Positions 1 to 64,000 of a DNA stretch of 64,000 nucleotides are shown piece after piece. Within the stretch, counting starts at the first letter, position 1. Every line of letters starts with the position of its first letter. The notes under the pieces are model-generated. The model searched no databases and had not been told where the DNA came from. It worked only from the letters and a program-made list of their open reading frames with translations. Made by a program: the position numbers and the translations under genes. This stretch comes from an uncultured Carboxylicivirga sp. (GTDB lineage Bacteria; Bacteroidota; Bacteroidia; Bacteroidales; Marinilabiliaceae): positions 1-64,000 of the forward strand of contig CANNEA010000011.1 in the NCBI GenBank assembly GCA_947503525.1, given 5' to 3'.

Positions 1-75
1 CAAACCCAATGTTTTTTGAAGTTATTTTTAAACCACCAGCAAACTTGCTTTATACATGAGTGTTAGAAAATGAAA

Positions 76-103
76 AAGCCGAAGAAAATCTATTCTTCGG
101 CTT
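76..103 (-). terminator. Intrinsic terminator of the HMA/TonB-receptor cluster
   Basis: A 10-bp perfect stem (AAGCCGAAGA at 76-85 with TCTTCGGCTT at 94-103) has an 8-nt loop. Read on the minus strand the stem is followed by a T tract. It lies about 35 bp beyond the stop of the HMA gene, as expected for the end of that transcript. Confidence 0.8.
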
Positions 104-137
104 ATAAGTTATTTGGACATAAGCTTAAATTTGACAA

Positions 138-482
138 TTAGTGTCCTCCACAGCACTTTTTATCTGCCTTCTCTGCGCATCCTTCTTCCTTTAGTTCTTT
201 AGCATCATAACCGAGTTTCTTAAATGCAGCTACCAGATTATCTGTGTTTGTTTTGTCTGCCTTATAGGTAATAGCGACAGTTTGCGTTTCAAAATCAGCT
301 TTTATGTCTTTTACACCTTTTTCAAAAGCGATATTCTTGCTAATCTTATCAACACACTTCTGACAATCCATTTCTACTTTATAAGTTACTTGCTCAGTTT
401 TCTTTTTATCATCTTTAGCCTGAACATTTGTAAAAGCAAAACATACTAGCGCAATTGCAATACTCTTAATTAGATTTTTCAT
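138..482 (-). CDS. Exported heavy-metal-associated (HMA) domain protein
   Basis: This 114-residue protein has an N-terminal signal peptide (about residues 1-22, ending near VQA) followed by one HMA/ferredoxin-like fold. The metal motif is MDCQKC, with Cys40 and Cys43 in the usual CxxC position. A short tail adds Cys102, Cys110, Cys111 and His114 (CCGGH at the very end), which could form an extra metal site. Such periplasmic HMA proteins bind soft metals such as copper or mercury as carriers or buffers. It is the last gene of a minus-strand cluster, 21 bp after a TonB-dependent receptor that carries its own Cys-rich segment, so a shared role in metal handling is likely. The metal is not determined by the sequence. 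Confidence 0.85.
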   Translation of the reverse strand: MKNLIKSIAIALVCFAFTNVQAKDDKKKTEQVTYKVEMDCQKCVDKISKNIAFEKGVKDIKADFETQTVAITYKADKTNTDNLVAAFKKLGYDAKELKEEGCAEKADKKCCGGH

Positions 483-503
483 TCGATTTTGTTTTATATG
501 TTA

Positions 504-2732
504 TTATTCTCTATCAATAAAATATCTTAAACCAATATAAATCCGACGACCTAAGACAGGCCCCCAGGTTAATGAACTATCAAATTCAGGCCCGAATGGA
601 TCATCTCCTGCAATTATAGGGTTGTCCTGCCTAAAATTTGCAATATTCTCGGCACCTAAATACATATTCCATTTTCTGAAATATTTAGTCACCTGCAAAT
701 TCATTATCTCATAAGGATCAAAATAATTTGCGCGTTGATTAGGAGCCGTATTAGCAGCGGTGCTTTGCACTCGACCGCCTCCGTTCATTTGTAGTGTATA
801 ATCAAATTGCCATTTCTTCAATGGAGTGGCATATGACAAAGTAAGTAGTCCTTTATACTTGCTCATTAGCGGACGAATCTTTATTCCATCTGCATAGGCC
901 ACTTTAACATCATTTATTCGATAAGCACCAACCACATCCATTCCTCTAAACAATTCGTACTTGGCTTCAATCTGAAAATTATTAGCATATGCATTACCCT
1001 TACTATTATAAAAGTAGATTGAACGCACATCTTCCGCATCAACGACCAATTGATTTACAAAACTAGTACGGTAAAACTCTGCATTCACTGTCAGCTCCTT
1101 ATCGTTAATATTTATATACTGAGTAATGTTAGCTCCATAATTCCACGCTTCTTCCATTTCAATATCATCTGAAACATTTAGTTCTCTCGAACTTGCCAAC
1201 AAGTAGCTGTTTTCAGCTAATACATTTGGACTTCTGTAACCCTTACCAAGCGATGCCCTAATAATTGTATTAGGCAATACATTATATTTAACGTGTAACC
1301 GAGGTGTTATGAACGAGCCATATTGATTATGGTTATCTACACGTAAACCTGCTATAAGGGTTAAACGCTCAGGTAAACTATAGGTGTACTGAAAGAATAA
1401 ACCCGGGACAAATTCATCCCTAAGGAAGTTCATATTGTTTTGCTGCCTGTAATCCATGGCAATAATTTCATCGTAATTATCGGCTTGAAGGCTTAATCCT
1501 GTTGTGAATTTATTATTTGGATTTACAATGATGGATTGAAAGATAAGATTGGCATAAATGGAATTTTGACTGGCATCATACGTTCGTAAGCCATAAAACG
1601 AATTCTGCTTATGGTGCGACCAATTGGCAACCAAACCAATACTCGACACCTTATCATTGAAAATAAAACCCGCTTTACCAAAGGCCTCAAATCGCTTAGT
1701 TTTAATATTAATACCATAATATTCATCAGATGGTTTATTACTATCAAACTCCATTTCACCTCCCAGGCGTTCCTCATCAATCAACTTCACTCCCAATTGA
1801 GAAGTAAAACCTTTAAGATTATTGTAATCCCAACGATTCATAACATTCACCTGACTCAATAAGGGCTCATCACGAAAACCATCATCATTCAAATCGTTTG
1901 AAACCATATCCTTTGAATAATGAGCGAATACGGCTGTCTTCAGCTTTTCATTGATATGAATGGAGCCATTAACATTGGCTTCAGCCCTCCCCATATCACT
2001 ACCAAAAAGATTTATATAAAATAATTCTGAATCCAGAGGTTTTTTATATTCAACGTTAATCTGACCTGTTAATGCTTCAAATCCATTAACTACGGTAGAA
2101 GTTCCTTTGGATATTTGAATACTCTCCATCCATGTTCCCGGAATGTAAGTCAATCCATAAGGCGTTGCCAATCCTCGAAAATTAGGAATATTCTCCGTCA
2201 TCATCTGAACGTAATTACCCGATAAACCCAAAAGTTGAATCTGCTTTGCTCCGGTTGCAGCATCAGAATAAGCGACATCAACAGATGCATTTGTTTCAAA
2301 ACTTTCACTCAAGTTACAACATGCTGCTTTACACAACTCTTCACCGGTTACATTAATAGTCGCTATTGGATCGAGACGAGACAAATGTGCTCCGGGCTTT
2401 TTTCCAGCAACCTTAACCTCATCCAATTGCTGATCAGGTAAAAGTGTAACATCAATATTCTTCTTTTTTTGTATTTCAATGGTATCAGAAACATAGCCAA
2501 TATAGCTAACAACAAGTAGGTTTAAATCATCTACAAATGGGATACTGAATTTTCCATTTTCATCCGTAATCGTTCCATGAGAAGTGTTGGCCCAATAAAC
2601 ATTTGCTCCTACCAGCTCAACTGTAGCTCGTTTATCTTTAGCACTAACAGTTCCTGTTAGCTCATCCGAAACCTGTGCAAATAGAGTATTAGAAATTAAC
2701 AAGGTGATTATACCAAGTATAAATCGAATCAT
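504..2732 (-). CDS. TonB-dependent receptor with carboxypeptidase-like N-domain and Cys-rich plug segment
   Basis: The 742-residue protein starts with a signal peptide (about 1-19), then a CarboxypepD_reg-like beta-sandwich (about 24-100), a TonB plug domain (about 120-230, with the TSTVVNGFEALTGQINV stretch typical of plug ends) and a 22-strand-type outer-membrane barrel ending in an aromatic residue region (GLRYFIDRE). Unlike SusC proteins it is short and has no adjacent SusD. The plug begins with a cysteine cluster, ELCKAACCNLSESF, which I recall in Bacteroidota receptors encoded beside HMA-domain proteins. It probably imports a metal or metal complex across the outer membrane, energised by TonB/ExbBD. 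Neighbours on both sides are Cys-rich metal-type proteins in the same orientation. The substrate is inferred only from context. Confidence 0.85.
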   Translation of the reverse strand: MIRFILGIITLLISNTLFAQVSDELTGTVSAKDKRATVELVGANVYWANTSHGTITDENGKFSIPFVDDLNLLVVSYIGYVSDTIEIQKKKNIDVTLLPDQQLDEVKVAGKKPGAHLSRLDPIATINVTGEELCKAACCNLSESFETNASVDVAYSDAATGAKQIQLLGLSGNYVQMMTENIPNFRGLATPYGLTYIPGTWMESIQISKGTSTVVNGFEALTGQINVEYKKPLDSELFYINLFGSDMGRAEANVNGSIHINEKLKTAVFAHYSKDMVSNDLNDDGFRDEPLLSQVNVMNRWDYNNLKGFTSQLGVKLIDEERLGGEMEFDSNKPSDEYYGINIKTKRFEAFGKAGFIFNDKVSSIGLVANWSHHKQNSFYGLRTYDASQNSIYANLIFQSIIVNPNNKFTTGLSLQADNYDEIIAMDYRQQNNMNFLRDEFVPGLFFQYTYSLPERLTLIAGLRVDNHNQYGSFITPRLHVKYNVLPNTIIRASLGKGYRSPNVLAENSYLLASSRELNVSDDIEMEEAWNYGANITQYININDKELTVNAEFYRTSFVNQLVVDAEDVRSIYFYNSKGNAYANNFQIEAKYELFRGMDVVGAYRINDVKVAYADGIKIRPLMSKYKGLLTLSYATPLKKWQFDYTLQMNGGGRVQSTAANTAPNQRANYFDPYEIMNLQVTKYFRKWNMYLGAENIANFRQDNPIIAGDDPFGPEFDSSLTWGPVLGRRIYIGLRYFIDRE

Positions 2733-2745
2733 TTCTTAAGTATTA

Positions 2746-2763
2746 AGAGATCACATGATCTCT
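2746..2763. promoter_or_regulatory. 8-bp-arm dyad upstream of the TonB receptor
   Basis: AGAGATCA at 2746-2753 and TGATCTCT at 2756-2763 form a perfect inverted repeat around a 2-bp centre, 14 bp upstream of the receptor start codon. No T tract follows on the minus strand, so it fits an operator or leader hairpin better than a terminator. The rest of the 91-bp gap shows nothing else. Confidence 0.4.
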
Positions 2764-2823
2764 TTGTTACAAAATAGTTAGTTTAAATTGCCTTTTCAGG
2801 CACAAAGAAATTGATTCAGAATA

Positions 2824-3285
2824 TCATAAAAGAAATACGCAGTTCTCTTCCAATGAGGGCTCATCCGGTATTTTGAGAACAGTATTAGTAAAATATCTTT
2901 TAGATTGTAAAAACAAATCATCAGTAGGTACAATCAGCTCTTTACACAATCCTATCAGTTCAACCTGAGCTGCTTTAAATACAAATTGAGGGCTTGCCAC
3001 ATTTGCTTCTACTTCAACTCTGCGATACTCTTCAGTGCAGCACTTATCCTTCTCAGAAGATTCACTTTGCGAATTGCAACAACTTTTCTCACCCTTCTCT
3101 GGATGACATGATCCGCAATCATCATGTTCGTGCTCGTGAGATACACTTGCAATGGTTGCTATCAGTTCACTTTCGTTGCATGACATACAATGATGCTGAA
3201 ATATATTTATACCAATTATAGATGGGAGAATAGCAAAAACTAATCCCCAACTGGCTAAACGATATTTCAAATTTGCTGTTTTCAT
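2824..3285 (-). CDS. Cys/His-rich membrane-anchored protein of metal cluster
   Basis: I do not recognise a named family. The 153-residue protein has one hydrophobic N-terminal segment (about 10-28), followed by HHCMSC, a His/Asp/Cys stretch HEHEHDDCGSCH, then CC pairs (SCC, KCC) before a soluble C-terminal half ending ENCVFLL. The pattern suggests a periplasmic domain able to bind thiophilic metal. It is the first gene of the run that continues into the TonB-dependent receptor and HMA protein (92-bp and 21-bp gaps). Small Cys/His-rich proteins in this position occur with Bacteroidota copper-type receptors (recalled, not searched). A role as metal sensor or chaperone is inference. Confidence 0.7.
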   Translation of the reverse strand: MKTANLKYRLASWGLVFAILPSIIGINIFQHHCMSCNESELIATIASVSHEHEHDDCGSCHPEKGEKSCCNSQSESSEKDKCCTEEYRRVEVEANVASPQFVFKAAQVELIGLCKELIVPTDDLFLQSKRYFTNTVLKIPDEPSLEENCVFLL

Positions 3286-3460
3286 AGTATATACAAAAGC
3301 AAAACAACTAAAAAAACGAAAAGTTACAAAGAAAGGTTAGGCTAATGATCTATGACTTTCGTCAAGAATCGCCAAATAGAAACATATCAAACTAATTATC
3401 AAGGCATTTAAAGAAACAGCTTACAAGTGTTATTAAGATGTTAATTTCAAGGTAAAACCC

Positions 3461-3468
3461 TATTTTTG
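3461..3468 (+). promoter_or_regulatory. Bacteroidota -7 element (TATTTTTG) upstream of ATP-grasp gene
   Basis: TATTTTTG matches the TANNTTTG -7 consensus 16 bp before the start codon. No good -33 TTTG is visible at the right spacing, so the assignment is weak. The rest of the 200-bp divergent gap shows no hairpin or other clear signal. Confidence 0.35.
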
Positions 3469-3484
3469 ATCATTATTTGAAAAT

Positions 3485-4684
3485 ATGACGAAAACCAATA
3501 CGCCTTCTCTATACTATTATAATCCAACTTGCGATATGGCTGTTGAGAATGGGACCAATAGCTATATGCCTCCTGCTACTTTACGAAAGTTTGAAAAAGA
3601 CATTGCTCCACTACTTTCTTTTTTGGCTTCTTCTGATGATTATGTAATAGTGGAAAATGAAGGTTTAGAATCTTTTGTTTCGTTCTGGAATAAATATGGC
3701 TTTAATTGCCCTAATTTTATTTCATTGAAAACGGTAAATCAACTAAATACGAATTTTGAATTAAAACCATGGGGATGGAGTCAAATTGTTAATCATCAAA
3801 TTAAAACATTGGTGAATAATAAACGATTTGACTTTAGTTTATCCGAAACCAAACAACTATTTAGCAGACATACCAGCTTAGAGCTAGTCGCTCAACTCAA
3901 TTTAAATAAACAGAAACATGATCCATTCCTTTGTGTCCCGCCAAACCCAACTATTACCACTTGTTTTGCTGACATAGAGACTTTATTCAATACTGAAAGC
4001 AATGGCATTGTACTTAAAACACTGTATAGCTCATCAGGAAGAGGGCTGGCATTTATTAAAACACATGACGAATTGTGTCAAGTGCGTTCGTGGGTCAATT
4101 CACAACTAAAACAACATGGATACCTTCTTGCAGAAACATTACTGGATAAAGTTCAAGATGCTTCATTTCAATTTCATGTCAATTCACAATCTATCGAGTT
4201 TTTAGGTTTAAACTTTTTTGATGCTGACGATCAAGGTCGGTTTCTAAAAGAACACTTTGAAACACCTGAATCCGTAAAGCCATATTTGCCCGACTCAAAC
4301 ACTTGGCTTAACGATGCAGTAGAGCTGTTGACACAAGCTTTATTGGATATGGGAATAATGAAAAAATATGAAGGACCTATTGGAATAGATGCTATGTTTT
4401 TCAAGGACAAGCAAAATAAAATTCGTCTACAACCTTGTATTGAAGCTAATATGAGATGTAATATGGGCTTAGTTAATCTATATCTTAAAAAGCGAATTCA
4501 TACCGACAGTAAAGGTTTCTGGCAAATTCATCCTTGTAAAAAAGGTGAGGCTAAATCATTTTTTGAAGATCAAATTGAAAAACACCCTATTGAAATGGAT
4601 GGTGGATTGATCCGTAAAGGCTTTATTCCCTTAAGTCCGTTTTCAGATGATCAACAATTCGTAGCATGGGGTATGGTTAAATAG
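3485..4684 (+). CDS. ATP-grasp-like protein of unknown substrate
   Basis: The 399-residue cytosolic protein has no signal peptide. Its middle and C-terminal parts show ATP-grasp features: a beta-strand/lysine/glycine loop NGIVLKTLYSSSGRGLAF (about 172-190), an adenine-contact-like segment LLAETLLDK (about 214-222), and a metal-binding end IGIDAMFF...QPCIEANMRCNMG (about 300-330) with the acidic-Asn arrangement typical of the family. ATP-grasp enzymes make carboxylate-amine or carboxylate-thiol bonds through an acyl-phosphate. The N-terminal 150 residues look like the pre-ATP-grasp region. It stands alone on the plus strand and its 3' end overlaps the convergent patatin gene by 8 bp. The product is unknown. 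Confidence 0.7.
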   Translation: MTKTNTPSLYYYNPTCDMAVENGTNSYMPPATLRKFEKDIAPLLSFLASSDDYVIVENEGLESFVSFWNKYGFNCPNFISLKTVNQLNTNFELKPWGWSQIVNHQIKTLVNNKRFDFSLSETKQLFSRHTSLELVAQLNLNKQKHDPFLCVPPNPTITTCFADIETLFNTESNGIVLKTLYSSSGRGLAFIKTHDELCQVRSWVNSQLKQHGYLLAETLLDKVQDASFQFHVNSQSIEFLGLNFFDADDQGRFLKEHFETPESVKPYLPDSNTWLNDAVELLTQALLDMGIMKKYEGPIGIDAMFFKDKQNKIRLQPCIEANMRCNMGLVNLYLKKRIHTDSKGFWQIHPCKKGEAKSFFEDQIEKHPIEMDGGLIRKGFIPLSPFSDDQQFVAWGMVK

Positions 4685-5444
4685 TTATTTCAGGTAAAAT
4701 AAATTGTTTAATATTTTTCATAGCTCTATTATAGCCTATCTCAACCAATTCATCCAACTTATCGTAATTCCATGAAGTGTACTTTCGTAATTTTCGTGGC
4801 TCAATATAAAAATCACAATAATTCCGACTTAGTTTTACATTTTGCTCAAGAGCCAAAAAGAATGTTCGTTCAGCAATGGCCTTGGTTCCGGTAATCTCAT
4901 TAACAATACCTCCATAATTAACATTCACACCAATTATCCGCTCACAACGTCCAACTAAACATTCTGAAGGCAGGTTATTAAATAAACCGCCATCAATATA
5001 CGTCTGACCATTTATTTGTTGAGATGGAAAAATAAATGGAAGCGATGCTGATGCAATTACATATTCAAATAATAAATCGCCTTCACTTTTAATCTCAACC
5101 CTCCCACTGTTTAGATTTGATATGGCTACAAAAAACTTTTTCTTGAGCACACTAAAGTCATTGACTTTTATCTTATCCTTAAAAATATCTTTTAACGGTT
5201 CAAGATTAAACAATCCACTTTTCAGAAAATTAAATCCAAGAACCTTGTAAAACTTTTCTTCCCTCAGTATGCATTGCATCTCATCCGGGGAATACCCTGC
5301 CGAGTAGAACAAGCCTACAATAGCTCCCATGCTTGTCCCGGATATGACATCAGGATATATTCCATTTTCTTCAAGCGCTTTCAATACACCAATATGAGCA
5401 ATCCCTCGGGCTGCTCCTCCACTTAATGCAATGCCTATTTTCAT
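4677..5444 (-). CDS. Patatin-like phospholipase
   Basis: The 255-residue protein is a compact bacterial patatin. The oxyanion loop GGAARG is at residues 10-15, the nucleophile elbow GTSMG (Ser42 region) follows in SGTSMGAIVG, and the catalytic aspartate lies in the DGG motif of YIDGGLFNN (about 152-160), giving the Ser-Asp dyad. No signal peptide or transmembrane segment is seen, so it is probably a cytosolic or membrane-peripheral lipid acyl hydrolase. It lacks the POTRA/barrel part of exported PlpD-type patatins. It converges with the ATP-grasp gene (8-bp overlap) and no terminator is visible between them. Confidence 0.9.
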   Translation of the reverse strand: MKIGIALSGGAARGIAHIGVLKALEENGIYPDVISGTSMGAIVGLFYSAGYSPDEMQCILREEKFYKVLGFNFLKSGLFNLEPLKDIFKDKIKVNDFSVLKKKFFVAISNLNSGRVEIKSEGDLLFEYVIASASLPFIFPSQQINGQTYIDGGLFNNLPSECLVGRCERIIGVNVNYGGIVNEITGTKAIAERTFFLALEQNVKLSRNYCDFYIEPRKLRKYTSWNYDKLDELVEIGYNRAMKNIKQFILPEITI

Positions 5445-5498
5445 ACCTTTATAATTAAGCTCTTTTCTTAACTTTAATTCCTTACTGAAAGAAAAACC

Positions 5499-5612
5499 AT
5501 GGAAATTTCAATACAGACTTTAGCATCAATTGTTGCCATTTTAATAATCGTCTTAATATTTATAAAACTATGGAAAAGTTCTGACACTAATGATCATGAA
5601 ACTTTTTTTTAA
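5499..5612 (+). CDS. Tiny single-pass membrane peptide (37 aa)
   Basis: The ORF begins ATGGAAATTTC after a purine-rich GAAAGAAAAA and encodes one very hydrophobic helix (residues 8-25, rich in Ile, Val, Leu) followed by KLWKSS and a short polar tail. It ends right after a run of eight T residues (5603-5610). If that run had seven Ts, the frame would continue into the downstream acidic ORF, giving one 61-residue protein with a transmembrane helix and an Asp/Gly tail. This may therefore be one gene split by a homopolymer indel (real or from sequencing), or two overlapping small genes. Function unknown. Confidence 0.5.
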   Translation: MEISIQTLASIVAILIIVLIFIKLWKSSDTNDHETFF

Positions 5613-5685
5613 CCACAATGACGAAGATGATGACGCGTATCACGGTTTTGGAAGCGATGGAGATAGTGGCGATGATGGAGATTAA
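5590..5685 (+). CDS. Tiny Asp/Gly-rich acidic peptide, possible frameshifted tail of the preceding ORF
   Basis: A 31-codon frame starts at ATGATCATG, overlaps the hydrophobic ORF by 23 nt in another frame, and encodes a short KLFFNHN lead followed by DEDDDAYHGFGSDG and more Asp/Gly. The composition is too biased to be a random reading frame. Small Bacteroidota membrane proteins often end in such Gly/Asp tails, which favours it being the C-terminus of the upstream 37-residue ORF separated by one extra T. It stops 5 bp before the end of the convergent PAP2 gene. Confidence 0.45.
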   Translation: MIMKLFFNHNDEDDDAYHGFGSDGDSGDDGD

Positions 5686-5690
5686 TTATT

Positions 5691-6404
5691 TTAAAAGTAA
5701 ACGGTAATTGAATTGCTGGAAACTTGAATTTTACTTTTAGGATGGTGGGTAAAGATCCATCCGCTTAAAAAACCCAGGCCGGCTCCTAATATTGTATCTG
5801 ATGCCCAGTGTTTATTTTTGTATATTCGAGCAATGGCTACTGAAGATGGAATTACATATATCCATCTGTTATATGTTTCAGCATAAGGAGTAAAGGTGGC
5901 AAAAGCTAATGATACATGACCCGAAGGCAAGGATTTATAATGGTCTTCACCGGAAAAAGGATGAAGGGAGAAGGCGCCTTCAGCCATAAAAGGTCTTGCC
6001 CTGCCAGCTGAAACTTTAATAAGCTCTGTCGCTAAAGCTGTTGTGGCAATCGATTTTATTGCATTCCAGGATGTTCTTTTTAATTTACTGTCTTCAGTTA
6101 AATATCCAACTCCCCAACTTAAACCTACCGCAGGAACAATCACATATTTCTCTCCAAAAACATTAGCAACATCAGAAAACGCGTCACCAAACTGACTCTG
6201 ATTATTTTTCATCCAGCTGTCCATGGCTTCATCAATCGCAAAAGCAAGCAAAGTGCCAGCAACGGCTACAACAGAAATCTTTGCAATATTCTTTCGATAA
6301 TTCTTGGTCTCCAAATCAATATTCTGCTCAACATTAGAATACTGAGCATCGATACTAAAAGCAGTAAGACCATATAGATAAACCAGAATCAAAATCCTTT
6401 TCAT
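5691..6404 (-). CDS. PAP2-family membrane phosphatase
   Basis: The 237-residue protein has a signal-like N-terminus and several membrane segments. All three parts of the PAP2 signature are visible: KVSAGRARP, then LPSGHVSLAF with the catalytic-site histidine, then ARIYKNKHWASD with the nucleophilic His and supporting Asp. The family removes phosphate from lipid phosphates such as undecaprenyl pyrophosphate or phosphatidic acid, here probably on the periplasmic face. A TACTTTTG -7-like element sits only about 5 bp before the ATG, which would imply a nearly leaderless mRNA or a later start. No operon partner is evident. Confidence 0.9.
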   Translation of the reverse strand: MKRILILVYLYGLTAFSIDAQYSNVEQNIDLETKNYRKNIAKISVVAVAGTLLAFAIDEAMDSWMKNNQSQFGDAFSDVANVFGEKYVIVPAVGLSWGVGYLTEDSKLKRTSWNAIKSIATTALATELIKVSAGRARPFMAEGAFSLHPFSGEDHYKSLPSGHVSLAFATFTPYAETYNRWIYVIPSSVAIARIYKNKHWASDTILGAGLGFLSGWIFTHHPKSKIQVSSNSITVYF

Positions 6405-6489
6405 CCTGCAAAAGTAAAGTACATTTTTAAATGCATCATTATTACTTCTCTTTTCTAAATTGAATAATTTAGAAGCTTAACCATTAATT

Positions 6490-6519
6490 AAACGGAGTAC
6501 CTTAACAATCCGTTTTTTT
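6490..6519 (+). terminator. Weak terminator-like hairpin upstream of GH1 remnant
   Basis: AAACGGA (6490-6496) pairs with TCCGTTT (6509-6515) across a 12-nt loop and runs into seven Ts on the plus strand. No intact plus-strand gene ends here, so it may be a relic from the same decayed locus as the GH1 fragment that follows. The remainder of the 6405-6542 gap shows nothing identifiable. Confidence 0.4.
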
Positions 6520-6542
6520 CATACGCTTATAATTAGTTATGA

Positions 6543-6722
6543 AGTGACATTAAGAAGAAGATTAAAGAAAGTGGTTATTTTACATGGGAATTAGTAGATC
6601 ACTTTAAATGGCGTGAAGCTTATAACCCAAGGTTTGGGCTTATCCATAACGATTTTAAAACTCAAAAACGCATCATTAAAGACTCCGGTCTTTGGTTCAG
6701 GAAATTTCTGACTGCTTCTTAG
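6543..6722 (+). pseudogene. Decayed C-terminal fragment of a GH1 beta-glucosidase
   Basis: This open stretch, preceded by an in-frame stop and lacking a start, reads ESGYFTWELVDHFKWREAY then NPRFGLIHNDFKTQKRIIKD and SGLWFRKFL before a TAG stop. It matches the C-terminal signature of glycoside hydrolase family 1, whose members read roughly GYFxWSLxDNFEWxxGYxxRFGLxxVDYxTQxRxxKDSxxWY. Only about 59 of the usual 440-480 residues remain and no upstream GH1 sequence is evident in the 140 bp before it, so this is a remnant after deletion. Its last 26 bp overlap the convergent symporter gene. Conservation of the aromatic glycone-site Trp and Phe suggests a fairly recent loss. Confidence 0.8.
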
Positions 6723-8145
6723 AAGGCCAGATTAAAGAACAAATAACTGCCAAACAAAATGCGATTAAAAAACTGGACAAACGCTCCGACACCCCTGTCA
6801 CATCACTTAAATAAGTCTTCCAAATAATGGATGAGATAGTCCCTCCTGCCAAGGATCCATATAATCCAGCCAAAGAAAACCGCTTCCAAAAGAGTAACAA
6901 TATTACTGCTGGGCCAAAAGAAGCACCAATACCCGACCATGCATAGGATACAAGACTATATACCGTTTCTTCCAATGAAATTGCAAAGAAAAATGCAGAC
7001 ACTCCAACAATTATAATCAATATTTTATTTAATAGTAATTTCTTATCCTGACTAAACTTTCTTATTGAAAAACTATTAACCACATCTTCACCAATGGCAG
7101 TTGAGGCCACCATTAATTGAGATGACGCAGTACTCATCATGGCACTCACAGCCCCCGACAATAATATTCCAGCCAAAAGAGGATGCAATAATACTACAAC
7201 CATAGTAGGCATAACTTTCTCGGCATCTGCAGTTAAAGCATTCATAACATTTCCTAATGCTCCATTTTTAGCCAGGGCATATCCAATTAAACCTATGCAA
7301 AATGCACCAACATACGCCAATGATGTCCAAACTACAGCTACCCTTCTACCTTGTCGGGTTTCTTTATCACTGCGCAACGCCATCATGCGAGTGAGTAACT
7401 GAGGCTGACCTGTGTATCCAAATGCCCAGCTTAATCCATTTACAATTAAAAGAAATGAAAACAAGCTTTGACCACCAGATTGCATATATTCCACCGGCAC
7501 CTCAGTAAATACAACATTCAAATCAATTCCACTTTGAACAGCAACGACATAGGCTACGATTGGTAATACCACACAGGTAACTGCCATCAATATGGCCTGA
7601 AAAGCGTCGGTGGCTACAACAGTAATAAATCCTCCAAGCATGGTATAAACCGTTACTAAGCCGGCCCCCAACACCATTCCCCAAAAGGGATCAATATTAA
7701 AGGTATTATTAAAAATCTTTCCAGCTCCGGCGAATTGTGAGGCTATATATAGCATAAAAAAGAATACCACTATGAGTGATGTTAATACACTAATTTTTCG
7801 ATCATTTCCCGGGAAACGCTTCATGAACAAGGCAGGAACAGTCATGGCTCTATACTTCTCAGTATATTTCCGAATAGGTTGAGCCATAAAAAACCAGATC
7901 ACAAATACACCAGTTACACATCCTATTGCCACCCAAAGCGATGCAATTCCTTCGGCAAAAGCATGACCTGTTAAGCCCAGTAGTAACCATGCAGATTCTC
8001 CTGTAGCTCGTTCAGATAAGGCCAGTGAATAGCCGGACAATTTTCGACCTCCAATAACAAAATCCGAATTAGTCTTTGACTTACGAGCACTGAAAGCAAC
8101 AATACCAATTAGTAGAAGTAAATAAAGAATAAATACAATAGTCAT
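6697..8145 (-). CDS. Sodium:solute symporter, PutP-like
   Basis: The 482-residue protein has about 13 transmembrane segments of the SSS (LeuT-fold) family. The N-terminal region SDFVIGGRKLSGYSLALSE followed by ATGESAWLLLGLTG corresponds to TM1-TM2 of PutP-type sodium/proline symporters, and GLSWAFGYTGQPQLLTRMMA matches the conserved central SSS region. It probably imports proline or a related solute with sodium. It stands alone; its 3' end overlaps a GH1 relic on the other strand. The substrate cannot be fixed from sequence. Confidence 0.85.
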   Translation of the reverse strand: MTIVFILYLLLLIGIVAFSARKSKTNSDFVIGGRKLSGYSLALSERATGESAWLLLGLTGHAFAEGIASLWVAIGCVTGVFVIWFFMAQPIRKYTEKYRAMTVPALFMKRFPGNDRKISVLTSLIVVFFFMLYIASQFAGAGKIFNNTFNIDPFWGMVLGAGLVTVYTMLGGFITVVATDAFQAILMAVTCVVLPIVAYVVAVQSGIDLNVVFTEVPVEYMQSGGQSLFSFLLIVNGLSWAFGYTGQPQLLTRMMALRSDKETRQGRRVAVVWTSLAYVGAFCIGLIGYALAKNGALGNVMNALTADAEKVMPTMVVVLLHPLLAGILLSGAVSAMMSTASSQLMVASTAIGEDVVNSFSIRKFSQDKKLLLNKILIIIVGVSAFFFAISLEETVYSLVSYAWSGIGASFGPAVILLLFWKRFSLAGLYGSLAGGTISSIIWKTYLSDVTGVSERLSSFLIAFCLAVICSLIWPSKKQSEIS

Positions 8146-8230
8146 TGGCTCACAAGAATTAAATGATTCTTAAAGATATCAATTAATCTGAGTTATGACT
8201 ATCAGCCTTGAATAGATGCAGAGGTAAAAC

Positions 8231-8258
8231 AAAAGGCGCTCCTATCGGAACGCCTTTT
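8231..8258 (-). terminator. Terminator of the small Cse60-like gene
   Basis: AAAAGGCG (8231-8238) and CGCCTTTT (8251-8258) form an 8-bp stem with a 12-nt loop. It lies 50 bp beyond the minus-strand stop at 8308 and gives a short T tract in that direction. Confidence 0.7.
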
Positions 8259-8307
8259 TAATACGGTGACTTGCCAACCAATTATATGAAGACAAGCACA
8301 AATATTT

Positions 8308-8499
8308 TTATTTCTTATAAACCATTAATGCTGAATAAACAGCTACACTTTGATCGGAATGACCACTAAACTTAATGTCGATTAATTGATCAGCAGTAAT
8401 ACCTTCTTTAGCAATAAACTGATTAATCTGGTCGTCCAATGACTCATCAAAATCATCCGTACCCGTATATTGAAAATGCTTAGTTATTATATTATTCAT
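8308..8499 (-). CDS. Small acidic protein resembling Cse60 family
   Basis: This 63-residue protein has a FDESLDDQINQFIA helix followed by LIDIKFSGH and a C-terminal strand VYSALMVYKK. The order (acidic helix, then IDIKxS strand, then YSAxxxY strand) resembles the Cse60/DUF2758 small-protein family from Firmicutes, where function is poorly known; the resemblance is from memory and modest. It has its own terminator and lies between the symporter and a TPR gene. I cannot assign a role. Confidence 0.6.
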   Translation of the reverse strand: MNNIITKHFQYTGTDDFDESLDDQINQFIAKEGITADQLIDIKFSGHSDQSVAVYSALMVYKK

Positions 8500-8599
8500 A
8501 AAATCACTTTTAAAAATTCAACGTCTTCTACTTCTCCTACGGGCATCTATCTATTTGGATTCAAAAATGTGATTCTTTTTTGACTAACATATGTCATGT

Positions 8600-9616
8600 T
8601 TATTCCTGTAGCTCCATCCAGTCCATGAATGAAGCAAAGGGTGAATTGTTTTCTGTTATCCAAAGTAAGACCTTATCCTTATGCACACAATTACTGATAT
8701 AATAACTAAATACTTCAGCATGTTGATTTCTGGTTAAGAGATTAAAAAAATCGATATAGTAAATGTCAAAAAAATCAAGCTCTCCAGACTGCAACTCATC
8801 CATCAAATCTAACAACTCCTGTGTTTGTCCGGCTAGTTTGTATGGTTCTTCCAACTTATTCTTGGCCTCATCAATCATATAAGTGGATGCAATTGCCCCT
8901 ACACCTATTTCAATGGCCATAACGGCCGAACTCGAAGACAAACTACTAATAGGCAGACTCACTTCCTTCTTTCTCATCACGGCAGCCGATCGCCAGATTA
9001 ACTGGAGGCGTTCATATGCTTCAACACTTCTTGGTGAATCTTGCTCATAAAGCAATAAATAGTACAAGGGCAACATTCCCTTCAGTCGCTCTCCTTTATC
9101 CTGCATTATACCTGATAACAGAAAATGACTATCCATATGCGTTTTATTTATTCGAATAGCTTCCTGAACATTTTTTTGAGCCTCATCAATCTCACCAGCC
9201 GTATAATGACTTATAGCCAAGTTATAATAAAGCAGGTATTCTTCCGGATACTCTTTTATGATCTTCCTAAAAAAGCGAACAGACTGTTTCGCCCGACCAC
9301 TTTTATTAAGAGCTGCTCCGTACAACATGCATGCATCCAGATAGTATTCGCCTTCTTCATCCACAACCTCATAACTATAATAAATGGCCTCATCCCACTT
9401 TTTTAAGGCAAGATATGCGTATGCCATCTCATATTTAGCCCTCAGGTTTTTTTTATCTGCTGCTAAGGCTTGAGTATATTTACGTAAAGCATCATCATAT
9501 AAACCATATTCATGCAGAGCTACTCCCTGATCTATAATCTGGTCAACCTCTTCCTTTTGACCAAATATATGGCTTGTTAATAAAATACTTAAGATTAAAA
9601 ATATGCACTTTCTCAT
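8600..9616 (-). CDS. Secreted TPR-repeat protein
   Basis: I prefer the start at MRKCIFLILSILL (9616), because it gives a clean signal peptide ending near FGQ; an upstream ATG at 9664 would bury it. The mature protein, about 320 residues, contains at least four tetratricopeptide repeats (about residues 20-170, with LRAKYEMAYAYLALKKWDEA and YLLYYNLAISHYTAGEIDEA as clear units). A non-repeat C-terminal part follows. It probably acts in the periplasm as a protein-protein scaffold. It lies 38 bp after the DUF4837 gene in the same direction and could be co-transcribed with it. No enzyme motif is seen. Confidence 0.8.
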   Translation of the reverse strand: MRKCIFLILSILLTSHIFGQKEEVDQIIDQGVALHEYGLYDDALRKYTQALAADKKNLRAKYEMAYAYLALKKWDEAIYYSYEVVDEEGEYYLDACMLYGAALNKSGRAKQSVRFFRKIIKEYPEEYLLYYNLAISHYTAGEIDEAQKNVQEAIRINKTHMDSHFLLSGIMQDKGERLKGMLPLYYLLLYEQDSPRSVEAYERLQLIWRSAAVMRKKEVSLPISSLSSSSAVMAIEIGVGAIASTYMIDEAKNKLEEPYKLAGQTQELLDLMDELQSGELDFFDIYYIDFFNLLTRNQHAEVFSYYISNCVHKDKVLLWITENNSPFASFMDWMELQE

Positions 9617-9701
9617 GCTGTAAGTATATAGCTTTATCAACAGTCCATCAAAAAAAATCAACAAACAGTTTAATGATTAACCTATTTTAACCAATCTAAA
9701 T

Positions 9702-10718
9702 TCATAAAACCGGAATAAAGGATTTTAATACAGCCTCCACCTCACGTACAAACAAGGCCTTATTAGCTTTAGATGGCGCATACACATATCCTTCAAGCAT
9801 TATCAATTGATTTCTTTCAACATCTGCATAGAAATAATCAACGAACGGACCTCCCATAAAATCACCTTGCACTTTCCACAAGCCACGCAATTCAATCCAT
9901 TTTCGACCGCCAAACTTACTTTTATTTACCAAAACCGGATAAGATTCTTCGGTTGTCATAAATGACCCGGGATTTTCACCTGGAACTTGTTGCATCAACA
10001 CATTATTCCGCAGCTGCAGCAGATCTCTTGCATCCATACTAACAACAGAATCCAACGAACATTGATAAACAAATATTCCAAGATGGCTTTCTAATCTCTC
10101 GAAGGCTAACCAACTAAAGGCATCTTCTTGTTTCTTTACTTCATAACCTCTAGGAAAATAAAGGTTAAAAGGATAATTCTCTTTGATGGCATCAACAGCA
10201 AGTGGCTCGTATATGACACTATAAGATTTAACCATAGCATCAATATCACCAGTATAAAAGAAGCTTTTAATTGTAGGCCATTTTTGTTCGATCAGATCTT
10301 TTAGTGCTTTCGGATCGTTTACTATCACTTCAGCCACTTGTTGACTTAATGCCCATTCATTTTTTCGATATTCAACCCTGTTGATATGCTCATCAGGTTT
10401 AACTGACACTAAAAGTATATTTCGATAGGTACGAAAATGCCGTTTAAACTGAGAATAATCAATTCGAGTTTTTTTAAACATGGATTCAACCTGAGGCAAA
10501 GCCGGAAAAGCATCTTCTAACAATTCACCGATAACATTTCCTGTTGGCGAATTCCAATTGCTGTCATCAATTACTAAAAGCACTTCTCCCGGAGCACCTA
10601 ATGGTCTTGGCTTGAAACTTTCACCAGAGCTATTGCACGACACAACTATAAAAACCATTGTCAACAATACTCCTGTAAATAATAAAAGCAAATGTGATTT
10701 GGAAAGGTAATTACGCAT
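9702..10718 (-). CDS. DUF4837 family lipoprotein
   Basis: The family is Bacteroidota-specific and uncharacterised. From the chosen start MRNYLSKSHLL (10718) there is a lipoprotein signal with lipobox VVSC at about residues 25-28, followed by the family pattern PLGAPGEVLLVID and then conserved segments such as FPRGYEVKK and GRKWIELRGLWKVQGDFMGG. An in-frame ATG at 10754 lies inside a large inverted repeat and would add 12 polar residues before the signal peptide, so I reject it. It is followed by a TPR protein. The function is unknown. Confidence 0.8.
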   Translation of the reverse strand: MRNYLSKSHLLLLFTGVLLTMVFIVVSCNSSGESFKPRPLGAPGEVLLVIDDSNWNSPTGNVIGELLEDAFPALPQVESMFKKTRIDYSQFKRHFRTYRNILLVSVKPDEHINRVEYRKNEWALSQQVAEVIVNDPKALKDLIEQKWPTIKSFFYTGDIDAMVKSYSVIYEPLAVDAIKENYPFNLYFPRGYEVKKQEDAFSWLAFERLESHLGIFVYQCSLDSVVSMDARDLLQLRNNVLMQQVPGENPGSFMTTEESYPVLVNKSKFGGRKWIELRGLWKVQGDFMGGPFVDYFYADVERNQLIMLEGYVYAPSKANKALFVREVEAVLKSFIPVL

Positions 10719-10732
10719 AATCAGAAGTTTAA

Positions 10733-10817
10733 AAGTACCGTACAAGGTGTCCATTATTGTTTTGCTATCACTTTAGGCACGGATTAACATTAACTTTACC
10801 GGACCTTGTACGGTACT
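10733..10817. repeat. Long-armed inverted repeat between tonB-like gene and DUF4837 gene
   Basis: AGTACCGTACAAGG (10733-10746) followed by TGTCC is mirrored by GGACCTTGTACGGTACT (10801-10817). This gives a 14-bp perfect stem plus 3 further bp across a small bulge, separated by about 50 bp. On the minus strand the second arm runs into TTTTAAAC, so it could be a long-loop terminator of the tonB-like gene, a leader structure of the DUF4837 gene, or a small mobile-type element. Confidence 0.7.
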
Positions 10818-10847
10818 GGGTTTATATTGATTAAGGAATAGATTTAA

Positions 10848-11516
10848 TTATTGTAATCTGAAATTAACCGGAACAGTATAAGCTACTCTAACCGACTTTC
10901 CGCGTTGTTTACCGGGACTCCATTCAGGCATTTGAGCTACTACACGTGCGGCTTCTTTCGAAAGGTTAGCATCGGGGCTTCGCAATACTTGTATATCGGT
11001 TACCCCACCATCTTTACCAATTACAAAGGATACATAAACCCTTCCTTGAACTCCCAATTCGGCGCAGATAGCAGGATACTTAATGTTATTTGCAAAATAT
11101 TGCATTAAAGCCTTGTCTCCACCGGGAAATTCAGGCATGCGCTCAACTATTATGAATACTTCATCACTTACTTCTTCCGGTTCTGGTTCCGGAATTTCAT
11201 AAATTGTCTCATCTGTAGGTTCCGATATAACTTCAACATCAGTATCCACGGGAGTATCGTCTGTCACCACATTAATAATATCCTTCAACTTCATTTTTTC
11301 AATTGGCTCAGGTTTGGGTTCTTCAACTCTAATAATCTCCGGCAAATCAATTTCTTCTATATATGGATCACCATTCATTATTACTGGAACTGTTACATCT
11401 TGCGAACTCCATTCAAAAGCAGCAAATGCACTTCCTAAAGCAACTATTAATCCTATTTGAAAGAAAACTGAACGTTTACGCTCTAAGTCGGCGTGTTTAT
11501 GTTTTTTCGTTTGCAT
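10848..11516 (-). CDS. TonB-like energy transducer (paralog 1)
   Basis: The 222-residue protein has a cytosolic basic start (KKHKHADLERKRSVFFQ), one transmembrane helix (about 18-37, ending AFEWSS), an acidic Pro/Glu-rich periplasmic linker, and a C-terminal TonB domain (about 130-222) with the family hallmarks EFPGGDKALMQYFANNIKYP, VQGRVYVSFVIGKDG and SPGKQRGKSVRVAYTVPVNFRL. It transmits proton-motive energy to TonB-dependent receptors. A close paralog lies upstream and both share sequence in their 5' regions, so this is a tandem duplication. No ExbB/ExbD genes are nearby. Confidence 0.9.
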   Translation of the reverse strand: MQTKKHKHADLERKRSVFFQIGLIVALGSAFAAFEWSSQDVTVPVIMNGDPYIEEIDLPEIIRVEEPKPEPIEKMKLKDIINVVTDDTPVDTDVEVISEPTDETIYEIPEPEPEEVSDEVFIIVERMPEFPGGDKALMQYFANNIKYPAICAELGVQGRVYVSFVIGKDGGVTDIQVLRSPDANLSKEAARVVAQMPEWSPGKQRGKSVRVAYTVPVNFRLQ

Positions 11517-11614
11517 AATGTAAGGTTTTAGCGTTAATAAATGTGTTGTGGCATATGTAAATCAAGTGCTGTACCAAAACCAAAGCTGTGCATTACTTAC
11601 AATGACCAACAAAA

Positions 11615-11712
11615 CACATCACACTGTCCTTCTGTCATTTACAGCTCCAAATTTAATTTCACCGTCATTTTCAATTTTAAGTAAGCTTTATTCATGCACG
11701 CCCAAGTGGGCG
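11615..11712 (-). promoter_or_regulatory. Upstream region of tonB paralog 1 with conserved block and palindrome
   Basis: CACATCACACTGTCCTTCTG begins at 11615, and 55 bp after the block lies the palindrome CGCCCA-AG-TGGGCG (11699-11712). The same block and palindrome with nearly equal spacing lie upstream of the second tonB-like gene. The shared DNA is probably a duplicated control region. The 61-codon plus-strand frame here (11548-11733) has no coding features. Confidence 0.5.
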
Positions 11713-11815
11713 ATTTTACTATACTACATTTAAGGTGTTTTCGCCATATTAAGTATCTATACTTTTCCGACAAGCAGCATTCAACTTCCATAAATTATTT
11801 CATTAGAAAGCACTA

Positions 11816-11887
11816 AAAAACCGGCTGTCCTATTTAATCGATTTTTTATCGGAAGTTTGCAGGGTCATTTAGGACAGACCGGTTTTT
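11816..11887 (-). terminator. Large hairpin ending in T tract downstream of tonB paralog 2
   Basis: AAAAACCGG-CTGTCCTA (11816-11832) pairs with TAGGACAG-ACCGGTTTTT (11870-11887), a 17-bp stem with one bulged base. Read on the minus strand it ends CCGGTTTTTT, as for an intrinsic terminator, but it sits 178 bp beyond the stop of tonB paralog 2 and has a 37-nt apical region with its own small CGAT/ATCG stem. It could be a processed 3' UTR or a small RNA. The flanking parts of 11517-12064 hold no gene I can support. Confidence 0.6.
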
Positions 11888-12064
11888 ATTTCTGAATAGA
11901 ATGAGATCGTTATCTCACTGAAAAAATTAAGGAACAACAGTATTGCCGATTTTTATTTGGCGATAGCCTTATAATTCACTATTTATATTTAAGACTGCCA
12001 AATATACCTCAGCATTATACCAGAATCATATAAAATAATAATGGTATAATAAACTAGTTGCAGT

Positions 12065-12754
12065 TTACTGAAGTATAAATCGAACAGGAACACTGTACGA
12101 TACCTTCACGGGCCTGCCTCTTTGTTTACCCGGTTTCCAGCTTGGCATAGAACTTACCACCCGAATGGCCTCGCGTTCGAGGTTTGCATCAGGTGCACGC
12201 AAAGCTTTTACATTAGTTACTTTACCCGTTTTGTCAATTACAAAAGAAACTGATACCATTCCTTGCACTCCGTTCTCTTGACATATCACCGGGTAGTTAA
12301 CATTGTTGGCAATGTATTTCAACAATGCCTTATCACCTCCAGGAAACTCAGGTTTATCCTCCAATACAAAAAATGGTAGTGGATCGCCAGAATCTTCTTC
12401 CTCCTCTAAATCGCTAAAGTCGACTTCCAAATCTTCCGTACTTTCTGAGTCCTCTATTTCTAGTTCTTCATCAAGTTCGACATCATCATCAACAATTTGC
12501 AGTATATCCGAAACTACGGGTGGAGGTGGTGGCGGAGGTGGCTTTATCTCCTCCTGAGTAGTTATTGGGGGCGCTTCTTCTTCAAACACCTCCTCATCAA
12601 CCCAGAACTGTTCACCAACATCCACTTTGGTAGTTGACCATTCAAAGGCAACAAAAATTACCCCCAAGGTGACAATTAAACCAATTTGGAAAAACATGGC
12701 CCTCTTTCGTTCAAGGTCAGCCTTTTTGCTTTTTTTAATTTCCATAGGCAACAA
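12065..12754 (-). CDS. TonB-like energy transducer (paralog 2)
   Basis: The 229-residue paralog of the protein at 10848 begins KKSKKADLERKRAMFFQIGL with one transmembrane helix ending FEWSTT. Its linker is unusual: eight consecutive prolines (about residues 72-79) followed by about 55 very acidic residues (Glu/Asp/Ser) instead of the usual Pro-Lys/Pro-Glu rod. The C-terminal TonB domain (EFPGGDKALLKYIANNVNYP, VQGMVSVSFVIDKTGKV, PVKVSYSVPVRFIL) is intact. It should energise outer-membrane receptors. An alternative start three codons in (MEIKKSKK) is equally likely. The downstream hairpin at 11816-11887 may end its transcript. Confidence 0.9.
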   Translation of the reverse strand: MLPMEIKKSKKADLERKRAMFFQIGLIVTLGVIFVAFEWSTTKVDVGEQFWVDEEVFEEEAPPITTQEEIKPPPPPPPPVVSDILQIVDDDVELDEELEIEDSESTEDLEVDFSDLEEEEDSGDPLPFFVLEDKPEFPGGDKALLKYIANNVNYPVICQENGVQGMVSVSFVIDKTGKVTNVKALRAPDANLEREAIRVVSSMPSWKPGKQRGRPVKVSYSVPVRFILQ

Positions 12755-12897
12755 TTTAAACGTTTACTAATACACCAAACTATTGAGACTAGCTCCTGGA
12801 TATTAACCCAAATAATTAATGGTGCGCTGTCATATATCCTTTAATCAACTCACATACCACACTTAAAATTTGTTAATATAAAAGAAACCATTCAACT

Positions 12898-12996
12898 CAC
12901 ACCACACTATCTTTCTGCACATTACACAACTTAATAAAAACTCACCACCGCTCATAACAACGAAAACCAATCAGACTAAAGTCGCCCATGTGGGCG
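12898..12996 (-). promoter_or_regulatory. Upstream region of tonB paralog 2 with conserved block and palindrome
   Basis: CACACCACACTATCTTTCTG (from 12898) aligns with the block upstream of paralog 1, and CGCCCA-TG-TGGGCG (12983-12996) repeats its palindrome 57 bp after the block. The palindrome also lies about 30 bp upstream of the -7 element of the divergent sigma54-activator gene, so it could act on both transcripts. Confidence 0.5.
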
Positions 12997-13024
12997 CTTA
13001 TAAAGTAGGTAATTGAAAAATAAG

Positions 13025-13032
13025 TACTTTTG
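13025..13032 (+). promoter_or_regulatory. -7 element (TACTTTTG) of the sigma54-activator gene
   Basis: TACTTTTG matches TANNTTTG. A transcript would begin near 13038, which is after the ATG at 13030 and before the ATG at 13057, supporting the later start. No clear -33 box is present. Confidence 0.45.
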
Positions 13033-13056
13033 CAACCGATAGACGGGAAACAGAAA

Positions 13057-14841
13057 ATGTCAAAAAAGAAAGAAGAACACTTAGCTGAAATTGATGTGCA
13101 ATTATTGCATGAGGTATTGTCAGATTTTGCGAAAAGCATGGCAAATACCATCTTTCATATTGCTGTGGTTAATTCTGAATTTAATATCATACTGTCTTAT
13201 TCTAATCGTAATAAGTCGGATATAAACATTACGGTTGGGCGAAATTGGAACGCTCTTGATCAAAGAATAAATTGGAACAATTCATCAAAAACTGAAGGCA
13301 TTGTCAGTACTGAAAATTCTGCTTTTAATATTATTATGTGCCATAAACAAAACCAGAAACTCCCGTTTAGCATTTTTTTGTTCTCATCAATAGACATTGA
13401 CTTTCCATGGTTAAAAATTGCCGGAGCCTCAATTGAAAATTCCATTCTGAATAAATTTCATGATGCATCTATGCAGCAGAAGATTGAAGATACCCACCAA
13501 TATACTTTTGCAATGATGAATGCATTAAAAGTAGGTGTATTATCAGTAACTGTTCAGGGAGAGATTCTTTACGCCAACGATCATGCCTGCAAATGGATAA
13601 ATATCCGAAGACGTGATCTTTTGAAGATCCCCATAAAAAAGATCATATCTAATTGGAAAAACATTTATCAAGTCATCAGTTCGGGTGAAAAATACCTGAA
13701 TGAAGAAATAAATGTGAATACATCCGATGGCAATGTCAAATACAATGTCAATGTAAATCCAATACTTAATCAGGCCCAATCGAAACTTATAGGTTTGGTG
13801 GTGACCATGCGAAAACTGGAGAATGTATATAACCTGGTAAATAAATATACAGGTATGCAAGCCCGATTTACTTTTGATGATATTATTGCCAAGAGTAAAG
13901 TGATGCGAAAACTGATTGATTACGCCAAAAATATAGCTGACAGCCCATCAACAGTTCTTATTGAAGCTGATAGTGGAACTGGTAAAGAAGTATTTGCACA
14001 AAGCATGCATAATGCAAGTAGCCGAAAAGACAATGGATTTGTGGCAATAAATTGTGCCGCGATAAGCGAACACCTTATTGAGAGCGAATTATTTGGATAC
14101 GATGATGGTGCTTTTACAGGCGCTAAAAAAGGTGGCCACCCCGGCAAATTCGAATTAGCCAATGGAGGAACACTATTTCTGGATGAGATTGGCGACATGA
14201 AACCTGAACTGCAGGTGAAATTATTAAGAGCTATTCAGGAAAATGCAATATCAAGGGTTGGAGGAAATAAAAATATCCCTGTAGATGTTCGTTTAATTGC
14301 TGCAACCAACAAAAACTTAAAAGCCGAAGTTGAAGCTGGGCGATTTCGATTAGACCTTTATTACAGGTTAAGTGTAATTCCATTAAAAATCCCTTCCTTA
14401 TGTGAACGCATGGAAGATTTACCTTCGTTGATCAGATTCTTCCTGAATAAGAAAGCTATTCGCCTGCAAAAAAATGTACCTCAACTTAAATACTCAACCT
14501 TACAACAGTTTCTTAGCTACGAATGGCCGGGTAATATTAGGGAGTTGGAAAATGCGATAGAGCAGTACGTCAACTTTGATGGTGATATTGCTTTTGAAAA
14601 TCTCAAAAAAGAAGATAATCCAAAACATGATAGCTCCTCCAATAATGTAAAAATAAAAGACCGGGAACTTCAACTTGGAACGGTTAAGGAAATGGAAAGG
14701 CAATTGATTATGGACACCTTAAGTCATTTCAATTACAACATGACACTTGCAGCAAAATCCCTCGGTCTTAGCAGAAATACACTTTATTTAAAAACAAAGT
14801 CTTTCGGGCTGATTCCTTCCAGTAATCGTCCTATTTTATGA
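13057..14841 (+). CDS. Sigma54-dependent transcriptional activator with PAS domain and Fis-type HTH
   Basis: From the preferred start MSKKKEEHLAEID (13057; GGGAAA upstream) the protein has about 594 residues. An N-terminal sensory region of about 140 residues with no recognised domain is followed by a PAS domain (about 145-255, ALKVGVLSVTVQGEILYAND), an AAA+ domain (about 270-500) with Walker A DSGTGKE, the sigma54-contact loop GAFTGA and Walker B GTLFLDEIGDM, and a Fis-type helix-turn-helix at the C-terminus (LAAKSLGLSRNTLYLKTKSF). There is no receiver domain, so it is controlled by ligand or partner binding and not by phosphorylation of a receiver. It directly precedes the five-gene hydrogenase operon in the same direction and most likely drives it through RpoN. 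Confidence 0.9.
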   Translation: MSKKKEEHLAEIDVQLLHEVLSDFAKSMANTIFHIAVVNSEFNIILSYSNRNKSDINITVGRNWNALDQRINWNNSSKTEGIVSTENSAFNIIMCHKQNQKLPFSIFLFSSIDIDFPWLKIAGASIENSILNKFHDASMQQKIEDTHQYTFAMMNALKVGVLSVTVQGEILYANDHACKWINIRRRDLLKIPIKKIISNWKNIYQVISSGEKYLNEEINVNTSDGNVKYNVNVNPILNQAQSKLIGLVVTMRKLENVYNLVNKYTGMQARFTFDDIIAKSKVMRKLIDYAKNIADSPSTVLIEADSGTGKEVFAQSMHNASSRKDNGFVAINCAAISEHLIESELFGYDDGAFTGAKKGGHPGKFELANGGTLFLDEIGDMKPELQVKLLRAIQENAISRVGGNKNIPVDVRLIAATNKNLKAEVEAGRFRLDLYYRLSVIPLKIPSLCERMEDLPSLIRFFLNKKAIRLQKNVPQLKYSTLQQFLSYEWPGNIRELENAIEQYVNFDGDIAFENLKKEDNPKHDSSSNNVKIKDRELQLGTVKEMERQLIMDTLSHFNYNMTLAAKSLGLSRNTLYLKTKSFGLIPSSNRPIL

Positions 14842-14889
14842 CACCGTCTTTTTTTAGGACATCCCAATGTAGTTAATTGTCCTATTTTA
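14827..14889. promoter_or_regulatory. Three TGTCCTA-type repeats, candidate activator sites upstream of hydrogenase operon
   Basis: CGTCCTATTTTA starts at 14827 (overlapping the end of the activator gene) and TGTCCTATTTTA at 14878, 51 bp apart or about five helical turns. An inverted copy TAGGACA lies between them at 14855-14861. They stand about 125-180 bp before the first hydrogenase-operon gene, the distance expected for enhancer sites of a sigma54 activator. The same heptamer forms the stem of the hairpin at 11816-11887. Confidence 0.45.
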
Positions 14890-14967
14890 GTACACTGAAA
14901 TTACCTCACTAAATATGCTTCGTTGCATCACTGGAGCATTGTACTAATTAACAACCTCTTAATATCA

Positions 14968-14984
14968 CTGGCATACAATTGGGA
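14968..14984 (+). promoter_or_regulatory. Possible -24/-12 (sigma54) promoter of hydrogenase operon
   Basis: CTGGCATACAATTGGGA keeps the TGGCA of the -24 element, but the -12 element is TGGG instead of TTGC. It lies about 25 bp before the first start codon. The location, after activator-site-like repeats and next to a GAFTGA protein, is better than the match itself. Confidence 0.3.
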
Positions 14985-15008
14985 ATGGTTTGATTATAAA
15001 GTTGGACT

Positions 15009-15260
15009 ATGCCAGATAGAACAGAACATGACATTTTAATTTGCTTAGGCAGCTCTTGTTATTCCAGGGGTAATGCCGAAAATCTTGAATTTGTCAAGAG
15101 ATACCTTAAAACCAATGGGGTAAACTGCAAAATAAACTTCCGAGGTCACCTATGTAATGAATTGTGCAACAAAGGGCCTGTAATTAATATTGATGACAAG
15201 GAATATCTGGAAGTAACTCAAAGCAACCTGCCTACTATACTCTCACATCATTTCGAATAA
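15009..15260 (+). CDS. Thioredoxin-like [2Fe-2S] ferredoxin (NuoE/HndA C-terminal type)
   Basis: This 83-residue protein is a single [2Fe-2S] domain of the thioredoxin-like fold. Ligands fit the pattern Cys12-x4-Cys17 and Cys49-x3-Cys53. Only the C-terminal half of NuoE/HndA is present, without the helical N-terminal domain. It should carry electrons between a redox partner and the hydrogenase-type proteins encoded after it. It is the first gene of the operon; the next gene begins 1 bp after its stop. A second protein of this type is encoded by the fourth gene. Confidence 0.85.
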   Translation: MPDRTEHDILICLGSSCYSRGNAENLEFVKRYLKTNGVNCKINFRGHLCNELCNKGPVINIDDKEYLEVTQSNLPTILSHHFE

Positions 15261-15261
15261 A

Positions 15262-16992
15262 ATGCAATTACAACCTATATATACAGAAACCAATGATTGC
15301 AAGGATTGCTATAAATGTATCCGGGAATGTCCGACAAAAGCAATAAAAGTAAGCGATAATAAAGCTTCTGTTATAGACTCCATGTGTATTTACTGCGGAA
15401 GGTGTGTTTCTGTATGTCCATCCGGCGCAAAAAAAGTAAGGGATGGTGTTTCGAGAGCCCGTTTATTAATCAAGAACAAGAAAGAAGTATATGTGTCATT
15501 GGCACCATCTTTTGTTGCAGAATATGGTCTCAATAGCAATGGTCTAATTGAAGCACTTCTACAACTGGGATTTAAAGGCATTTCAGAAACAGCTCTTGGT
15601 GCCCAAGAGGTATCTAAACAAGTCAAGCATTTTTTGGATGCGCGCCAGTCAGGCACTTATATTTCATCAGCATGTCCTGTGGTAGTTGAGCTCATTCGAA
15701 AGTATTATCCACAACATACTCTGGCTATAACGCCATTTATGTCACCTATGCTTACCCATGCCAAACAATTGCGTAAATGGTATGGCAACGAAATTGGAAT
15801 TGTTTTTATTGGCCCTTGTATCGGTAAGAAGTCAGAAGCTGACTCATCTCTTCAGTCGATAGATGTCGCATTAACCTTCAAAGAACTGAATGCATGGTTG
15901 GAAAAAGAAGGTATTAATATTGAAAAATCGGATCAAGCCAAAACTCAAAACTTCATTCCTAACAATGCCAGTAGTGGCACCATTTATCCGCTGGACGGGG
16001 GAATGGTTGAAACCATTTCAAATTCGTCAAAGGAAAAAAATAAACCATGCAGTCACCTTTGCTTTAGTGGACAAAAAAGTGTAAGAAATGTACTGGACAG
16101 CTTAGATCAATTGAAATCTGACAATGCTGTATTTTTAGAATTACTGGCTTGCAAAACTGGATGTTTAAATGGGCCTGGTATGTCTGATAAGGATCATTTT
16201 GCATGGAAACAATTAACACTTCGAAATATTTATCTCGAAAGAACTAGTGCAGAACCACTCCCAGCCAAGACAGATGATCACTTTAATATAGAACGTGATT
16301 TCTTCAATATAAAAACATTAAATCCTCAACCTTATGGTGAGGAACAAATTAAGGAAGCCCTCTTTAGCATAGGTAAAGCCAGCATTACAGACGAATTAAA
16401 TTGTAGTGGATGCGGATACGATACATGTCGCGATTTTGCAAATGCCTTGCTTTTAAAACACGCCGAACCGGATATGTGTGTTTCGCACATGCGTAAAGTT
16501 GCACATCATAAGGCGACTGTTCTACTGCAAAAGATACCATCGGGAGTTATTATTATCAACGATGAATACAAGGTTGTAGAAATGAATGCCAGCTTTGCCA
16601 GATTAATTGGCGGTGATTTGGAGTTTTGCTACGATGCCAATCCGGGCATGCGAAATGCTGATCTCAATAAATTGGGAACTTTTGCACATCTTTTTAAAAC
16701 GGCAATTATAACCGGCAAGGAATTTTTTGAAATGCCTATTCAGGAAAACGGACAACAGCTTCAACTTTCAATATTTAACATTCAAAAAAACAAGTTGGTG
16801 ACAGGCATTGTACAAAGTACCGCACAACCTGAATTTAAAAAAGAAATTATTGAGAAACGGACTCGTGAGGTAATCAGTAAAAATATGGAGACGGTACAGA
16901 AGATAGCCTTTCTACTTGGTGAGAATGCCTCCTATACCGATTCGTTGTTGAATTCAATATTAGAAACTCAAAACACTGAGAATGCAGAATAG
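15262..16992 (+). CDS. Sensory-type [FeFe] hydrogenase (HydS-like) with C-terminal Fe-S and PAS domains
   Basis: The 576-residue protein has two [4Fe-4S] ferredoxin clusters (Cys13/16/19/23 and Cys42/45/48/52), an H-cluster domain (about 75-330), a CxxCGYxxC Fe-S motif (SGCGYDTC, about 385-410) and a PAS domain (about 420-530). H-cluster ligands are visible as Cys138 (SSACP), Cys186 (GPCIGKK) and Cys297/Cys301 (ACKTGCLNGPG). The residue before Cys138 is Ala137 where catalytic enzymes have the proton-relay Cys (TSCCP). This change and the PAS tail are hallmarks of HydS-type (group C/D) putative sensors such as that of Thermoanaerobacter. It probably senses H2 or redox state and signals through the PAS domain. 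The next gene, a phosphatase, overlaps its end by 11 bp. HydEFG maturases are not in this window. Confidence 0.88.
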   Translation: MQLQPIYTETNDCKDCYKCIRECPTKAIKVSDNKASVIDSMCIYCGRCVSVCPSGAKKVRDGVSRARLLIKNKKEVYVSLAPSFVAEYGLNSNGLIEALLQLGFKGISETALGAQEVSKQVKHFLDARQSGTYISSACPVVVELIRKYYPQHTLAITPFMSPMLTHAKQLRKWYGNEIGIVFIGPCIGKKSEADSSLQSIDVALTFKELNAWLEKEGINIEKSDQAKTQNFIPNNASSGTIYPLDGGMVETISNSSKEKNKPCSHLCFSGQKSVRNVLDSLDQLKSDNAVFLELLACKTGCLNGPGMSDKDHFAWKQLTLRNIYLERTSAEPLPAKTDDHFNIERDFFNIKTLNPQPYGEEQIKEALFSIGKASITDELNCSGCGYDTCRDFANALLLKHAEPDMCVSHMRKVAHHKATVLLQKIPSGVIIINDEYKVVEMNASFARLIGGDLEFCYDANPGMRNADLNKLGTFAHLFKTAIITGKEFFEMPIQENGQQLQLSIFNIQKNKLVTGIVQSTAQPEFKKEIIEKRTREVISKNMETVQKIAFLLGENASYTDSLLNSILETQNTENAE

Positions 16993-18169
16993 TCTATTCT
17001 ATATTGAAGCTGAAACCTGCCAGGAAAATAAAGCCCGCCAAAATGTTTGTGGCGATGCCTGTGAATCGCGTAAATTAAAAGACGAGAATAGATTTATATC
17101 CGTACTATCTGATGGTTTGGGTTCAGGAGTAAAAGCGAACATTTTGTCTACAATGACAACAAGTATGGCGCTTCAATTTACTGCAAAAAACGATCCTCTT
17201 GAGAGAACCTCTGCCTTTATTATGAAAACGTTGCCGGTGGATTCGAAACGCCAGATTAGTTATTCAACTTTTAGCATTATTGACATCAATTGTTTCGGAG
17301 AAGCCACTATTGTTGAATATGATAATCCGGATATCCTTATCTATCGGGATGGGAATTTTCTTGAGCTGTCGAAAACCGGAAAAAGCATTAAACGTCCGGA
17401 TAGCAGAGATGCTATTGTCAATTATTCTAAAATAAAACTGGAAAAAGAGGATCGCTTGATAGTTGTCTCGGATGGCATAACACAATCAGGCATGGGCACG
17501 CATAACATGCCTTTTGGTTGGGGCGAATCCGGATTAAAAGAATTTATTCATCAGTGCATTAAAGCTCAACCTGAAATATCTGCATTGGGTTTAGCAAGGA
17601 AAATAATGGCTCGAACCAAAGCCAATGATTCGAATAATTTTAAAGATGATGCCACTTGCCAGGTCATATACTGCAGGCAACCGCGTAAATTAGTGTTAGC
17701 CTCAGGTCCTCCTTATTATAAAAACTACGATTGCATTTTAGCGGAACGAATCGACACTTTTAATGGTAAGAAAGTAGTGTGCGGTGGTACAACATCTAAA
17801 ATCATTTCAAGGGAATTAAAACGACAAATTGATATTAGTATCAATACTGCAATGCTCGACCTTCCACCCATTGCCGAAATGGATGGTATTGATTTGATCA
17901 CTGAAGGCATTCTTACACTTGGGAAGGTATCGTCATTACTTGAATCCATTAAATTTAATGTGATTAAAGGAGATGGACCGGCAGAACAAATGACCAAACT
18001 ATTACTTCAGAGTGATTCGATATTAATATTGGCAGGTACACAAATTAACAATGCTCATCAGGATCCAAATTTACCCGTTGAGCTTGAAATTCGGAGAAAT
18101 GTCATTAAGAAGATTGCCCATATACTTGAAGATAAATTCCTAAAAACAGTAGAAATAGAATACTTATAA
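16982..18169 (+). CDS. SpoIIE/PP2C-type serine phosphatase of hydrogenase operon
   Basis: The first 230 or so of 395 residues form a PP2C-like SpoIIE domain. Metal-binding motifs are SVLSDGLGSG (about residues 40-49), VVSDGITQSGMG (about 160-171) and DDATCQV (about 221-227). The last 165 residues (with VVCGGTTSKIISREL, PPIAEMDGIDLITEGI and DSILILAGTQINNAHQDP) form a separate domain that I cannot name. Such phosphatases dephosphorylate partner-switching proteins or other Ser/Thr-phosphorylated targets. Translational overlap with the sensory hydrogenase gene (11 bp) implies tight co-expression and probably physical partnership. PP2C genes accompany some HydS-type hydrogenase loci (recalled). 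No cognate kinase or STAS protein is nearby. Confidence 0.85.
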   Translation: MQNSLFYIEAETCQENKARQNVCGDACESRKLKDENRFISVLSDGLGSGVKANILSTMTTSMALQFTAKNDPLERTSAFIMKTLPVDSKRQISYSTFSIIDINCFGEATIVEYDNPDILIYRDGNFLELSKTGKSIKRPDSRDAIVNYSKIKLEKEDRLIVVSDGITQSGMGTHNMPFGWGESGLKEFIHQCIKAQPEISALGLARKIMARTKANDSNNFKDDATCQVIYCRQPRKLVLASGPPYYKNYDCILAERIDTFNGKKVVCGGTTSKIISRELKRQIDISINTAMLDLPPIAEMDGIDLITEGILTLGKVSSLLESIKFNVIKGDGPAEQMTKLLLQSDSILILAGTQINNAHQDPNLPVELEIRRNVIKKIAHILEDKFLKTVEIEYL

Positions 18170-18176
18170 CATTAGC

Positions 18177-18443
18177 ATGACGAAGCCTATCAACTTTAAA
18201 ATACAAATCTGTTGCGGTACCATGTGTTACATTATGGGTGGTGCATCTCTTCATTCACTAAAAGAGACTTTACCAGCAGAAATAAAAGATTCTGTATCTA
18301 TTGAAGGAATTCCCTGCATGGGACTTTGCAACCAACCGGACGCAGAACATCAACACCCTTGTGTTTTAATTAATGGAGAAATCATTAAAAATGCAAGCAA
18401 CCATAAAATTGTCAAACAGCTTTTAAACCACACCGAACTATGA
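18177..18443 (+). CDS. Second thioredoxin-like [2Fe-2S] ferredoxin of the operon
   Basis: The 88-residue protein has the pattern Cys12-x4-Cys17 (Cys13 is adjacent) and Cys47-x3-Cys51, as in the NuoE C-terminal domain. A His/Pro insertion EHQHPCVLIN follows the last ligand and adds Cys62. It starts 7 bp after the phosphatase gene and overlaps the next hydrogenase gene by 4 bp (ATGA), so translation is coupled. It is probably the dedicated electron partner of that hydrogenase. Confidence 0.85.
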   Translation: MTKPINFKIQICCGTMCYIMGGASLHSLKETLPAEIKDSVSIEGIPCMGLCNQPDAEHQHPCVLINGEIIKNASNHKIVKQLLNHTEL

Positions 18444-19900
18444 CCTATTACAATAATGCTGTTAGAACCAAACGCGAATTGTTAGTACGTCTAATCCAAT
18501 TATTAGATAGCGAACAGTTGTATGATAAAATTGACCGCATACCTCTTGAGATGCGACCACGCACAAACTCTCCAATTCGTTGTTGCGTTCATAAGGACAG
18601 AGCAGTTCTTAAGTATAAAATCATGGCCTCATTGGGCTTTAACATTGCCGATGAAGTTGATGAACTAACACCACTAAAGGACTATGCAAAAGAAGCCATC
18701 AATGGAATAGACTCCAATGGCAAATTCCTTACCGTAGTTGATGAGGCATGCAGTTCATGTGTACAAGTGAACTATACGGTCAGTAATCTTTGTCAAGGTT
18801 GCGAGGGGCGACCTTGCCAAGTGAATTGCCCAAAAGATGCTATTACGGTTATAAATGGCAAAGCCAACATCGATCATCATAAATGTGTGAATTGCGGTCT
18901 GTGTCAAAAAGCATGTCCTTTTCATGCCATTGCCTATTTACCTGTTCCATGTGAAGAATCATGTCCTGTTAAGGCCATAAAAAAGAATGAACAAGGCATT
19001 GAAGTTATCGACTTTGACAAATGTATTCATTGTGGTAAATGCATGACCTCATGTCCCTTTGGGGCAATAGCTGAGAAGTCGCAAATCCTTGATTTCTATG
19101 ACTCTTTAAGAAATAAAAATCGAAAAATGATAGCCATGGTGGCTCCTGCGGTTTTAAGCCAGTTTAAAACTAAGTCACAAAATATATTATCAGCCATTAA
19201 AGCCATAGGGTTTGATCATGTCATGGAAGTTGCAGAAGGTGCAGCTATCACTACCTCAAACGAAACTCAAGAATTACTTGAACATATCGAAGAAGGTAAA
19301 TCCTTTCTGACCAGTTCATGCTGCCCGTCATATGTCGATCTAGTTGAGAAACATGTGCCGGCACTTAAACCTCAAGTCAGCCATACAGCCTCTCCAATGC
19401 TCTTTACAGCTGCTAAAGCTAAAGAACAATACCCTGAGCATGATTTAGTATTCATAGGACCTTGTCTAGCGAAACGTAAGGAAGTCTATGATACTAAAAA
19501 GATTAAATATGTCATCACTACTGAGGAGCTAGGCTCTTTATGGGCAGCCTTACATATTGACCCAAGCAAATTAGACACTATTGATGGTATATCCGGAAAT
19601 ATAAATCCCGAAAGTCGTGGCTTTGCCGCTTCAGGTGGAGTAAGCCATTCTATTTTGGCTACTCTTGGTGCGGATAAAAACATATCGACCCAACTCATTG
19701 ATGGTATTGATAAAAAATCGATTAAATTATTGAAGGCATATTCAAAAAAAGCTCCTCGGGTAGACTTTATTGAAGTAATGGCTTGCCAGGGAGGATGTAT
19801 CAATGGACCGGGAAACATTGCACCTCCAAGCCTTGGTTTAAGCAACTTGAAAAAATCGATAGCCGAACTTTCACCCGAACCAGAACTTATCAACGCATAA
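18440..19900 (+). CDS. Monomeric [FeFe] hydrogenase, group B type
   Basis: The 486-residue protein starts with a helical region, then a Cys-rich segment (Cys104, Cys107, Cys118, Cys121, Cys126, Cys130), ferredoxin clusters (Cys149/152/155/159; Cys195/198/201/205, with Cys171/Cys175 nearby) and an H-cluster domain (about 228-470). Ligands are seen in TSSCCP (Cys294 and Cys295, so the proton-relay Cys is kept), GPCLAKR (Cys342) and EVMACQGGCINGPG (Cys449, Cys453). The TSSCCPSY and NGPG variants are typical of group B enzymes from anaerobic Bacteroidota and Firmicutes, few of which are characterised. It is probably catalytic, unlike the PAS-bearing protein in the same operon. It is the last gene before a strong terminator. 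Confidence 0.88.
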   Translation: MTYYNNAVRTKRELLVRLIQLLDSEQLYDKIDRIPLEMRPRTNSPIRCCVHKDRAVLKYKIMASLGFNIADEVDELTPLKDYAKEAINGIDSNGKFLTVVDEACSSCVQVNYTVSNLCQGCEGRPCQVNCPKDAITVINGKANIDHHKCVNCGLCQKACPFHAIAYLPVPCEESCPVKAIKKNEQGIEVIDFDKCIHCGKCMTSCPFGAIAEKSQILDFYDSLRNKNRKMIAMVAPAVLSQFKTKSQNILSAIKAIGFDHVMEVAEGAAITTSNETQELLEHIEEGKSFLTSSCCPSYVDLVEKHVPALKPQVSHTASPMLFTAAKAKEQYPEHDLVFIGPCLAKRKEVYDTKKIKYVITTEELGSLWAALHIDPSKLDTIDGISGNINPESRGFAASGGVSHSILATLGADKNISTQLIDGIDKKSIKLLKAYSKKAPRVDFIEVMACQGGCINGPGNIAPPSLGLSNLKKSIAELSPEPELINA

Positions 19901-19948
19901 ACTACAACTCAGCCAGTTGTTTTTATACATTCCTTTTGGTTATTAAAG

Positions 19949-19985
19949 CCCATTCGCTAAACGGTTGCGAATGGGTTTTATTTTT
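19949..19985 (+). terminator. Terminator of the hydrogenase operon
   Basis: A 9-bp perfect stem (CCCATTCGC 19949-19957, GCGAATGGG 19967-19975) is followed by TTTTATTTTTATT. It separates the hydrogenase operon from the convergent response-regulator gene and may serve both. Confidence 0.85.
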
Positions 19986-21372
19986 ATTGCATATCCTTTA
20001 TAATCTCAATTCCAAACTTCTTGATCTTTCGTTTCATCGCATCACGGCTGATCCCCAATAAAACCGCAGCTTTGGTTTGATTGAGATCCGACTCCTTTAA
20101 AGCTTGTTCGATCAAATGCTTTTCATGATCATCGATATTTAAACCTGTACTGGAAACGATACGCTCAGTTTTCGGGTTTGAATCCTCTTTAATTAGAAAA
20201 TCATCAGGCATTAAGGTTACATTATCCGAGAGAATCATGGCCCGTTCAACCATATTACGCAGCTCTCGCACATTCCCTGGAAAATGATAATGACGCAGTT
20301 TCTGAACTAATTCATCCGAAATACCCGGAATGCTTTTGCCTTTTTTCTTGGCGATACTCTTAACAAAATGATTTAACAGGGGTAAGATATCCTCTTTTCG
20401 CTCCCTTAATGGAGGGATGTTTATTTCAATAGTATTAATACGGTGAAACAGGTCAATTCTAAATTTCTGTTCTTCTATTAACTGCTCAATATTTTTATTG
20501 GTTGCCGATATAATTCTTACATCAACCGGAATTTCGATATTACTTCCAACTCGCTTAATTCGATTTTCCTCAATTGCTCGAAGTAATTTGGCCTGCAATG
20601 CAAATGGCATATCAGCGATCTCATCCAGAAATAGCGTCCCTTTGTTGGCCAGCTCAAAATAGCCTTTCTTTTCTTCCCTGGCATCGGTAAATGCTCCTTT
20701 TGTATGACCAAAAAATTCGCTCTCCAATAGTGTGGCTGGAATAGCTGAACTATTAACCGGTGCAAAAACTTGTTTTTTACGAGGGCTTCCAAAATGAATA
20801 ATTCTGGAGATAATCTCTTTTCCGGTTCCATTCTCACCGGTCACCAGCACATTTACATCACCATCTTCGGCAGCCTTAAGCGCCATTTTAAGCACTTTTT
20901 TAATTTGTGGACTATCGCCGACAAAATCTTTTTCTATCAGACTTTCCAATTCCTTGGAAACCAAAAAACCACGATCTTCGGCGGCTTCCAGTTTTGACTG
21001 CATAAACAGAAACTTTTCGGTGCGCTCAATGGCCAATTGGATATCCATTATTTGAAATGGCTTACGGATAAAATCAGACGCTCCTTTGCGCATGGCCTGA
21101 ATAACCATATCCATATCACCATAGCCACTAATCATTATAATTTCAAGATTAGGATATTCTACCTTTACCTTCTCAAGAATATCCAGGCCATTCATTCCCG
21201 GAAGCATAACATCCAGGATTAAAACACCGGGTCGTTCCTCTTCCAAAACGCTCAATCCTTCTTTTGGCGTGTTGGCTGTATATACTTTAAATGATCGCTT
21301 TTCTAAATGGTATTTTAGTTTCTCCGTAATCCGGGATTCATCATCCAAGATTAACACTTTTAGTTCATTCAT
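19984..21372 (-). CDS. NtrC-family response regulator (receiver, AAA+, Fis HTH)
   Basis: The 462-residue protein has a receiver domain (about 5-120) with acidic pocket Asp10/Asp11, phosphoacceptor Asp54 (LILDVMLPG) and conserved Ser/Lys positions, an AAA+ domain (about 145-380) with Walker A GENGTGKE and Walker B GTLFLDEIADM, and a Fis-type HTH (QTKAAVLLGISRDAMKRKIKKFG). The sigma54 loop reads GAFTDA where the consensus is GAFTGA. Its kinase is encoded 19 bp upstream in the same operon. It converges on the hydrogenase operon but no sequence evidence ties the two together. Confidence 0.9.
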   Translation of the reverse strand: MNELKVLILDDESRITEKLKYHLEKRSFKVYTANTPKEGLSVLEEERPGVLILDVMLPGMNGLDILEKVKVEYPNLEIIMISGYGDMDMVIQAMRKGASDFIRKPFQIMDIQLAIERTEKFLFMQSKLEAAEDRGFLVSKELESLIEKDFVGDSPQIKKVLKMALKAAEDGDVNVLVTGENGTGKEIISRIIHFGSPRKKQVFAPVNSSAIPATLLESEFFGHTKGAFTDAREEKKGYFELANKGTLFLDEIADMPFALQAKLLRAIEENRIKRVGSNIEIPVDVRIISATNKNIEQLIEEQKFRIDLFHRINTIEINIPPLRERKEDILPLLNHFVKSIAKKKGKSIPGISDELVQKLRHYHFPGNVRELRNMVERAMILSDNVTLMPDDFLIKEDSNPKTERIVSSTGLNIDDHEKHLIEQALKESDLNQTKAAVLLGISRDAMKRKIKKFGIEIIKDMQ

Positions 21373-21391
21373 ATGTTATGTCCACTTACTT

Positions 21392-23488
21392 TCAATTTGT
21401 TTTGCTGGCTGGCAACACTACAATCATTTTAGTCCCTTTACCAGACTCACTTTCCACTTCAATTCGTCCATCCATCTCTTTAACCAGGCTATAGGATATT
21501 GAAAGCCCAAGCCCGGTTCCTTTGCCCAAAAGCTTACTTGTTACAAATGGTAAAAATATATCTGTTTTTCGATTCGAAGCTATTCCAATTCCGTTATCGA
21601 TTATTTCAAGGTAAACATTTTGATCAGAGGCATGGGTAGCTATTTGCACTTCCATATTAAGATCAGGCTCTTTTTGTAATCTTTCTTCAACAGCATCACG
21701 CGCATTAGATAGTAGATTATGAATAACTTGTTCAAGTTTATGAGGATTTCCCAAGACCAAAGGAAGTTCTTCTATCAGTTCTAATTTAAGTTGAATATGA
21801 TGATTGGCATATTGATTACCGATCATTGAAACAGCATTCTTAACACATTCGCTCACATTAAAATCTTCTTCAACTTCATCCTTTTGTCCACTGCTGAAAA
21901 TACGAATATGATCAACAATCTGTCGTACACGAACTATGTCCTCAAATATCTCATTAATGGATTGGTTTAAGAAGGCTCTATTTACATCCTCTTCTGCCAA
22001 TTCATATTTTATACTCTCCGTTGACAGAGAAATGTTCTGAATGGGTTGATTAATTTCATGAGCAATTCCAGCCGCCAGTTCTCCTAAAGAAGTTAAACTC
22101 GATTGGTGCATTATAATCTGTTGCTGTTCTTCTTGTTTTTTTAACGCGCCATCAATTCTCTCTTCAAGGTTTTTGTTTTCCTCACGTTTTAAATAATATC
22201 GATAGTAAATGATAAAAACCAGAATTGAGATTATAAAAATGGTGAAGCCAAAAGACAAACGCCATCGTACCAAACTTTGCTTATCTAATTCAAGAAGGTA
22301 GTTCTTATTTTTAGTCTGAAGAATTTCATTCTCCCTTTGTTTTTCCTCCAACTCTAATGTGGTTAAAACGCCAACAAAATTACTCACATTCTCCTCCATC
22401 ATCATCGATTCAGATAACTTAGAGTACTGAATTCTGTAATCATAGGCTCTCTTAAAATCATTTTTTGATTCATATATCTGCGAAAGAGCCAAATAGTTAT
22501 CGCGCAAAAGATCGTTGGCATTTTCAATACTATTCGCCAGAGCTAAACTTTTTTTATGGCTTTTAACGGCATTTGAAAAATCGTTTTTCTTGGCATATAT
22601 CAAACCTATCTGAAGAAAGCTCATAGCAGCCTCCCAATGTTCATTATTCTCTATCTGATAAGCTAAAACCTGTTGATAGGTGTCAAACGAATGGTCTAAA
22701 TCACCTTTATAGAAATAGGTATTGGCTATATTACTCAACAAAATAGATCTGCTTCTCTGATCACCCATTCCCTCAAGAATCAAATCCATTTTATGATAAT
22801 AGACCAAGGCAGTATCATATTGTTCCTGGTGAAAATATATTTCACCAATTTGACCTAATAAAATAACCCTTTCCCCTTTGGCATCTTCCCCTTCATTCTC
22901 TTCAATTAGATCTAAAGCCTGATTATAATATGACAAAGCCATTGGATAATCTGCTATGTTTTTATAAACATCAGCCATCTTGTGATAAGTTTCAGAGATC
23001 TTATCCCAATCTTTTTCCTTAATGTATAAATTCAGTGAGCGTTTATAACTTTTTAAGGACTTCTCAGATTGCTTTAATCTGAAATAGGTAGACGACAACA
23101 TGGTCATACTTCTATCATCGCCGATATCCCTATAGGTGCTTAGCGACTTTCTGTAAGATTGCAACAGCTGTTCGTAATCATTTACAAAATAATAACCCAT
23201 CCCTAAATTATTGTAGGCTTCAGCTTCCGCACGCTTATCCTTGATCTGCATAGCTAACTGAAGAGCCTGCCGGGCATACTTAATGGCCATTTGTGGATCG
23301 GTATATAAATATGAACGCGATAATTGATTGTAGATATCAACTTGTTCCTTACTCGATGCATTTTTAAGTTTACCCAATAAATCGTTGACCTGCTCCGATT
23401 GCCCTATGGAATCAATGCTAATAAGAAGATATACCAGTAAGGATACAATATAAAATAACTTTTGGCTTTTGGATAATTTTAGCCTCAT
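21392..23488 (-). CDS. TPR-containing sensor histidine kinase
   Basis: The 698-residue protein has a signal peptide (about 1-28), some eight to nine tetratricopeptide repeats (about 35-390, for example AEAYNNLGMGYYFVNDYEQ and GQIGEIYFHQEQYDTA), a transmembrane helix (about 425-447, FGFTIFIISILVFIIYY), a coiled coil, a HisKA region with phosphoacceptor His in AGIAHEINQPIQ, and HATPase_c with N box (HNLLSNARDAV), G1 (IIDNGIGI) and G2 (GKGTGLGLSIS). The periplasmic TPR region probably senses a protein or peptide signal. It is co-transcribed with the NtrC-type regulator that follows. Confidence 0.9.
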   Translation of the reverse strand: MRLKLSKSQKLFYIVSLLVYLLISIDSIGQSEQVNDLLGKLKNASSKEQVDIYNQLSRSYLYTDPQMAIKYARQALQLAMQIKDKRAEAEAYNNLGMGYYFVNDYEQLLQSYRKSLSTYRDIGDDRSMTMLSSTYFRLKQSEKSLKSYKRSLNLYIKEKDWDKISETYHKMADVYKNIADYPMALSYYNQALDLIEENEGEDAKGERVILLGQIGEIYFHQEQYDTALVYYHKMDLILEGMGDQRSRSILLSNIANTYFYKGDLDHSFDTYQQVLAYQIENNEHWEAAMSFLQIGLIYAKKNDFSNAVKSHKKSLALANSIENANDLLRDNYLALSQIYESKNDFKRAYDYRIQYSKLSESMMMEENVSNFVGVLTTLELEEKQRENEILQTKNKNYLLELDKQSLVRWRLSFGFTIFIISILVFIIYYRYYLKREENKNLEERIDGALKKQEEQQQIIMHQSSLTSLGELAAGIAHEINQPIQNISLSTESIKYELAEEDVNRAFLNQSINEIFEDIVRVRQIVDHIRIFSSGQKDEVEEDFNVSECVKNAVSMIGNQYANHHIQLKLELIEELPLVLGNPHKLEQVIHNLLSNARDAVEERLQKEPDLNMEVQIATHASDQNVYLEIIDNGIGIASNRKTDIFLPFVTSKLLGKGTGLGLSISYSLVKEMDGRIEVESESGKGTKMIVVLPASKTN

Positions 23489-23517
23489 GAAACAAATTTA
23501 GTTAAGGATAGCATTAA

Positions 23518-23607
23518 TTTAAGCTTAAAAGTAGCAAAATTTAATAAAGTTTAACGCTCGGAGCTAAGCTTAGCTTTGTACCGAAAATATTAAAAAAGCT
23601 TTAAGCT
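23518..23607. promoter_or_regulatory. Cluster of AAGCTT-centred palindromes in divergent intergenic region
   Basis: Three palindromes occur within 90 bp: TTTAAGCTTAAA (23518-23529), AGCTAAGCTTAGCT (23562-23575, 14 bp, perfect) and AGCTTTAAGCT (23597-23607). They lie upstream of the sensor-kinase gene and could be operator or activator sites for its own regulator or another dimeric protein. Confidence 0.4.
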
Positions 23608-23712
23608 AAAGATGCGAGCAAGTTCGAAAAACCCATCCACTATAGCCTTTATTGTTACTAAATGATTAGCAACTTCCTGAGTTAATTCAAAGGACGATTT
23701 TTATCATGAAAA

Positions 23713-23767
23713 TAGGCCGCATTAAGTCATTGTTTGACAAATCCATCCCAATTACATTTGCGGCCTA
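23713..23767 (+). promoter_or_regulatory. Promoter flanked by 9-bp inverted repeat
   Basis: TTG (23730-23732), a 20-bp spacer and TACATTTG (23753-23760) fit the Bacteroidota -33/-7 promoter, 23 bp before the outer-membrane protein gene. TAGGCCGCA (23713-23721) and TGCGGCCTA (23759-23767) form a perfect inverted repeat with one arm upstream of -33 and the other over the -7/start site, a layout that would let a bound protein block the promoter. Confidence 0.6.
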
Positions 23768-23782
23768 AACTCAGATCTAACA

Positions 23783-24556
23783 ATGAAACAAAGATCCTTA
23801 TTAGCGTTACTTCTGGTAAGCATTTCTGTCACTTCAGTTAAGGCACAAGGCTTATCCATTGATATGGGAACGGCATCGAACTATATTGCTCATGGGCGTA
23901 CCTTAAGTCAAGATCTTCCATGCTTCCAACCCAGCGCTACTTACAGTTTAAAAACAGGTACAAACATTTCTGTTTGGTTTAGCTTACCATACGACCGTAA
24001 CACATCGTTTAATGATGAGTGGAACATAATTATAGATCAAAGCATACAAGCCTTTAAAAATAACGCCAATTGGAACGTTAATATACACGGCTACGCAGAT
24101 TACTGGTTAAATCCTCGTTCAAGTAATCCAGCGGTAGAACCCGATTATTATCATGGTATGAAATATAATATCGGTGTTAAAAAAGACATTGAACTACATA
24201 AAGGTTCGAAAGTAAATATGAGTCTTGGGTATGACTACTATTATTACCAAAGCTTTGGTTTAAGTGCAGAATTGTTAAGAAATGCAGGAATTCATGAATT
24301 TTTAGTAAATTTTAACAAAAGATTCAAAAATACTGAAATTAGCACAAAGTCAGTGATTAGCAACAACAGGGGAGCTATTGACCCCAACATTACACCAGGA
24401 TGGGGCTACTTTTCACAACATTTGTCATTTTTAGTAAATACAAGTAAAGTATCTTTGCGGACCTCTGTAAATTACCAATGGACATTGGAAAATACATTAC
24501 ATACTGAAAATCTTCTTTGGTTCACACTTAACCTGAGCCGAGGATTTAAAATATAA
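23783..24556 (+). CDS. Probable outer-membrane beta-barrel protein
   Basis: The 257-residue protein has a signal peptide (about 1-21, ending VKA) and then alternating strands rich in Tyr, Trp, Asn and Ser (SMGTASNYIAHGRTL-like start, LGYDYYYYQSF, VNYQWTLENTLH) ending in an amphipathic strand LWFTLNLSRGFKI. The pattern suits a 10-12-stranded outer-membrane barrel, perhaps a porin-like channel, but I recognise no family. It has its own promoter with a flanking inverted repeat, and a terminator. It is divergent from the TPR kinase gene. Confidence 0.7.
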   Translation: MKQRSLLALLLVSISVTSVKAQGLSIDMGTASNYIAHGRTLSQDLPCFQPSATYSLKTGTNISVWFSLPYDRNTSFNDEWNIIIDQSIQAFKNNANWNVNIHGYADYWLNPRSSNPAVEPDYYHGMKYNIGVKKDIELHKGSKVNMSLGYDYYYYQSFGLSAELLRNAGIHEFLVNFNKRFKNTEISTKSVISNNRGAIDPNITPGWGYFSQHLSFLVNTSKVSLRTSVNYQWTLENTLHTENLLWFTLNLSRGFKI

Positions 24557-24602
24557 AGAAATTACCTGACAAAGGTTAGGTTAATAATGGTGATAAAGGT
24601 GT

Positions 24603-24635
24603 AGAGTTGGTTCTGGCGAGCCAACTCTGCTTATT
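24603..24635 (+). terminator. Terminator of the barrel protein gene
   Basis: AGAGTTGG (24603-24610) pairs with CCAACTCT (24621-24628), followed by GCTTATTTTA. It lies 47 bp after the stop. Confidence 0.65.
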
Positions 24636-24683
24636 TTAAGACTTAGCTTATATCTTCTTCCTCCACTAATAGACTTCATGACA

Positions 24684-25397
24684 TTATAACAAATGATATC
24701 CGGAATCACAGAATAAAATCTGTCCTGATACATTATTATTTTCTATTAAATATTGTAAGGACGAATTTATGGCTTCCAGACTAACTGCTTTTTTTAAAGG
24801 AGTTTTATCAACCACTTGATCGAAAAAATCAGATGGATTACCCTCAACAGGAAGAACAGGTCCCGGAGCGAGGCCATTCACCCTACATTTGGCAGCCCAT
24901 TGCAACGCCGCCATTTTTGTCAACTCAGCCAAATTTTTTTTAGCTAATAAATAGGCGCTATAATTTGTTTCATTATTTACGATCGCAGCATCCAGTATAT
25001 TAACAATCATACTATCGATGGACTGAGCGCATATGGCTTTTGACATCATTAAGGGCGAGAAATAATGTATCGCATTCATTTCATGCAACAGCTCACCAGA
25101 TGTATTAAATAGACTACCAGAAGAATATCGACTTGCATTATTTATTAATAAATCAATCGATCCATATTTTTTTATTGTTGAATCAATAAAATCTCCTGAT
25201 TTTTCCCATTTGACCAGATCATGTTGTTCCGCAGCAAACTGTTGTGTTGAATATCTACGCTTTAACTCATCAACCAAAAGCAATGCATCACTCAAACTCC
25301 GGTTAGCATGAACAATAACATTCCAGCCTTTTTCGGCCAAAAAACTAACCATGCTTTTCCCAAGTCGATGTGCTCCTCCGGTTACAAGTGCTCTCAT
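24684..25397 (-). CDS. Short-chain dehydrogenase, FolM/pteridine-reductase-like
   Basis: The 237-residue protein has a Rossmann fold with TGGAHRLGKSM (residues 6-16) as the NADP loop, HANRS after strand 2, and the NNAS motif (about 87-90). The active-site Ser of ordinary SDRs is replaced by Asp (ILDAAIV), followed by the YSAYLLAKK Tyr-Lys motif and RVNGLAPGPVLP. Asp in place of Ser plus the APGPVLP signature is typical of PTR1/FolM enzymes, which reduce dihydromonapterin or dihydrofolate. It starts 5 bp after the stop of the GAF-domain reductase gene, so they form an operon. The substrate remains an inference. Confidence 0.75.
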   Translation of the reverse strand: MRALVTGGAHRLGKSMVSFLAEKGWNVIVHANRSLSDALLLVDELKRRYSTQQFAAEQHDLVKWEKSGDFIDSTIKKYGSIDLLINNASRYSSGSLFNTSGELLHEMNAIHYFSPLMMSKAICAQSIDSMIVNILDAAIVNNETNYSAYLLAKKNLAELTKMAALQWAAKCRVNGLAPGPVLPVEGNPSDFFDQVVDKTPLKKAVSLEAINSSLQYLIENNNVSGQILFCDSGYHLL

Positions 25398-25402
25398 TTT
25401 CT

Positions 25403-25864
25403 TTAACTATAAATTAATGAAACAATCTTCTCCAATCCCGCCCTATCCGCTTCATCGAAAGAATTTAATTCTTTACTATCCACATCCAGCACAGCAACTA
25501 CCTTACCATCTTTATCTTTAACAGGCACCACAATCTCTGAATTGCTTAGCGAAGAACAGGCTATGTGACCGGGAAAATCATGTACATTCTTTACCAATAC
25601 TGTATCTTTTGAATTGATACCAGCCCAACATACCCCAACATCCGTTTTAAGCTTTAAACAAGCCACAGGTCCTTGGTATGCACTCACAACTAAATTACCG
25701 TCTACCAACTCATAGAAACCAGTCCAATAATAGTAATTGAATTTATGATGCAATAAGGCATTAATTGTAGACATTCGTGAAATTGGATATGGAGTAGCAA
25801 CGATTAGTTCTTTTACCTGTTCGTATATTCTATCGTATCTCTTTGCTTTTGTTTCTTGTTTCAT
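25403..25864 (-). CDS. msrC: GAF-domain free methionine-(R)-sulfoxide reductase
   Basis: The 153-residue protein is a single GAF domain with the fRMsr pattern: QGPVACLKL, GVCWAGI, HDFPGHIACSS and SEIVVPV, keeping three cysteines (in ACLKL, GVCWAG and HIACSS) that resolve the sulfenic acid in characterised members. It reduces free Met-R-sulfoxide in the cytosol using thioredoxin. The symbol msrC follows E. coli use. It is first in a two-gene operon with the FolM-like reductase. The Trp after the second Cys (normally Gly) is a small deviation. Confidence 0.85.
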   Translation of the reverse strand: MKQETKAKRYDRIYEQVKELIVATPYPISRMSTINALLHHKFNYYYWTGFYELVDGNLVVSAYQGPVACLKLKTDVGVCWAGINSKDTVLVKNVHDFPGHIACSSLSNSEIVVPVKDKDGKVVAVLDVDSKELNSFDEADRAGLEKIVSLIYS

Positions 25865-25914
25865 ATTTTACTTAATCTTTTTGTATAGGCTTAGTTCAAA
25901 TTAATGAATAAAAA

Positions 25915-25945
25915 AACCGATGAAAATTACAAATTATCATCGGTT
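25915..25945 (-). terminator. Terminator of the ECF sigma gene
   Basis: AACCGATGA (25915-25923) pairs with TCATCGGTT (25937-25945). In the minus direction it ends in a run of Ts. It lies 24 bp past the sigma factor stop. Confidence 0.8.
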
Positions 25946-25968
25946 CCTAAAACAATTCCAGTCAATAT

Positions 25969-26469
25969 CTATTTATCCTTCAGCATTTCCTGAAGTTTTT
26001 TTCGTGTAAAGAAAATTCGGCTCTTCACCGTTCCTATAGGTAATTCTAGTTTATCAGCTATCTCTTTATATTTAAATCCTTGAGTATGCATTTTGAACGG
26101 TACTCTAAAGTCATCATCCAATTTATCAACTTTCGACGACATCTCCATTACAGCATAAACATTCTCAGGAGTCTCAGATGCATAATTATGCTTGTATGCA
26201 GCACGGATTGCATCCTCAGTACTTTCGAAAGTATTACGTGATTTTTGATTACGTCTATAGTTATTTATAAATGTGTTTTTCATGATTGTAAATATCCAGG
26301 CTTTAAAGTTGGTGTTATTTACAAATTGTTCGCGATAGGTTAATGCTTTCAATGTTGTTTCCTGTAACAAATCTCGGGCATCCTCATCGTTCGCTGTTAA
26401 GCTCAATGCAAAATAAAGTAACTTATCCTGAAGGCTTAATAATCTTTGGTCAAATGTTACGGCGGTCAT
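25969..26469 (-). CDS. ECF-type RNA polymerase sigma factor
   Basis: The 166-residue protein has sigma70 region 2 (about 12-80, ARDLLQETTLKALTYREQF and FKAWIFTIMKNTFINNYRR) and region 4 (about 108-160, with the HTH GFKYKEIADKLELPIGTVKSR). It lacks regions 1 and 3, as in ECF factors. No anti-sigma gene is adjacent, which is common for one stand-alone Bacteroidota ECF subgroup. It has its own -33/-7 promoter and terminator, so it is monocistronic. Confidence 0.92.
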   Translation of the reverse strand: MTAVTFDQRLLSLQDKLLYFALSLTANDEDARDLLQETTLKALTYREQFVNNTNFKAWIFTIMKNTFINNYRRNQKSRNTFESTEDAIRAAYKHNYASETPENVYAVMEMSSKVDKLDDDFRVPFKMHTQGFKYKEIADKLELPIGTVKSRIFFTRKKLQEMLKDK

Positions 26470-26502
26470 ATCAGTTGTTTTATTTTATACTGTTTTGTTG
26501 AA

Positions 26503-26533
26503 CAAATATATTTAAAATATAAACGCCTTACAA
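26503..26533 (-). promoter_or_regulatory. Promoter of the ECF sigma gene
   Basis: On the minus strand TTG (26533-26531), a 20-bp spacer and TATATTTG (26510-26503) match the Bacteroidota consensus and give a leader of about 30 nt. The remaining upstream DNA (26534-26730) is AT-rich with no further signal I can support. Confidence 0.6.
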
Positions 26534-26732
26534 TATTTTAAGATGTTTTTATCTTTTTTATTTTAATCCATTCTAAATAACAGCCCCGCCAAAACACTGT
26601 TTTATTTGTATTTATAAGATAATTAACTGTTCAATCTAAATTAACGTACCCAGAAAAGTATTGACAAAGTTTTGTTTAAAGTTTTATGCCCATATCATTT
26701 TCACTCTAACAATGAGGAATTTAGCTTTCTAA

Positions 26733-26762
26733 CAAAAAAGGGCCTGCACATGCAGGCCCTTA
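26733..26762 (-). terminator. Terminator of the T9SS-exported protein gene
   Basis: AGGGCCTGCA (26739-26748) and TGCAGGCCCT (26751-26760) make a 10-bp perfect stem with a 2-nt centre and a T6 tract in the minus direction, 18 bp after the stop. Confidence 0.9.
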
Positions 26763-26779
26763 AGACGTAAGTATTATTT

Positions 26780-29700
26780 TTACTTTTTAATTATTTTATT
26801 TGAATAGCTTTCTTTTCCTACAGTTATTGAAACTAATTTCATTCCTTTATCCAGTGCATTAATGTCAACCGTTTCTATCCATTCTGAATTGGTTTTCTGA
26901 TAATTTCGAATGAGTTCGACTTTACCCGCCATATTATATATAGTCACTTGTAGCTCTCCAATCTCATCTGTATCTAACTTTAATTTAATAAAGTCTTGAG
27001 CCGGATTAGGCGAAACACTGAATTCACCATTAGCTTTTGATCGTTCAAGAATACCTGTTCCTTGGTCCTGAATAATTAAATCATCAATTATCCATCCCCA
27101 TCCTGTTGAGGCAGCATCTGAAAACAATCTAAATCGAACCAAAATAGTATCTTGTGGCATAAATGCTTCATGTAAATTTAAACTATGCTGCATAAACAAT
27201 GTCTTTGCATTTGGCACTTTAGTCAAATCACCATTGGCAAAACTTCTCCATCTTGAAGAGTAATTGACATCATAACCTTCAGTCAATGGAATCCAATTAA
27301 TACCATCCTTTGTTCCTTCAACAGTTACATAATCCCAAAATTTTTCGTCACCAAATTCAGTTCCCTCATCTCCCGGCTCAACCAATGCTATATCTCTATA
27401 ACTTAGCGTTGCCTTATCTTCATCCTCTAAAACAATTATTGGATATTTCAGTACATAGGTATAATCTCTTGCTTCAACATATGGATGAGGTGAATGAATG
27501 GCCCAATCACCAAACAACTGTTTACTTACTGAAAAACCATTTCCGATAAACTCATCTTTTCTGATTGAAAAAGAATTGAGATATTTCTCAACAGGCAGCT
27601 CAATAGCATAACTCTCAACTGTTCTATAGTTCGAAAACTTACTATTACCTTCCAGATAACCAATGGACTGAACCTTAAAATTGCTATTAGAACTATTTAT
27701 TGTAAAACTTTCACTAAACGTTCCCGCATCAACATTTCTTTTTGTATAAACAAATGCATCATCAACATAAACCTGAACAGAATCAAACGCTTGAGGATAA
27801 TAAATTTCTAAAGCAAGATTTTTATTTGGACTAATACCTCCGGCTGATATAAATGGTGGCATAACACTTACAGGTATTTCCGGTATGTCAACTGTCCAAA
27901 TACCTCTGCCATGAGTACCAACTATCACCTGCTGCCCAACTATTTTCATATCCCAGATACATACTGCAGGCAAGCCATTATCGGCATAGTTCCATGTTTC
28001 GCCGCCATCAAGTGACTCAAATATTCCAATTTCAGTTGCAGCCCATATCACATCCGTTTTGTGAGGCATAACCAGTAAGTCATATACAGCAACATTAGGA
28101 AATCCATTAGAACTCTTATCCGAATTTCCGAAACCCGATAATTCAGTCCAACTTTGTCCTAAATCATTTGTTACATAGACTTTGGGTTTACTATTTGTTG
28201 AAAAAAGTAAATACGCTGTCTTTTCATCTGTTGGATGGGCTACAATGTTTGATATATATCCAGTGTAATTAAAAGATGGACTATTAACTGTAACAAATGA
28301 CTCTCCCCCATCAGACGATAACGCTAGAGTACCACTTGACGAAATGGTTGAGCCAGCCCATATATACCTGCTATTTACAGGAGACACCTCCATTTGAGGA
28401 TTACCCTTGCCCGCACTCCACGATGCCCCCGGAACACTTGTTTTACTCCAGTTTTTTCCAAAGTCATTTGACTTCCATATACCAGATTGGCCACCAACCA
28501 ATAGTAAATCAGGATTAGAAATAGAATTTGTAACTCGTGTAATAAATGGCGCTGATTCATTATCCGAATCACCTATGGCTGACACCTCAGTCCAATTAAT
28601 TCCGGCATCTTCTGAAATAAAAATTCGATTGTAATATAATGACGCTACTAATTTATTACCATCTATGGGATGCCAGACCGTTTCAAAACCATCTCCTCCA
28701 ATTCTTCTATTCCATTCTGATAGTGCATTTGGATCCTTAGGTGAAAGCCATGTCCCATTGTCCTGAGTTCCTCCTAAATACCTATTTTCTTGAGGATGTT
28801 TAGAAATACCATAGAATTGAGTAGTAACATATCCTTTATTTTGACTTTTCCAGACAATGCCTCCATCATCGGAATATGCAATTCCTCCATCATTACAATT
28901 AACTATTCTGAAAGGACTACCTGCATTCTCAACAATCACAATGTTATGATGGTCCGCATGTACATGATTCGGAACTTCGTAATTGTTCCATACGGTCTGT
29001 TGTAAGGAGGATATATTGTGGTTTTTCAACTCGTAACGCAAGAGTTCAAGTGTTAACTCAGGTATTGCATTTTCATCCCATACGGCACCTTTAGCTAATA
29101 TTGGATAGAGACTAATCGCTCTTTTATGGTTAACCCCACCATTTGTAGTTAATTCAGCTGGAGCTGTCTGTGAATCGTAATCTAAGGCATGAATAAAAAA
29201 TTGTTCAATCGAATTAGTTTCTAATGAAAACTTCCCATCTTTATTCTGATCTCTAAAAGAAATAACCAATTGCTTATTGTTTTTAGTATCCCATACTTCG
29301 AATGGTACTGAAACAACATCCTGATAAACATATTCAGCATCGGGCACGGTTACACTTGAATTATTACCTACCGTATATCTTACTGCATTTTGTGATTTAC
29401 CTTTACCAAATACAACACTCAGACTTTCAATTTCGCTGGCATTCGTTTCTTGAAATTTTACACCTCCATTAAGGTAGCTTCCTGACAAATCGCCAAATGC
29501 GATATATTCGTGAAGGTTACTCTTAACATCATAAACCAAATCTCCAGCTTCGCTTACACTTCCCCCTATTGATACCATGTGCATGTCAATACCTCCAACA
29601 TACAATTTTTTAGAATCAATTGGATGCGCAGCTAATGTATTATCATACCATCCTTGTCCGGATAACCATTCTACTTTAGTACCGGAAGCAACTGTGTTAC

Positions 29701-30742
29701 TCCAGTTATCACCTCCATCTATTGACATAAATAGATTTGACTGTGCAGTTAATGCAAATAGAGTATCAGGAAAATTTAATGAATATGCTAACTCAATACG
29801 TCCTTCACTAATTGGTTTAATTAATTTCCAACTATTTCCACCATCAATACTACGTACAATGCCTTTATCATTAACCGAAGCAATTAACTCATAAGAATTT
29901 GTCGGGTGCATTCTCATATCTTGAACCCTGTTATAATATCCTCCAGAAATTAATTGATATACCATTTCCCAACTTTGACCGCCATCTAAAGTTCTATGAA
30001 TACCTGTATTAGTTGCCGCAAATAAAATATTTTCATCCTCAGGATGACAAACAAGACGATTGATATATTTGAAGTTTACATTATCAGTGGTAGTCAGAAG
30101 GTGTTCCCACGAATCGCCCTTATCTATCGATTTAAAAATACCATTTCCGGCAATGGCATCTACATTACCAAAACCCTCGCCTGTTCCAGCATATATAACA
30201 TTTAAGTTAGATTGAGAAATAACAATGGTACTTACGGATAAATTGGGCCAATCTTCACTTATTGCCATCCAATTCTCGCCTGCATCGATCGTTTTCCAAA
30301 TTCCCCCACCTACAGATCCCGTAAACCAGGTATTACCAGAAACATCATCAGGATCCACAATTAATCCTCTGGTACGTCCACCAACATTTCCAGGACCACG
30401 TTGCACCCAATCTAATTTAGAATGGCTGGATTTTAGCAGGCTATTACGACCTTTAGCAAGTTGTAATTCATTTAAAGCATAATTATTAGGATACTCTAAC
30501 TCTTTATCTCCACCTGTTTTTAATAAGTATAAATATTCAAGAAACTTATCAGGCTTGTCTTGCTTAAAATAACCAGTATCACGCCTATACGATTTATTTT
30601 TTAGTTCAGCAATAAGAATTTCCTTACTACTTTTGGTTAATTGTTTACTCGAAACATAATGCGATTTGTTTTCATGCTTTAGCAACAGAATCGTTAAAAT
30701 AAGCACAAATAATATTCCTATTGAAGGATAAAGCTTTTTCAT
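26780..30742 (-). CDS. Large secreted Asp-box (BNR/VPS10-like) protein with T9SS type A sorting domain
   Basis: The 1320-residue protein has an N-terminal signal anchor, then many Asp-box repeats of the form SxDGGxxW (for example TIDAGENW, SIDKGDSW, SIDGGNSW, SLDGGETW) forming one or two beta-propellers (about 115-420 and 640-1000). A beta-sandwich resembling those in immune-inhibitor-A-type proteins follows (about 1105-1245, LFSDAASTGWGWIIDDL). The last 75 residues form a type A T9SS sorting domain (FSVSPNPAQDFIKLKL, IYNMAGKVEL, NKIIKK). It should be exported by the type IX system to the surface or medium. No catalytic motif is seen. A small lipoprotein gene lies 18 bp upstream. Confidence 0.88.
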   Translation of the reverse strand: MKKLYPSIGILFVLILTILLLKHENKSHYVSSKQLTKSSKEILIAELKNKSYRRDTGYFKQDKPDKFLEYLYLLKTGGDKELEYPNNYALNELQLAKGRNSLLKSSHSKLDWVQRGPGNVGGRTRGLIVDPDDVSGNTWFTGSVGGGIWKTIDAGENWMAISEDWPNLSVSTIVISQSNLNVIYAGTGEGFGNVDAIAGNGIFKSIDKGDSWEHLLTTTDNVNFKYINRLVCHPEDENILFAATNTGIHRTLDGGQSWEMVYQLISGGYYNRVQDMRMHPTNSYELIASVNDKGIVRSIDGGNSWKLIKPISEGRIELAYSLNFPDTLFALTAQSNLFMSIDGGDNWSNTVASGTKVEWLSGQGWYDNTLAAHPIDSKKLYVGGIDMHMVSIGGSVSEAGDLVYDVKSNLHEYIAFGDLSGSYLNGGVKFQETNASEIESLSVVFGKGKSQNAVRYTVGNNSSVTVPDAEYVYQDVVSVPFEVWDTKNNKQLVISFRDQNKDGKFSLETNSIEQFFIHALDYDSQTAPAELTTNGGVNHKRAISLYPILAKGAVWDENAIPELTLELLRYELKNHNISSLQQTVWNNYEVPNHVHADHHNIVIVENAGSPFRIVNCNDGGIAYSDDGGIVWKSQNKGYVTTQFYGISKHPQENRYLGGTQDNGTWLSPKDPNALSEWNRRIGGDGFETVWHPIDGNKLVASLYYNRIFISEDAGINWTEVSAIGDSDNESAPFITRVTNSISNPDLLLVGGQSGIWKSNDFGKNWSKTSVPGASWSAGKGNPQMEVSPVNSRYIWAGSTISSSGTLALSSDGGESFVTVNSPSFNYTGYISNIVAHPTDEKTAYLLFSTNSKPKVYVTNDLGQSWTELSGFGNSDKSSNGFPNVAVYDLLVMPHKTDVIWAATEIGIFESLDGGETWNYADNGLPAVCIWDMKIVGQQVIVGTHGRGIWTVDIPEIPVSVMPPFISAGGISPNKNLALEIYYPQAFDSVQVYVDDAFVYTKRNVDAGTFSESFTINSSNSNFKVQSIGYLEGNSKFSNYRTVESYAIELPVEKYLNSFSIRKDEFIGNGFSVSKQLFGDWAIHSPHPYVEARDYTYVLKYPIIVLEDEDKATLSYRDIALVEPGDEGTEFGDEKFWDYVTVEGTKDGINWIPLTEGYDVNYSSRWRSFANGDLTKVPNAKTLFMQHSLNLHEAFMPQDTILVRFRLFSDAASTGWGWIIDDLIIQDQGTGILERSKANGEFSVSPNPAQDFIKLKLDTDEIGELQVTIYNMAGKVELIRNYQKTNSEWIETVDINALDKGMKLVSITVGKESYSNKIIKK

Positions 30743-30760
30743 TCTATCGTATTTATAGGT

Positions 30761-31165
30761 TTAATCAGTTGGTTGATGATCTTTTTTCAGGGTTTCTATA
30801 TCAAGGTAATATTTCGATGATGTCTCATCATCTGAATACACTTCACTAACAACCTTCACAAGCACAGTAGTATTATTATACCAACTTACTTCACCATGAT
30901 GTATATTCTCCTGATATATAATTATTTCTTTTGACAAATCCATAATACCATAATGCAGTGCATTACCAGGGTTTAATAAGGTTTGTTTTTCAGTAGAATA
31001 ACACAATGCATAGGAAAGTGTTTCATTCTTGACTATTTGCACATCTTTTCCAAAACTCTTAGAAGCGAGATCTAGTATCTCTTTTTCAGACAATGTACTT
31101 ACCGACTTACATGAAAACAAACCAGTAATAATACAAGTCCAAAAAGCAATTTTAATCGAATTCAT
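30761..31165 (-). CDS. Small predicted lipoprotein
   Basis: The 134-residue protein has a lipoprotein signal (TGLFSCKS, Cys at about residue 19). The mature part is a soluble alpha/beta domain without recognisable family. It starts an operon with the T9SS-exported protein (18-bp gap), so the two may work together at the envelope. Function unknown. Confidence 0.7.
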   Translation of the reverse strand: MNSIKIAFWTCIITGLFSCKSVSTLSEKEILDLASKSFGKDVQIVKNETLSYALCYSTEKQTLLNPGNALHYGIMDLSKEIIIYQENIHHGEVSWYNNTTVLVKVVSEVYSDDETSSKYYLDIETLKKDHQPTD

Positions 31166-31285
31166 TTAATTACACATTTAGGGTGGTTAATTATTTAATA
31201 AACGATAACGAAAAATAATGTCCTAAGATATTGAGAAGGTGAATCAAAAAGAATGATAAAAGATAGTAATTGTCGTAGAAACAAA

Positions 31286-31313
31286 AAAAGGCCATTCATA
31301 AGAATGGCCTTTT
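31286..31313 (-). terminator. Terminator of the susCD-type operon
   Basis: AAAAGGCCATT (31286-31296) pairs perfectly with AATGGCCTTTT (31303-31313) and is followed by Ts in the minus direction, 20 bp after the SusD stop. Confidence 0.9.
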
Positions 31314-31333
31314 CTATTATTTTTTTAACCTTA

Positions 31334-32767
31334 TTAAGGATTCTGATCCTCTTCAGTTAAAGCATCATTATTATCTATTTCATCTTGTGGAATTTGATAG
31401 ATAAAATTCCAAGATCCTGCAGGCATGGTCATGTTCTTAGCTACTAAAGGATCGTGATTAGATCCATTACGATCAACACCTTTCTTTAAACGCATCAAAT
31501 CTGACTGAGTAAATCCTTCTCCCCATAATTCGAAACGTCGTTCTAATAAAACAACATCAATCAAAGCTGCACCGGTTTCACTTACATCCGTTGAACTTGA
31601 AGAATAACGTTGATCACGAAGCTCTTTTATTAAAGCCTGAGCTTGAGCATCATTACCTCCCTGACGGGCCAATGCTTCTGCTTCAATCAATAACATTTCT
31701 TCTGGACGCATCATTACATAATCCGAACTAAACTCCTTACCTCCAGCAGAAGCAAACTTAAAGTTAACAAACGATGCATTTACTAATGTACGACGAACAT
31801 CATCAGCAGTCATCTGTGCAACTAAAGCACTGCTAATCAACTTTGGTGAATAACCAAGGCCCGCATACCCACCAATTGTCATATCCAAATGCGAGAAGAA
31901 AGAGGCATAAATGGTAGATTGTTCTTCATTAACTTCTAAGCCCCACATCCAAGTCATCTCAGCTTTATCATCAAATCCAGCAGAAAATTGAGTAGCACTA
32001 TTTAAAGCATATCCATCACGAGCACTATTTGCATGGGTTGCTGCCGTTGACCAGTCATTCATAACTAAAGCTACTCGAGCACGCAATCCATGAGCAGTAT
32101 ACATATCTATATGAGAGATATGCTCTTTCCCATGTGTGTTTCCAGTTAATAAAGCTATGGCATCATCGAGATCCTTGGTGATCTGATCATATACTCCTTG
32201 AACTGTTCCTCTTCCAAGACCTTCAACAGAAGGTTCTAACTTTAAAGGTATACCCGGAGCACTTTCATTTCCTTTATATGTTTGTTGATAATGCTCAATT
32301 AAGGTAAAGTAACAAAATGCACGATAAGCTAAGGCTTGAGCTTTGACATACTTCTTTTGATCTTCAGTATCAGCACTTGCGCCATCAATATTAACAATTA
32401 CATTGTTAAAATCATTAATGACTTTATAAAGTTGCTCCCAAGTTTGATTTACTCTACGATAGGTTGAATTTCTATTTTCTAATTTGTAGTCCCAACCAAA
32501 CCAGTGATGTCTAACCACAACAATATCTTCACCCATCACGTCACTTGCCAAATGCAAGGCTTTGATTCCAAAGTCATCATGCGTATTAATATAAGCACGC
32601 ATATAACGAATTGCACCATCCACAACTGTTAAACCACCTTGCGCTGTTCCAAAAACAGCCTTATCAGAAAGTTCATTTGTAGGAACGGTATCTAAATACT
32701 CTTTTTCACAAGCCGAAAATATCAGCATTGAAAGAAGAGCTATACTCATGTATTTTAATATTTTCAT
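31334..32767 (-). CDS. SusD/RagB-family outer-membrane lipoprotein
   Basis: The 477-residue protein has a lipoprotein signal (MLIFSACEKEYLDTVPTNEL, Cys20) and SusD-like helical repeats (YVKAQALAYRAFCYFTLIEHY is the typical TPR helix), with the C-terminal RagB signature LLIEAEALARQGG...RRFELWGEGFTQSDLMRLKKG. It forms the lid over the SusC channel encoded 12 bp upstream and binds the substrate before import. No glycoside hydrolase or sulfatase lies beside the pair. With peptide-type genes downstream, a peptide substrate is possible but unproven. Confidence 0.93.
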   Translation of the reverse strand: MKILKYMSIALLSMLIFSACEKEYLDTVPTNELSDKAVFGTAQGGLTVVDGAIRYMRAYINTHDDFGIKALHLASDVMGEDIVVVRHHWFGWDYKLENRNSTYRRVNQTWEQLYKVINDFNNVIVNIDGASADTEDQKKYVKAQALAYRAFCYFTLIEHYQQTYKGNESAPGIPLKLEPSVEGLGRGTVQGVYDQITKDLDDAIALLTGNTHGKEHISHIDMYTAHGLRARVALVMNDWSTAATHANSARDGYALNSATQFSAGFDDKAEMTWMWGLEVNEEQSTIYASFFSHLDMTIGGYAGLGYSPKLISSALVAQMTADDVRRTLVNASFVNFKFASAGGKEFSSDYVMMRPEEMLLIEAEALARQGGNDAQAQALIKELRDQRYSSSSTDVSETGAALIDVVLLERRFELWGEGFTQSDLMRLKKGVDRNGSNHDPLVAKNMTMPAGSWNFIYQIPQDEIDNNDALTEEDQNP

Positions 32768-32779
32768 AGTAGATCCTAT

Positions 32780-35700
32780 TTAAAAGTTTACATTAATACC
32801 AAATGATACGGTACGAATAGGTGAATAAGCATTATCATTCACACCACTAAGAGTTTGCTGCGGATCCAAACCTTTCTTATAAGAAAATAAATGCACATTA
32901 TCAGCAGCAGCAAAAATTCTTGCGCTTTCAAACCCTACTCTATTCATCCATACTTTTGGCAAATTATATCCCAAAGAAATGTTCTTAATATTTAAATATG
33001 ATGCATCTTTCAAGAAGCGAGTTGAACGTGAAGCTGCATTTTGATCACCATCAAAACGAGGAACATCTGTATTCGTATTATCAGGCGTCCATCTGTTTAA
33101 CATATCAACGTGTAAATGCTCACCCCATTCACCACCATGCATTAAACCACCATAACTACCATCGTACACTTTTCCTCCTGAGGAGAAAGTAAGTAATACT
33201 GAAAGATCAATATTCTTATAACGGAAACTGTTAGTCAAACCACCCGTAAAATCAGGGAATGCAGAACCAACATAGTATCTGTCGGCTTCATCATACTCTT
33301 CAGTTTTTAAACGAACTCCCGTCTTTACAGGATCCCCATTATCATCATATACAGGATCGCCATTACCATCAGTCTCAATCTCATCATAATACCACTGCGC
33401 CTTACCATTTTCTGAGTTTACACCAGCATAATCCTGAATATAGAAATCATAAATAGATCGTCCAACTTCCCATTTCTTCGTTCCACTAATAATTTCTTCT
33501 TGTGGAAGTTCAGTGATCTCATTCTTAATCTTGGTAATATTAAAGTTCAAATCCCATGTGAAATTTGTATTTCTAATAATTCCAGCATTAATTTCGATTT
33601 CAATACCAGTATTATTTATTTTACCAACATTAGCATCAATACTAGTAAAACCAGTAGAAGCGGCTAATGGTTTAGCCATTAACAAATCAATATTTTCACG
33701 CTTAAAGAATTCAACATTTAAACCAAAACGATTCAAGAAAGTAGCGTCAATACCTATATTGGAATTTAAGTTAGTTTCCCATGTCAAATTAGGAGTTGGG
33801 AGACGACTTGCAACCAAACCAGGACGAGTAATATTATTCCAGCCGGTTTCATATAATGCAGGATAGGCATATAAGCTTCCTATAAATTCGTTACCTACAG
33901 AACCAATACTTGCCTTTAGACGAAGGTTAGTCAACCAGCTTGCCGAAGACATAAATTCTTCTTCAGAAATTCGCCAAGAACCACCAACAGACCAGAAGTT
34001 ACCCCAGCGATAATCAGGGTGGAATCGCGAACTTCCATCAGTACGGAAACTTGCCGATGCATAATATTTACCGGCGAAATCGTAGTTCACACGTGAAAAG
34101 AAACTTTCCAGACGGTGATTGTCTTCATAAGAACCAGAACCTTCAGGTGTTGCCGCTGCATCTAATTCAACCAAACCTTCAAATGGGAAACCAGTACGTG
34201 TTGCGTTTAGGTAATTATATTTAAACATATAATTCTCATGTCCTAATAACACATCCACATTATGCTGACCAATTGTCTTAGCATAAGTCAATAATTGGTT
34301 AAATGTTGCAGTAAAATTACGCCCGGTAGTTCTTGTCGAACGACCTCCAAATGCCTCAGCATCACCGTACTTTTGATTTTGATGTCTTAGTGTACTTAAC
34401 AGATAATAATCTACACTTCCATTTAATGCCAATTTAAAATCTTTTAGGAATTTAATATCAACACCACCTCTTGCACTCGCAACGTCACGCGTATTTGATC
34501 GAGTATCTAAGTTAATAACACCAAGTGGGTTAGAGTTAGATCCATAAGGACGAGCTCTTTCGAATGTTACATCACCATTACTGTCATACTCACGGTATGA
34601 ACCATAATCGTATTGTCTGTTACCTTGACCATCTAAAATCAATTGACCAGCACTATCATGCATAAATACAGGATAAATAGGTCCTATAAAACGAGAGAAC
34701 ATAAATACGTTCACATATGATCCACCAGAAGAATTCGGGAAGTTCTGCTCTGAAGTAGAACCAGACATATTCATACGAACAGTAATCCAATCGCGCAATT
34801 CACTTTCAGCACTAACACGAGCAGAATAACGCTTAAAGTTAGATGCTGTAACAATACCGTCAGAATTTAAGTAACCTCCGGAAATAAAATATTTCGTTTT
34901 ATCAGTTCCACCGCTAGCGCTTAAAACATAATCCTGGCGAATACCAGTCTGAATTAATTCATTAGACCAATCTCCAGACCACATGGCATTACCACCAGTA
35001 AACTTGCCGGTAGTTGGATCAACATACTGATTTGATGGCTTATCATACATATTGTAGTTACCTAATGAAGGCACTAAGTTATCACTAGCCATTTGACGTA
35101 ATTCACCATCACTCAAGCCCCAACCTTCTGAAGCATTAAGATCTATGTTGTTATTATAATTACGCTCCCAGAACATTTCATAATATTGCTCAGGAGAAAC
35201 ACGGTCATATTCTGGTACGCCACGCTCAGAAACACCATAAGTTGCTTTAAAAGTGATTTTTGAAGTTCCTGCCTTACCTCTCTTAGTTGTAATCATTATT
35301 ACACCGTTAGAAGCGCGAGAACCATATAGCGCAGTTGCATTAGCATCTTTAAGCACTGTAAAATTCTCAATATCATCAGGGTGAATGGAGTTAATGTTTC
35401 CACCAAATGGGAATCCATCAACAACAATTAAAGGGTCAGCATCCTGAAAACTACCAATACCGCGAATACGAATAGTAGCATTTTCTCCCGGCTGACCAGA
35501 AGTACTTTTAACCTGAACACCAGTTGCCAGTCCTTCAAGAGCTTGGGTAACCGATTCAACCTGTCTTTTCTGAAGGTCATCTGCTTTAACAACAGACGCA
35601 GACCCTGTAAAAGAAGATTTCTTAGAAGTACCATATGCCACTACAATCACTTCATCAATATCCTCAGCATCACTTTGCAATACAGCGTTAATAGTTGTTT

Positions 35701-35965
35701 GACCAGCAATCACAATTTCTTGAGTGGTCATACCAACAAATGAGAACACTAAAGTAGTAGCATCATTTGGAACAGATAGATTATAGGCTCCATCAGGTCG
35801 TGTGACCGTACCTATTGTTGTTCCTTTTACAAATACTGATACACCAGGTATAGGACTACCATCGCTTGCATCAGTCACAGTTCCGGTTATATTTGTGGTT
35901 TGAGCCATTAAAGCCTGCAAACCAACAATAACCATAAACGAAAGTGCTAAAAGTACTTTCTTCAT
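32780..35965 (-). CDS. SusC/RagA-family TonB-linked outer-membrane protein
   Basis: The 1061-residue protein has a signal peptide (about 1-21), a carboxypeptidase-like domain (ITGTVTDASDGSPIPGVSVFVKGT, about 25-100), the EVIVVAYG SusC linker motif (about 105-112), a plug with ATIRIRGIGSFQDADPLIVVDGFPF and TALYGSRASNGVIMITTK, and a long barrel ending TVSFGINVNF. It imports a large substrate with the downstream SusD lipoprotein, energised by TonB. Length is typical. A TATTTTTG -7-like element lies at 36016-36023 on the minus strand, without a good -33. Confidence 0.94.
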   Translation of the reverse strand: MKKVLLALSFMVIVGLQALMAQTTNITGTVTDASDGSPIPGVSVFVKGTTIGTVTRPDGAYNLSVPNDATTLVFSFVGMTTQEIVIAGQTTINAVLQSDAEDIDEVIVVAYGTSKKSSFTGSASVVKADDLQKRQVESVTQALEGLATGVQVKSTSGQPGENATIRIRGIGSFQDADPLIVVDGFPFGGNINSIHPDDIENFTVLKDANATALYGSRASNGVIMITTKRGKAGTSKITFKATYGVSERGVPEYDRVSPEQYYEMFWERNYNNNIDLNASEGWGLSDGELRQMASDNLVPSLGNYNMYDKPSNQYVDPTTGKFTGGNAMWSGDWSNELIQTGIRQDYVLSASGGTDKTKYFISGGYLNSDGIVTASNFKRYSARVSAESELRDWITVRMNMSGSTSEQNFPNSSGGSYVNVFMFSRFIGPIYPVFMHDSAGQLILDGQGNRQYDYGSYREYDSNGDVTFERARPYGSNSNPLGVINLDTRSNTRDVASARGGVDIKFLKDFKLALNGSVDYYLLSTLRHQNQKYGDAEAFGGRSTRTTGRNFTATFNQLLTYAKTIGQHNVDVLLGHENYMFKYNYLNATRTGFPFEGLVELDAAATPEGSGSYEDNHRLESFFSRVNYDFAGKYYASASFRTDGSSRFHPDYRWGNFWSVGGSWRISEEEFMSSASWLTNLRLKASIGSVGNEFIGSLYAYPALYETGWNNITRPGLVASRLPTPNLTWETNLNSNIGIDATFLNRFGLNVEFFKRENIDLLMAKPLAASTGFTSIDANVGKINNTGIEIEINAGIIRNTNFTWDLNFNITKIKNEITELPQEEIISGTKKWEVGRSIYDFYIQDYAGVNSENGKAQWYYDEIETDGNGDPVYDDNGDPVKTGVRLKTEEYDEADRYYVGSAFPDFTGGLTNSFRYKNIDLSVLLTFSSGGKVYDGSYGGLMHGGEWGEHLHVDMLNRWTPDNTNTDVPRFDGDQNAASRSTRFLKDASYLNIKNISLGYNLPKVWMNRVGFESARIFAAADNVHLFSYKKGLDPQQTLSGVNDNAYSPIRTVSFGINVNF

Positions 35966-36298
35966 AGACTAAAGGTTTAAATTAATAAATAGGACAATTA
36001 TTCAATTTTCGTCTTCAAAAATAACAATACTTGTATGAATTTAAAACTTTTTAACATCTTTTTTGATTGTCATTAGACTAAGTTGTCGAATAATAGGTTT
36101 TGCTTTCTATTTTTATGGGAAAACGCAGGGAATGATTACAAATCATCATCTATGACTTATGTATAATACATTTTTTAACATTTCAAGCTTTATTATTGTA
36201 TCTCGTCATAATATTGATAAACCTCGATAATTATCATTTATATTTATTCTGATGCTTATTGAATGATTCTTATTATTTTCAAACCCAAAAGACACAAC
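35966..36298. other. Divergent intergenic region between susC-type and transglutaminase genes
   Basis: The region is very AT-rich. It holds the -7-like element noted for the SusC gene and a small dyad ATGATT-N3-AATCAT (36132-36146). I see no ORF, terminator or RNA structure. Confidence 0.4.
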
Positions 36299-37489
36299 AT
36301 GAAGCCACAACAAATCCTTACTCTTTGCTTTATTCTCATCCTTTCATCGTGCAGTAAATACAATGGAATACCGGAAGAATATCATTCTAAGATTGATCAG
36401 GCTTTAATGAAGGCCGATAAAAACCAATCAGAAATCCTAATTGCTCTTAAAAAATCACCAGAACATACTAAGGAAGGTATGGCATATATAATTAGCTATA
36501 TGCCAGATCAAGATCTAAAAACTTTAACATCGGAATTCCTATTGACGAATGCAGCAATCGCCTATGAGGCTAAAGAAAAATACCCATGGGCGAAATCAAT
36601 ACCAGATAGTGTTTTTTATAATGAAATTTTGCCATATGCAAGCCTAAATGAAAAACGTGATGATTGGCGAAAAGATTTTCACAATCGCTTTTCGAAATAC
36701 GTGGAGCAATGCACTGATATAAGAAGCGCAATTGATTCAGTAAACAAAAATATTCGAGATGAGCTATATGTAGATTATAATACCAAAAGAAAGAAGCCTG
36801 ATCAAAGACCGTACGAATCAATTGATCAAGGAATGGCATCTTGTAGTGGTTTGTCTATCTTATTAACAGATGCATTCAGATCGGTAGGCATTCCATCCAG
36901 AATTGCAGGAACACCTAACTGGCATGACAAAAGGGGCAATCATAACTGGTGTGAAGTATGGATTGATGGAAAATGGTACTTCACCGAATATTATCCCAGC
37001 GGTTTGAATCAGGGATGGTTTTTAGCAGATGCGGGAAAAGCAATTCCCGACAATCCGGAACATGCGATATATGCCAGCTCGTACAAACCAACAGGTATCC
37101 ACTTTCCATTGGTTTGGGATGAAAGTATTAAATACGTGCCTGCACATAATGTATCGGAACGCTATATAAATATATACAGGGAGCAAGAAAAAGCTAAAGA
37201 GGTTGCTAAAACACACGTATTGGTTAAAGTAATGATGTTTACCGAAAACGTATGTTCTTTCCAGGGAAACGATCGAGTCGCAACTAATGTCGACGTATTT
37301 TGTGGAAAAGATCAAGTTGGCGGAGGCAAAACCGCAGGCCCTACGCAAGACATGAATGACGTTCTCGAACTGCTACTTGAAAAGGATAAAGATTATACAT
37401 TTAACTATTTAAACGAAAGTGGAAAGTTTAAATCCATTACCTATAAGATTGGCAGTGATAGTGAAATCGTGAAGCTATTTTACAGGTAA
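36299..37489 (+). CDS. Transglutaminase-like lipoprotein
   Basis: The start MKPQQILTLCF (36299) is preferred over the upstream ATG at 36263, because it gives a proper lipoprotein signal (LILSSCSKYNG). The 396-residue protein has a transglutaminase-like core at about 165-240. The catalytic Cys is in SCSG, His in RGNHNWCEVW, and the third acidic position in FTEYYPSG (Glu where Asp is usual). The C-terminal 90 residues look like a beta-sandwich. Such envelope proteins are usually proteases or peptide-modifying enzymes and seldom true crosslinkers. It is the first of several peptide-flavoured genes and is convergent with the AbgT gene (9-bp gap). Confidence 0.82.
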   Translation: MKPQQILTLCFILILSSCSKYNGIPEEYHSKIDQALMKADKNQSEILIALKKSPEHTKEGMAYIISYMPDQDLKTLTSEFLLTNAAIAYEAKEKYPWAKSIPDSVFYNEILPYASLNEKRDDWRKDFHNRFSKYVEQCTDIRSAIDSVNKNIRDELYVDYNTKRKKPDQRPYESIDQGMASCSGLSILLTDAFRSVGIPSRIAGTPNWHDKRGNHNWCEVWIDGKWYFTEYYPSGLNQGWFLADAGKAIPDNPEHAIYASSYKPTGIHFPLVWDESIKYVPAHNVSERYINIYREQEKAKEVAKTHVLVKVMMFTENVCSFQGNDRVATNVDVFCGKDQVGGGKTAGPTQDMNDVLELLLEKDKDYTFNYLNESGKFKSITYKIGSDSEIVKLFYR

Positions 37490-37498
37490 TTTTTTTCT

Positions 37499-39061
37499 TT
37501 ATACACTATAATATAATCCACCAGTTGGTCCAAGTGGAAGCCCGGTGAAAAGCCATAAGGCCAATAACAATATCCATACAAATAAGAAACTCATTGAATA
37601 AGGTAGCATTGTTGAAATAATGGTACCTATTCCTGCCTTCTCATCGTATTTTTGAAAGTATACAATTATTAATGCGAAAAAACTCATCATTGGTGAAATG
37701 ATATTTGTAGCACTATCACCAATGCGATACACGACTTGCGTTAATTCAGGAGAGTATCCTAACATCATAAACATTGGAACAAACACAGGCGCTAAGAGGG
37801 CCCATTTTGCTGAAGCACTGCCCATAACCAGATTAATCATTCCACAAAACAGAGCAAACATTAGCATTAAAGGAATAACACCCAAATCCATAGAGTTTAT
37901 CACATTTGCACCATTAACCGCCAATACCAGTCCCAGATTACTCCAATTAAAATAATATACAAATTGAGAAGCAAAAAAGACCAAAACCAGATAGGTTCCC
38001 AGCGACTTTGCCGATTCGCCCATAGCCCCCATCACATCCTTATCGGTCTTAAATTCACCTGTTATCATTCCATAAACAATCCCACAAGATCCTGCCCATA
38101 AAAACAAAACAGCCACAACTCCTTTTAAAAGAGGCGATGTTAGCATAGAACCATCTTCACCCCTAAGAAAACCCTCTTCCGGAATCAAACCCCACAATAT
38201 CAAAGCTAAAAATACAGCAGAGACAACTCCAACCCATAAGAGACCTTTCTTTTCTTTTGAATTAAGCTTATCAACCTTTAGATCTTCCTCATTAACCTCT
38301 CCTTTATACTCGCCAAATCTTGGAGCTATAATCTTCTCTGTCACCCACGTTCCAACTCCTGCAACCAGAAAGGTGGAAACCACCATAAAATAATAATTGG
38401 ATATGGGATTAACCGTATAGGTTTTGTCAACTATACGAGCCGCCTCTTCAGTTAAGCCGGCCAATAGCGGGTCTATGGTTCCAATAATCAAGTTGGCACT
38501 ATAGCCTCCTGACACTCCTGCAAATGCTGCTGCCATGCCCACTATAGGATGTCGGCGAGCCATTAAAAATATGACTCCTCCAAGTGGGACCAAAAGCACA
38601 TAGCCAACACTTGATGCGATATTTGATAGTATCCCTGCAAAAACAATAACAAAAGTCAACAAACGAGGTGGAGCGGCCATAACTAATTTGCGAATCATGG
38701 CACCAATTAATCCTGATTTTTCAGCCAGACCTATTCCCAACATTGCCACAACAACAATTCCCATTGGGGCAAAGGAGGTGAAATTCTTGACCATCTCGGT
38801 TAATATTCTCCGCAAGCCTTCTACAGAAAGTAAATTGACAACTTCTATTTCATAACCTTCTGAAGGGTGAACCGCTGAAGTACCAATCCATGAAAACACT
38901 CCGGATAATAGTAGAACTAAAACAGCAAAAATCGCAAACAACAATGCCGGATGGGGCAAAACATTACCAACACGTTCAACACCATTTAAAAAAACATCTA
39001 TGTATGATTTTCTTTTTGCTGATTTTTTAACATCCATTCCGTCAGTTCTTTTATTATTCAA
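37499..39061 (-). CDS. AbgT-family transporter
   Basis: The 520-residue inner-membrane protein has about 11-13 transmembrane helices. The start region SYIDVFLNGVERVGNVLPHPALLFAIFA and the two conserved core segments (GIVVVAMLGIGLAEKSGLIGAMIR; SASAKWALLAPVFVPMFM followed by GDSATNIISPMM) are those of AbgT/MtrF proteins. Members import p-aminobenzoyl-glutamate or export sulfonamides with the proton gradient. The start could be MDVKKSAK eight codons later. No abgAB hydrolase is adjacent, though a PepD dipeptidase lies 2 kb upstream. Confidence 0.9.
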   Translation of the reverse strand: MNNKRTDGMDVKKSAKRKSYIDVFLNGVERVGNVLPHPALLFAIFAVLVLLLSGVFSWIGTSAVHPSEGYEIEVVNLLSVEGLRRILTEMVKNFTSFAPMGIVVVAMLGIGLAEKSGLIGAMIRKLVMAAPPRLLTFVIVFAGILSNIASSVGYVLLVPLGGVIFLMARRHPIVGMAAAFAGVSGGYSANLIIGTIDPLLAGLTEEAARIVDKTYTVNPISNYYFMVVSTFLVAGVGTWVTEKIIAPRFGEYKGEVNEEDLKVDKLNSKEKKGLLWVGVVSAVFLALILWGLIPEEGFLRGEDGSMLTSPLLKGVVAVLFLWAGSCGIVYGMITGEFKTDKDVMGAMGESAKSLGTYLVLVFFASQFVYYFNWSNLGLVLAVNGANVINSMDLGVIPLMLMFALFCGMINLVMGSASAKWALLAPVFVPMFMMLGYSPELTQVVYRIGDSATNIISPMMSFFALIIVYFQKYDEKAGIGTIISTMLPYSMSFLFVWILLLALWLFTGLPLGPTGGLYYSV

Positions 39062-39140
39062 TCAACGAAAATATATAAAATCCTTATGTGGAATTCCAAC
39101 ATTTATCATTATTAATGGGTATTTAAATCATGGCATAAAA

Positions 39141-39167
39141 AAACAGCCACCCAAGGAGCAGCTGTTT
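39141..39167 (-). terminator. Terminator of the MFS transporter gene
   Basis: AAACAGC (39141-39147) pairs with GCTGTTT (39161-39167); a T7 tract follows in the minus direction. It lies 24 bp past the stop. Confidence 0.75.
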
Positions 39168-39191
39168 AAATATTTTTAGAACGAATAATCT

Positions 39192-40751
39192 CTATGCATT
39201 TGATGCATTTTCAAGACCATAACCATATTTCTTATCAGACTGCTTAAGTTTAAAAGATAAGAATATAGAGATAACTCCACACCCCACCAAAACAAGAATT
39301 GGTACAGTGTAATCGTAAACCGCATTACCAGCCTCAATGGCCTCCAATTGATCTTTATTTACGAATTTCAGTAACGCTCCGATTCCCCAGAAAAACAGAC
39401 CAAGCCCCCAATTTTGAAGAGTAAACATTGAAGCATAAGCTGTTCCCAGACGGTTCTCTGGAATTATTTTAGCAACTGATGGCCACATCGCAGCAGGAAC
39501 TAATGAGAATGCAACACCCAAACTAACTAGTCCGAAATAGGCAATAACTACATTATTTAATACAGACAACGAGACGTGAGCAAAAATCAGCAGTAAGGAT
39601 CCAAGAATCATTAACGATGCTGCCTTACCCTTTTTATCTACCAGGTTACCAAATATTGGTGTAAAAATGATTGTTCCTAATGGAATCAGACTAGCTGTTT
39701 TCGCACCATTATTTAACCATACCCCTAGTATATCTTTCATATAAAAAAGATAGCTTGCAAAGGCCACAACTGATACAATTTTAATCCCTAAAGCAACACT
39801 CTTGCTTTGAACATTATTAGGAACCACCGCAAAGAATATAGCAAACAAGAAAAAGATAATATATACACTTGCTGCTCCAAGGGCTTTACTTCCCCATAAA
39901 ATAACTTCTCCTGAACCCGGTAAATCCTGAGTAAAACCGAACTTATTAATTAACAGATCCGGTGCATACATCATAAAAGGGAAAATGGCCGCATAAAATG
40001 CAACACACAATAATGCGATATATATAAATGAAGTATTCTTAAGCAAGGCTAACAAATCAGAAAACTTAAAATCTTCTGAATCATCTTTATCTTTTACTCC
40101 ATCAATAGCTGCTTGTTGCTTGTCAATCTTTATATCAAAAACAGTGTAGACCAAAAATAAAATCAGCGCTAAACCGATTAGTGATGCTGCAAATGTTACC
40201 GCAGGCGCTACACTTCCTCCTCCAATATCTAATGACAAGGCCGTTCCCATTGCCGAACCTAATCGACCAAAGCCCATATTTATGGCCATGGCGAGTGCTA
40301 ACTCGTAGCCTTTAAACCATTTCACTATTGTCCTGGTAGCCACCACACACAATACTTCAAGACCTGATCCAAAAAGAACACGCCCTAAAATCATGAAATT
40401 TAGTACAGTTGAATGGTCATCTCCGAACCAACCGGATGCCGCTCCAGCTGTTATAGCACCGCCCAAGGTCGCAATTGCACCGAAAACAATTCCCGCAATA
40501 CGAATACCCCATTTATCCAGCATGATGCCTCCAATGATGATCATACCAAACATATTGGCAAAAGTTGTCATACCAATAATACGACCAAACTCCTCACTAT
40601 CTATACCCATCTCACTCTCCATCAAGCCCTTTAGCCCTGAAAAGAAATCCTGAAACCAATAGGTAGAAAAAGTTAGAGCACTCAATAGAATTAAGGCAGC
40701 CCAGCGCATGGCAGCTGAGTCGCGCAATGTCTTTTGTATTTTTTCTGTCAT
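39192..40751 (-). CDS. MFS transporter, MFSD1-like
   Basis: The 519-residue protein has 12 predicted transmembrane helices of the major facilitator fold, with MRWAALILLSALTFSTYWFQ at helix 1, GGIMLDKWGIRIAG as the loop 2-3 motif A, and GNLVDKKGKAA in the second half. Arrangement and loops recall the MFSD1 group, whose animal member carries dipeptides (recalled, not searched). The gene follows pepD at 61 bp, separated by the pepD terminator, so import and cleavage of dipeptides is a reasonable joint role. Confidence 0.78.
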   Translation of the reverse strand: MTEKIQKTLRDSAAMRWAALILLSALTFSTYWFQDFFSGLKGLMESEMGIDSEEFGRIIGMTTFANMFGMIIIGGIMLDKWGIRIAGIVFGAIATLGGAITAGAASGWFGDDHSTVLNFMILGRVLFGSGLEVLCVVATRTIVKWFKGYELALAMAINMGFGRLGSAMGTALSLDIGGGSVAPAVTFAASLIGLALILFLVYTVFDIKIDKQQAAIDGVKDKDDSEDFKFSDLLALLKNTSFIYIALLCVAFYAAIFPFMMYAPDLLINKFGFTQDLPGSGEVILWGSKALGAASVYIIFFLFAIFFAVVPNNVQSKSVALGIKIVSVVAFASYLFYMKDILGVWLNNGAKTASLIPLGTIIFTPIFGNLVDKKGKAASLMILGSLLLIFAHVSLSVLNNVVIAYFGLVSLGVAFSLVPAAMWPSVAKIIPENRLGTAYASMFTLQNWGLGLFFWGIGALLKFVNKDQLEAIEAGNAVYDYTVPILVLVGCGVISIFLSFKLKQSDKKYGYGLENASNA

Positions 40752-40774
40752 TTTGAATCTAGTTAAATGAAAAA

Positions 40775-40796
40775 GCCGTTGATTAAAACCAACGGC
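40775..40796 (-). terminator. Terminator after pepD, just before the MFS start
   Basis: GCCGTTG (40775-40781) pairs with CAACGGC (40790-40796) and leads into TTTTTC on the minus strand. It stands only 23 bp before the MFS start codon, so MFS expression needs read-through or an internal promoter. Confidence 0.75.
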
Positions 40797-40812
40797 ATAT
40801 GTTATAAGGGTA

Positions 40813-42273
40813 TTATTTTACAGGAATATTCTTTAATGTTTCCACCAGGTAATCCCAAAATTTCTTACATGTTTCAATATTTACCTTTTCATCAGGTGAG
40901 TGAGGGAAACGAATTGTTGGTCCAAAAGAAATCATATCCCAATTAGGATAAGCGCTTCCCAAAATACCACATTCTAATCCAGCATGAATAGCCTTAATTT
41001 CCGGAATTTTACCCCATTTATTATTATAGACTTCTTGCATGGTTTTAAGAATTGGAGAATCCAAATTTGGTTTCCAACCCGGATACTGACCACCAAATTG
41101 AATATCAGCACCAGCCAAGCGAAACACACTTTCCATTTTTGACTCCAGATCGGCAATAGCTGTATTCACAGAACTACGCATTAAGCACTGAACATCAACT
41201 ACTCCATTATTTGACTTTACAATTGCAAGGTTTGTTGATGTTTCAACTAATCCTTCCATATCGGTACTCATTCGCATAACACCATTTGGCGCTGCAATAA
41301 TACCATTAATCATATCATCTTGAGTCACTTCATCAATTAGTGAAGCTGGTAAATCTACTTTCTCAGCAACAAATGATAAGTTCGGCTCAACCTCGCCAAA
41401 CTCAGCTTTATACATATCTTCATACTCTTCCAGGCTATCTGTAAATTCATCTGCCATTCCAGCCGGAACGGTAACTACAGCAAAAGCCTCACGTGGTATA
41501 GCATTACGCAAACTACCACCATCAATTGAAGATAAACGAGTTTCTAAATTAGCAACCGCATACTTTAGGAAACGAAATAATAACAGGTTAGCATTTCCTC
41601 TTCCACGCACGATATCTAATCCGGAGTGACCTCCTTTTAATCCAGTTAATGCCAATTCAAAAGCAACAGATCCTGCAGGTACTTCTTTTTCAGTATAAGA
41701 AAACTTCACATTTGCATCAGAACCTCCAGCACAACCTACATACAATTCACCTTCATCTTCCGAATCCATATTCAAAAGAATATCACCTTCCAACAAACCC
41801 GGTTTTAAGGCATTAGCTCCAGTCATTCCGGCCTCTTCATCCATTGTAATTAAGGCTTCAACCGGACCATGTACTAAATCGTTAGATTGCAAAACAGCCA
41901 TAGCTGCTGCTACTCCAATACCATTATCAGCTCCAAGAGTGGTTCCATTAGCGGTAACCCATCCGTCTTCAATGTATGTCTCTATAGGATCAGTTTCAAA
42001 ATTATGCTCCTTATCACTATTCTTCTGAGGCACCATGTCGATGTGGCTCTGTAGAATTACTCCTTTTCGATCTTCCATACCTGGCGTTGCAGGCTTACGA
42101 ATAATGACATTACCTACTTCATCACGAATAGTTGTTAAACCTAAAGACTTACCAAACTCTTCAATAAAATCAATGGCTTTACCTTCTTTTTTTGATGGGC
42201 GAGGAATTTGAGTCAGTTTATAAAAACTTTCCCACAATCCTTGCGGAGATAACTTTGCAATTTCGTTACTCAT
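40813..42273 (-). CDS. pepD: Aminoacyl-histidine dipeptidase (beta-Ala-His dipeptidase)
   Basis: The 486-residue cytosolic M20C metallopeptidase shows all dizinc features: QSHIDMVPQ (first His/Asp), TLGADNGIGVAAAMA (bridging Asp), TMDEEAGMTGA (catalytic Glu and ligand Glu), NMDSEDEGELYVGCAGG, and the C-terminal His in IRFPHSPDE. It hydrolyses dipeptides, classically Xaa-His including carnosine. It lies 33 bp after the DUF4831 gene and is probably transcribed with it, and is followed by a dipeptide-type MFS transporter. Confidence 0.93.
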   Translation of the reverse strand: MSNEIAKLSPQGLWESFYKLTQIPRPSKKEGKAIDFIEEFGKSLGLTTIRDEVGNVIIRKPATPGMEDRKGVILQSHIDMVPQKNSDKEHNFETDPIETYIEDGWVTANGTTLGADNGIGVAAAMAVLQSNDLVHGPVEALITMDEEAGMTGANALKPGLLEGDILLNMDSEDEGELYVGCAGGSDANVKFSYTEKEVPAGSVAFELALTGLKGGHSGLDIVRGRGNANLLLFRFLKYAVANLETRLSSIDGGSLRNAIPREAFAVVTVPAGMADEFTDSLEEYEDMYKAEFGEVEPNLSFVAEKVDLPASLIDEVTQDDMINGIIAAPNGVMRMSTDMEGLVETSTNLAIVKSNNGVVDVQCLMRSSVNTAIADLESKMESVFRLAGADIQFGGQYPGWKPNLDSPILKTMQEVYNNKWGKIPEIKAIHAGLECGILGSAYPNWDMISFGPTIRFPHSPDEKVNIETCKKFWDYLVETLKNIPVK

Positions 42274-42306
42274 AACTCTCTTATTTATAAGGGGGATTAT
42301 ATAAAA

Positions 42307-43407
42307 TTATTTTCTTTCTATCGATTTCAATGCACCAGTCTTTCTGTCTAACTTAATCGAAACATTATCAGCTTCTAATACTGATGAAGGTAGAGATAAA
42401 ACTTGTCCGTATTGGCCAAGGTACACCTCTTGTTCCTTAATCAACTCATTACGATCAATGAGCTTAATAGTTACTTTACCAGGCCTGCAATAATACAATC
42501 CAGTCCTAAACTCCTCTTTAACAACAGGAAGAGGAGCATCGGGTAACTTAGCTTGTTCTGTAGCTGTTATATCAATATAAACCGGTGCACCACTTACATC
42601 CATTTTATCAACTATTCCTTTTACCGTTGAAAAGCGGAATAATACATCATTATTGGCACTCATATCGTTAGGGTGAATATCAAAAGATTTAGATATCGTA
42701 TACGATTCCTTCTTACCCATAAACAGCTCTAAATATTCAGCCTCCAACTTATTCAACTCATCAACAACAACTTGATAAGATTGACCATCCTTAGGTAAAT
42801 TTTCGTAATCGCTTGCTAAAATTTTAAACCTTCTCTTTCTCAGTTTATAAATAAAATTAGCCGCTTCTTCAGCCATAGCAGCCGTTGAAGTTTTCATTAA
42901 TTGTTTTTCCAAAGTTGGAACAGAATTAAAATTCAGATCTTCAATACCTGGCAATGAATTATAATCATTCTTAACCAGCATTTCATCATTCCTTAACTCT
43001 TGTGGATTGTTTATACCATACAAAATCCCATCATCACTTAAATTAAGAAAAGGCGCAACACTTGGTCCACTATAAGTTATCACATACCGTTTTGAATCAT
43101 CAGGCACACCATAGGTTGAAATATTAATATCCTTAATCTTCCACTCAACCTTATCCTCTGTTATCACATCAGTAACATTTAGCATCTTTTGCGAATAACG
43201 ATAAAATGGACCAACCTTACTTATTGTCTTCTCAACAGTAACATTAATTCGAACTTTGGTTGATGGCAAAGAATATACAAGTGAGTTAGTTGAAGCATTT
43301 GATAGGCTCGAAACCTCTTTTACATTCACTTTAGAAGGAATGGTTTTCTCAACAGCACATGAGGCTAACATTGTGACTGCAACTAGGAAAATCAACGTTG
43401 TCTTCAT
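42307..43407 (-). CDS. DUF4831 family lipoprotein
   Basis: The 366-residue protein has a lipoprotein signal (VTMLASCAVEKT, Cys17) and the features I associate with DUF4831: a Tyr-Ser-Leu-Pro strand start, GPFYRYSQKML, and the GLYYCRPGKVTIKL segment near residue 310. The family is restricted to Bacteroidota and uncharacterised. It heads the probable operon DUF4831-pepD. Its leader has a strong promoter and a terminator-like hairpin. Confidence 0.8.
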   Translation of the reverse strand: MKTTLIFLVAVTMLASCAVEKTIPSKVNVKEVSSLSNASTNSLVYSLPSTKVRINVTVEKTISKVGPFYRYSQKMLNVTDVITEDKVEWKIKDINISTYGVPDDSKRYVITYSGPSVAPFLNLSDDGILYGINNPQELRNDEMLVKNDYNSLPGIEDLNFNSVPTLEKQLMKTSTAAMAEEAANFIYKLRKRRFKILASDYENLPKDGQSYQVVVDELNKLEAEYLELFMGKKESYTISKSFDIHPNDMSANNDVLFRFSTVKGIVDKMDVSGAPVYIDITATEQAKLPDAPLPVVKEEFRTGLYYCRPGKVTIKLIDRNELIKEQEVYLGQYGQVLSLPSSVLEADNVSIKLDRKTGALKSIERK

Positions 43408-43439
43408 TGGTTATATATTTATCAGGTTTTTTTCCTTAA

Positions 43440-43507
43440 AAAAGCCGCGTTCCTCGCCATTTATTGGCGGCGAGCACCAAAGGTAAACGAAAAAATTAAA
43501 AAGCCAA
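43440..43507 (-). promoter_or_regulatory. Promoter plus leader hairpin with T tract ahead of DUF4831 gene
   Basis: On the minus strand TTG (43507-43505), a 19-bp spacer and TACCTTTG (43485-43478) form a good promoter. Immediately downstream are two competing stems: CTCGCC with GGCGAG, and GCCGC with GCGGC, the latter followed by six Ts (to about 43440). This could terminate the upstream nnr transcript or act as an attenuator in the DUF4831-pepD leader. Confidence 0.55.
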
Positions 43508-43560
43508 GGTTAATTAAGACTCTTGACACCTGCTAAAGAACAGCTATTTAGTACTTACAA

Positions 43561-45093
43561 CTATTTACTTGCGTATAGCTGTTGAAATGCTAAACCTAAA
43601 TGATCGATTATATCACCTGCAACAAGATTTTCCAATGAACTTTGTTCAACGAATAAATCTCCTGCCAGACCATGCAGATAAGCTGCCAAACGAGCGGCAT
43701 CTATCGAAGAGTATCTCTGGGCTAAAAACGCCAATACAATGCCGGTTAAAACATCACCACTTCCAGCGGTTGCCATCCCGGGATTACCGGTAGAGTTAAA
43801 GTGACAATGACCATCAATGTCAACGACTACAGAATAAGCTCCTTTTAAAATAACTACCACCTCATGTTTTCTTGCAAAATCAATAGTTTTTTGAAGACGT
43901 TCAAATGCATTATGTGATTTCCCTAATAATCGGTCGAGTTCACCTGGATGAGGAGTAAGCACTGTATTTTTAGGCAGCTTGGCTAAACATTCTTCACATT
44001 CCGAAATAATATTGATAGCGTCTGCGTCCAATACCAAAGCTTTATCTCCAATCGCATTCAACAACTCTTTTAATGCGGTTTGAGTATTTGGTTTGATCCC
44101 AATGCCCGGTCCAATACCAATGGCCGAATACTCATTAATGGCCGGATGTTCAGAAATTAGAATATCTGATCGATCAATGCTAGCCATAGCTTCTGGAACT
44201 GAAGTCTGAATAATACCATAGCCTAAACGAGGCACATGTGTGGTCAATAAACCTACGCCCGATTTTAAACATGCTTTTGAAGCCAAAATATTAGCTCCCA
44301 TTTTTCCATATGAACCCGCCATTAATAAAGCATGCCCAAATTGCCCCTTATGCGCAAAACGCTTTCTCGATCTTAGTAATTTTGAAATATCTTCATTAGT
44401 AGAAAAACAATACTGACTTGGTATTTCTTTAGTTTTTTGATGATGCAAACCAATATCTTCAACATACCATTCTCCAACAAATTCTTCATACTCCGCCAAC
44501 AAAAAAGACAGTTTTGGAAGTTGAAATGAAATCGTTTCAGCAGCACAAACTATAGCTTGCAAATCATTGGTTGAATTATCCTCTCCCATTAATCCGGAAG
44601 GCACATCAATGGCGACTACTCGATTTCCACTTTTATTAATATACTGAACTACATTTTTAAACCATCCGCTGAGCGGACGATTTAAACCAGAACCAAATAA
44701 TCCATCAATAATAATTGAATCCGAATTGATTTCAGGTGGCTCGGCCAGTTGATTTATATACTTAAAATCTACTTGTCTCTCTCCTTTAAGAAGATCCAAA
44801 TTAACTCTTGCATCCTTACTCATCTTGGTTTCAGGAGTAACAATCCAAACTTTAACCTTGAAAACACCTGAAGGAAGTAATCGTGCAATAGCCAAGGCAT
44901 CTCCACCATTATTTCCTGGACCAACAAAAACATCCACAGAAATAATATCAGAAGTGCCTGTTAAGGCTAATTCTTCAAATCGTTTAACAAAAGCTTTGGA
45001 AGCACGTTCCATTAAATCTATCGAAGCAATTGGTTCATGCTGGATGGTATAAGCATCCAGCTCGGCTATTTTAGAAACAGGTAAAATCTTCAT
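43561..45093 (-). CDS. nnr: Bifunctional NAD(P)H-hydrate epimerase/dehydratase
   Basis: The 510-residue protein fuses a YjeF_N epimerase (about 1-215, with FVGPGNNGGDALAIARLL and DGLFGSGLNRPL) to a ribokinase-like YjeF_C dehydratase (about 230-505, with HKGQFGHALLMAGS, GIGPGIG and the ADP/catalytic motif TAGSGDVLTGIV). Together they repair damaged NADHX and NADPHX in the cytosol with ADP as cosubstrate. The fusion is the usual bacterial form and its length is normal. It appears monocistronic. Confidence 0.95.
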   Translation of the reverse strand: MKILPVSKIAELDAYTIQHEPIASIDLMERASKAFVKRFEELALTGTSDIISVDVFVGPGNNGGDALAIARLLPSGVFKVKVWIVTPETKMSKDARVNLDLLKGERQVDFKYINQLAEPPEINSDSIIIDGLFGSGLNRPLSGWFKNVVQYINKSGNRVVAIDVPSGLMGEDNSTNDLQAIVCAAETISFQLPKLSFLLAEYEEFVGEWYVEDIGLHHQKTKEIPSQYCFSTNEDISKLLRSRKRFAHKGQFGHALLMAGSYGKMGANILASKACLKSGVGLLTTHVPRLGYGIIQTSVPEAMASIDRSDILISEHPAINEYSAIGIGPGIGIKPNTQTALKELLNAIGDKALVLDADAINIISECEECLAKLPKNTVLTPHPGELDRLLGKSHNAFERLQKTIDFARKHEVVVILKGAYSVVVDIDGHCHFNSTGNPGMATAGSGDVLTGIVLAFLAQRYSSIDAARLAAYLHGLAGDLFVEQSSLENLVAGDIIDHLGLAFQQLYASK

Positions 45094-45279
45094 TGCAAAA
45101 CTAATTAGCTATATAAGCTAATTTACAAACAATAAATGTTTATCGAAACAACTACTCAAACATTTCAATTTCACATCTCTGCATGTAATGAATATAAATT
45201 AGTGTAAAGGTGCTCAAAAGATTAAGTTCTATTAAACTTGTTTATCAGACTATTACAAAGTTGATGTTTTAAAGCATGA

Positions 45280-45319
45280 CACTTACGATTTGTAAGTGAC
45301 CCAAAATAATATATATTTG
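45280..45319 (+). promoter_or_regulatory. POT gene promoter with dyad over the -33 box
   Basis: TTTG (45289-45292), a 19-bp spacer and TATATTTG (45312-45319) form a near-perfect Bacteroidota promoter. CACTTAC (45280-45286) and GTAAGTG (45292-45298) form a 7-bp-arm dyad overlapping the -33 element, as a repressor operator would. The rest of the 265-bp gap (45094-45358) shows no other feature. Confidence 0.7.
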
Positions 45320-45358
45320 CCCACTTGAAAATAACAACTAATTATAAATTAACAAGAT

Positions 45359-46891
45359 ATGTTTAAACAACATCCTAAAGGACTCATCCCTGCCGCACTG
45401 GCAAATATGGGTGAACGTTTCGGTTTTTATACCATGATGGCAATACTTGTTTTGTTTTTACAGGCAAAATTTGGATTGAACGGTACAGATGCAGGCATAA
45501 TATATTCAGTCTTTTATGCATTAATATATATCCTTTCATTAGCGGGAGGTGTTATTGCTGATAAAACTCGGAATTACAAAGGAACCATTTTAACAGGTTT
45601 AATTGTAATGGGATTAGGATATTTCTTTCTGGCAATTCCATCTAATCCGTCAACATTTACTTTAATAATGACTTGCCTTGCCTTATTTGTTATCGCATTT
45701 GGTAATGGCTTATTTAAAGGAAATCTACAGGCATTAGTTGGTCAGATGTATGACAACGAAAAATATGGAAAATACAGAGACTCAGGATTCTCTTTATTCT
45801 ATATGTTTATAAATGTAGGCGCCATATTTGCTCCATTTATTGCAGTAGGTGTACGTAACTGGTGGTTAAGTCACAATGGTTTTCAGTACAACGCAGATCT
45901 ACCGGCTATTTGTCATTCCTATGTAGATGGTAGCATTTCAGCTGAGGCGACAACTAAATTTCAGGAGATGGCCGAGGCAGCAAATGGATCACCTGTTGCA
46001 GATTTAGGTGCATTTGCGAATGAATATTTGGGTGTATTCTCTACAGGTTTCCATTATGCATTTGCAACTGCCATTGTAGCAATGCTTATTTCCTTTATAG
46101 TATACGTAGTAAATAAGAAAAGCTTTCCAAATCCAGCTGGCCATGCCTCAGATGATAGTGGCAACAAAGTTGAAGCTCCTCAAATGGATGCTAAGGAAGT
46201 AAAGCAGCGTTTATATGCTCTTTTTGCAGTATTTGGTGTTGTAATTTTCTTTTGGTTTTCGTTCCACCAGAATGGACTAACCTTAACTATGTTTGCTAAA
46301 AACTTCACAGACTTAAGTGCGATTAACATCAACCTTGGAGCAGTAAGTATACAAGGAGCAGAGTTATTTCAATCTATCAATCCATTTTTTGTAGTATTCC
46401 TAACTCCTGTCGTTATGGCGGTATTTGGTTGGTTAAGGGCTCGTAACATGGAACCTTCAACTCCAAAGAAGATTGCAATAGGTATGTTTATTGCAGCTAT
46501 GGGATTTGTAGTGATGGTAATAGGTTCAGTAGGTTTACCTTTATTCTCAGAAATCGACCCATCGCAAGGTGGTACGCCATTGGATGATGCAGCCAAGGTA
46601 ACACCAATGCTTTTAATAGGTACATACTTTATACTTACTGTTGCGGAATTATTTATTAGCCCACTAGGTATCTCATTTGTATCGAAAGTAGCTCCGCCAC
46701 AATACCAAGGTATTATGCAAGGAGGATGGTTAGGTGCAACTGCACTTGGTAACCAACTATTATTTATTGGTGCTATTTTTTACGAATCAATTCCGATTTG
46801 GGCCACATGGACTATCTTTGTAGTAGCATGTATTATCTCAATGTTTACAATGTTGTTTATGTTGAAATGGTTGGAAAGAGTTTCTAAATAA
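45359..46891 (+). CDS. POT/PTR-family di-/tripeptide transporter
   Basis: The 510-residue protein has some 12-14 transmembrane helices. The PTR2 signatures are present: GGVIADKTRNYKGTILTG and the FKGNLQALVGQMY...SGFSLFYMFINVGAIFAPF segment. The usual ExxER motif of helix 1 reads NMGER, so the first glutamate, involved in proton coupling, is replaced by Asn. It imports small peptides with protons in characterised members. It has its own regulated promoter and shares a bidirectional terminator with the convergent stress-protein gene. Coupling may be altered. Confidence 0.9.
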   Translation: MFKQHPKGLIPAALANMGERFGFYTMMAILVLFLQAKFGLNGTDAGIIYSVFYALIYILSLAGGVIADKTRNYKGTILTGLIVMGLGYFFLAIPSNPSTFTLIMTCLALFVIAFGNGLFKGNLQALVGQMYDNEKYGKYRDSGFSLFYMFINVGAIFAPFIAVGVRNWWLSHNGFQYNADLPAICHSYVDGSISAEATTKFQEMAEAANGSPVADLGAFANEYLGVFSTGFHYAFATAIVAMLISFIVYVVNKKSFPNPAGHASDDSGNKVEAPQMDAKEVKQRLYALFAVFGVVIFFWFSFHQNGLTLTMFAKNFTDLSAININLGAVSIQGAELFQSINPFFVVFLTPVVMAVFGWLRARNMEPSTPKKIAIGMFIAAMGFVVMVIGSVGLPLFSEIDPSQGGTPLDDAAKVTPMLLIGTYFILTVAELFISPLGISFVSKVAPPQYQGIMQGGWLGATALGNQLLFIGAIFYESIPIWATWTIFVVACIISMFTMLFMLKWLERVSK

Positions 46892-46910
46892 TCTCATAAG
46901 ATCATATATA

Positions 46911-46938
46911 AAAAAAGAGGCCTAGTGGCCTCTTTTTT
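46911..46938. terminator. Bidirectional terminator between POT gene and usp gene
   Basis: A 12-bp perfect stem (AAAAAAGAGGCC 46911-46922, GGCCTCTTTTTT 46927-46938) with a TAGT loop carries A and T tracts on both sides and ends 4 bp before the stop of the convergent gene. Confidence 0.92.
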
Positions 46939-46942
46939 TTGT

Positions 46943-47752
46943 TTAATCATGAAGGATTAACATTGGGTGTTCCGGATGCAGAACCATTTCTTTAGTTGTA
47001 CTAGGATGGAACAAACGTTCAAAGAAACTTTCGTTATGACGAACCAATGTTACCATATCGCAATCATTATCATCCATAAACTTCAGAATACCATTACTGA
47101 TGTTTTCTCCTTCAATAAAATTAAAATTCAAATTTAAGCCCTGAAAATGAGATGCAATCTTTTCTTCGGCATCCAAGCGATTGATGTATTCATCTTCAAG
47201 CACATTAACAAAGCTAATACCAGCATGAAAGTGATGCGCTAAGTCGCGAAGTGGCTCAACAACCTCATCCACCTTAATATCCTTCATATCCGTTGCAAAG
47301 ACGATATTTTCAGGTTTTTTAAACTTAGCATGCTTTGGCACAACTAATATTGCAGCCTCAACATTCTTAATCACTTCGTAAGCATTACTTCCTAATAGGA
47401 AATTTTCAAGAGCAGTTTCTCCCCTGCAACCAAGAACAATTAATTCAGGTTTAAAGTCAGAAACTTCATTCTTCACAACTTCTAACAAAGATCCAAACCG
47501 GGAAGCTAATTCAACGCGTGCATTAGGGAAACGCCTATGCAAGATGGACAATTCATTCTTCAAGCCTTTAAGGCTCTCTTGGGCCAGCTCTTCTTTCACC
47601 TGCATAATGTAGGGACTGCCGCTAAATTCAAGATCGTACGCATTAACAAGATCGAAATATACTTTCTCATTTTCGAACATTTTTAGCGCATAAATGGCGG
47701 CATTCCTTGCAGTATCAGAAAAGTCTGTCAATAGCAAAATTCTTTTCATCAC
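46943..47752 (-). CDS. Tandem universal stress protein (UspA family)
   Basis: The 269-residue protein has two UspA domains. The first (about 1-140) has ILLLTDFSDTARNAAIYAL and the nucleotide-binding GCRGETALENFLLGSNAYEVIKN motif; the second (about 145-269) is more degenerate (IVFATDMKD) and ends LHPEHPMLILHD. Tandem Usp proteins bind ATP and help survive stress in Bacteroidota; the exact role is unknown. It appears monocistronic. Confidence 0.9.
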   Translation of the reverse strand: MMKRILLLTDFSDTARNAAIYALKMFENEKVYFDLVNAYDLEFSGSPYIMQVKEELAQESLKGLKNELSILHRRFPNARVELASRFGSLLEVVKNEVSDFKPELIVLGCRGETALENFLLGSNAYEVIKNVEAAILVVPKHAKFKKPENIVFATDMKDIKVDEVVEPLRDLAHHFHAGISFVNVLEDEYINRLDAEEKIASHFQGLNLNFNFIEGENISNGILKFMDDNDCDMVTLVRHNESFFERLFHPSTTKEMVLHPEHPMLILHD

Positions 47753-48065
47753 TCTAGATATTTGAGTTAAAGGAATTCTCTATGTACCATTGCCGCATAG
47801 TGGCTGAGGAAGACTCAACATCGAACGTCTTCGATTAGAAATAGATTTTTTAGAAATACGATTAAACTTATAGTAGTATAATATAGATTAACATGGAATA
47901 ATAGAAATTAAACCTAATCTATCGGAGCATCACCAACACTTAGTATACGAACTTAAATGAAATTTGGTTTGTTTTTTAATCTACAAAAAAGATTCGTTCG
48001 TAAACAGTATCCGTTGATTAGTCAATAATAGGTAACTTAATTTTAAAAGTCAAGTTAATATGAGG
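47753..48065. other. Intergenic region upstream of usp gene
   Basis: This AT-rich stretch holds a small hairpin (ATCGAA/TTCGAT at about 47820-47836) and no consensus promoter or ORF I can support. It separates the usp gene start from the stop of the next minus-strand gene. Confidence 0.3.
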
Positions 48066-48428
48066 TTAACAACTACGTAAATCTAATCGTCGAAGAATAA
48101 AACGCCCTTCCAAATCCTGATCGTCCACACTGTGCCCCTCAATGCGATCCGGATCTGTTATTTCCGCAATACGATCATCTAAACAATAATCAATTGGATA
48201 CGGACTTTCAAGCACTTCATAACTTTTACCCTGAAGCATCAATCGATCATCTTGAATTTCACCTTCTACTTCAATACTTATCAAGAATGATGATTCTTCG
48301 TAAATATATTCCCTGTAAGTTAAAGTTCCGGAAATACGACCGTCTATCTGTTTCAATAAGGCATAGCCCATATCAAAACCTGCTTCAAACTGCTCAAAAA
48401 AATGCCATCTCCCGGTTAAATCCATCAA
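48066..48428 (-). CDS. Small cytosolic protein of unknown function
   Basis: The 120-residue protein has no signal peptide. It begins LTGRWHFFEQFEAGFDMGYALLKQ and alternates short strands (ISGTLTYREYIY, FLISIEVEGEIQDDRLMLQG), suggesting a small lipocalin-like or streptavidin-like barrel. I recognise no family. An 11-bp inverted repeat stands just upstream of its start codon. It follows the V-ATPase operon terminator in the same direction. Confidence 0.65.
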   Translation of the reverse strand: MMDLTGRWHFFEQFEAGFDMGYALLKQIDGRISGTLTYREYIYEESSFLISIEVEGEIQDDRLMLQGKSYEVLESPYPIDYCLDDRIAEITDPDRIEGHSVDDQDLEGRFILRRLDLRSC

Positions 48429-48435
48429 ATAAGTT

Positions 48436-48483
48436 AATTAGTCAGTAGGCATTAGACAAAAGTGATTTTCAAACTGACTAATT
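48436..48483. repeat. 11-bp perfect inverted repeat before the 120-aa gene
   Basis: AATTAGTCAGT (48436-48446) and ACTGACTAATT (48473-48483) flank a 26-bp spacer. The first arm lies 8 bp upstream of the start codon. It may be an operator pair or a leader hairpin. Confidence 0.6.
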
Positions 48484-48494
48484 CTACATAAACA

Positions 48495-48525
48495 AAAAGA
48501 GCTGGCAAAGATAGCCAACTCTTTT
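48495..48525 (-). terminator. Terminator of the V-ATPase operon
   Basis: AAAAGAGCTGGC (48495-48506) pairs with GCCAACTCTTTT (48514-48525) with one mismatch, and a T tract follows in the minus direction, 51 bp past the subunit K stop. Confidence 0.85.
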
Positions 48526-48575
48526 AGAATATTCTATTTTGGCATAAAGCCAAATAAATTTTCTGGAACTTTTCC

Positions 48576-49034
48576 TTATGCACCAGGTATTCCACCCATA
48601 CCGAATACCATCGCCAATAATGCAACTGTTTCAATTACACCCATGGCAGCAATGTACATACCAGCACCTTGCTTGTCATCAACTGCTAGGTTCGAACATG
48701 CAGCCGCACCTGCACGTCCTTGCATAATTGCTGATACAGCAATTGCAATACCTACAAATAATGCGAAAATCATTTGATTCATGTAGCTATCAGGGTTTAG
48801 GTCGGCTGACATGAGCGTATTCATGAAGATCATACCATAAATCACCTGACTTAAAGGCATACCCACCATTGCCAGTGCTAATGCTGGTAATTTCTTCTTA
48901 TCCTTAATCGATTGTTTCCAAAGGCCCATTGCACCCATAGCTGCAATTCCGGTACCGATTGCCGAACCTACACCTGCGATTCCTAATGCGATGGCATGAC
49001 CACCAAATCCTTGTACTGCTGTTAATAAAGTCAT
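48576..49034 (-). CDS. atpK: V-type ATP synthase subunit K (membrane rotor ring)
   Basis: The 152-residue proteolipid has four transmembrane helices in two duplicated hairpins. The ion-carrying carboxylate Glu135 (GVIETVALL) is only in the second hairpin; the first has SQVIY at the same place. Ser62, Gln63, Tyr66, Gln105 (AIMQGRAG) and Glu135 line up by eye with the sodium ligands Thr64, Gln65, Tyr68, Gln110 and Glu139 of the Enterococcus hirae NtpK ring (numbers recalled). This suggests a sodium-binding rotor. It is last in the operon, 25 bp after subunit I. Confidence 0.93.
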   Translation of the reverse strand: MTLLTAVQGFGGHAIALGIAGVGSAIGTGIAAMGAMGLWKQSIKDKKKLPALALAMVGMPLSQVIYGMIFMNTLMSADLNPDSYMNQMIFALFVGIAIAVSAIMQGRAGAAACSNLAVDDKQGAGMYIAAMGVIETVALLAMVFGMGGIPGA

Positions 49035-49059
49035 TGTATTTAATTTTATTAGATGTTAC

Positions 49060-50877
49060 TTATTTTTTTATTTTAAATGGGTTGTAATCACTACCCGAAA
49101 ATTCAACGCTGGCATGGCCTGCATATTCCAACATATTTAAACGAACGCCATGCACCAACACAGCCATTGCTGCTAAGGTCATATTTAAGGCATGTCCTAA
49201 TATCAGAATCAATACTGCTCCAATACCTGAGGCTAATGTTGTGATGCCATCACCAATGGCCATATCATTAAAGCTGCTGGCCATTAATACAGTTGATAGT
49301 CCTACCGCATATAAACGAATGTATGATATCACATCAGAGAATCCGTTAATAACATTCAAAGGCAAATTACCTAATGATGATAGCATTCCTTTAAAAAACG
49401 GTTGACCAGGGCTTGAAAACAAGGCCACCAAAGCAGCTCCGCCAATAAATAACCATGGCATAAAAACCGGCCCCTCAATACCCAATACCATATCATTCAC
49501 CAAAAAGTACAGTCCCCATACAATGGATACCCATCCTATCTGGCCAATAGGCACAACACTATTGATGTATTTCCAGCCTTTTTGAATGTGCCCAATACTT
49601 AGATGAACAGCTCCTATTAAGAACATAAACTGTTGAATCCTTAGGTCATCGCCACCAAAACTGGCCAGATATCCAACTTGCAACTGTTTTAAAAACGGAA
49701 TATTAGCAATGGTTTCGGCACCAAAGTAGGTTCCCGTTAGCACACCCCATGTCATAATAGAAACAGAGAGCGTGTAAAACAAACCAAACTCTATCTTCTT
49801 GACAAAACCTGTTTTCCAATGTGCCAATAGAGTAAGTGCAAAAAAGATAAGACCATAACCCGCATCACCAACTAATATACCGGTGAAGAAAGTAAAAAAG
49901 ATTAAAAATACTTTTGATACATCAATCTCGTCATATCCTGGAACCAATCCCATAAAGCCCATTACCGGCTTTATCTTATCTGTCCATTTCGGGTTTCGCA
50001 ATAATGTTGGCACAAAATCGTGTTCATCAGGACGCGGTTCTCTCACTATATAGCCCCAACCATTTTGTTCGGCAGTCTCAGTAACCGACTCAACTTTGTC
50101 CTCGGGCACAAAACCTTCCCAACAGCGCAACTTATCATGAAAAGCAACACCTCCATACTGTACTGTACGAACCTTTAAGCGGTTGTTTCTTTCATCCAAG
50201 GCATCAGCTATCAGATTCTTTTGCTTTTTCAGTTGAATTAAGAGCTGCTGACCATTTGCTAACTCAGTATTCTTCTCACTTAAGTCAGTCTCGACCTTTT
50301 GGAATGATATACCCTGCAATTCGATTTGTTGATAGTTTAAAGCAGCTTCCTTATCTTCTGAGATAAGCACAAGTTGACAAACACCACCGGATTGCCCAGC
50401 TAATTTTACATCTTCCCTGTTACGGATACTTTTTAAATCCTTTTCAGAAACTTCGTAAAGCTTTAGGTATACTCCTCTGCCATTGATGTTGCGGATATCA
50501 TCTAATGAGATATTACCCCAAGTCTTATACCATTCCTTCGCCTTCGATAGTTCAACGATCTGCTTTTGAAGTTCTCGGTTTGTTTTATCGGTTTCTATAA
50601 CTTTTTCCAATAAAGCAATATCACCTCTTTCCTCTTTTGCATAGTCATTAACTTCAACCGCAGAAGATGGTTCAGCCTCTTCAACACCATCCAATACAGC
50701 CATTGCATCCTCGAGTTGCTTAATGCGATTTTGCAGGCGATCTATCGACTCATCCTTTGCAGGTTGAAATGGAGAGATATGTACCAAACCTAACTTTCCA
50801 AGAACCTCTAAATCCTCATGCATATCATTGGTTGGGTGCGCCATGAAAAGCAATAGTTTTTTCATTTTTGTAATCAT
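49060..50877 (-). CDS. atpI: V-type ATP synthase subunit I (a-subunit)
   Basis: The 605-residue protein has a cytosolic N-terminal half with coiled coils (about 1-310) that forms the peripheral-stalk arm, and seven to eight C-terminal transmembrane helices (about 320-590) that form the ion half-channels. The helix 7 segment with the essential Arg is visible as FSDVISYIRLYAVGLS. Length is on the short side, usual for bacterial V-type operons. Its start overlaps the subunit D stop by 4 bp. Confidence 0.93.
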   Translation of the reverse strand: MITKMKKLLLFMAHPTNDMHEDLEVLGKLGLVHISPFQPAKDESIDRLQNRIKQLEDAMAVLDGVEEAEPSSAVEVNDYAKEERGDIALLEKVIETDKTNRELQKQIVELSKAKEWYKTWGNISLDDIRNINGRGVYLKLYEVSEKDLKSIRNREDVKLAGQSGGVCQLVLISEDKEAALNYQQIELQGISFQKVETDLSEKNTELANGQQLLIQLKKQKNLIADALDERNNRLKVRTVQYGGVAFHDKLRCWEGFVPEDKVESVTETAEQNGWGYIVREPRPDEHDFVPTLLRNPKWTDKIKPVMGFMGLVPGYDEIDVSKVFLIFFTFFTGILVGDAGYGLIFFALTLLAHWKTGFVKKIEFGLFYTLSVSIMTWGVLTGTYFGAETIANIPFLKQLQVGYLASFGGDDLRIQQFMFLIGAVHLSIGHIQKGWKYINSVVPIGQIGWVSIVWGLYFLVNDMVLGIEGPVFMPWLFIGGAALVALFSSPGQPFFKGMLSSLGNLPLNVINGFSDVISYIRLYAVGLSTVLMASSFNDMAIGDGITTLASGIGAVLILILGHALNMTLAAMAVLVHGVRLNMLEYAGHASVEFSGSDYNPFKIKK

Positions 50878-51482
50878 GCCATCACTCCTTCCTTTTGACT
50901 GGTTTTCACAACTTTTGCTGTCGCAATCGTTAAGCGTTCATCATCCTGCAATTTCTGACCAATTTTTCGAATAGCCGTTTTCGCATTTGGTATACGACGA
51001 TTCTCGAACAGTTTAATACGGGCACGTACATCTAGCAACTCTTCTTCGAGCAAATGAATTTGCTCTTCAAGACATTCAATTTCGGCCATTAACTGTAATT
51101 GCTCCTGCATTAAAATAATAGCATCATCAACCCATAAAGGTGCATTTTCCGGTATGGGCATCACGTTAAAGTCAACACCTTCGTATTGCTCTACGCGAAC
51201 ACCAGCTACATCTGCATGCTTTGTGATGATCTTGTTAACAGAGATGTATGTTTTTATATCCACGTGCGAATCGCTCATAACAGCTACCCAAGGCTCAGCC
51301 GCCTTGTTGTTTTTTTCAATTACAGCACGAATTTCTTCGATTCTTTCAGCAATTGTATTAATTGTTGACATCAAAGATTTCTCCATCGCTTCGAACAAAG
51401 GCAGCATGCGTAATGACACCTTCAGAATTTTCTTCTGACGGGCACGCTCTGTTTTCGTATATTTTATTTTTACAACTGCCAT
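50874..51482 (-). CDS. atpD: V-type ATP synthase subunit D (central stalk)
   Basis: The 202-residue protein is almost all helical: an N-terminal helix (TKTERARQKKILKVSLRMLPLFE) and a C-terminal helix (EEQIHLLEEELLDVRARIKLFENRRIPNAKTAIRKI) form the antiparallel coiled coil that rotates inside the A3B3 head. The RRIPNAKxAIRxI motif is characteristic. It overlaps its neighbours by 1 bp and 4 bp, so translation is coupled. Confidence 0.92.
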   Translation of the reverse strand: MAVVKIKYTKTERARQKKILKVSLRMLPLFEAMEKSLMSTINTIAERIEEIRAVIEKNNKAAEPWVAVMSDSHVDIKTYISVNKIITKHADVAGVRVEQYEGVDFNVMPIPENAPLWVDDAIILMQEQLQLMAEIECLEEQIHLLEEELLDVRARIKLFENRRIPNAKTAIRKIGQKLQDDERLTIATAKVVKTSQKEGVMA

Positions 51483-51985
51483 TATACCTCCTTCTCTTTA
51501 GATGGATTAACAACAGATTCTAAAACCTGCAACCCGTGTTCTTTATTAAACGAGCTTAGGCGGTTTAAAATCTGTAATCGCAATTTATAAACCAATACCT
51601 CAGTTAAGGTAAACCCTTCGCCGGCCTGAATAGTATCCAGTTCTTCCCATTGCCATCGCATAATGAGCTTTTCCCGCTCCAATGGATTAGTATTAATGGT
51701 TGCTTGTGGAAGTCGCGCTAAATTGGGCGTTCGTTTTTGAGCTTTGGCTGCTCGAATCTCAGAAATATCTTCCTGTAAGTCTCCCAACATGTTGCCAATA
51801 CTCTTTAAACCAACCTTCCCATCCGAATCGGTTGCCTTAAATATATCTACCGGTTCGAGTTTTTTAAAGTGCTTTGCCGACAACTGACCTTTGGCCTCGT
51901 CGATAAACTCATCCATCGAAATGGGTGGTTCCTGTCCGAAGCGCAAGGACGGCAAACTACACATTAAATAAACCAAGTTCGACAT
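51482..51985 (-). CDS. DUF2764 protein of the V-ATPase operon
   Basis: The 167-residue protein begins NLVYLMCSLPSLRFGQEPPIS and corresponds to the DUF2764 family found only in V-type ATPase operons of Bacteroidota, chlamydiae and spirochaetes. Because subunit C is otherwise missing, it is a candidate for the C-like (d) socket subunit joining rotor ring and stalk; this is inference. Here it lies between subunits E and D, not upstream of A. Confidence 0.85.
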   Translation of the reverse strand: MSNLVYLMCSLPSLRFGQEPPISMDEFIDEAKGQLSAKHFKKLEPVDIFKATDSDGKVGLKSIGNMLGDLQEDISEIRAAKAQKRTPNLARLPQATINTNPLEREKLIMRWQWEELDTIQAGEGFTLTEVLVYKLRLQILNRLSSFNKEHGLQVLESVVNPSKEKEV

Positions 51986-51986
51986 A

Positions 51987-52595
51987 CTAGGCCTCCTCGG
52001 TTATGCGTTCAACCAAATCTTTATTGAGTAAGGTAAACATAGCCTGTTTAACATCGCTATCGCTCAACACAAACTGAACTCCGCTATTATCGGTTGATTG
52101 AACCACAATTTTAGCTTCACTGTTAGCCAAAGGCTGTAAGCTTACTTCTTCTTTTAAACCTGCCTTAACTATAAAAGCTTGCATGCCTTTTAGAGTTTCG
52201 GCTGGAACCTCAACCTTTTTACTACCTTCAATCGAAGCTACTACCGCTTTTGTTAATTCTTCCAGATATTTCTCCTGAGTGAATAAACTTTCGCTTAAGT
52301 TTCCAAAAATCGATTCCATATATTTTAAAACCGCCACTTTTGTAGCTTCAAGCATATCGCGTGAAGCTTGTTTCATAGCTGTTTGTGCATTATTCTTAGC
52401 TTGCTCAGCTTTAGAATTAGCCTCTTCTATGATGGTGTTTTTTTGGGCTTCTGCTTCTGCAATAATGGCCTCGGCTTGCTTTTTAGCTTCTTCAATAATG
52501 CGCTGCTTTTCAGCCTCTCCAGCATCAATTCCTTGCTCTTTAAGCTTCGAAACAATCGTTTCCAGATTTTCTTTATTATCGTGCATTTCTTTCAT
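51987..52595 (-). CDS. atpE: V-type ATP synthase subunit E (peripheral stalk)
   Basis: The 202-residue protein has a long Ala/Glu/Lys-rich N-terminal coiled coil (about 15-100, AEKQRIIEEAKKQAEAIIAE and similar heptads) and a globular C-terminal domain (about 105-200) that caps the A3B3 head. The start could be MHDNKEN three codons later. It is separated by 21 bp from subunit B upstream and by 1 bp from the DUF2764 gene. Confidence 0.88.
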   Translation of the reverse strand: MKEMHDNKENLETIVSKLKEQGIDAGEAEKQRIIEEAKKQAEAIIAEAEAQKNTIIEEANSKAEQAKNNAQTAMKQASRDMLEATKVAVLKYMESIFGNLSESLFTQEKYLEELTKAVVASIEGSKKVEVPAETLKGMQAFIVKAGLKEEVSLQPLANSEAKIVVQSTDNSGVQFVLSDSDVKQAMFTLLNKDLVERITEEA

Positions 52596-52616
52596 TTTTT
52601 TAAAATAAACAACCGA

Positions 52617-53927
52617 TTAGTTCTTATCCCAGTATTCTTCAATCAGTTTTTTACTGAGCCCCGTTTCTGTAGGATCGAAATGGCGCTTAAGAATAGCCCA
52701 ACATTTATCAAGTGCTGCTTCAAGCTCAATTGGCTCACCAAATGGCTCTTCAACATTATCGATAAAGTCGGTACGGTAACGTAATAACTTTTGAGAGTAT
52801 GGATCATTCGCAGCTCCTACTTCCGCAGCTTCATGTGCCTTTTCTGCATCAGCCAGTAAGGACGCCATTGCTGTCATTATAGCACGGTGGTCGCTACGTG
52901 TTTTACCATTCACACCTTGTTTCAAACGCGATAGTGAACGGGCCAACTTCAATTTACCATTCTCTAAGAAAAACTGTCCTTCCGTAATATAACCAGTGTT
53001 ATCAGGTACAGGATCTTCTAATGATTCCAGCGTTGTTGCTCCAATAATCGTAATTGAACCTGCACCTTCTATATCAGCTGCAACCTCGTATCTTTTTGCT
53101 AACTCCGAATATAAGGATCCCGGATAACCTTGTAGCGAAGGAATCATATCCTGGTAGTTGGCAACGTTACGTAAGATGTTCGACCAGTTAGTCATATCAG
53201 TTAACAATACCAATACATCTTTTCCCTGATCACCAAATTCGCGAGCTACACTTAAAGCCACATCCGGTAACATTAAACCTTTAATCTGCGAATCACCAGC
53301 AAGGTGACTAAACATGATTGTTTTATCGATGTTTCCTGATTGAGAAAGTTGCTCTTTGAAGTAATGGTACTCATCAAACTTTAATCCAATACCAGCAAAG
53401 ATGATAACATCGGCCTGAGCTCCCTGAGCAATCTGAGATAACAGACGGTTATATGGTTCCGTTGGACCCGCAAAAATTGGAATCTTCTGCGATTTTACCA
53501 ATGTATTGAAAACATCAATCATCGGAATTCCTGTCCATAGTGCCTGCTTAGGTACGTTACGTACAGTTGGATTTAAGGTATCTAATCGAGTAGACACTTC
53601 CTTTTCGAAAATTACGTCTGGTCCACCATCAGATACTTCACCGGCACCATCAAAACTACGGCCCAACATTTTATTTGAGAAACCTGCTGTTAGTGGAATC
53701 TCATGCATGCGAATTTTGGTGCTGGTGCTTAAGCCTGTTGTTCCATTAAAAACCTGAAAACGAGTTGAGTCTTCTGTAATATTAATGGCTTTCGCAAAAG
53801 AAAGGCTTTGGTTGCTATCCGCTTCCAAGAGCTCTACCACATGGTTAAGCGCAACCCCAGGATTACCTTCAACCGAGATAAGAGCTTTACCAACTTCGCT
53901 TATTTTATTAATTTCTTTCCTTATCAT
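52617..53927 (-). CDS. atpB: V-type ATP synthase subunit B
   Basis: The 436-residue non-catalytic head subunit has the N-terminal barrel and a RecA-like core without a functional Walker A (KSQKIPIFAGPTEPYNRLLSQIA at that position). The typical segments GRSFDGAGEVSDGGP, FSHLAGDSQI and GYPGSLYSELAKRYE are clear. It overlaps the subunit A gene by 4 bp (ATGA). Length is as usual. Confidence 0.95.
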   Translation of the reverse strand: MIRKEINKISEVGKALISVEGNPGVALNHVVELLEADSNQSLSFAKAINITEDSTRFQVFNGTTGLSTSTKIRMHEIPLTAGFSNKMLGRSFDGAGEVSDGGPDVIFEKEVSTRLDTLNPTVRNVPKQALWTGIPMIDVFNTLVKSQKIPIFAGPTEPYNRLLSQIAQGAQADVIIFAGIGLKFDEYHYFKEQLSQSGNIDKTIMFSHLAGDSQIKGLMLPDVALSVAREFGDQGKDVLVLLTDMTNWSNILRNVANYQDMIPSLQGYPGSLYSELAKRYEVAADIEGAGSITIIGATTLESLEDPVPDNTGYITEGQFFLENGKLKLARSLSRLKQGVNGKTRSDHRAIMTAMASLLADAEKAHEAAEVGAANDPYSQKLLRYRTDFIDNVEEPFGEPIELEAALDKCWAILKRHFDPTETGLSKKLIEEYWDKN

Positions 53928-55699
53928 ACGGCGTATTCCTCCTGTAAAATAAATTTATCCACTGCTTTAGGTAGATTAGTAACTTCCTCCTCAGATTTTG
54001 CTGAGTAATTCCACTCTCTCCACCACTGGCGTAATCCATCAAACTTCTGTTTGATTAACTCTTTAATTTGTTCATCGTCCATGTCTCCTTGCTGGAAATC
54101 GATGGAACTATCTATTAAATTCTGAACAGCCTGATTAATTACTTGTAAGCGATCCGGACGTGTACATGCATCCACCTTATCGAAAGCATCTTGTTGCATC
54201 ACACAGAAATCAATAGTTAAACCTTTTTGAAACTGAACATAATTCGAAACAGGTACTTTCTTTAATCCAATGGTACTAATGGTTTGATCAATGTCGTTAG
54301 CATCATTTAAAGTTTGAATCATCTTTCTACGGTCTTTCCATGATACAAAACCATCGTAAACTGAAGTAGTATATACCAAAGGATCAATGGCCGGGTATTT
54401 CTTAGCATCGGCACGATCCTGAGATAAGCCCCAGAAACCTCCAGTAGCATCCATGGTTGCCTGGGTTACAGGCTCCTGGAAGTTACCACCTGCAGGTGAT
54501 ACTGTTCCAATAAAAGTTAATGAACCACCAGTTCCTAAATCTTCACCGGCACGCTGGTACATCCCTTTAATCTGATCCGGAATATCCATCGGGAATGCTT
54601 CCGGTCCAGGAATATCACCCTGACGACCACTACGCTCGCGCAATGCCTGTGCCCAACGTGATGTTGAATCGGCTAAAAGCACTACTTTTTTACCTTGATA
54701 ACGATAGTACTCGCCTACTGTTAATGCAATAAATACCGAAGCTTCACGAGCCGCAACAGGCATAGAACTGGTATTTCCGAAAATGCACATACGATTCATT
54801 AAAGACTCACCTGTAGTAGGATCTTCCAACTCAGCAAATTCTTTAAAAACCTCAACTGCCTCACCAGCACGCTCACCACAAGCAGCCATGATCATAATGT
54901 CAGCTACTGCATATTTACATAGTGAATGCTGAAGTACAGTTTTTCCTGCACCAAAAGGCCCAGGATTACCTACTGTTCCACCATAACCTACAGGAGCCAA
55001 TAGATCAATAACACGCGTACCCGTTGAAATAGCATGACTAGGTATAGCACGATCTACAAATGGAATAGGAGATTTTACTGGCTGACGGAAAGCTAACTGT
55101 AATTCGTGCTTTTTGTTTTGCTCATCAACCACAATAGCAACTTGCTGAATAATGTTTACCGAACTCTTTTCGATAATACTTTCCACTTTACAAGTTCCGA
55201 AACTAAAAGGCACTAAGATCTTATGATCGACCTTACCTTCCGGTACGTTTCCGATAACATCACCACCTGAAACCGTATCTCCAACTTTTACACTTGGAGT
55301 AAAGTCCCATAATACCTCTTCATCCAAGGCTGGGGCATTCATACCAGGTTTAAGATATGGATCTTCTTCACTTAGTTTATACAATGGATTTTGTAAACCA
55401 TCCCATACACTAGTTAAAAGACCCGGACCTAACAATACGGATAAAGGGGTACCTTTAAATACCACTTCATCACCAATCATGGCTCCTGTTAAGTCTTCAA
55501 AAACCTGCATCTCTACAATACCGGCATCGGCATTTTTAGGATCAGGCTGAATCTGCAGAACCTCCGCTTGGAGGAATTTTCCATCGACGGAAATCTCAGC
55601 AGTTTCCCCCATTATCACATCATCAAAGAATCGGGCTTTCACCAACGAGTCTTGGATGGAAATAAGGTTTCCTGTCCTCTTTTTGTTGATATCGTTCAT
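53924..55699 (-). CDS. atpA: V-type ATP synthase catalytic subunit A
   Basis: The 591-residue subunit has an N-terminal barrel, a bulge domain (about 110-200), a nucleotide-binding core with Walker A GPFGAGKT (residues 247-254), CGERAGEAVEVFKEFAEL with the catalytic Glu, Walker B VVLLADSTSRWAQALRE, and a C-terminal helical domain. It hydrolyses or makes ATP in the cytosolic head. Ala replaces the usual Ser in the P-loop (GPFGSGKT). It is the first gene of the operon A-B-E-DUF2764-D-I-K. Confidence 0.96.
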   Translation of the reverse strand: MNDINKKRTGNLISIQDSLVKARFFDDVIMGETAEISVDGKFLQAEVLQIQPDPKNADAGIVEMQVFEDLTGAMIGDEVVFKGTPLSVLLGPGLLTSVWDGLQNPLYKLSEEDPYLKPGMNAPALDEEVLWDFTPSVKVGDTVSGGDVIGNVPEGKVDHKILVPFSFGTCKVESIIEKSSVNIIQQVAIVVDEQNKKHELQLAFRQPVKSPIPFVDRAIPSHAISTGTRVIDLLAPVGYGGTVGNPGPFGAGKTVLQHSLCKYAVADIMIMAACGERAGEAVEVFKEFAELEDPTTGESLMNRMCIFGNTSSMPVAAREASVFIALTVGEYYRYQGKKVVLLADSTSRWAQALRERSGRQGDIPGPEAFPMDIPDQIKGMYQRAGEDLGTGGSLTFIGTVSPAGGNFQEPVTQATMDATGGFWGLSQDRADAKKYPAIDPLVYTTSVYDGFVSWKDRRKMIQTLNDANDIDQTISTIGLKKVPVSNYVQFQKGLTIDFCVMQQDAFDKVDACTRPDRLQVINQAVQNLIDSSIDFQQGDMDDEQIKELIKQKFDGLRQWWREWNYSAKSEEEVTNLPKAVDKFILQEEYAV

Positions 55700-55904
55700 A
55701 ATTTATACTTTAAAGCAGCTGGTCTTCTCCAGCCGACTACCCATTACATTGTATAGTATTCTATTTTTAAACTCACAAATAACTCAATTTATAAAAAATG
55801 TCTTATCGCATTTTTCTCGGCACTTCATCTAGATAATAGGACCAATTGATTAATTAGTTCCTTTTAAGGATTTCAAATATAGATTTTTGTGGGCAATTCT
55901 TCAA
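55700..55904 (-). promoter_or_regulatory. V-ATPase operon promoter and about 170-nt leader
   Basis: On the minus strand TTG (55904-55902), a 20-bp spacer and TATATTTG (55881-55874) give a good promoter with a start near 55868. The leader to the subunit A ATG is about 168 nt and contains a small hairpin near the start codon (GCTGG/CCAGC, about 55718-55734). No known riboswitch is recognised. The rest of the gap up to 56056 shows no other feature. Confidence 0.6.
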
Positions 55905-56056
55905 TAAAAACAAATGCAATCTTGCAACTATTACACCTATGTGTTATGAAAAGTGAAAGTATGGTTTTCCTTGAACTATTGAAAACTAAAGTTTATTGAA
56001 GCAGGTCTATTTAGGATTAAAACAGAATTTTTAACGATTGAAGTCTATAAATGCAA

Positions 56057-56078
56057 AAACCCCGCCGAGGCGGGGTTT
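56057..56078 (-). terminator. Terminator of the Cys/Met-metabolism enzyme gene
   Basis: AAACCCCGCC (56057-56066) and GGCGGGGTTT (56069-56078) make a 10-bp GC-rich stem with a 2-nt centre; Ts follow on the minus strand. It lies 40 bp past the stop. Confidence 0.92.
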
Positions 56079-56117
56079 AGCAAAACATTAACCATAAAAA
56101 CCAAATTCAAGCCATTC

Positions 56118-57392
56118 TTAACAAACGGCCGAACTATTCGCCTTCTTAACCACTTCAAAGGCGTTTGCTATCTGATCTATCAAATCCTGCGGATTTTCTA
56201 GTCCAATACTTAATCTAACTAAAGATGGTGAAATACCTAACTTCAACCTATCTTCAGGAGACACATCAACATGTGTCATAGTTGCCGGGTGCTCAGCTAA
56301 ACTTTCCGTTGAACCCAAACTCACCGCTAATTTAAACAATTTGAGGTTATTCAAAAACAAAAATGCTTCTTTCTCACCTCCAACAATATCAAAAGCTATC
56401 ATTGATCCGGCTGATAAACACTGACGGTCAAAAATATCTTTTAACTCTGACCCTTCTTCAAGAAACCCAAGATAGTGCATTTTCTGCACCATAGGGTGAT
56501 TCTTTATATATTCAGCTACCACTTTAGCACTCTTTGCCTGAGCCTCCATTCTAATTTTAACCGTTTCCAAACTTCGTTGTAACAACCAACTTGAATTCGG
56601 GTCTAATTGGCTACCAAAAAATGTACGCATGCCTTTAATCTGCCCGATTAATTCGGCAGATCCAGTGCAAGCTCCAGCTATAACATCACTATGGCCGCCA
56701 ATATATTTTGTTGCAGAGTAAACTACCAGGTCAGCACCAAATTCCATTGGATGCTGGAATACCGGACCTAAAAAAGTATTATCCACTGCAAATACACACT
56801 TCTTCTCTTTTGTACTGAAATATTTCGACACACGAGATGCCATTTCAATATCAATTAAAGAATTGGTAGGATTACCAGGTGTTTCTACATAAATCATTGA
56901 TGGCTTTTTGCCCGGATAGGCTTTTTCAACACGATCAATAATGACATCCTCATTTTCACCTTTCACAAAGCCAACAACTCCAATATTAAATTGAGGCAAT
57001 ACGTGATGGATAAAATGATCTGTTCCACCATATACGGGAGAGGAAAACAATAAGACATCACCTGGCTTAACAAAAGTTAGTATAGAAGTAGATATCGCTG
57101 CCATTCCACTTGAAAAGAAAGCACCAGCCTCAGCTTCATCCCAGGCAGCTAAACGCTTTTCCAGTATGTTCATATTAGGATGATCTAAACGAGAATAAAT
57201 CATACCCATTTCTTCGCCTTCTTCTTTCTCACGTAAACCATAAGCTAACTCAAAAAAGGCTTTTCCTTCCTCACAGTTATTGAAAACAAATGTTGACGTT
57301 TGGTATATAGGGCATTTAGCAGCACCTTGATGCTCGTGAGCATCATATCCCAATGTCATCATCAAACTTTCCGGTTTCATATCATTCTTCAT
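56118..57392 (-). CDS. Cys/Met-metabolism PLP enzyme, methionine gamma-lyase-like
   Basis: The 424-residue fold-type I PLP enzyme has YSRLDHPN (phosphate-contact Tyr/Arg), FFSSGMAAI, PVYGGTDHFIHHVL, the PLP-stacking VETPGNPTN and AVDNTF, and the Schiff-base Lys in YSATKYIGGHSD. It belongs with methionine gamma-lyases and cystathionine gamma-lyases/synthases. The Cys that marks classical methionine gamma-lyases (after LYG) is Gly here, so substrate preference is uncertain. An Lrp-type regulator is divergently encoded 129 bp away, as for mdeR-mdeA in Pseudomonas, which favours a catabolic lyase. Confidence 0.85.
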   Translation of the reverse strand: MKNDMKPESLMMTLGYDAHEHQGAAKCPIYQTSTFVFNNCEEGKAFFELAYGLREKEEGEEMGMIYSRLDHPNMNILEKRLAAWDEAEAGAFFSSGMAAISTSILTFVKPGDVLLFSSPVYGGTDHFIHHVLPQFNIGVVGFVKGENEDVIIDRVEKAYPGKKPSMIYVETPGNPTNSLIDIEMASRVSKYFSTKEKKCVFAVDNTFLGPVFQHPMEFGADLVVYSATKYIGGHSDVIAGACTGSAELIGQIKGMRTFFGSQLDPNSSWLLQRSLETVKIRMEAQAKSAKVVAEYIKNHPMVQKMHYLGFLEEGSELKDIFDRQCLSAGSMIAFDIVGGEKEAFLFLNNLKLFKLAVSLGSTESLAEHPATMTHVDVSPEDRLKLGISPSLVRLSIGLENPQDLIDQIANAFEVVKKANSSAVC

Positions 57393-57412
57393 AGCGACTT
57401 ACTATTTTTTAA

Positions 57413-57420
57413 CAAATTTA
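57413..57420 (-). promoter_or_regulatory. -7 element (TAAATTTG) of the lyase gene in divergent region
   Basis: TAAATTTG on the minus strand matches TANNTTTG 21 bp before the lyase start. No clear -33 box is seen. The 129-bp gap to the Lrp gene is extremely AT-rich, fitting a bendable Lrp-binding region. Confidence 0.4.
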
Positions 57421-57521
57421 CATATACCCAGTCTTATTTACCACACTTAGTATCTACAACGGTATATTTTACTATATTTACATTTATTAATAGTTCTATA
57501 TTCTTTTTGAAATTACTATTT

Positions 57522-58010
57522 ATGGCGACTAAAGAAAAAAATACTAAAACACAGCTTGACGCTACGGACAGAAAGCTATTGAAACTGCTTCAACAAAATG
57601 CTAAAATGACTACCAAGCAGCTGGCTCATCACCTCAACCTGACTGTGACTCCGGTTTTTGAGCGTATAAAAAGATTAGAAAAAACAGGTGTCATTGAAAA
57701 GTATGTGGCCATTATCAATAAAGAAAAAGTGGGAAAAGAACTAGTGGCCTTTTGTAATGTGTCTCTTAAAGAGCATTCTCATGATATAATTCGTGATTTT
57801 GAAGCGAGCATAAGCCAAATGACAGAAGTATTGGAATGTCATCATATTGCCGGGATGTTTGATTACACCTTAAAAGTCATTACTGAAAACATGGAAACCT
57901 ATCATCATTTTATCTATAATAAACTGGCATCGGTTAACCATGTTGGGAATGTACAAAGCTCATTTGTAATGAGAGAAATTAAATCAGGCACAGAAATACA
58001 TTTGGATTAA
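57522..58010 (+). CDS. Lrp/AsnC-family transcriptional regulator
   Basis: The start at MATKEKNTKTQLD (57522) is chosen; the frame is open from 57300 but that part overlaps the divergent lyase gene and encodes non-Lrp sequence. The 162-residue protein has an N-terminal winged HTH (LDATDRKLLKLLQQNAKMT, LAHHLNLTVTPVFERIKRLEKTGVI) and a C-terminal RAM ligand-binding domain (about 75-160, VLECHHIAGMFDYTLKV). It likely controls the divergent PLP lyase gene in response to an amino acid. Its stop is 5 bp from the end of the convergent kinase gene. Confidence 0.92.
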   Translation: MATKEKNTKTQLDATDRKLLKLLQQNAKMTTKQLAHHLNLTVTPVFERIKRLEKTGVIEKYVAIINKEKVGKELVAFCNVSLKEHSHDIIRDFEASISQMTEVLECHHIAGMFDYTLKVITENMETYHHFIYNKLASVNHVGNVQSSFVMREIKSGTEIHLD

Positions 58011-58015
58011 GGAGA

Positions 58016-61000
58016 TTAACTTTCGAGCAAAGGTAACTGGAAGAAAAAATATGACCCTTCGCCTTCTTTAGAAGATAAACCAATAGATCCATCTAATAAT
58101 TCAACTAGATTTTTTGTGATCGTCAAACCGAGTCCGTTTCCTCTGTATAGGTTTCTTGTATCATTTTTCACTTTTAAAAAGCGCTCGAAGATTTTTCTCT
58201 GGTGCGCTTCATCAATTCCAATACCTGTATCCTCAACATAAAAGCGAACGTAACCATCAACAACAGAATATCCCACTTTTACATATCCTTCATTGGTAAA
58301 CTTAAGCGCATTACTTACCAGATTATTGAGTATTTGTCTCAACCTAAAGGAGTCAGTATAAATTGAAACATCACCCTCAGGGATATCCAATAATAATTTT
58401 AACCTATCCTTTTCCACCAAATATTTAGAGGTGGTAAAATTAGCATACACCTGATTAACTATATTATTAACCGAAACGATAGATAAGGCAGTTTTAATCT
58501 GTCCCGATTCAATCATTGAGATATCGATAATGTCATTAAGGAGATTTAATAACTCATCCCCATTAGATTTAATCATCTGAGCAAACTCAACCCGCTCCAA
58601 GGGATTAAAGGAAGAATCCAGCAACAATTCAGAAAAACCAATTATCGCATTCATTGGTGTCCTAATCTCATGACTCATATTCGATAAAAAGGCAGATTTC
58701 AGGTGATCCGATTCTTCGGCTGCAACCTTAGCCTTTTCAAGTTCATAGGTACGTTCTTTAACCTTTGTTTCCAACGAATGGGTAAACTCCTCGAGTTGTG
58801 CCTTTTGTCGTGATATCTCATCCCTTTGTTTATGAGCAATATTTCGTTGCACTTCAATCTCCCGGGTTCTTTTCTCAATGGTTGCTGCTAAATTAATCTT
58901 ATCAAGTCGCAAACGTCGAATTCGATATTTCACTAACAGATATCCCATTGAAATCATTGCGATTAGCAAGAGGATGATAAACCAAACTTCACGCCAAATT
59001 GGTGGATTAACTGTAATGTTAATTTTTTTGGCATTATCACATAATACACCATCCGAATTTGTCGATCGTACTTCCAGATCGTAACTACCCGGGCTTAAAT
59101 CTATGAACGTTAAAGTTTTTTGGTTTTTCAATGGAACCCATTGTACCGTATTTGGTAACATTCGGTAGAAATACTCAACCTTATCGGGATTATCAAAATC
59201 CAGGGCAGCAAATTCCAAATTAAAAAATCGTTCTTGATGATTAAGCTTTAGACTATTCGCCGTTATAATAGACCTTATAATTACTACATCATTCCAGCTG
59301 GCAGTATCTCTTACTGAGATTTCATTTCCGTACAATTGAAGTCCGGTAAAATATATTGGAGGCTCAAATGAAGATGCATTTAAACTATCTGGATGAAATA
59401 TATTAAATCCATTAATACCGCCTAATATTAATCGTCCATCTTCAAGTTGCAATGATGCAGGATTAAACTCATGACCTTGTACCCCATCATTAAAATCAAA
59501 ATTTGTTATTTCATCGGTTAATAAATCAATTGAGCTTATCCCATTATTAGTTGAAAGCCATAATTTGTTTTTATACTCATGAGCCGTATAAACATAATGA
59601 CTTCTTAGCCCTTCCTCCTCGCCATAATGCTTAATTACTTTGAGATCTCTCGACAGCAAATCAACACCCTGACCTGTACTCACCCACACATTGCCATCTA
59701 AAGCATCGTTTACCATGCTGACCGAATTAGATGCAATGGATTGTGCATCATCAGACTCGTGCAATATCATTGTGAAGTTATCGCTTTCATAGTCGTATTG
59801 ATTTAAACCTTCATCAGTACTCACCCAGAACTCTCCAATGCTATCGCAATATAAATCCCAAATCATTGGGCTACTTAAATCACCAATATCTTCATAGGCT
59901 TTATAACGGATAAATTTATCATCCTCTTCATCATATCTGCAAAGACCATTATTGGTACCAACCCAAAGTCGACCCATTGAATCTAGTTCACATGCAAAGA
60001 CTTCATTACTAGGCAAACTAAATTGATTTCCAATGTCGTTTTTATATACTTTTGAAAGAGTTGTAATAATATTATATTTGATCAAGCCCGATGAAGTACC
60101 AATTAAAAGATTCCCATCATCAAGATATTTCAAATACCAAACCATAAGATCTTTACCGTTCTTCAAGGGGTCAATAGACTCGAAAACATTTGTGGTAGGA
60201 TTCCATTTTGAAAGTCCAATCATTGTGCCTAGCCATACATTCCCTGAGTCATCCTTTTCAATAGCATATACCGATCGTCCATTTAAAGAGTTTTTATTTG
60301 GTACGCTATAATAATGCTCAAAAAAGTTAGGTTTAAGTGGCATATTTATAACACCACGGGACTGAGTGCCAATCCATAAATGGTTTTGTTCATCTCTATA
60401 TAGAGAGGTAATGAATTTATCCGGTAAAGAATGTTTATCAAATTCATTACTTATGAAGTCTTCAATCTCTCCATTTGGCAACAGGTGTATTAAACCATTT
60501 CTTTCTGTACCAATCCAATAGTCGTTATTTATTCCTTTTTCAATTGCCGTAACTACATAATTCTTTAAAATACATTCTCCTAAGTGTCCATCTCGTTCAT
60601 TAAATCGAAACAAGCCATTACTTGTACCCAGTAATAATTCATCCTGACCTGAATCGCTTATACAATGAACAATGTTAGCACTGATATCCTGTACAGTACT
60701 TTCCAATTGATAATTTTGATGCTGACCACCATTCGTATTTATTTTGATTAGACCATAACCATATGTTCCAACCCAAACATTACCATTTTCTGAGATATGA
60801 AGTTTTGTTGGTGTAGCTTCGTATATTTCCTCTTGTTCGGCATGATAAGTCTGATAATTCCGGAATTCTTCTGTATCCGGATCAAATACACTAACTCCAT
60901 ATGAATTGGCAATCCAAAGCAATCCATCATCAGCAACTTTTAAATCATACACATAGCTTGATAGTATTGCATTACCTATTGTATCGTAATTAAAATGTTT

Positions 61001-61381
61001 AAAGGTTTCTTTCTGAGGATTAAATACACTTAAACCACCGCCTCCTGTTGCAAAATACAGTTGATCCCGTTCTACATCTTCAGCAATTTCAAATATCAAT
61101 CCATTTAAAAGCGTATGTTTACTGTCATCTGCCGCATTGAAAACAGTCATTTTTGAACCATCATAGCGATTTAGTCCGTCGCCGGTTCCTAACCAAACAA
61201 ATCCTCTGTGATCCTTATGAATTGAAAATACTGAATTCTGTGACAATCCGTTTTCGACCGACACTTGGTTGTAGGTAAAACGCCTGAGCTGAGCAGAAAT
61301 ATTATTGCATAGCAAAGCACTAACAACTAGTGCCAATGTAAAACTTTGATACCTATTTTCTATTTTTCTTATTATCAGCAA
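58016..61381 (-). CDS. Periplasmic-propeller sensor histidine kinase (HTCS-like, no receiver or AraC part)
   Basis: The 1121-residue protein has a signal peptide, about 14 regulator-propeller repeats in two seven-bladed propellers (about 40-690, repeated VWLGTxxGLxRY units), a Y_Y_Y domain (about 715-790), a transmembrane helix (about 796-817), a coiled coil, HisKA with phosphoacceptor in SHEIRTPMNAIIGF, and HATPase_c (NNLVSNALKF, VEDTGIGI, GNGLGLTITKN). It ends there (LPLLES). Classical hybrid two-component sensors continue into a receiver and AraC-type HTH, so this one must signal to a separate regulator. The ligand is probably a glycan; a GH92 mannosidase gene lies just upstream. Confidence 0.9.
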   Translation of the reverse strand: MLIIRKIENRYQSFTLALVVSALLCNNISAQLRRFTYNQVSVENGLSQNSVFSIHKDHRGFVWLGTGDGLNRYDGSKMTVFNAADDSKHTLLNGLIFEIAEDVERDQLYFATGGGGLSVFNPQKETFKHFNYDTIGNAILSSYVYDLKVADDGLLWIANSYGVSVFDPDTEEFRNYQTYHAEQEEIYEATPTKLHISENGNVWVGTYGYGLIKINTNGGQHQNYQLESTVQDISANIVHCISDSGQDELLLGTSNGLFRFNERDGHLGECILKNYVVTAIEKGINNDYWIGTERNGLIHLLPNGEIEDFISNEFDKHSLPDKFITSLYRDEQNHLWIGTQSRGVINMPLKPNFFEHYYSVPNKNSLNGRSVYAIEKDDSGNVWLGTMIGLSKWNPTTNVFESIDPLKNGKDLMVWYLKYLDDGNLLIGTSSGLIKYNIITTLSKVYKNDIGNQFSLPSNEVFACELDSMGRLWVGTNNGLCRYDEEDDKFIRYKAYEDIGDLSSPMIWDLYCDSIGEFWVSTDEGLNQYDYESDNFTMILHESDDAQSIASNSVSMVNDALDGNVWVSTGQGVDLLSRDLKVIKHYGEEEGLRSHYVYTAHEYKNKLWLSTNNGISSIDLLTDEITNFDFNDGVQGHEFNPASLQLEDGRLILGGINGFNIFHPDSLNASSFEPPIYFTGLQLYGNEISVRDTASWNDVVIIRSIITANSLKLNHQERFFNLEFAALDFDNPDKVEYFYRMLPNTVQWVPLKNQKTLTFIDLSPGSYDLEVRSTNSDGVLCDNAKKINITVNPPIWREVWFIILLLIAMISMGYLLVKYRIRRLRLDKINLAATIEKRTREIEVQRNIAHKQRDEISRQKAQLEEFTHSLETKVKERTYELEKAKVAAEESDHLKSAFLSNMSHEIRTPMNAIIGFSELLLDSSFNPLERVEFAQMIKSNGDELLNLLNDIIDISMIESGQIKTALSIVSVNNIVNQVYANFTTSKYLVEKDRLKLLLDIPEGDVSIYTDSFRLRQILNNLVSNALKFTNEGYVKVGYSVVDGYVRFYVEDTGIGIDEAHQRKIFERFLKVKNDTRNLYRGNGLGLTITKNLVELLDGSIGLSSKEGEGSYFFFQLPLLES

Positions 61382-61655
61382 ATCTGTGAAAAAAGATATT
61401 GTACGAGGTTTAGATAAAAAAGATATGTGCTATGCTTCTTAATCACCCTGCGAAAATAACTAACGCCCAGAATGTCACCAAGTATATGATTATATTTTTT
61501 TCTTCGTTCAATTAAACCAGGTTCAATTCCCATTGTATCAAAATAGCTACATCCAGCTATTGATGGCAGTTGGACCTTATTAGCCAGTAATAAAAACGGT
61601 ATGCTTTAAAGGAAATTAATTTGAATTCTTAGAAATTCGTTCCATCATAAATGAA

Positions 61656-61680
61656 AAAAGGGATCCTTAAGATCCCTTTT
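61656..61680 (-). terminator. Terminator of the GH92 gene
   Basis: AAAAGGGATC (61656-61665) and GATCCCTTTT (61671-61680) form a 10-bp perfect stem with a 5-nt loop, directly abutting the GH92 stop. The rest of the 300-bp gap to the kinase gene (61382-61655) holds no ORF or structure I can support. Confidence 0.9.
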
Positions 61681-61682
61681 TA

Positions 61683-63989
61683 TTATTCCGTGCTCATCGA
61701 AGGAGGATAATTCTCCTTGTCGACACCTCTTGTTTTATTTGGCTTGCCACTCATTTCAAATTTCAATTCTCCACCTTTCAGTAAATCATGATGATTTAAA
61801 TAATTTTTATCCCACACATTACTATTAAACATCACCTTATCGATATACATATTTTTTGAATCGTTATTTACAGAGGTGATTTTTAACTGCTTACCATTTG
61901 GTAACTGCAGTTCAACTTCGTCAAAAATCGGACTTCCAATCACATACATATCTTGTCCTGGACATACCGGATAAAAACCTAGTGCGCTAAATACATACCA
62001 GGCCGATGTCTGTCCGTTATCTTCATCACCACAATACCCATCAGGACTTGGCGTATATAATTTATCCATTACTTTACGCACCCAATATTGGCTTTTCCAT
62101 GGTTCTCCGGCATAATTATACAAGTAAGTCATATGCTGTATTGGCTGATTCCCATGCGCGTATTGTCCCATATTCATGATTTGCATTTCTCTTATCTCAT
62201 GTATAGGAAATCCGTAATAAGAATCATCAAACACAGGTGGTAAATCAAACACCTGATCCAACATGCCAACAAATTTCTCACGTCCGCCCATTAAGTTCTT
62301 AAGTCCCTCAATGTCGTGAAATACCGACCAGGAATAATGCCAACTATTGCCTTCCGTAAAGGCATCACCCCATTTAAAAGGATTAAATGGAGTTTGAAAC
62401 TGTCCATCCTTATTTTTTCCACGCATCAAGTTGCTTTCGGAATCAAAGAGGTTCTTGTAATTCTGTGCTCTTTGTGCAAAAAGATCAATTTCTTCTTTAG
62501 GCCTGTTTAGTTCCTTAGCAAGTTGATAAATTGTATAATCGGCATAAGCATATTCTAAAGTTCTGGCTGCATTTTCATGAATACCAACATCGTAAGGAAC
62601 ATATCCCAATTCGTTATAGTATTCCGCTCCATACCTGCCAACAGAAGTTACTTCAGCCATATGTCCTTTAGTGTTTTTTAAAATGGCTTCGTAAAGCACA
62701 TCTATATCATATCCTCGTATTCCTTTTAAATATGAGTCAGCAATATTCACAGCTGAATTACTGCCAATCATACAGCCTCTATGACCTGGACTAGCCCATT
62801 CCGGAAGCCATCCACTTTCTTTATAGGTATTGGCCAAACCTTCCATGATTTGAGCATTCAATTCAGGATACATCAGAGTGAAGAATGGAAATACTGCTCT
62901 AAAAGTATCCCAGAATCCGTTATCAGTAAACATATACCCCGGCAATACCTCACCATTATAAGGGCTATAGTGAACTACTTCATTATCCTTATTATATTCG
63001 TAAAACTTTCGTGGAAATAAAAGCACCCGATATAGCGTTGAGTAAAATATTCGGCGCTGATCAACAGTTCCTCCAGTAACTTTTATTTTATTAAACTCCT
63101 TCGACCAAGCCTCATGAGCCATTTGTTTGGTTTGTTCAAAGCTATTGGTTCCAATCTCTCTTTCTAAATTCAACTCGGCTTGTTCAGGGCTGATAAATGA
63201 TGAAGCTACTTTAGCATGAACTTTTTCTCCTTTGGTAGTTTTAAACTTTAAGATTGCTCCCACATGATAGCCCTCTTCTTCACGATTCGATTCATAAAGA
63301 ACATCACCATTCCAGGTAGACATATCTGCAAATTCCTTATCAAATTCTACTACAAAATAATTATGAAAATTGCCTGGAACACCACCTGAATTATTTTTGC
63401 AATAACCTATTACTTTTCGCTCCTCAGGAATGATTTTAACATAAGATCCTTGATGAAAACCATCCACCAGTACATAACTGTCATCATTCTCAGGAAATGT
63501 GAAACGAAAATGGGCCGCCCTTTCCGTTGGTGATATTTCAACATTGACATCGTAATCGGCTAAATATGCCTGGTAATAATGCGGCTTAGCGATTTCCGCC
63601 TTATGCGAAAACCAACTCTCCCGTTCATCCTCCTTATATTTCAACTGACCTGTTACTGCCATTAAACTAAAAGCCGCATAATCGTTTATCCATGGACTTG
63701 GCTGGTGAGTTTGCTTAAAACCCCTGATTTTTTTGGCATCATATTGATACCCCCATCCATCTCCCATTTTATTGGTTTGAGGGGTCCAAAAATTCATGCC
63801 CCAAGGCGTAGCAATTGCCGGGTATGTATTACCATTTGAAAGTTCAAATTCCGTATCCGTCCCCATTAAAGTAGACACATATTCTACTAAATCGACTTCC
63901 TTTACCTGAGCTGGTTCTTCTTCGCAACATGCATTAAATAACAGTCCAAAACTTAAGACTAAAATTAGTCCTACACCAAAACGTCTCAT
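61683..63989 (-). CDS. GH92 family alpha-mannosidase, lipoprotein
   Basis: The 768-residue protein has a lipoprotein signal (LSFGLLFNACCEEE, Cys21) and the two-domain GH92 fold: an N-terminal beta-sandwich (about 35-270, with GNTYPAIATPWGMNFWTPQT and IRGFKQTHQPSPW) and an (alpha/alpha)6 barrel (about 290-750, with DNGFWDTFRAVFP, EGNSWHYSWSVFHD and GYCGDEDNGQTSAWYVFSALG). GH92 enzymes are calcium-dependent exo-alpha-mannosidases acting on N-glycans or yeast mannan; they invert configuration. Length is normal. The start codon is 11 bp from the window edge, so its upstream partners cannot be seen. A propeller-type sensor kinase gene follows. Confidence 0.93.
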   Translation of the reverse strand: MRRFGVGLILVLSFGLLFNACCEEEPAQVKEVDLVEYVSTLMGTDTEFELSNGNTYPAIATPWGMNFWTPQTNKMGDGWGYQYDAKKIRGFKQTHQPSPWINDYAAFSLMAVTGQLKYKEDERESWFSHKAEIAKPHYYQAYLADYDVNVEISPTERAAHFRFTFPENDDSYVLVDGFHQGSYVKIIPEERKVIGYCKNNSGGVPGNFHNYFVVEFDKEFADMSTWNGDVLYESNREEEGYHVGAILKFKTTKGEKVHAKVASSFISPEQAELNLEREIGTNSFEQTKQMAHEAWSKEFNKIKVTGGTVDQRRIFYSTLYRVLLFPRKFYEYNKDNEVVHYSPYNGEVLPGYMFTDNGFWDTFRAVFPFFTLMYPELNAQIMEGLANTYKESGWLPEWASPGHRGCMIGSNSAVNIADSYLKGIRGYDIDVLYEAILKNTKGHMAEVTSVGRYGAEYYNELGYVPYDVGIHENAARTLEYAYADYTIYQLAKELNRPKEEIDLFAQRAQNYKNLFDSESNLMRGKNKDGQFQTPFNPFKWGDAFTEGNSWHYSWSVFHDIEGLKNLMGGREKFVGMLDQVFDLPPVFDDSYYGFPIHEIREMQIMNMGQYAHGNQPIQHMTYLYNYAGEPWKSQYWVRKVMDKLYTPSPDGYCGDEDNGQTSAWYVFSALGFYPVCPGQDMYVIGSPIFDEVELQLPNGKQLKITSVNNDSKNMYIDKVMFNSNVWDKNYLNHHDLLKGGELKFEMSGKPNKTRGVDKENYPPSMSTE

Positions 63990-64000
63990 GAAAAAAATTT

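Follow-up and report, generated by a model that had tools for sequence, protein, structure and literature searches.

The hfsABCD operon of Thermoanaerobacterium, by the descriptions examined, encodes a HydS-type protein (HfsB), a serine phosphatase homologue (HfsC) and a ferredoxin-linked hydrogenase (HfsD), the last of which is described as similar to HydA2 of R. albus (PMC11837493, in the part examined). R. albus itself has an eight-gene cluster with a group A1 hydrogenase, AdhE and a sensory group C hydrogenase, which is co-transcribed and thought to respond to H2, according to excerpts of its description (PMC6776011). A putatively phosphatase-linked class, group C3 of HydDB, has a group C domain beside a Ser/Thr phosphatase, and the descriptions examined give no promoter or activator for it (PMC5037454). 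On the regulatory side, the available excerpts describe AdhR of Clostridium beijerinckii as an activator with GAF and PAS domains that requires all three of its UAS (PMC7017808), the sites of AdhR and its PAS/GAF relatives being of the TGT-N10-12-ACA class (PMC6615313).

We analyzed a 64,000-nucleotide stretch of DNA (the window) from an uncultured Carboxylicivirga sp. of the Marinilabiliaceae. It contains an operon that shares with hfsABCD, by description, a HydS-type protein (joined to PAS there, with a weak PAS match here), a phosphatase and a ferredoxin-type [FeFe] hydrogenase, with the R. albus cluster a putative sensory hydrogenase (PAS-bearing in R. albus) and Ser/Thr phosphatase alongside a fermentative hydrogenase, and with group C3 the pairing of group C domain and phosphatase. 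However, the hydrogenase of the window is a TIGR04105 group B enzyme rather than a HydA2-like or group A1 enzyme, AdhE is absent, and there are two small [2Fe-2S] genes. Moreover, the operon has a sigma-54 activator, while no dedicated one is mentioned in the descriptions of hfsABCD examined. As far as the excerpts on AdhR and its kin allow comparison of domains, site class and site number, the window likewise combines a one-component activator with three predicted UAS of that class and a putative -24/-12 promoter of a redox-balancing gene. The target here is a hydrogenase cassette, in contrast, and no GAF is recognizable in the activator.

A widespread cassette of five genes

All six ORFs, from the activator through the group B hydrogenase, lie on the + strand. 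The cassette (15009-19900) has the order [2Fe-2S]-HydS-SpoIIE phosphatase-[2Fe-2S]-group B hydrogenase, and the ORF coordinates agree with the gene positions originally claimed, including two junctions where 1 and 7 bp lie between the genes and two where the genes overlap, by 11 and 4 bp. Because 167 bp containing regulatory DNA (14841 to 15009) separate the activator gene from the cassette, the former is probably a transcription unit of its own.

The first and fourth genes (15009..15260 and 18177..18443) encode thioredoxin-like [2Fe-2S] proteins matching PF01257. The second (15262..16992) encodes a HydS-like group C [FeFe] protein composed of Fe_hyd_lg_C, Fer4 (two stretches) and FeS domains, in which the C-terminal FeS domain (PF04060) scores 35.9 bits (cut-off 23) and PAS_8 is weak, at 17.2 bits (cut-off 21.8). 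Its four H-cluster cysteines, C138, C186, C297 and C301, align with the motifs of a solved HydA1; in an alignment of 14 rows, C138, C186 and C301 are invariant and C297 nearly so. The residue before the L1 ligand is an alanine (A137, in SSACP), and a non-cysteine residue at this proton-transfer position is a feature of the HydS/group C type. This feature is not universal, two relatives in the alignment (L045 and the first copy in L042) having CCP. The third gene (16982..18169) encodes, judging by its SpoIIE domain and fold, a PP2C phosphatase of the SpoIIE/RsbU type with a C-terminal alpha/beta domain, in which the conserved Asp residues are present. Enzymes of this type act on Ser/Thr phosphate. 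The product of the last gene (18440..19900) matches the TIGR04105 group B model with 499.9 bits (cut-off 450). In Bacteroides, the group B hydrogenase re-oxidizes ferredoxin from PFOR, according to the part of PMC12578642 examined.

The original prediction saw in the union of HydS, phosphatase and group B hydrogenase a peculiarity of Bacteroidota, and rare co-occurrence of the five genes would have spoken against the proposed circuit. A neighborhood survey showed that they occur in full order at 48 of the 67 named HydS loci whose downstream sequence is long enough, and record titles place these loci in nine or ten phyla. A phosphatase gene lies directly downstream of HydS in the window and at all 80 named loci. 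The cassette is thus neither new nor special to Bacteroidota, and the idea of a Bacteroidota novelty was discarded. What looks new is the operon's control. The activator described below is upstream at only 4/80 named loci, 18 of the 80 having less than 6 kb of upstream DNA.

The genome has a second [2Fe-2S]-HydS-phosphatase set, at its bifurcating-hydrogenase locus (C1, L007/L008). That the window cassette is a recent copy of it was rejected: the HydS of that locus is only 28% identical to that of the window, is without the lysine found three residues after the L2 cysteine, and is followed by DRTGG and HATPase genes.

The sigma-54 activator and its predicted promoter

The activator (13057..14841) consists of a diverged N-terminus followed by PAS, AAA+ and HTH_8 domains. 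An earlier start, TTG at 13030, is possible. Its Pfam matches (PAS, AAA, HTH_8), the GAFTGA motif read in the sequence and the lack of a Response_reg match in a Pfam search agree with the prediction of a GAFTGA activator without receiver. No GAF domain was detected by Pfam in the activators of the window, L087, L088, L101 and G029; GAF is present in those of L041, L099 and L176. The genome has a single rpoN above the cut-off, and also HydF.

Between the activator and the cassette lie three predicted sites of the TGT-N11-ACA type at offsets +0/+18/+51: UAS1 CGTCCTATTTTATGACA (14827..14843), which overlaps the activator stop codon, UAS2 CGTCTTTTTTTAGGACA (14845..14861) and UAS3 TGTCCTATTTTAGTACA (14878..14894). 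A -24/-12-like element, TGGCATACAATTGGGA (14969..14984), follows 142 bp from the start of UAS1; it is a predicted site whose -12 part is imperfect, with two mismatches to the consensus used. None of 300 resampled sequences was as repetitive as the window UAS, a test that was not significant for four relatives (L041, L042, L046 and L047). An exact-half-site search found the triplet only once in the genome.

The spacing of the array is conserved. It is present in 23 of the 24 family genomes possessing the activator. Among the 19 activator loci tested, 18 have it; none of 2614 other spacings equals that (maximum 7), and no other spacing tested reached half its rate. This count left out five of the 24 activator loci that failed a motif filter (L194, L196, L198, L199 and L200), all of which carry the triplet in a separate scan. 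Background stretches contain it in 3 of 4000 cases. Triplet and GGCA element occur together in 28 of 31 non-redundant loci (L087, L088 and L101 being left out as the same genomes as L196, L193 and L195), and all 28 have the -12 G, which was not a selection criterion. By the criteria applied, no triplet was found in G125 (L184); none was seen in L039, L041 and L042 either, where the next gene is nonetheless preceded by -24/-12 matches. The letters of the sites are another matter. A motif built from the UAS of other genera ranked the window sites only 6 and 13 in the 64 kb, with scores of 11.4 and 9.6; in 60 random sequences of 64 kb, the top score was 14.5 on average. Since this motif did not pick out the window sites, we dropped the claim of one UAS sequence shared across genera and kept that of a shared spacing.

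Distribution in related genomes ties the activator to the cassette. In a family sample of 71 genomes, the activator occurs in 24 and HydS of the cassette type in 22, always together with the activator (22/22). HydS, phosphatase and HydB lie downstream of the activator in 21 of the 24, where HydB at other loci was called purely from BLAST matches to the protein of the window. At L181-L183, BLAST detected no [2Fe-2S] genes. In the sample of the order, ten genomes have HydS of the cassette type, and three of these have no close activator; G050, whose activator match has 39% identity, and G054 and G101, whose HydS matches have 32-33%, were excluded from this count. In G082 and G093 the activator is on another contig, apart from the cassette, and no triplet was seen with it. 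Because of the recurrent array and the restriction of HydS to activator-bearing family genomes, it is well supported, on DNA evidence, that the activator drives the operon. With the -24/-12-like element and the single triplet in the genome added, the expectation of a dedicated sigma-54 activator is supported, and the activator looks dedicated to the cassette operon.

A convergent gene pair (19984-23488), encoding an NtrC-type response regulator and a TPR histidine kinase, adjoins the operon. NtrC-family regulators likewise work with sigma-54, and homologues of the pair adjoin the operon in many family genomes. These proteins might therefore control the operon via the UAS, the PAS activator having some other target. 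We consider this very unlikely: L175 and L176 have the triplet behind or before the PAS activator type with the pair not found in the stretch fetched, and the triplet also precedes Fe-ADH, Rex-like or AOR genes.

Two proposed inputs to a fermentation operon

The reading we favor, and hold to be probable, is that of an H2/redox-reporting fermentation cassette that in Marinilabiliaceae is under a dedicated one-component sigma-54 activator, HydS and the phosphatase forming a second branch. The AdhR-like activator would turn the operon on by binding the three TGT-N11-ACA sites and driving RNA polymerase-sigma54 at the -24/-12-like element, and the transcript would run from the first [2Fe-2S] gene through the group B hydrogenase. 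Its PAS domain and diverged N-terminus may sense metabolic or redox state, much as might GAF-bearing relatives that precede alcohol dehydrogenase and aldehyde:ferredoxin oxidoreductase genes; activator relatives with the same triplet do precede Fe-ADH and AOR genes. The group B enzyme, judging by its family, would make H2 and so re-oxidize ferredoxin. HydS, with hydrogenase H-cluster ligands and a sensory-type active site, could monitor H2 or redox state through its tail and set the neighboring phosphatase, which might in turn dephosphorylate a Ser/Thr phosphoprotein encoded elsewhere and tune fermentation. This second branch, with its unlinked target, would not be the activator's input.

The order first proposed was serial: HydS senses H2 and sets the phosphatase, the phosphatase dephosphorylates the activator, and the activator controls the operon. 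Gene adjacency and the one-way co-occurrence in the family are in keeping with it. According to the part of PMC6615313 examined, some Clostridiales activators carry Fe_hyd_lg_C and FeS domains in the regulatory region, which makes it plausible for a sigma-54 activator to be fed by an H-cluster sensor. In two genomes, however, G029 and G161, the activator, triplet and HydB have neither HydS nor phosphatase as a neighbor, and a genome-wide search at E <= 1e-100 gave no HydS of the cassette type (another HydS, 30% identical, lies elsewhere in G029); proteins encoded elsewhere might still act there. Since, in addition, the activator has no receiver and the phosphatase is of a type acting on Ser/Thr phosphate, the chain is left unsupported. 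The rarity of the activator upstream of named loci also counts against it, as do G006 and the second copy in G089, where activator and triplet precede Fe-ADH or AOR and no HydS occurs in the stretch fetched. We thus regard a serial circuit as unlikely.

A related design is known for [NiFe] enzymes. In HoxBC-HoxJ-HoxA, an H2-sensing regulatory hydrogenase is tied to hydrogenase-operon control by an NtrC-family activator, through a kinase and a receiver-bearing activator. The window has a phosphatase instead of a kinase and an activator without receiver. It might be a phosphatase-based [FeFe] counterpart, in which HydS would read H2, the phosphatase would act on the activator or its partner and the three-site array would give operon feedback, but this strikes us as rather improbable.

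HydS and the phosphatase could also have no role in transcription and instead act post-translationally, as a brake on the hydrogenase next to them, with HydS as electron gauge and the [2Fe-2S] proteins as wires. The cassette stays with its hydrogenase across many phyla, and in the hfs system, by the part of PMC5707799 examined, deletion of hfsB raised hydrogenase activity and deletion of hfsA or hfsB raised ethanol yield, with an effect that looked partly post-transcriptional. In the hfsA or hfsB deletion strains, however, adhE transcript levels also rose, by a factor of two to three (PMC5707799, same part), and in G029 and G161 HydB occurs without adjoining HydS. A brake is therefore possible, though doubtful.

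With two inputs as the preferred reading, a HydS-type cassette is here paired with an activator whose type is known and with a predicted promoter array that is conserved and exactly spaced, and transcriptional input and sensor output should for that reason be separable by single-gene deletions. Two related genomes already have a hydrogenase under predicted control of the activator with neither HydS nor phosphatase beside it. A dedicated sigma-54 activator, with a conserved DNA switch of three sites, apparently serves this unit, which makes direct tests of operon control feasible. The arrangement also points to sigma-54 control of a fermentative group B hydrogenase in Bacteroidota, beside that of genes for alcohol dehydrogenase and aldehyde oxidoreductase in families related to this one.

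Gene content and spread of the hydrogenase cassette

ORF calls confirmed the position and spacing of all six genes: a PAS-type sigma-54 activator (13057-14841, + strand) is followed by a cassette (15009-19900, +) encoding a [2Fe-2S] protein, HydS, a phosphatase, a second [2Fe-2S] protein and a hydrogenase, HydB. As originally predicted, the activator has no receiver, the domains found being PAS, AAA+ and HTH_8, and the final gene encodes a group B hydrogenase (TIGR04105). The top NCBIfam model for the activator is PrdR, with 371.3 bits, below the model cut-off of 795. HydS retains the four H-cluster cysteines, the residue preceding the L1 ligand being Ala. The phosphatase is of SpoIIE type by domain search, and its structure model resembles SpoIIE and RsbU folds; its well-conserved C-terminal alpha/beta domain (17681-18169) has neither a Pfam family nor a clear PDB match. 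The genome also encodes HydF, and rpoN has a single match above cut-off, the other scoring 24.8 bits, below it.

Two flanking regions are of note. An NtrC-type response regulator and a TPR histidine kinase (19984-23488, -) adjoin the operon convergently, as do close homologues in many family genomes. Upstream on the other strand lie two adjacent TonB_C proteins of similar layout (10848-11516 and 12065-12754, -).

The FeS-HydS-phosphatase-FeS-HydB cassette is common. We scanned genome contigs with a HydS alignment, took the best 80 of 546 relatives and called neighbours by BLAST criteria. In every one of these 80 loci HydS is directly followed by the phosphatase, and 77 have a [2Fe-2S] gene ahead of HydS. 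Among the 67 loci whose downstream DNA reaches 3.3 kb or more, HydB is present in 49 and the complete order in 48, which is the opposite of the rare co-occurrence named in the original prediction as a refuting result; HydB is not in reach at 18, seven of which have bifurcating-hydrogenase genes close by. By record title, full cassettes occur in Bacteroidota, Spirochaetes, Gastranaerophilales, Riflebacteria, Lentisphaeria, Pontiella, Chitinispirillum, Auribacter, Sedimentisphaerales and Alphaproteobacteria, although single records may be misbinned because many are MAGs. Upstream genes on the same strand, in the same set of 80, include a Rex-like gene (11 of the 68 loci whose upstream DNA spans 3.5 kb or more), AdhE (6/62 with 6 kb or more), Fe-ADH (2/62) and the PAS activator (4/80, 18 of the 80 having less than 6 kb).

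Further HydS loci were seen. The genome's second hydrogenase locus (L007 6843-16001 and L008 1-6594; C1, about 1190842-1206594) comprises NuoE/NuoF-like, HydA, [2Fe-2S]-HydS-phosphatase, DRTGG, HATPase_c_2, PHP and HydABC-like genes and one for another H-cluster-like protein. The HydS of this locus is without the Lys that stands three positions beyond the L2 Cys. At L042 (10965-13856), the cassette is accompanied by a tandem second HydS-phosphatase pair, and Nfn-like and Fe-ADH genes lie upstream.

The activator in Marinilabiliaceae

The activator belongs to the Marinilabiliaceae version of the cassette. Across 119 order genomes, a close activator (E <= 1e-125, G050 left out) occurs in nine, HydS of full length with about 40% identity or more in ten (the G058 copy being split over contigs) and both in seven; at this threshold no close activator was found in cassette-bearing G106, G113 and G079. 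Among 71 family genomes, the activator is present in 24 (7 of 21 genera) and HydS in 22 (6 genera), all 22 also carrying the activator, co-occurrences that are not independent events because 14 belong to one genus. The 24 activator neighbourhoods (window, L175, L181-L202) have HydS, phosphatase and HydB downstream in 21 and HydB alone in two (G029, G161); in G132 the contig is too short at the activator, and HydS lies on a different contig. One stop, from decay or sequencing error, falls within the matched stretch of the activator in G129 and G134 and of HydS in G147 and G160.

In the activator tree, one clade (95/100) unites the window's protein with those of Carboxylicivirga, of two other Marinilabiliaceae and of G029. 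Pfam found no GAF in these five activators and found one in those of L041, L099 and L176.

A three-site array and a candidate sigma-54 promoter

Between activator and cassette lie three TGT-N11-ACA sites, predicted UAS, at 14827, 14845 and 14878. The 17-mer repetition of this stretch was unmatched in 300 resampled sequences (0/300). The triplet spacing (+0/+18/+50 to +52) recurs behind the activators of L087, L088, L101 and L099 and also at L046, L047 and L044, with zero matches across 2,251,196 strand-bases of L102-L166. The Carboxylicivirga sp. A043 record and G127, a congener of the window's genome, have the same sites. Allowing up to 3 of 18 mismatches, the triplet is present in 18 of 19 family loci tested and in 3 of 4000 background stretches; the best of 2614 alternative spacings reaches 7 of 19. 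With the five loci omitted from that test, 23 of 24 family activator loci carry it, G125 alone being without.

A GGCA element, a -24/-12-like candidate promoter, accompanies the triplet in 28 of 31 non-redundant loci, 122-143 bp from the triplet start. The -12 G, unused in choosing elements, is present in 28/28, with a T two bases ahead in 26. The resulting pattern, GG-N10-G, has sigma-54 spacing. The exact half-site pair occurs at four places in the genome, with a third site at the window's place only. By this search, which would miss weaker copies, the activator likely has one target operon.

An activator relative with the same triplet precedes Fe-ADH and Rex-like genes in G006. The triplet also occurs at L179 (7503-11546), where the second PAS-type activator of G089 lies divergently ahead of an aldehyde:ferredoxin oxidoreductase gene. 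Such relatives fit the type of AdhR, the Clostridium beijerinckii activator, which is reported to require all three of its UAS (PMC7017808). TGT/ACA repeats 10-12 bp apart are described for 15 Clostridiales activator groups (PMC6615313). Among the matches listed in the open-licence literature, none was seen to describe a HydS-phosphatase-group B operon with a sigma-54 activator. Marinifilaceae are reported to have [FeFe] hydrogenases of groups A3, B and C1 (PMC9765461).

One circuit or two branches

In the hfs operon of Thermoanaerobacterium, whose HfsB is of HydS type, hydrogenase activity is reported to rise when hfsB is lost, and ethanol yield and adhE transcripts when either hfsA or hfsB is lost (PMC5707799). 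In R. albus, a sensory-hydrogenase cluster is reported as 111-fold down-regulated in a culture comparison (PMC6776011). G029 has a bifurcating-locus-type HydS (30%) elsewhere in its genome. The group B hydrogenase stands together with activator and triplet at L175 (3817-7312) and at L200 of G161, adjoined by neither HydS nor phosphatase. The original prediction had signals pass from hydrogenase to phosphatase to activator. With activator and triplet kept at two HydB-only loci, that order is on balance disfavoured, and HydS and the phosphatase would instead form a second branch, separate from the activator's input.
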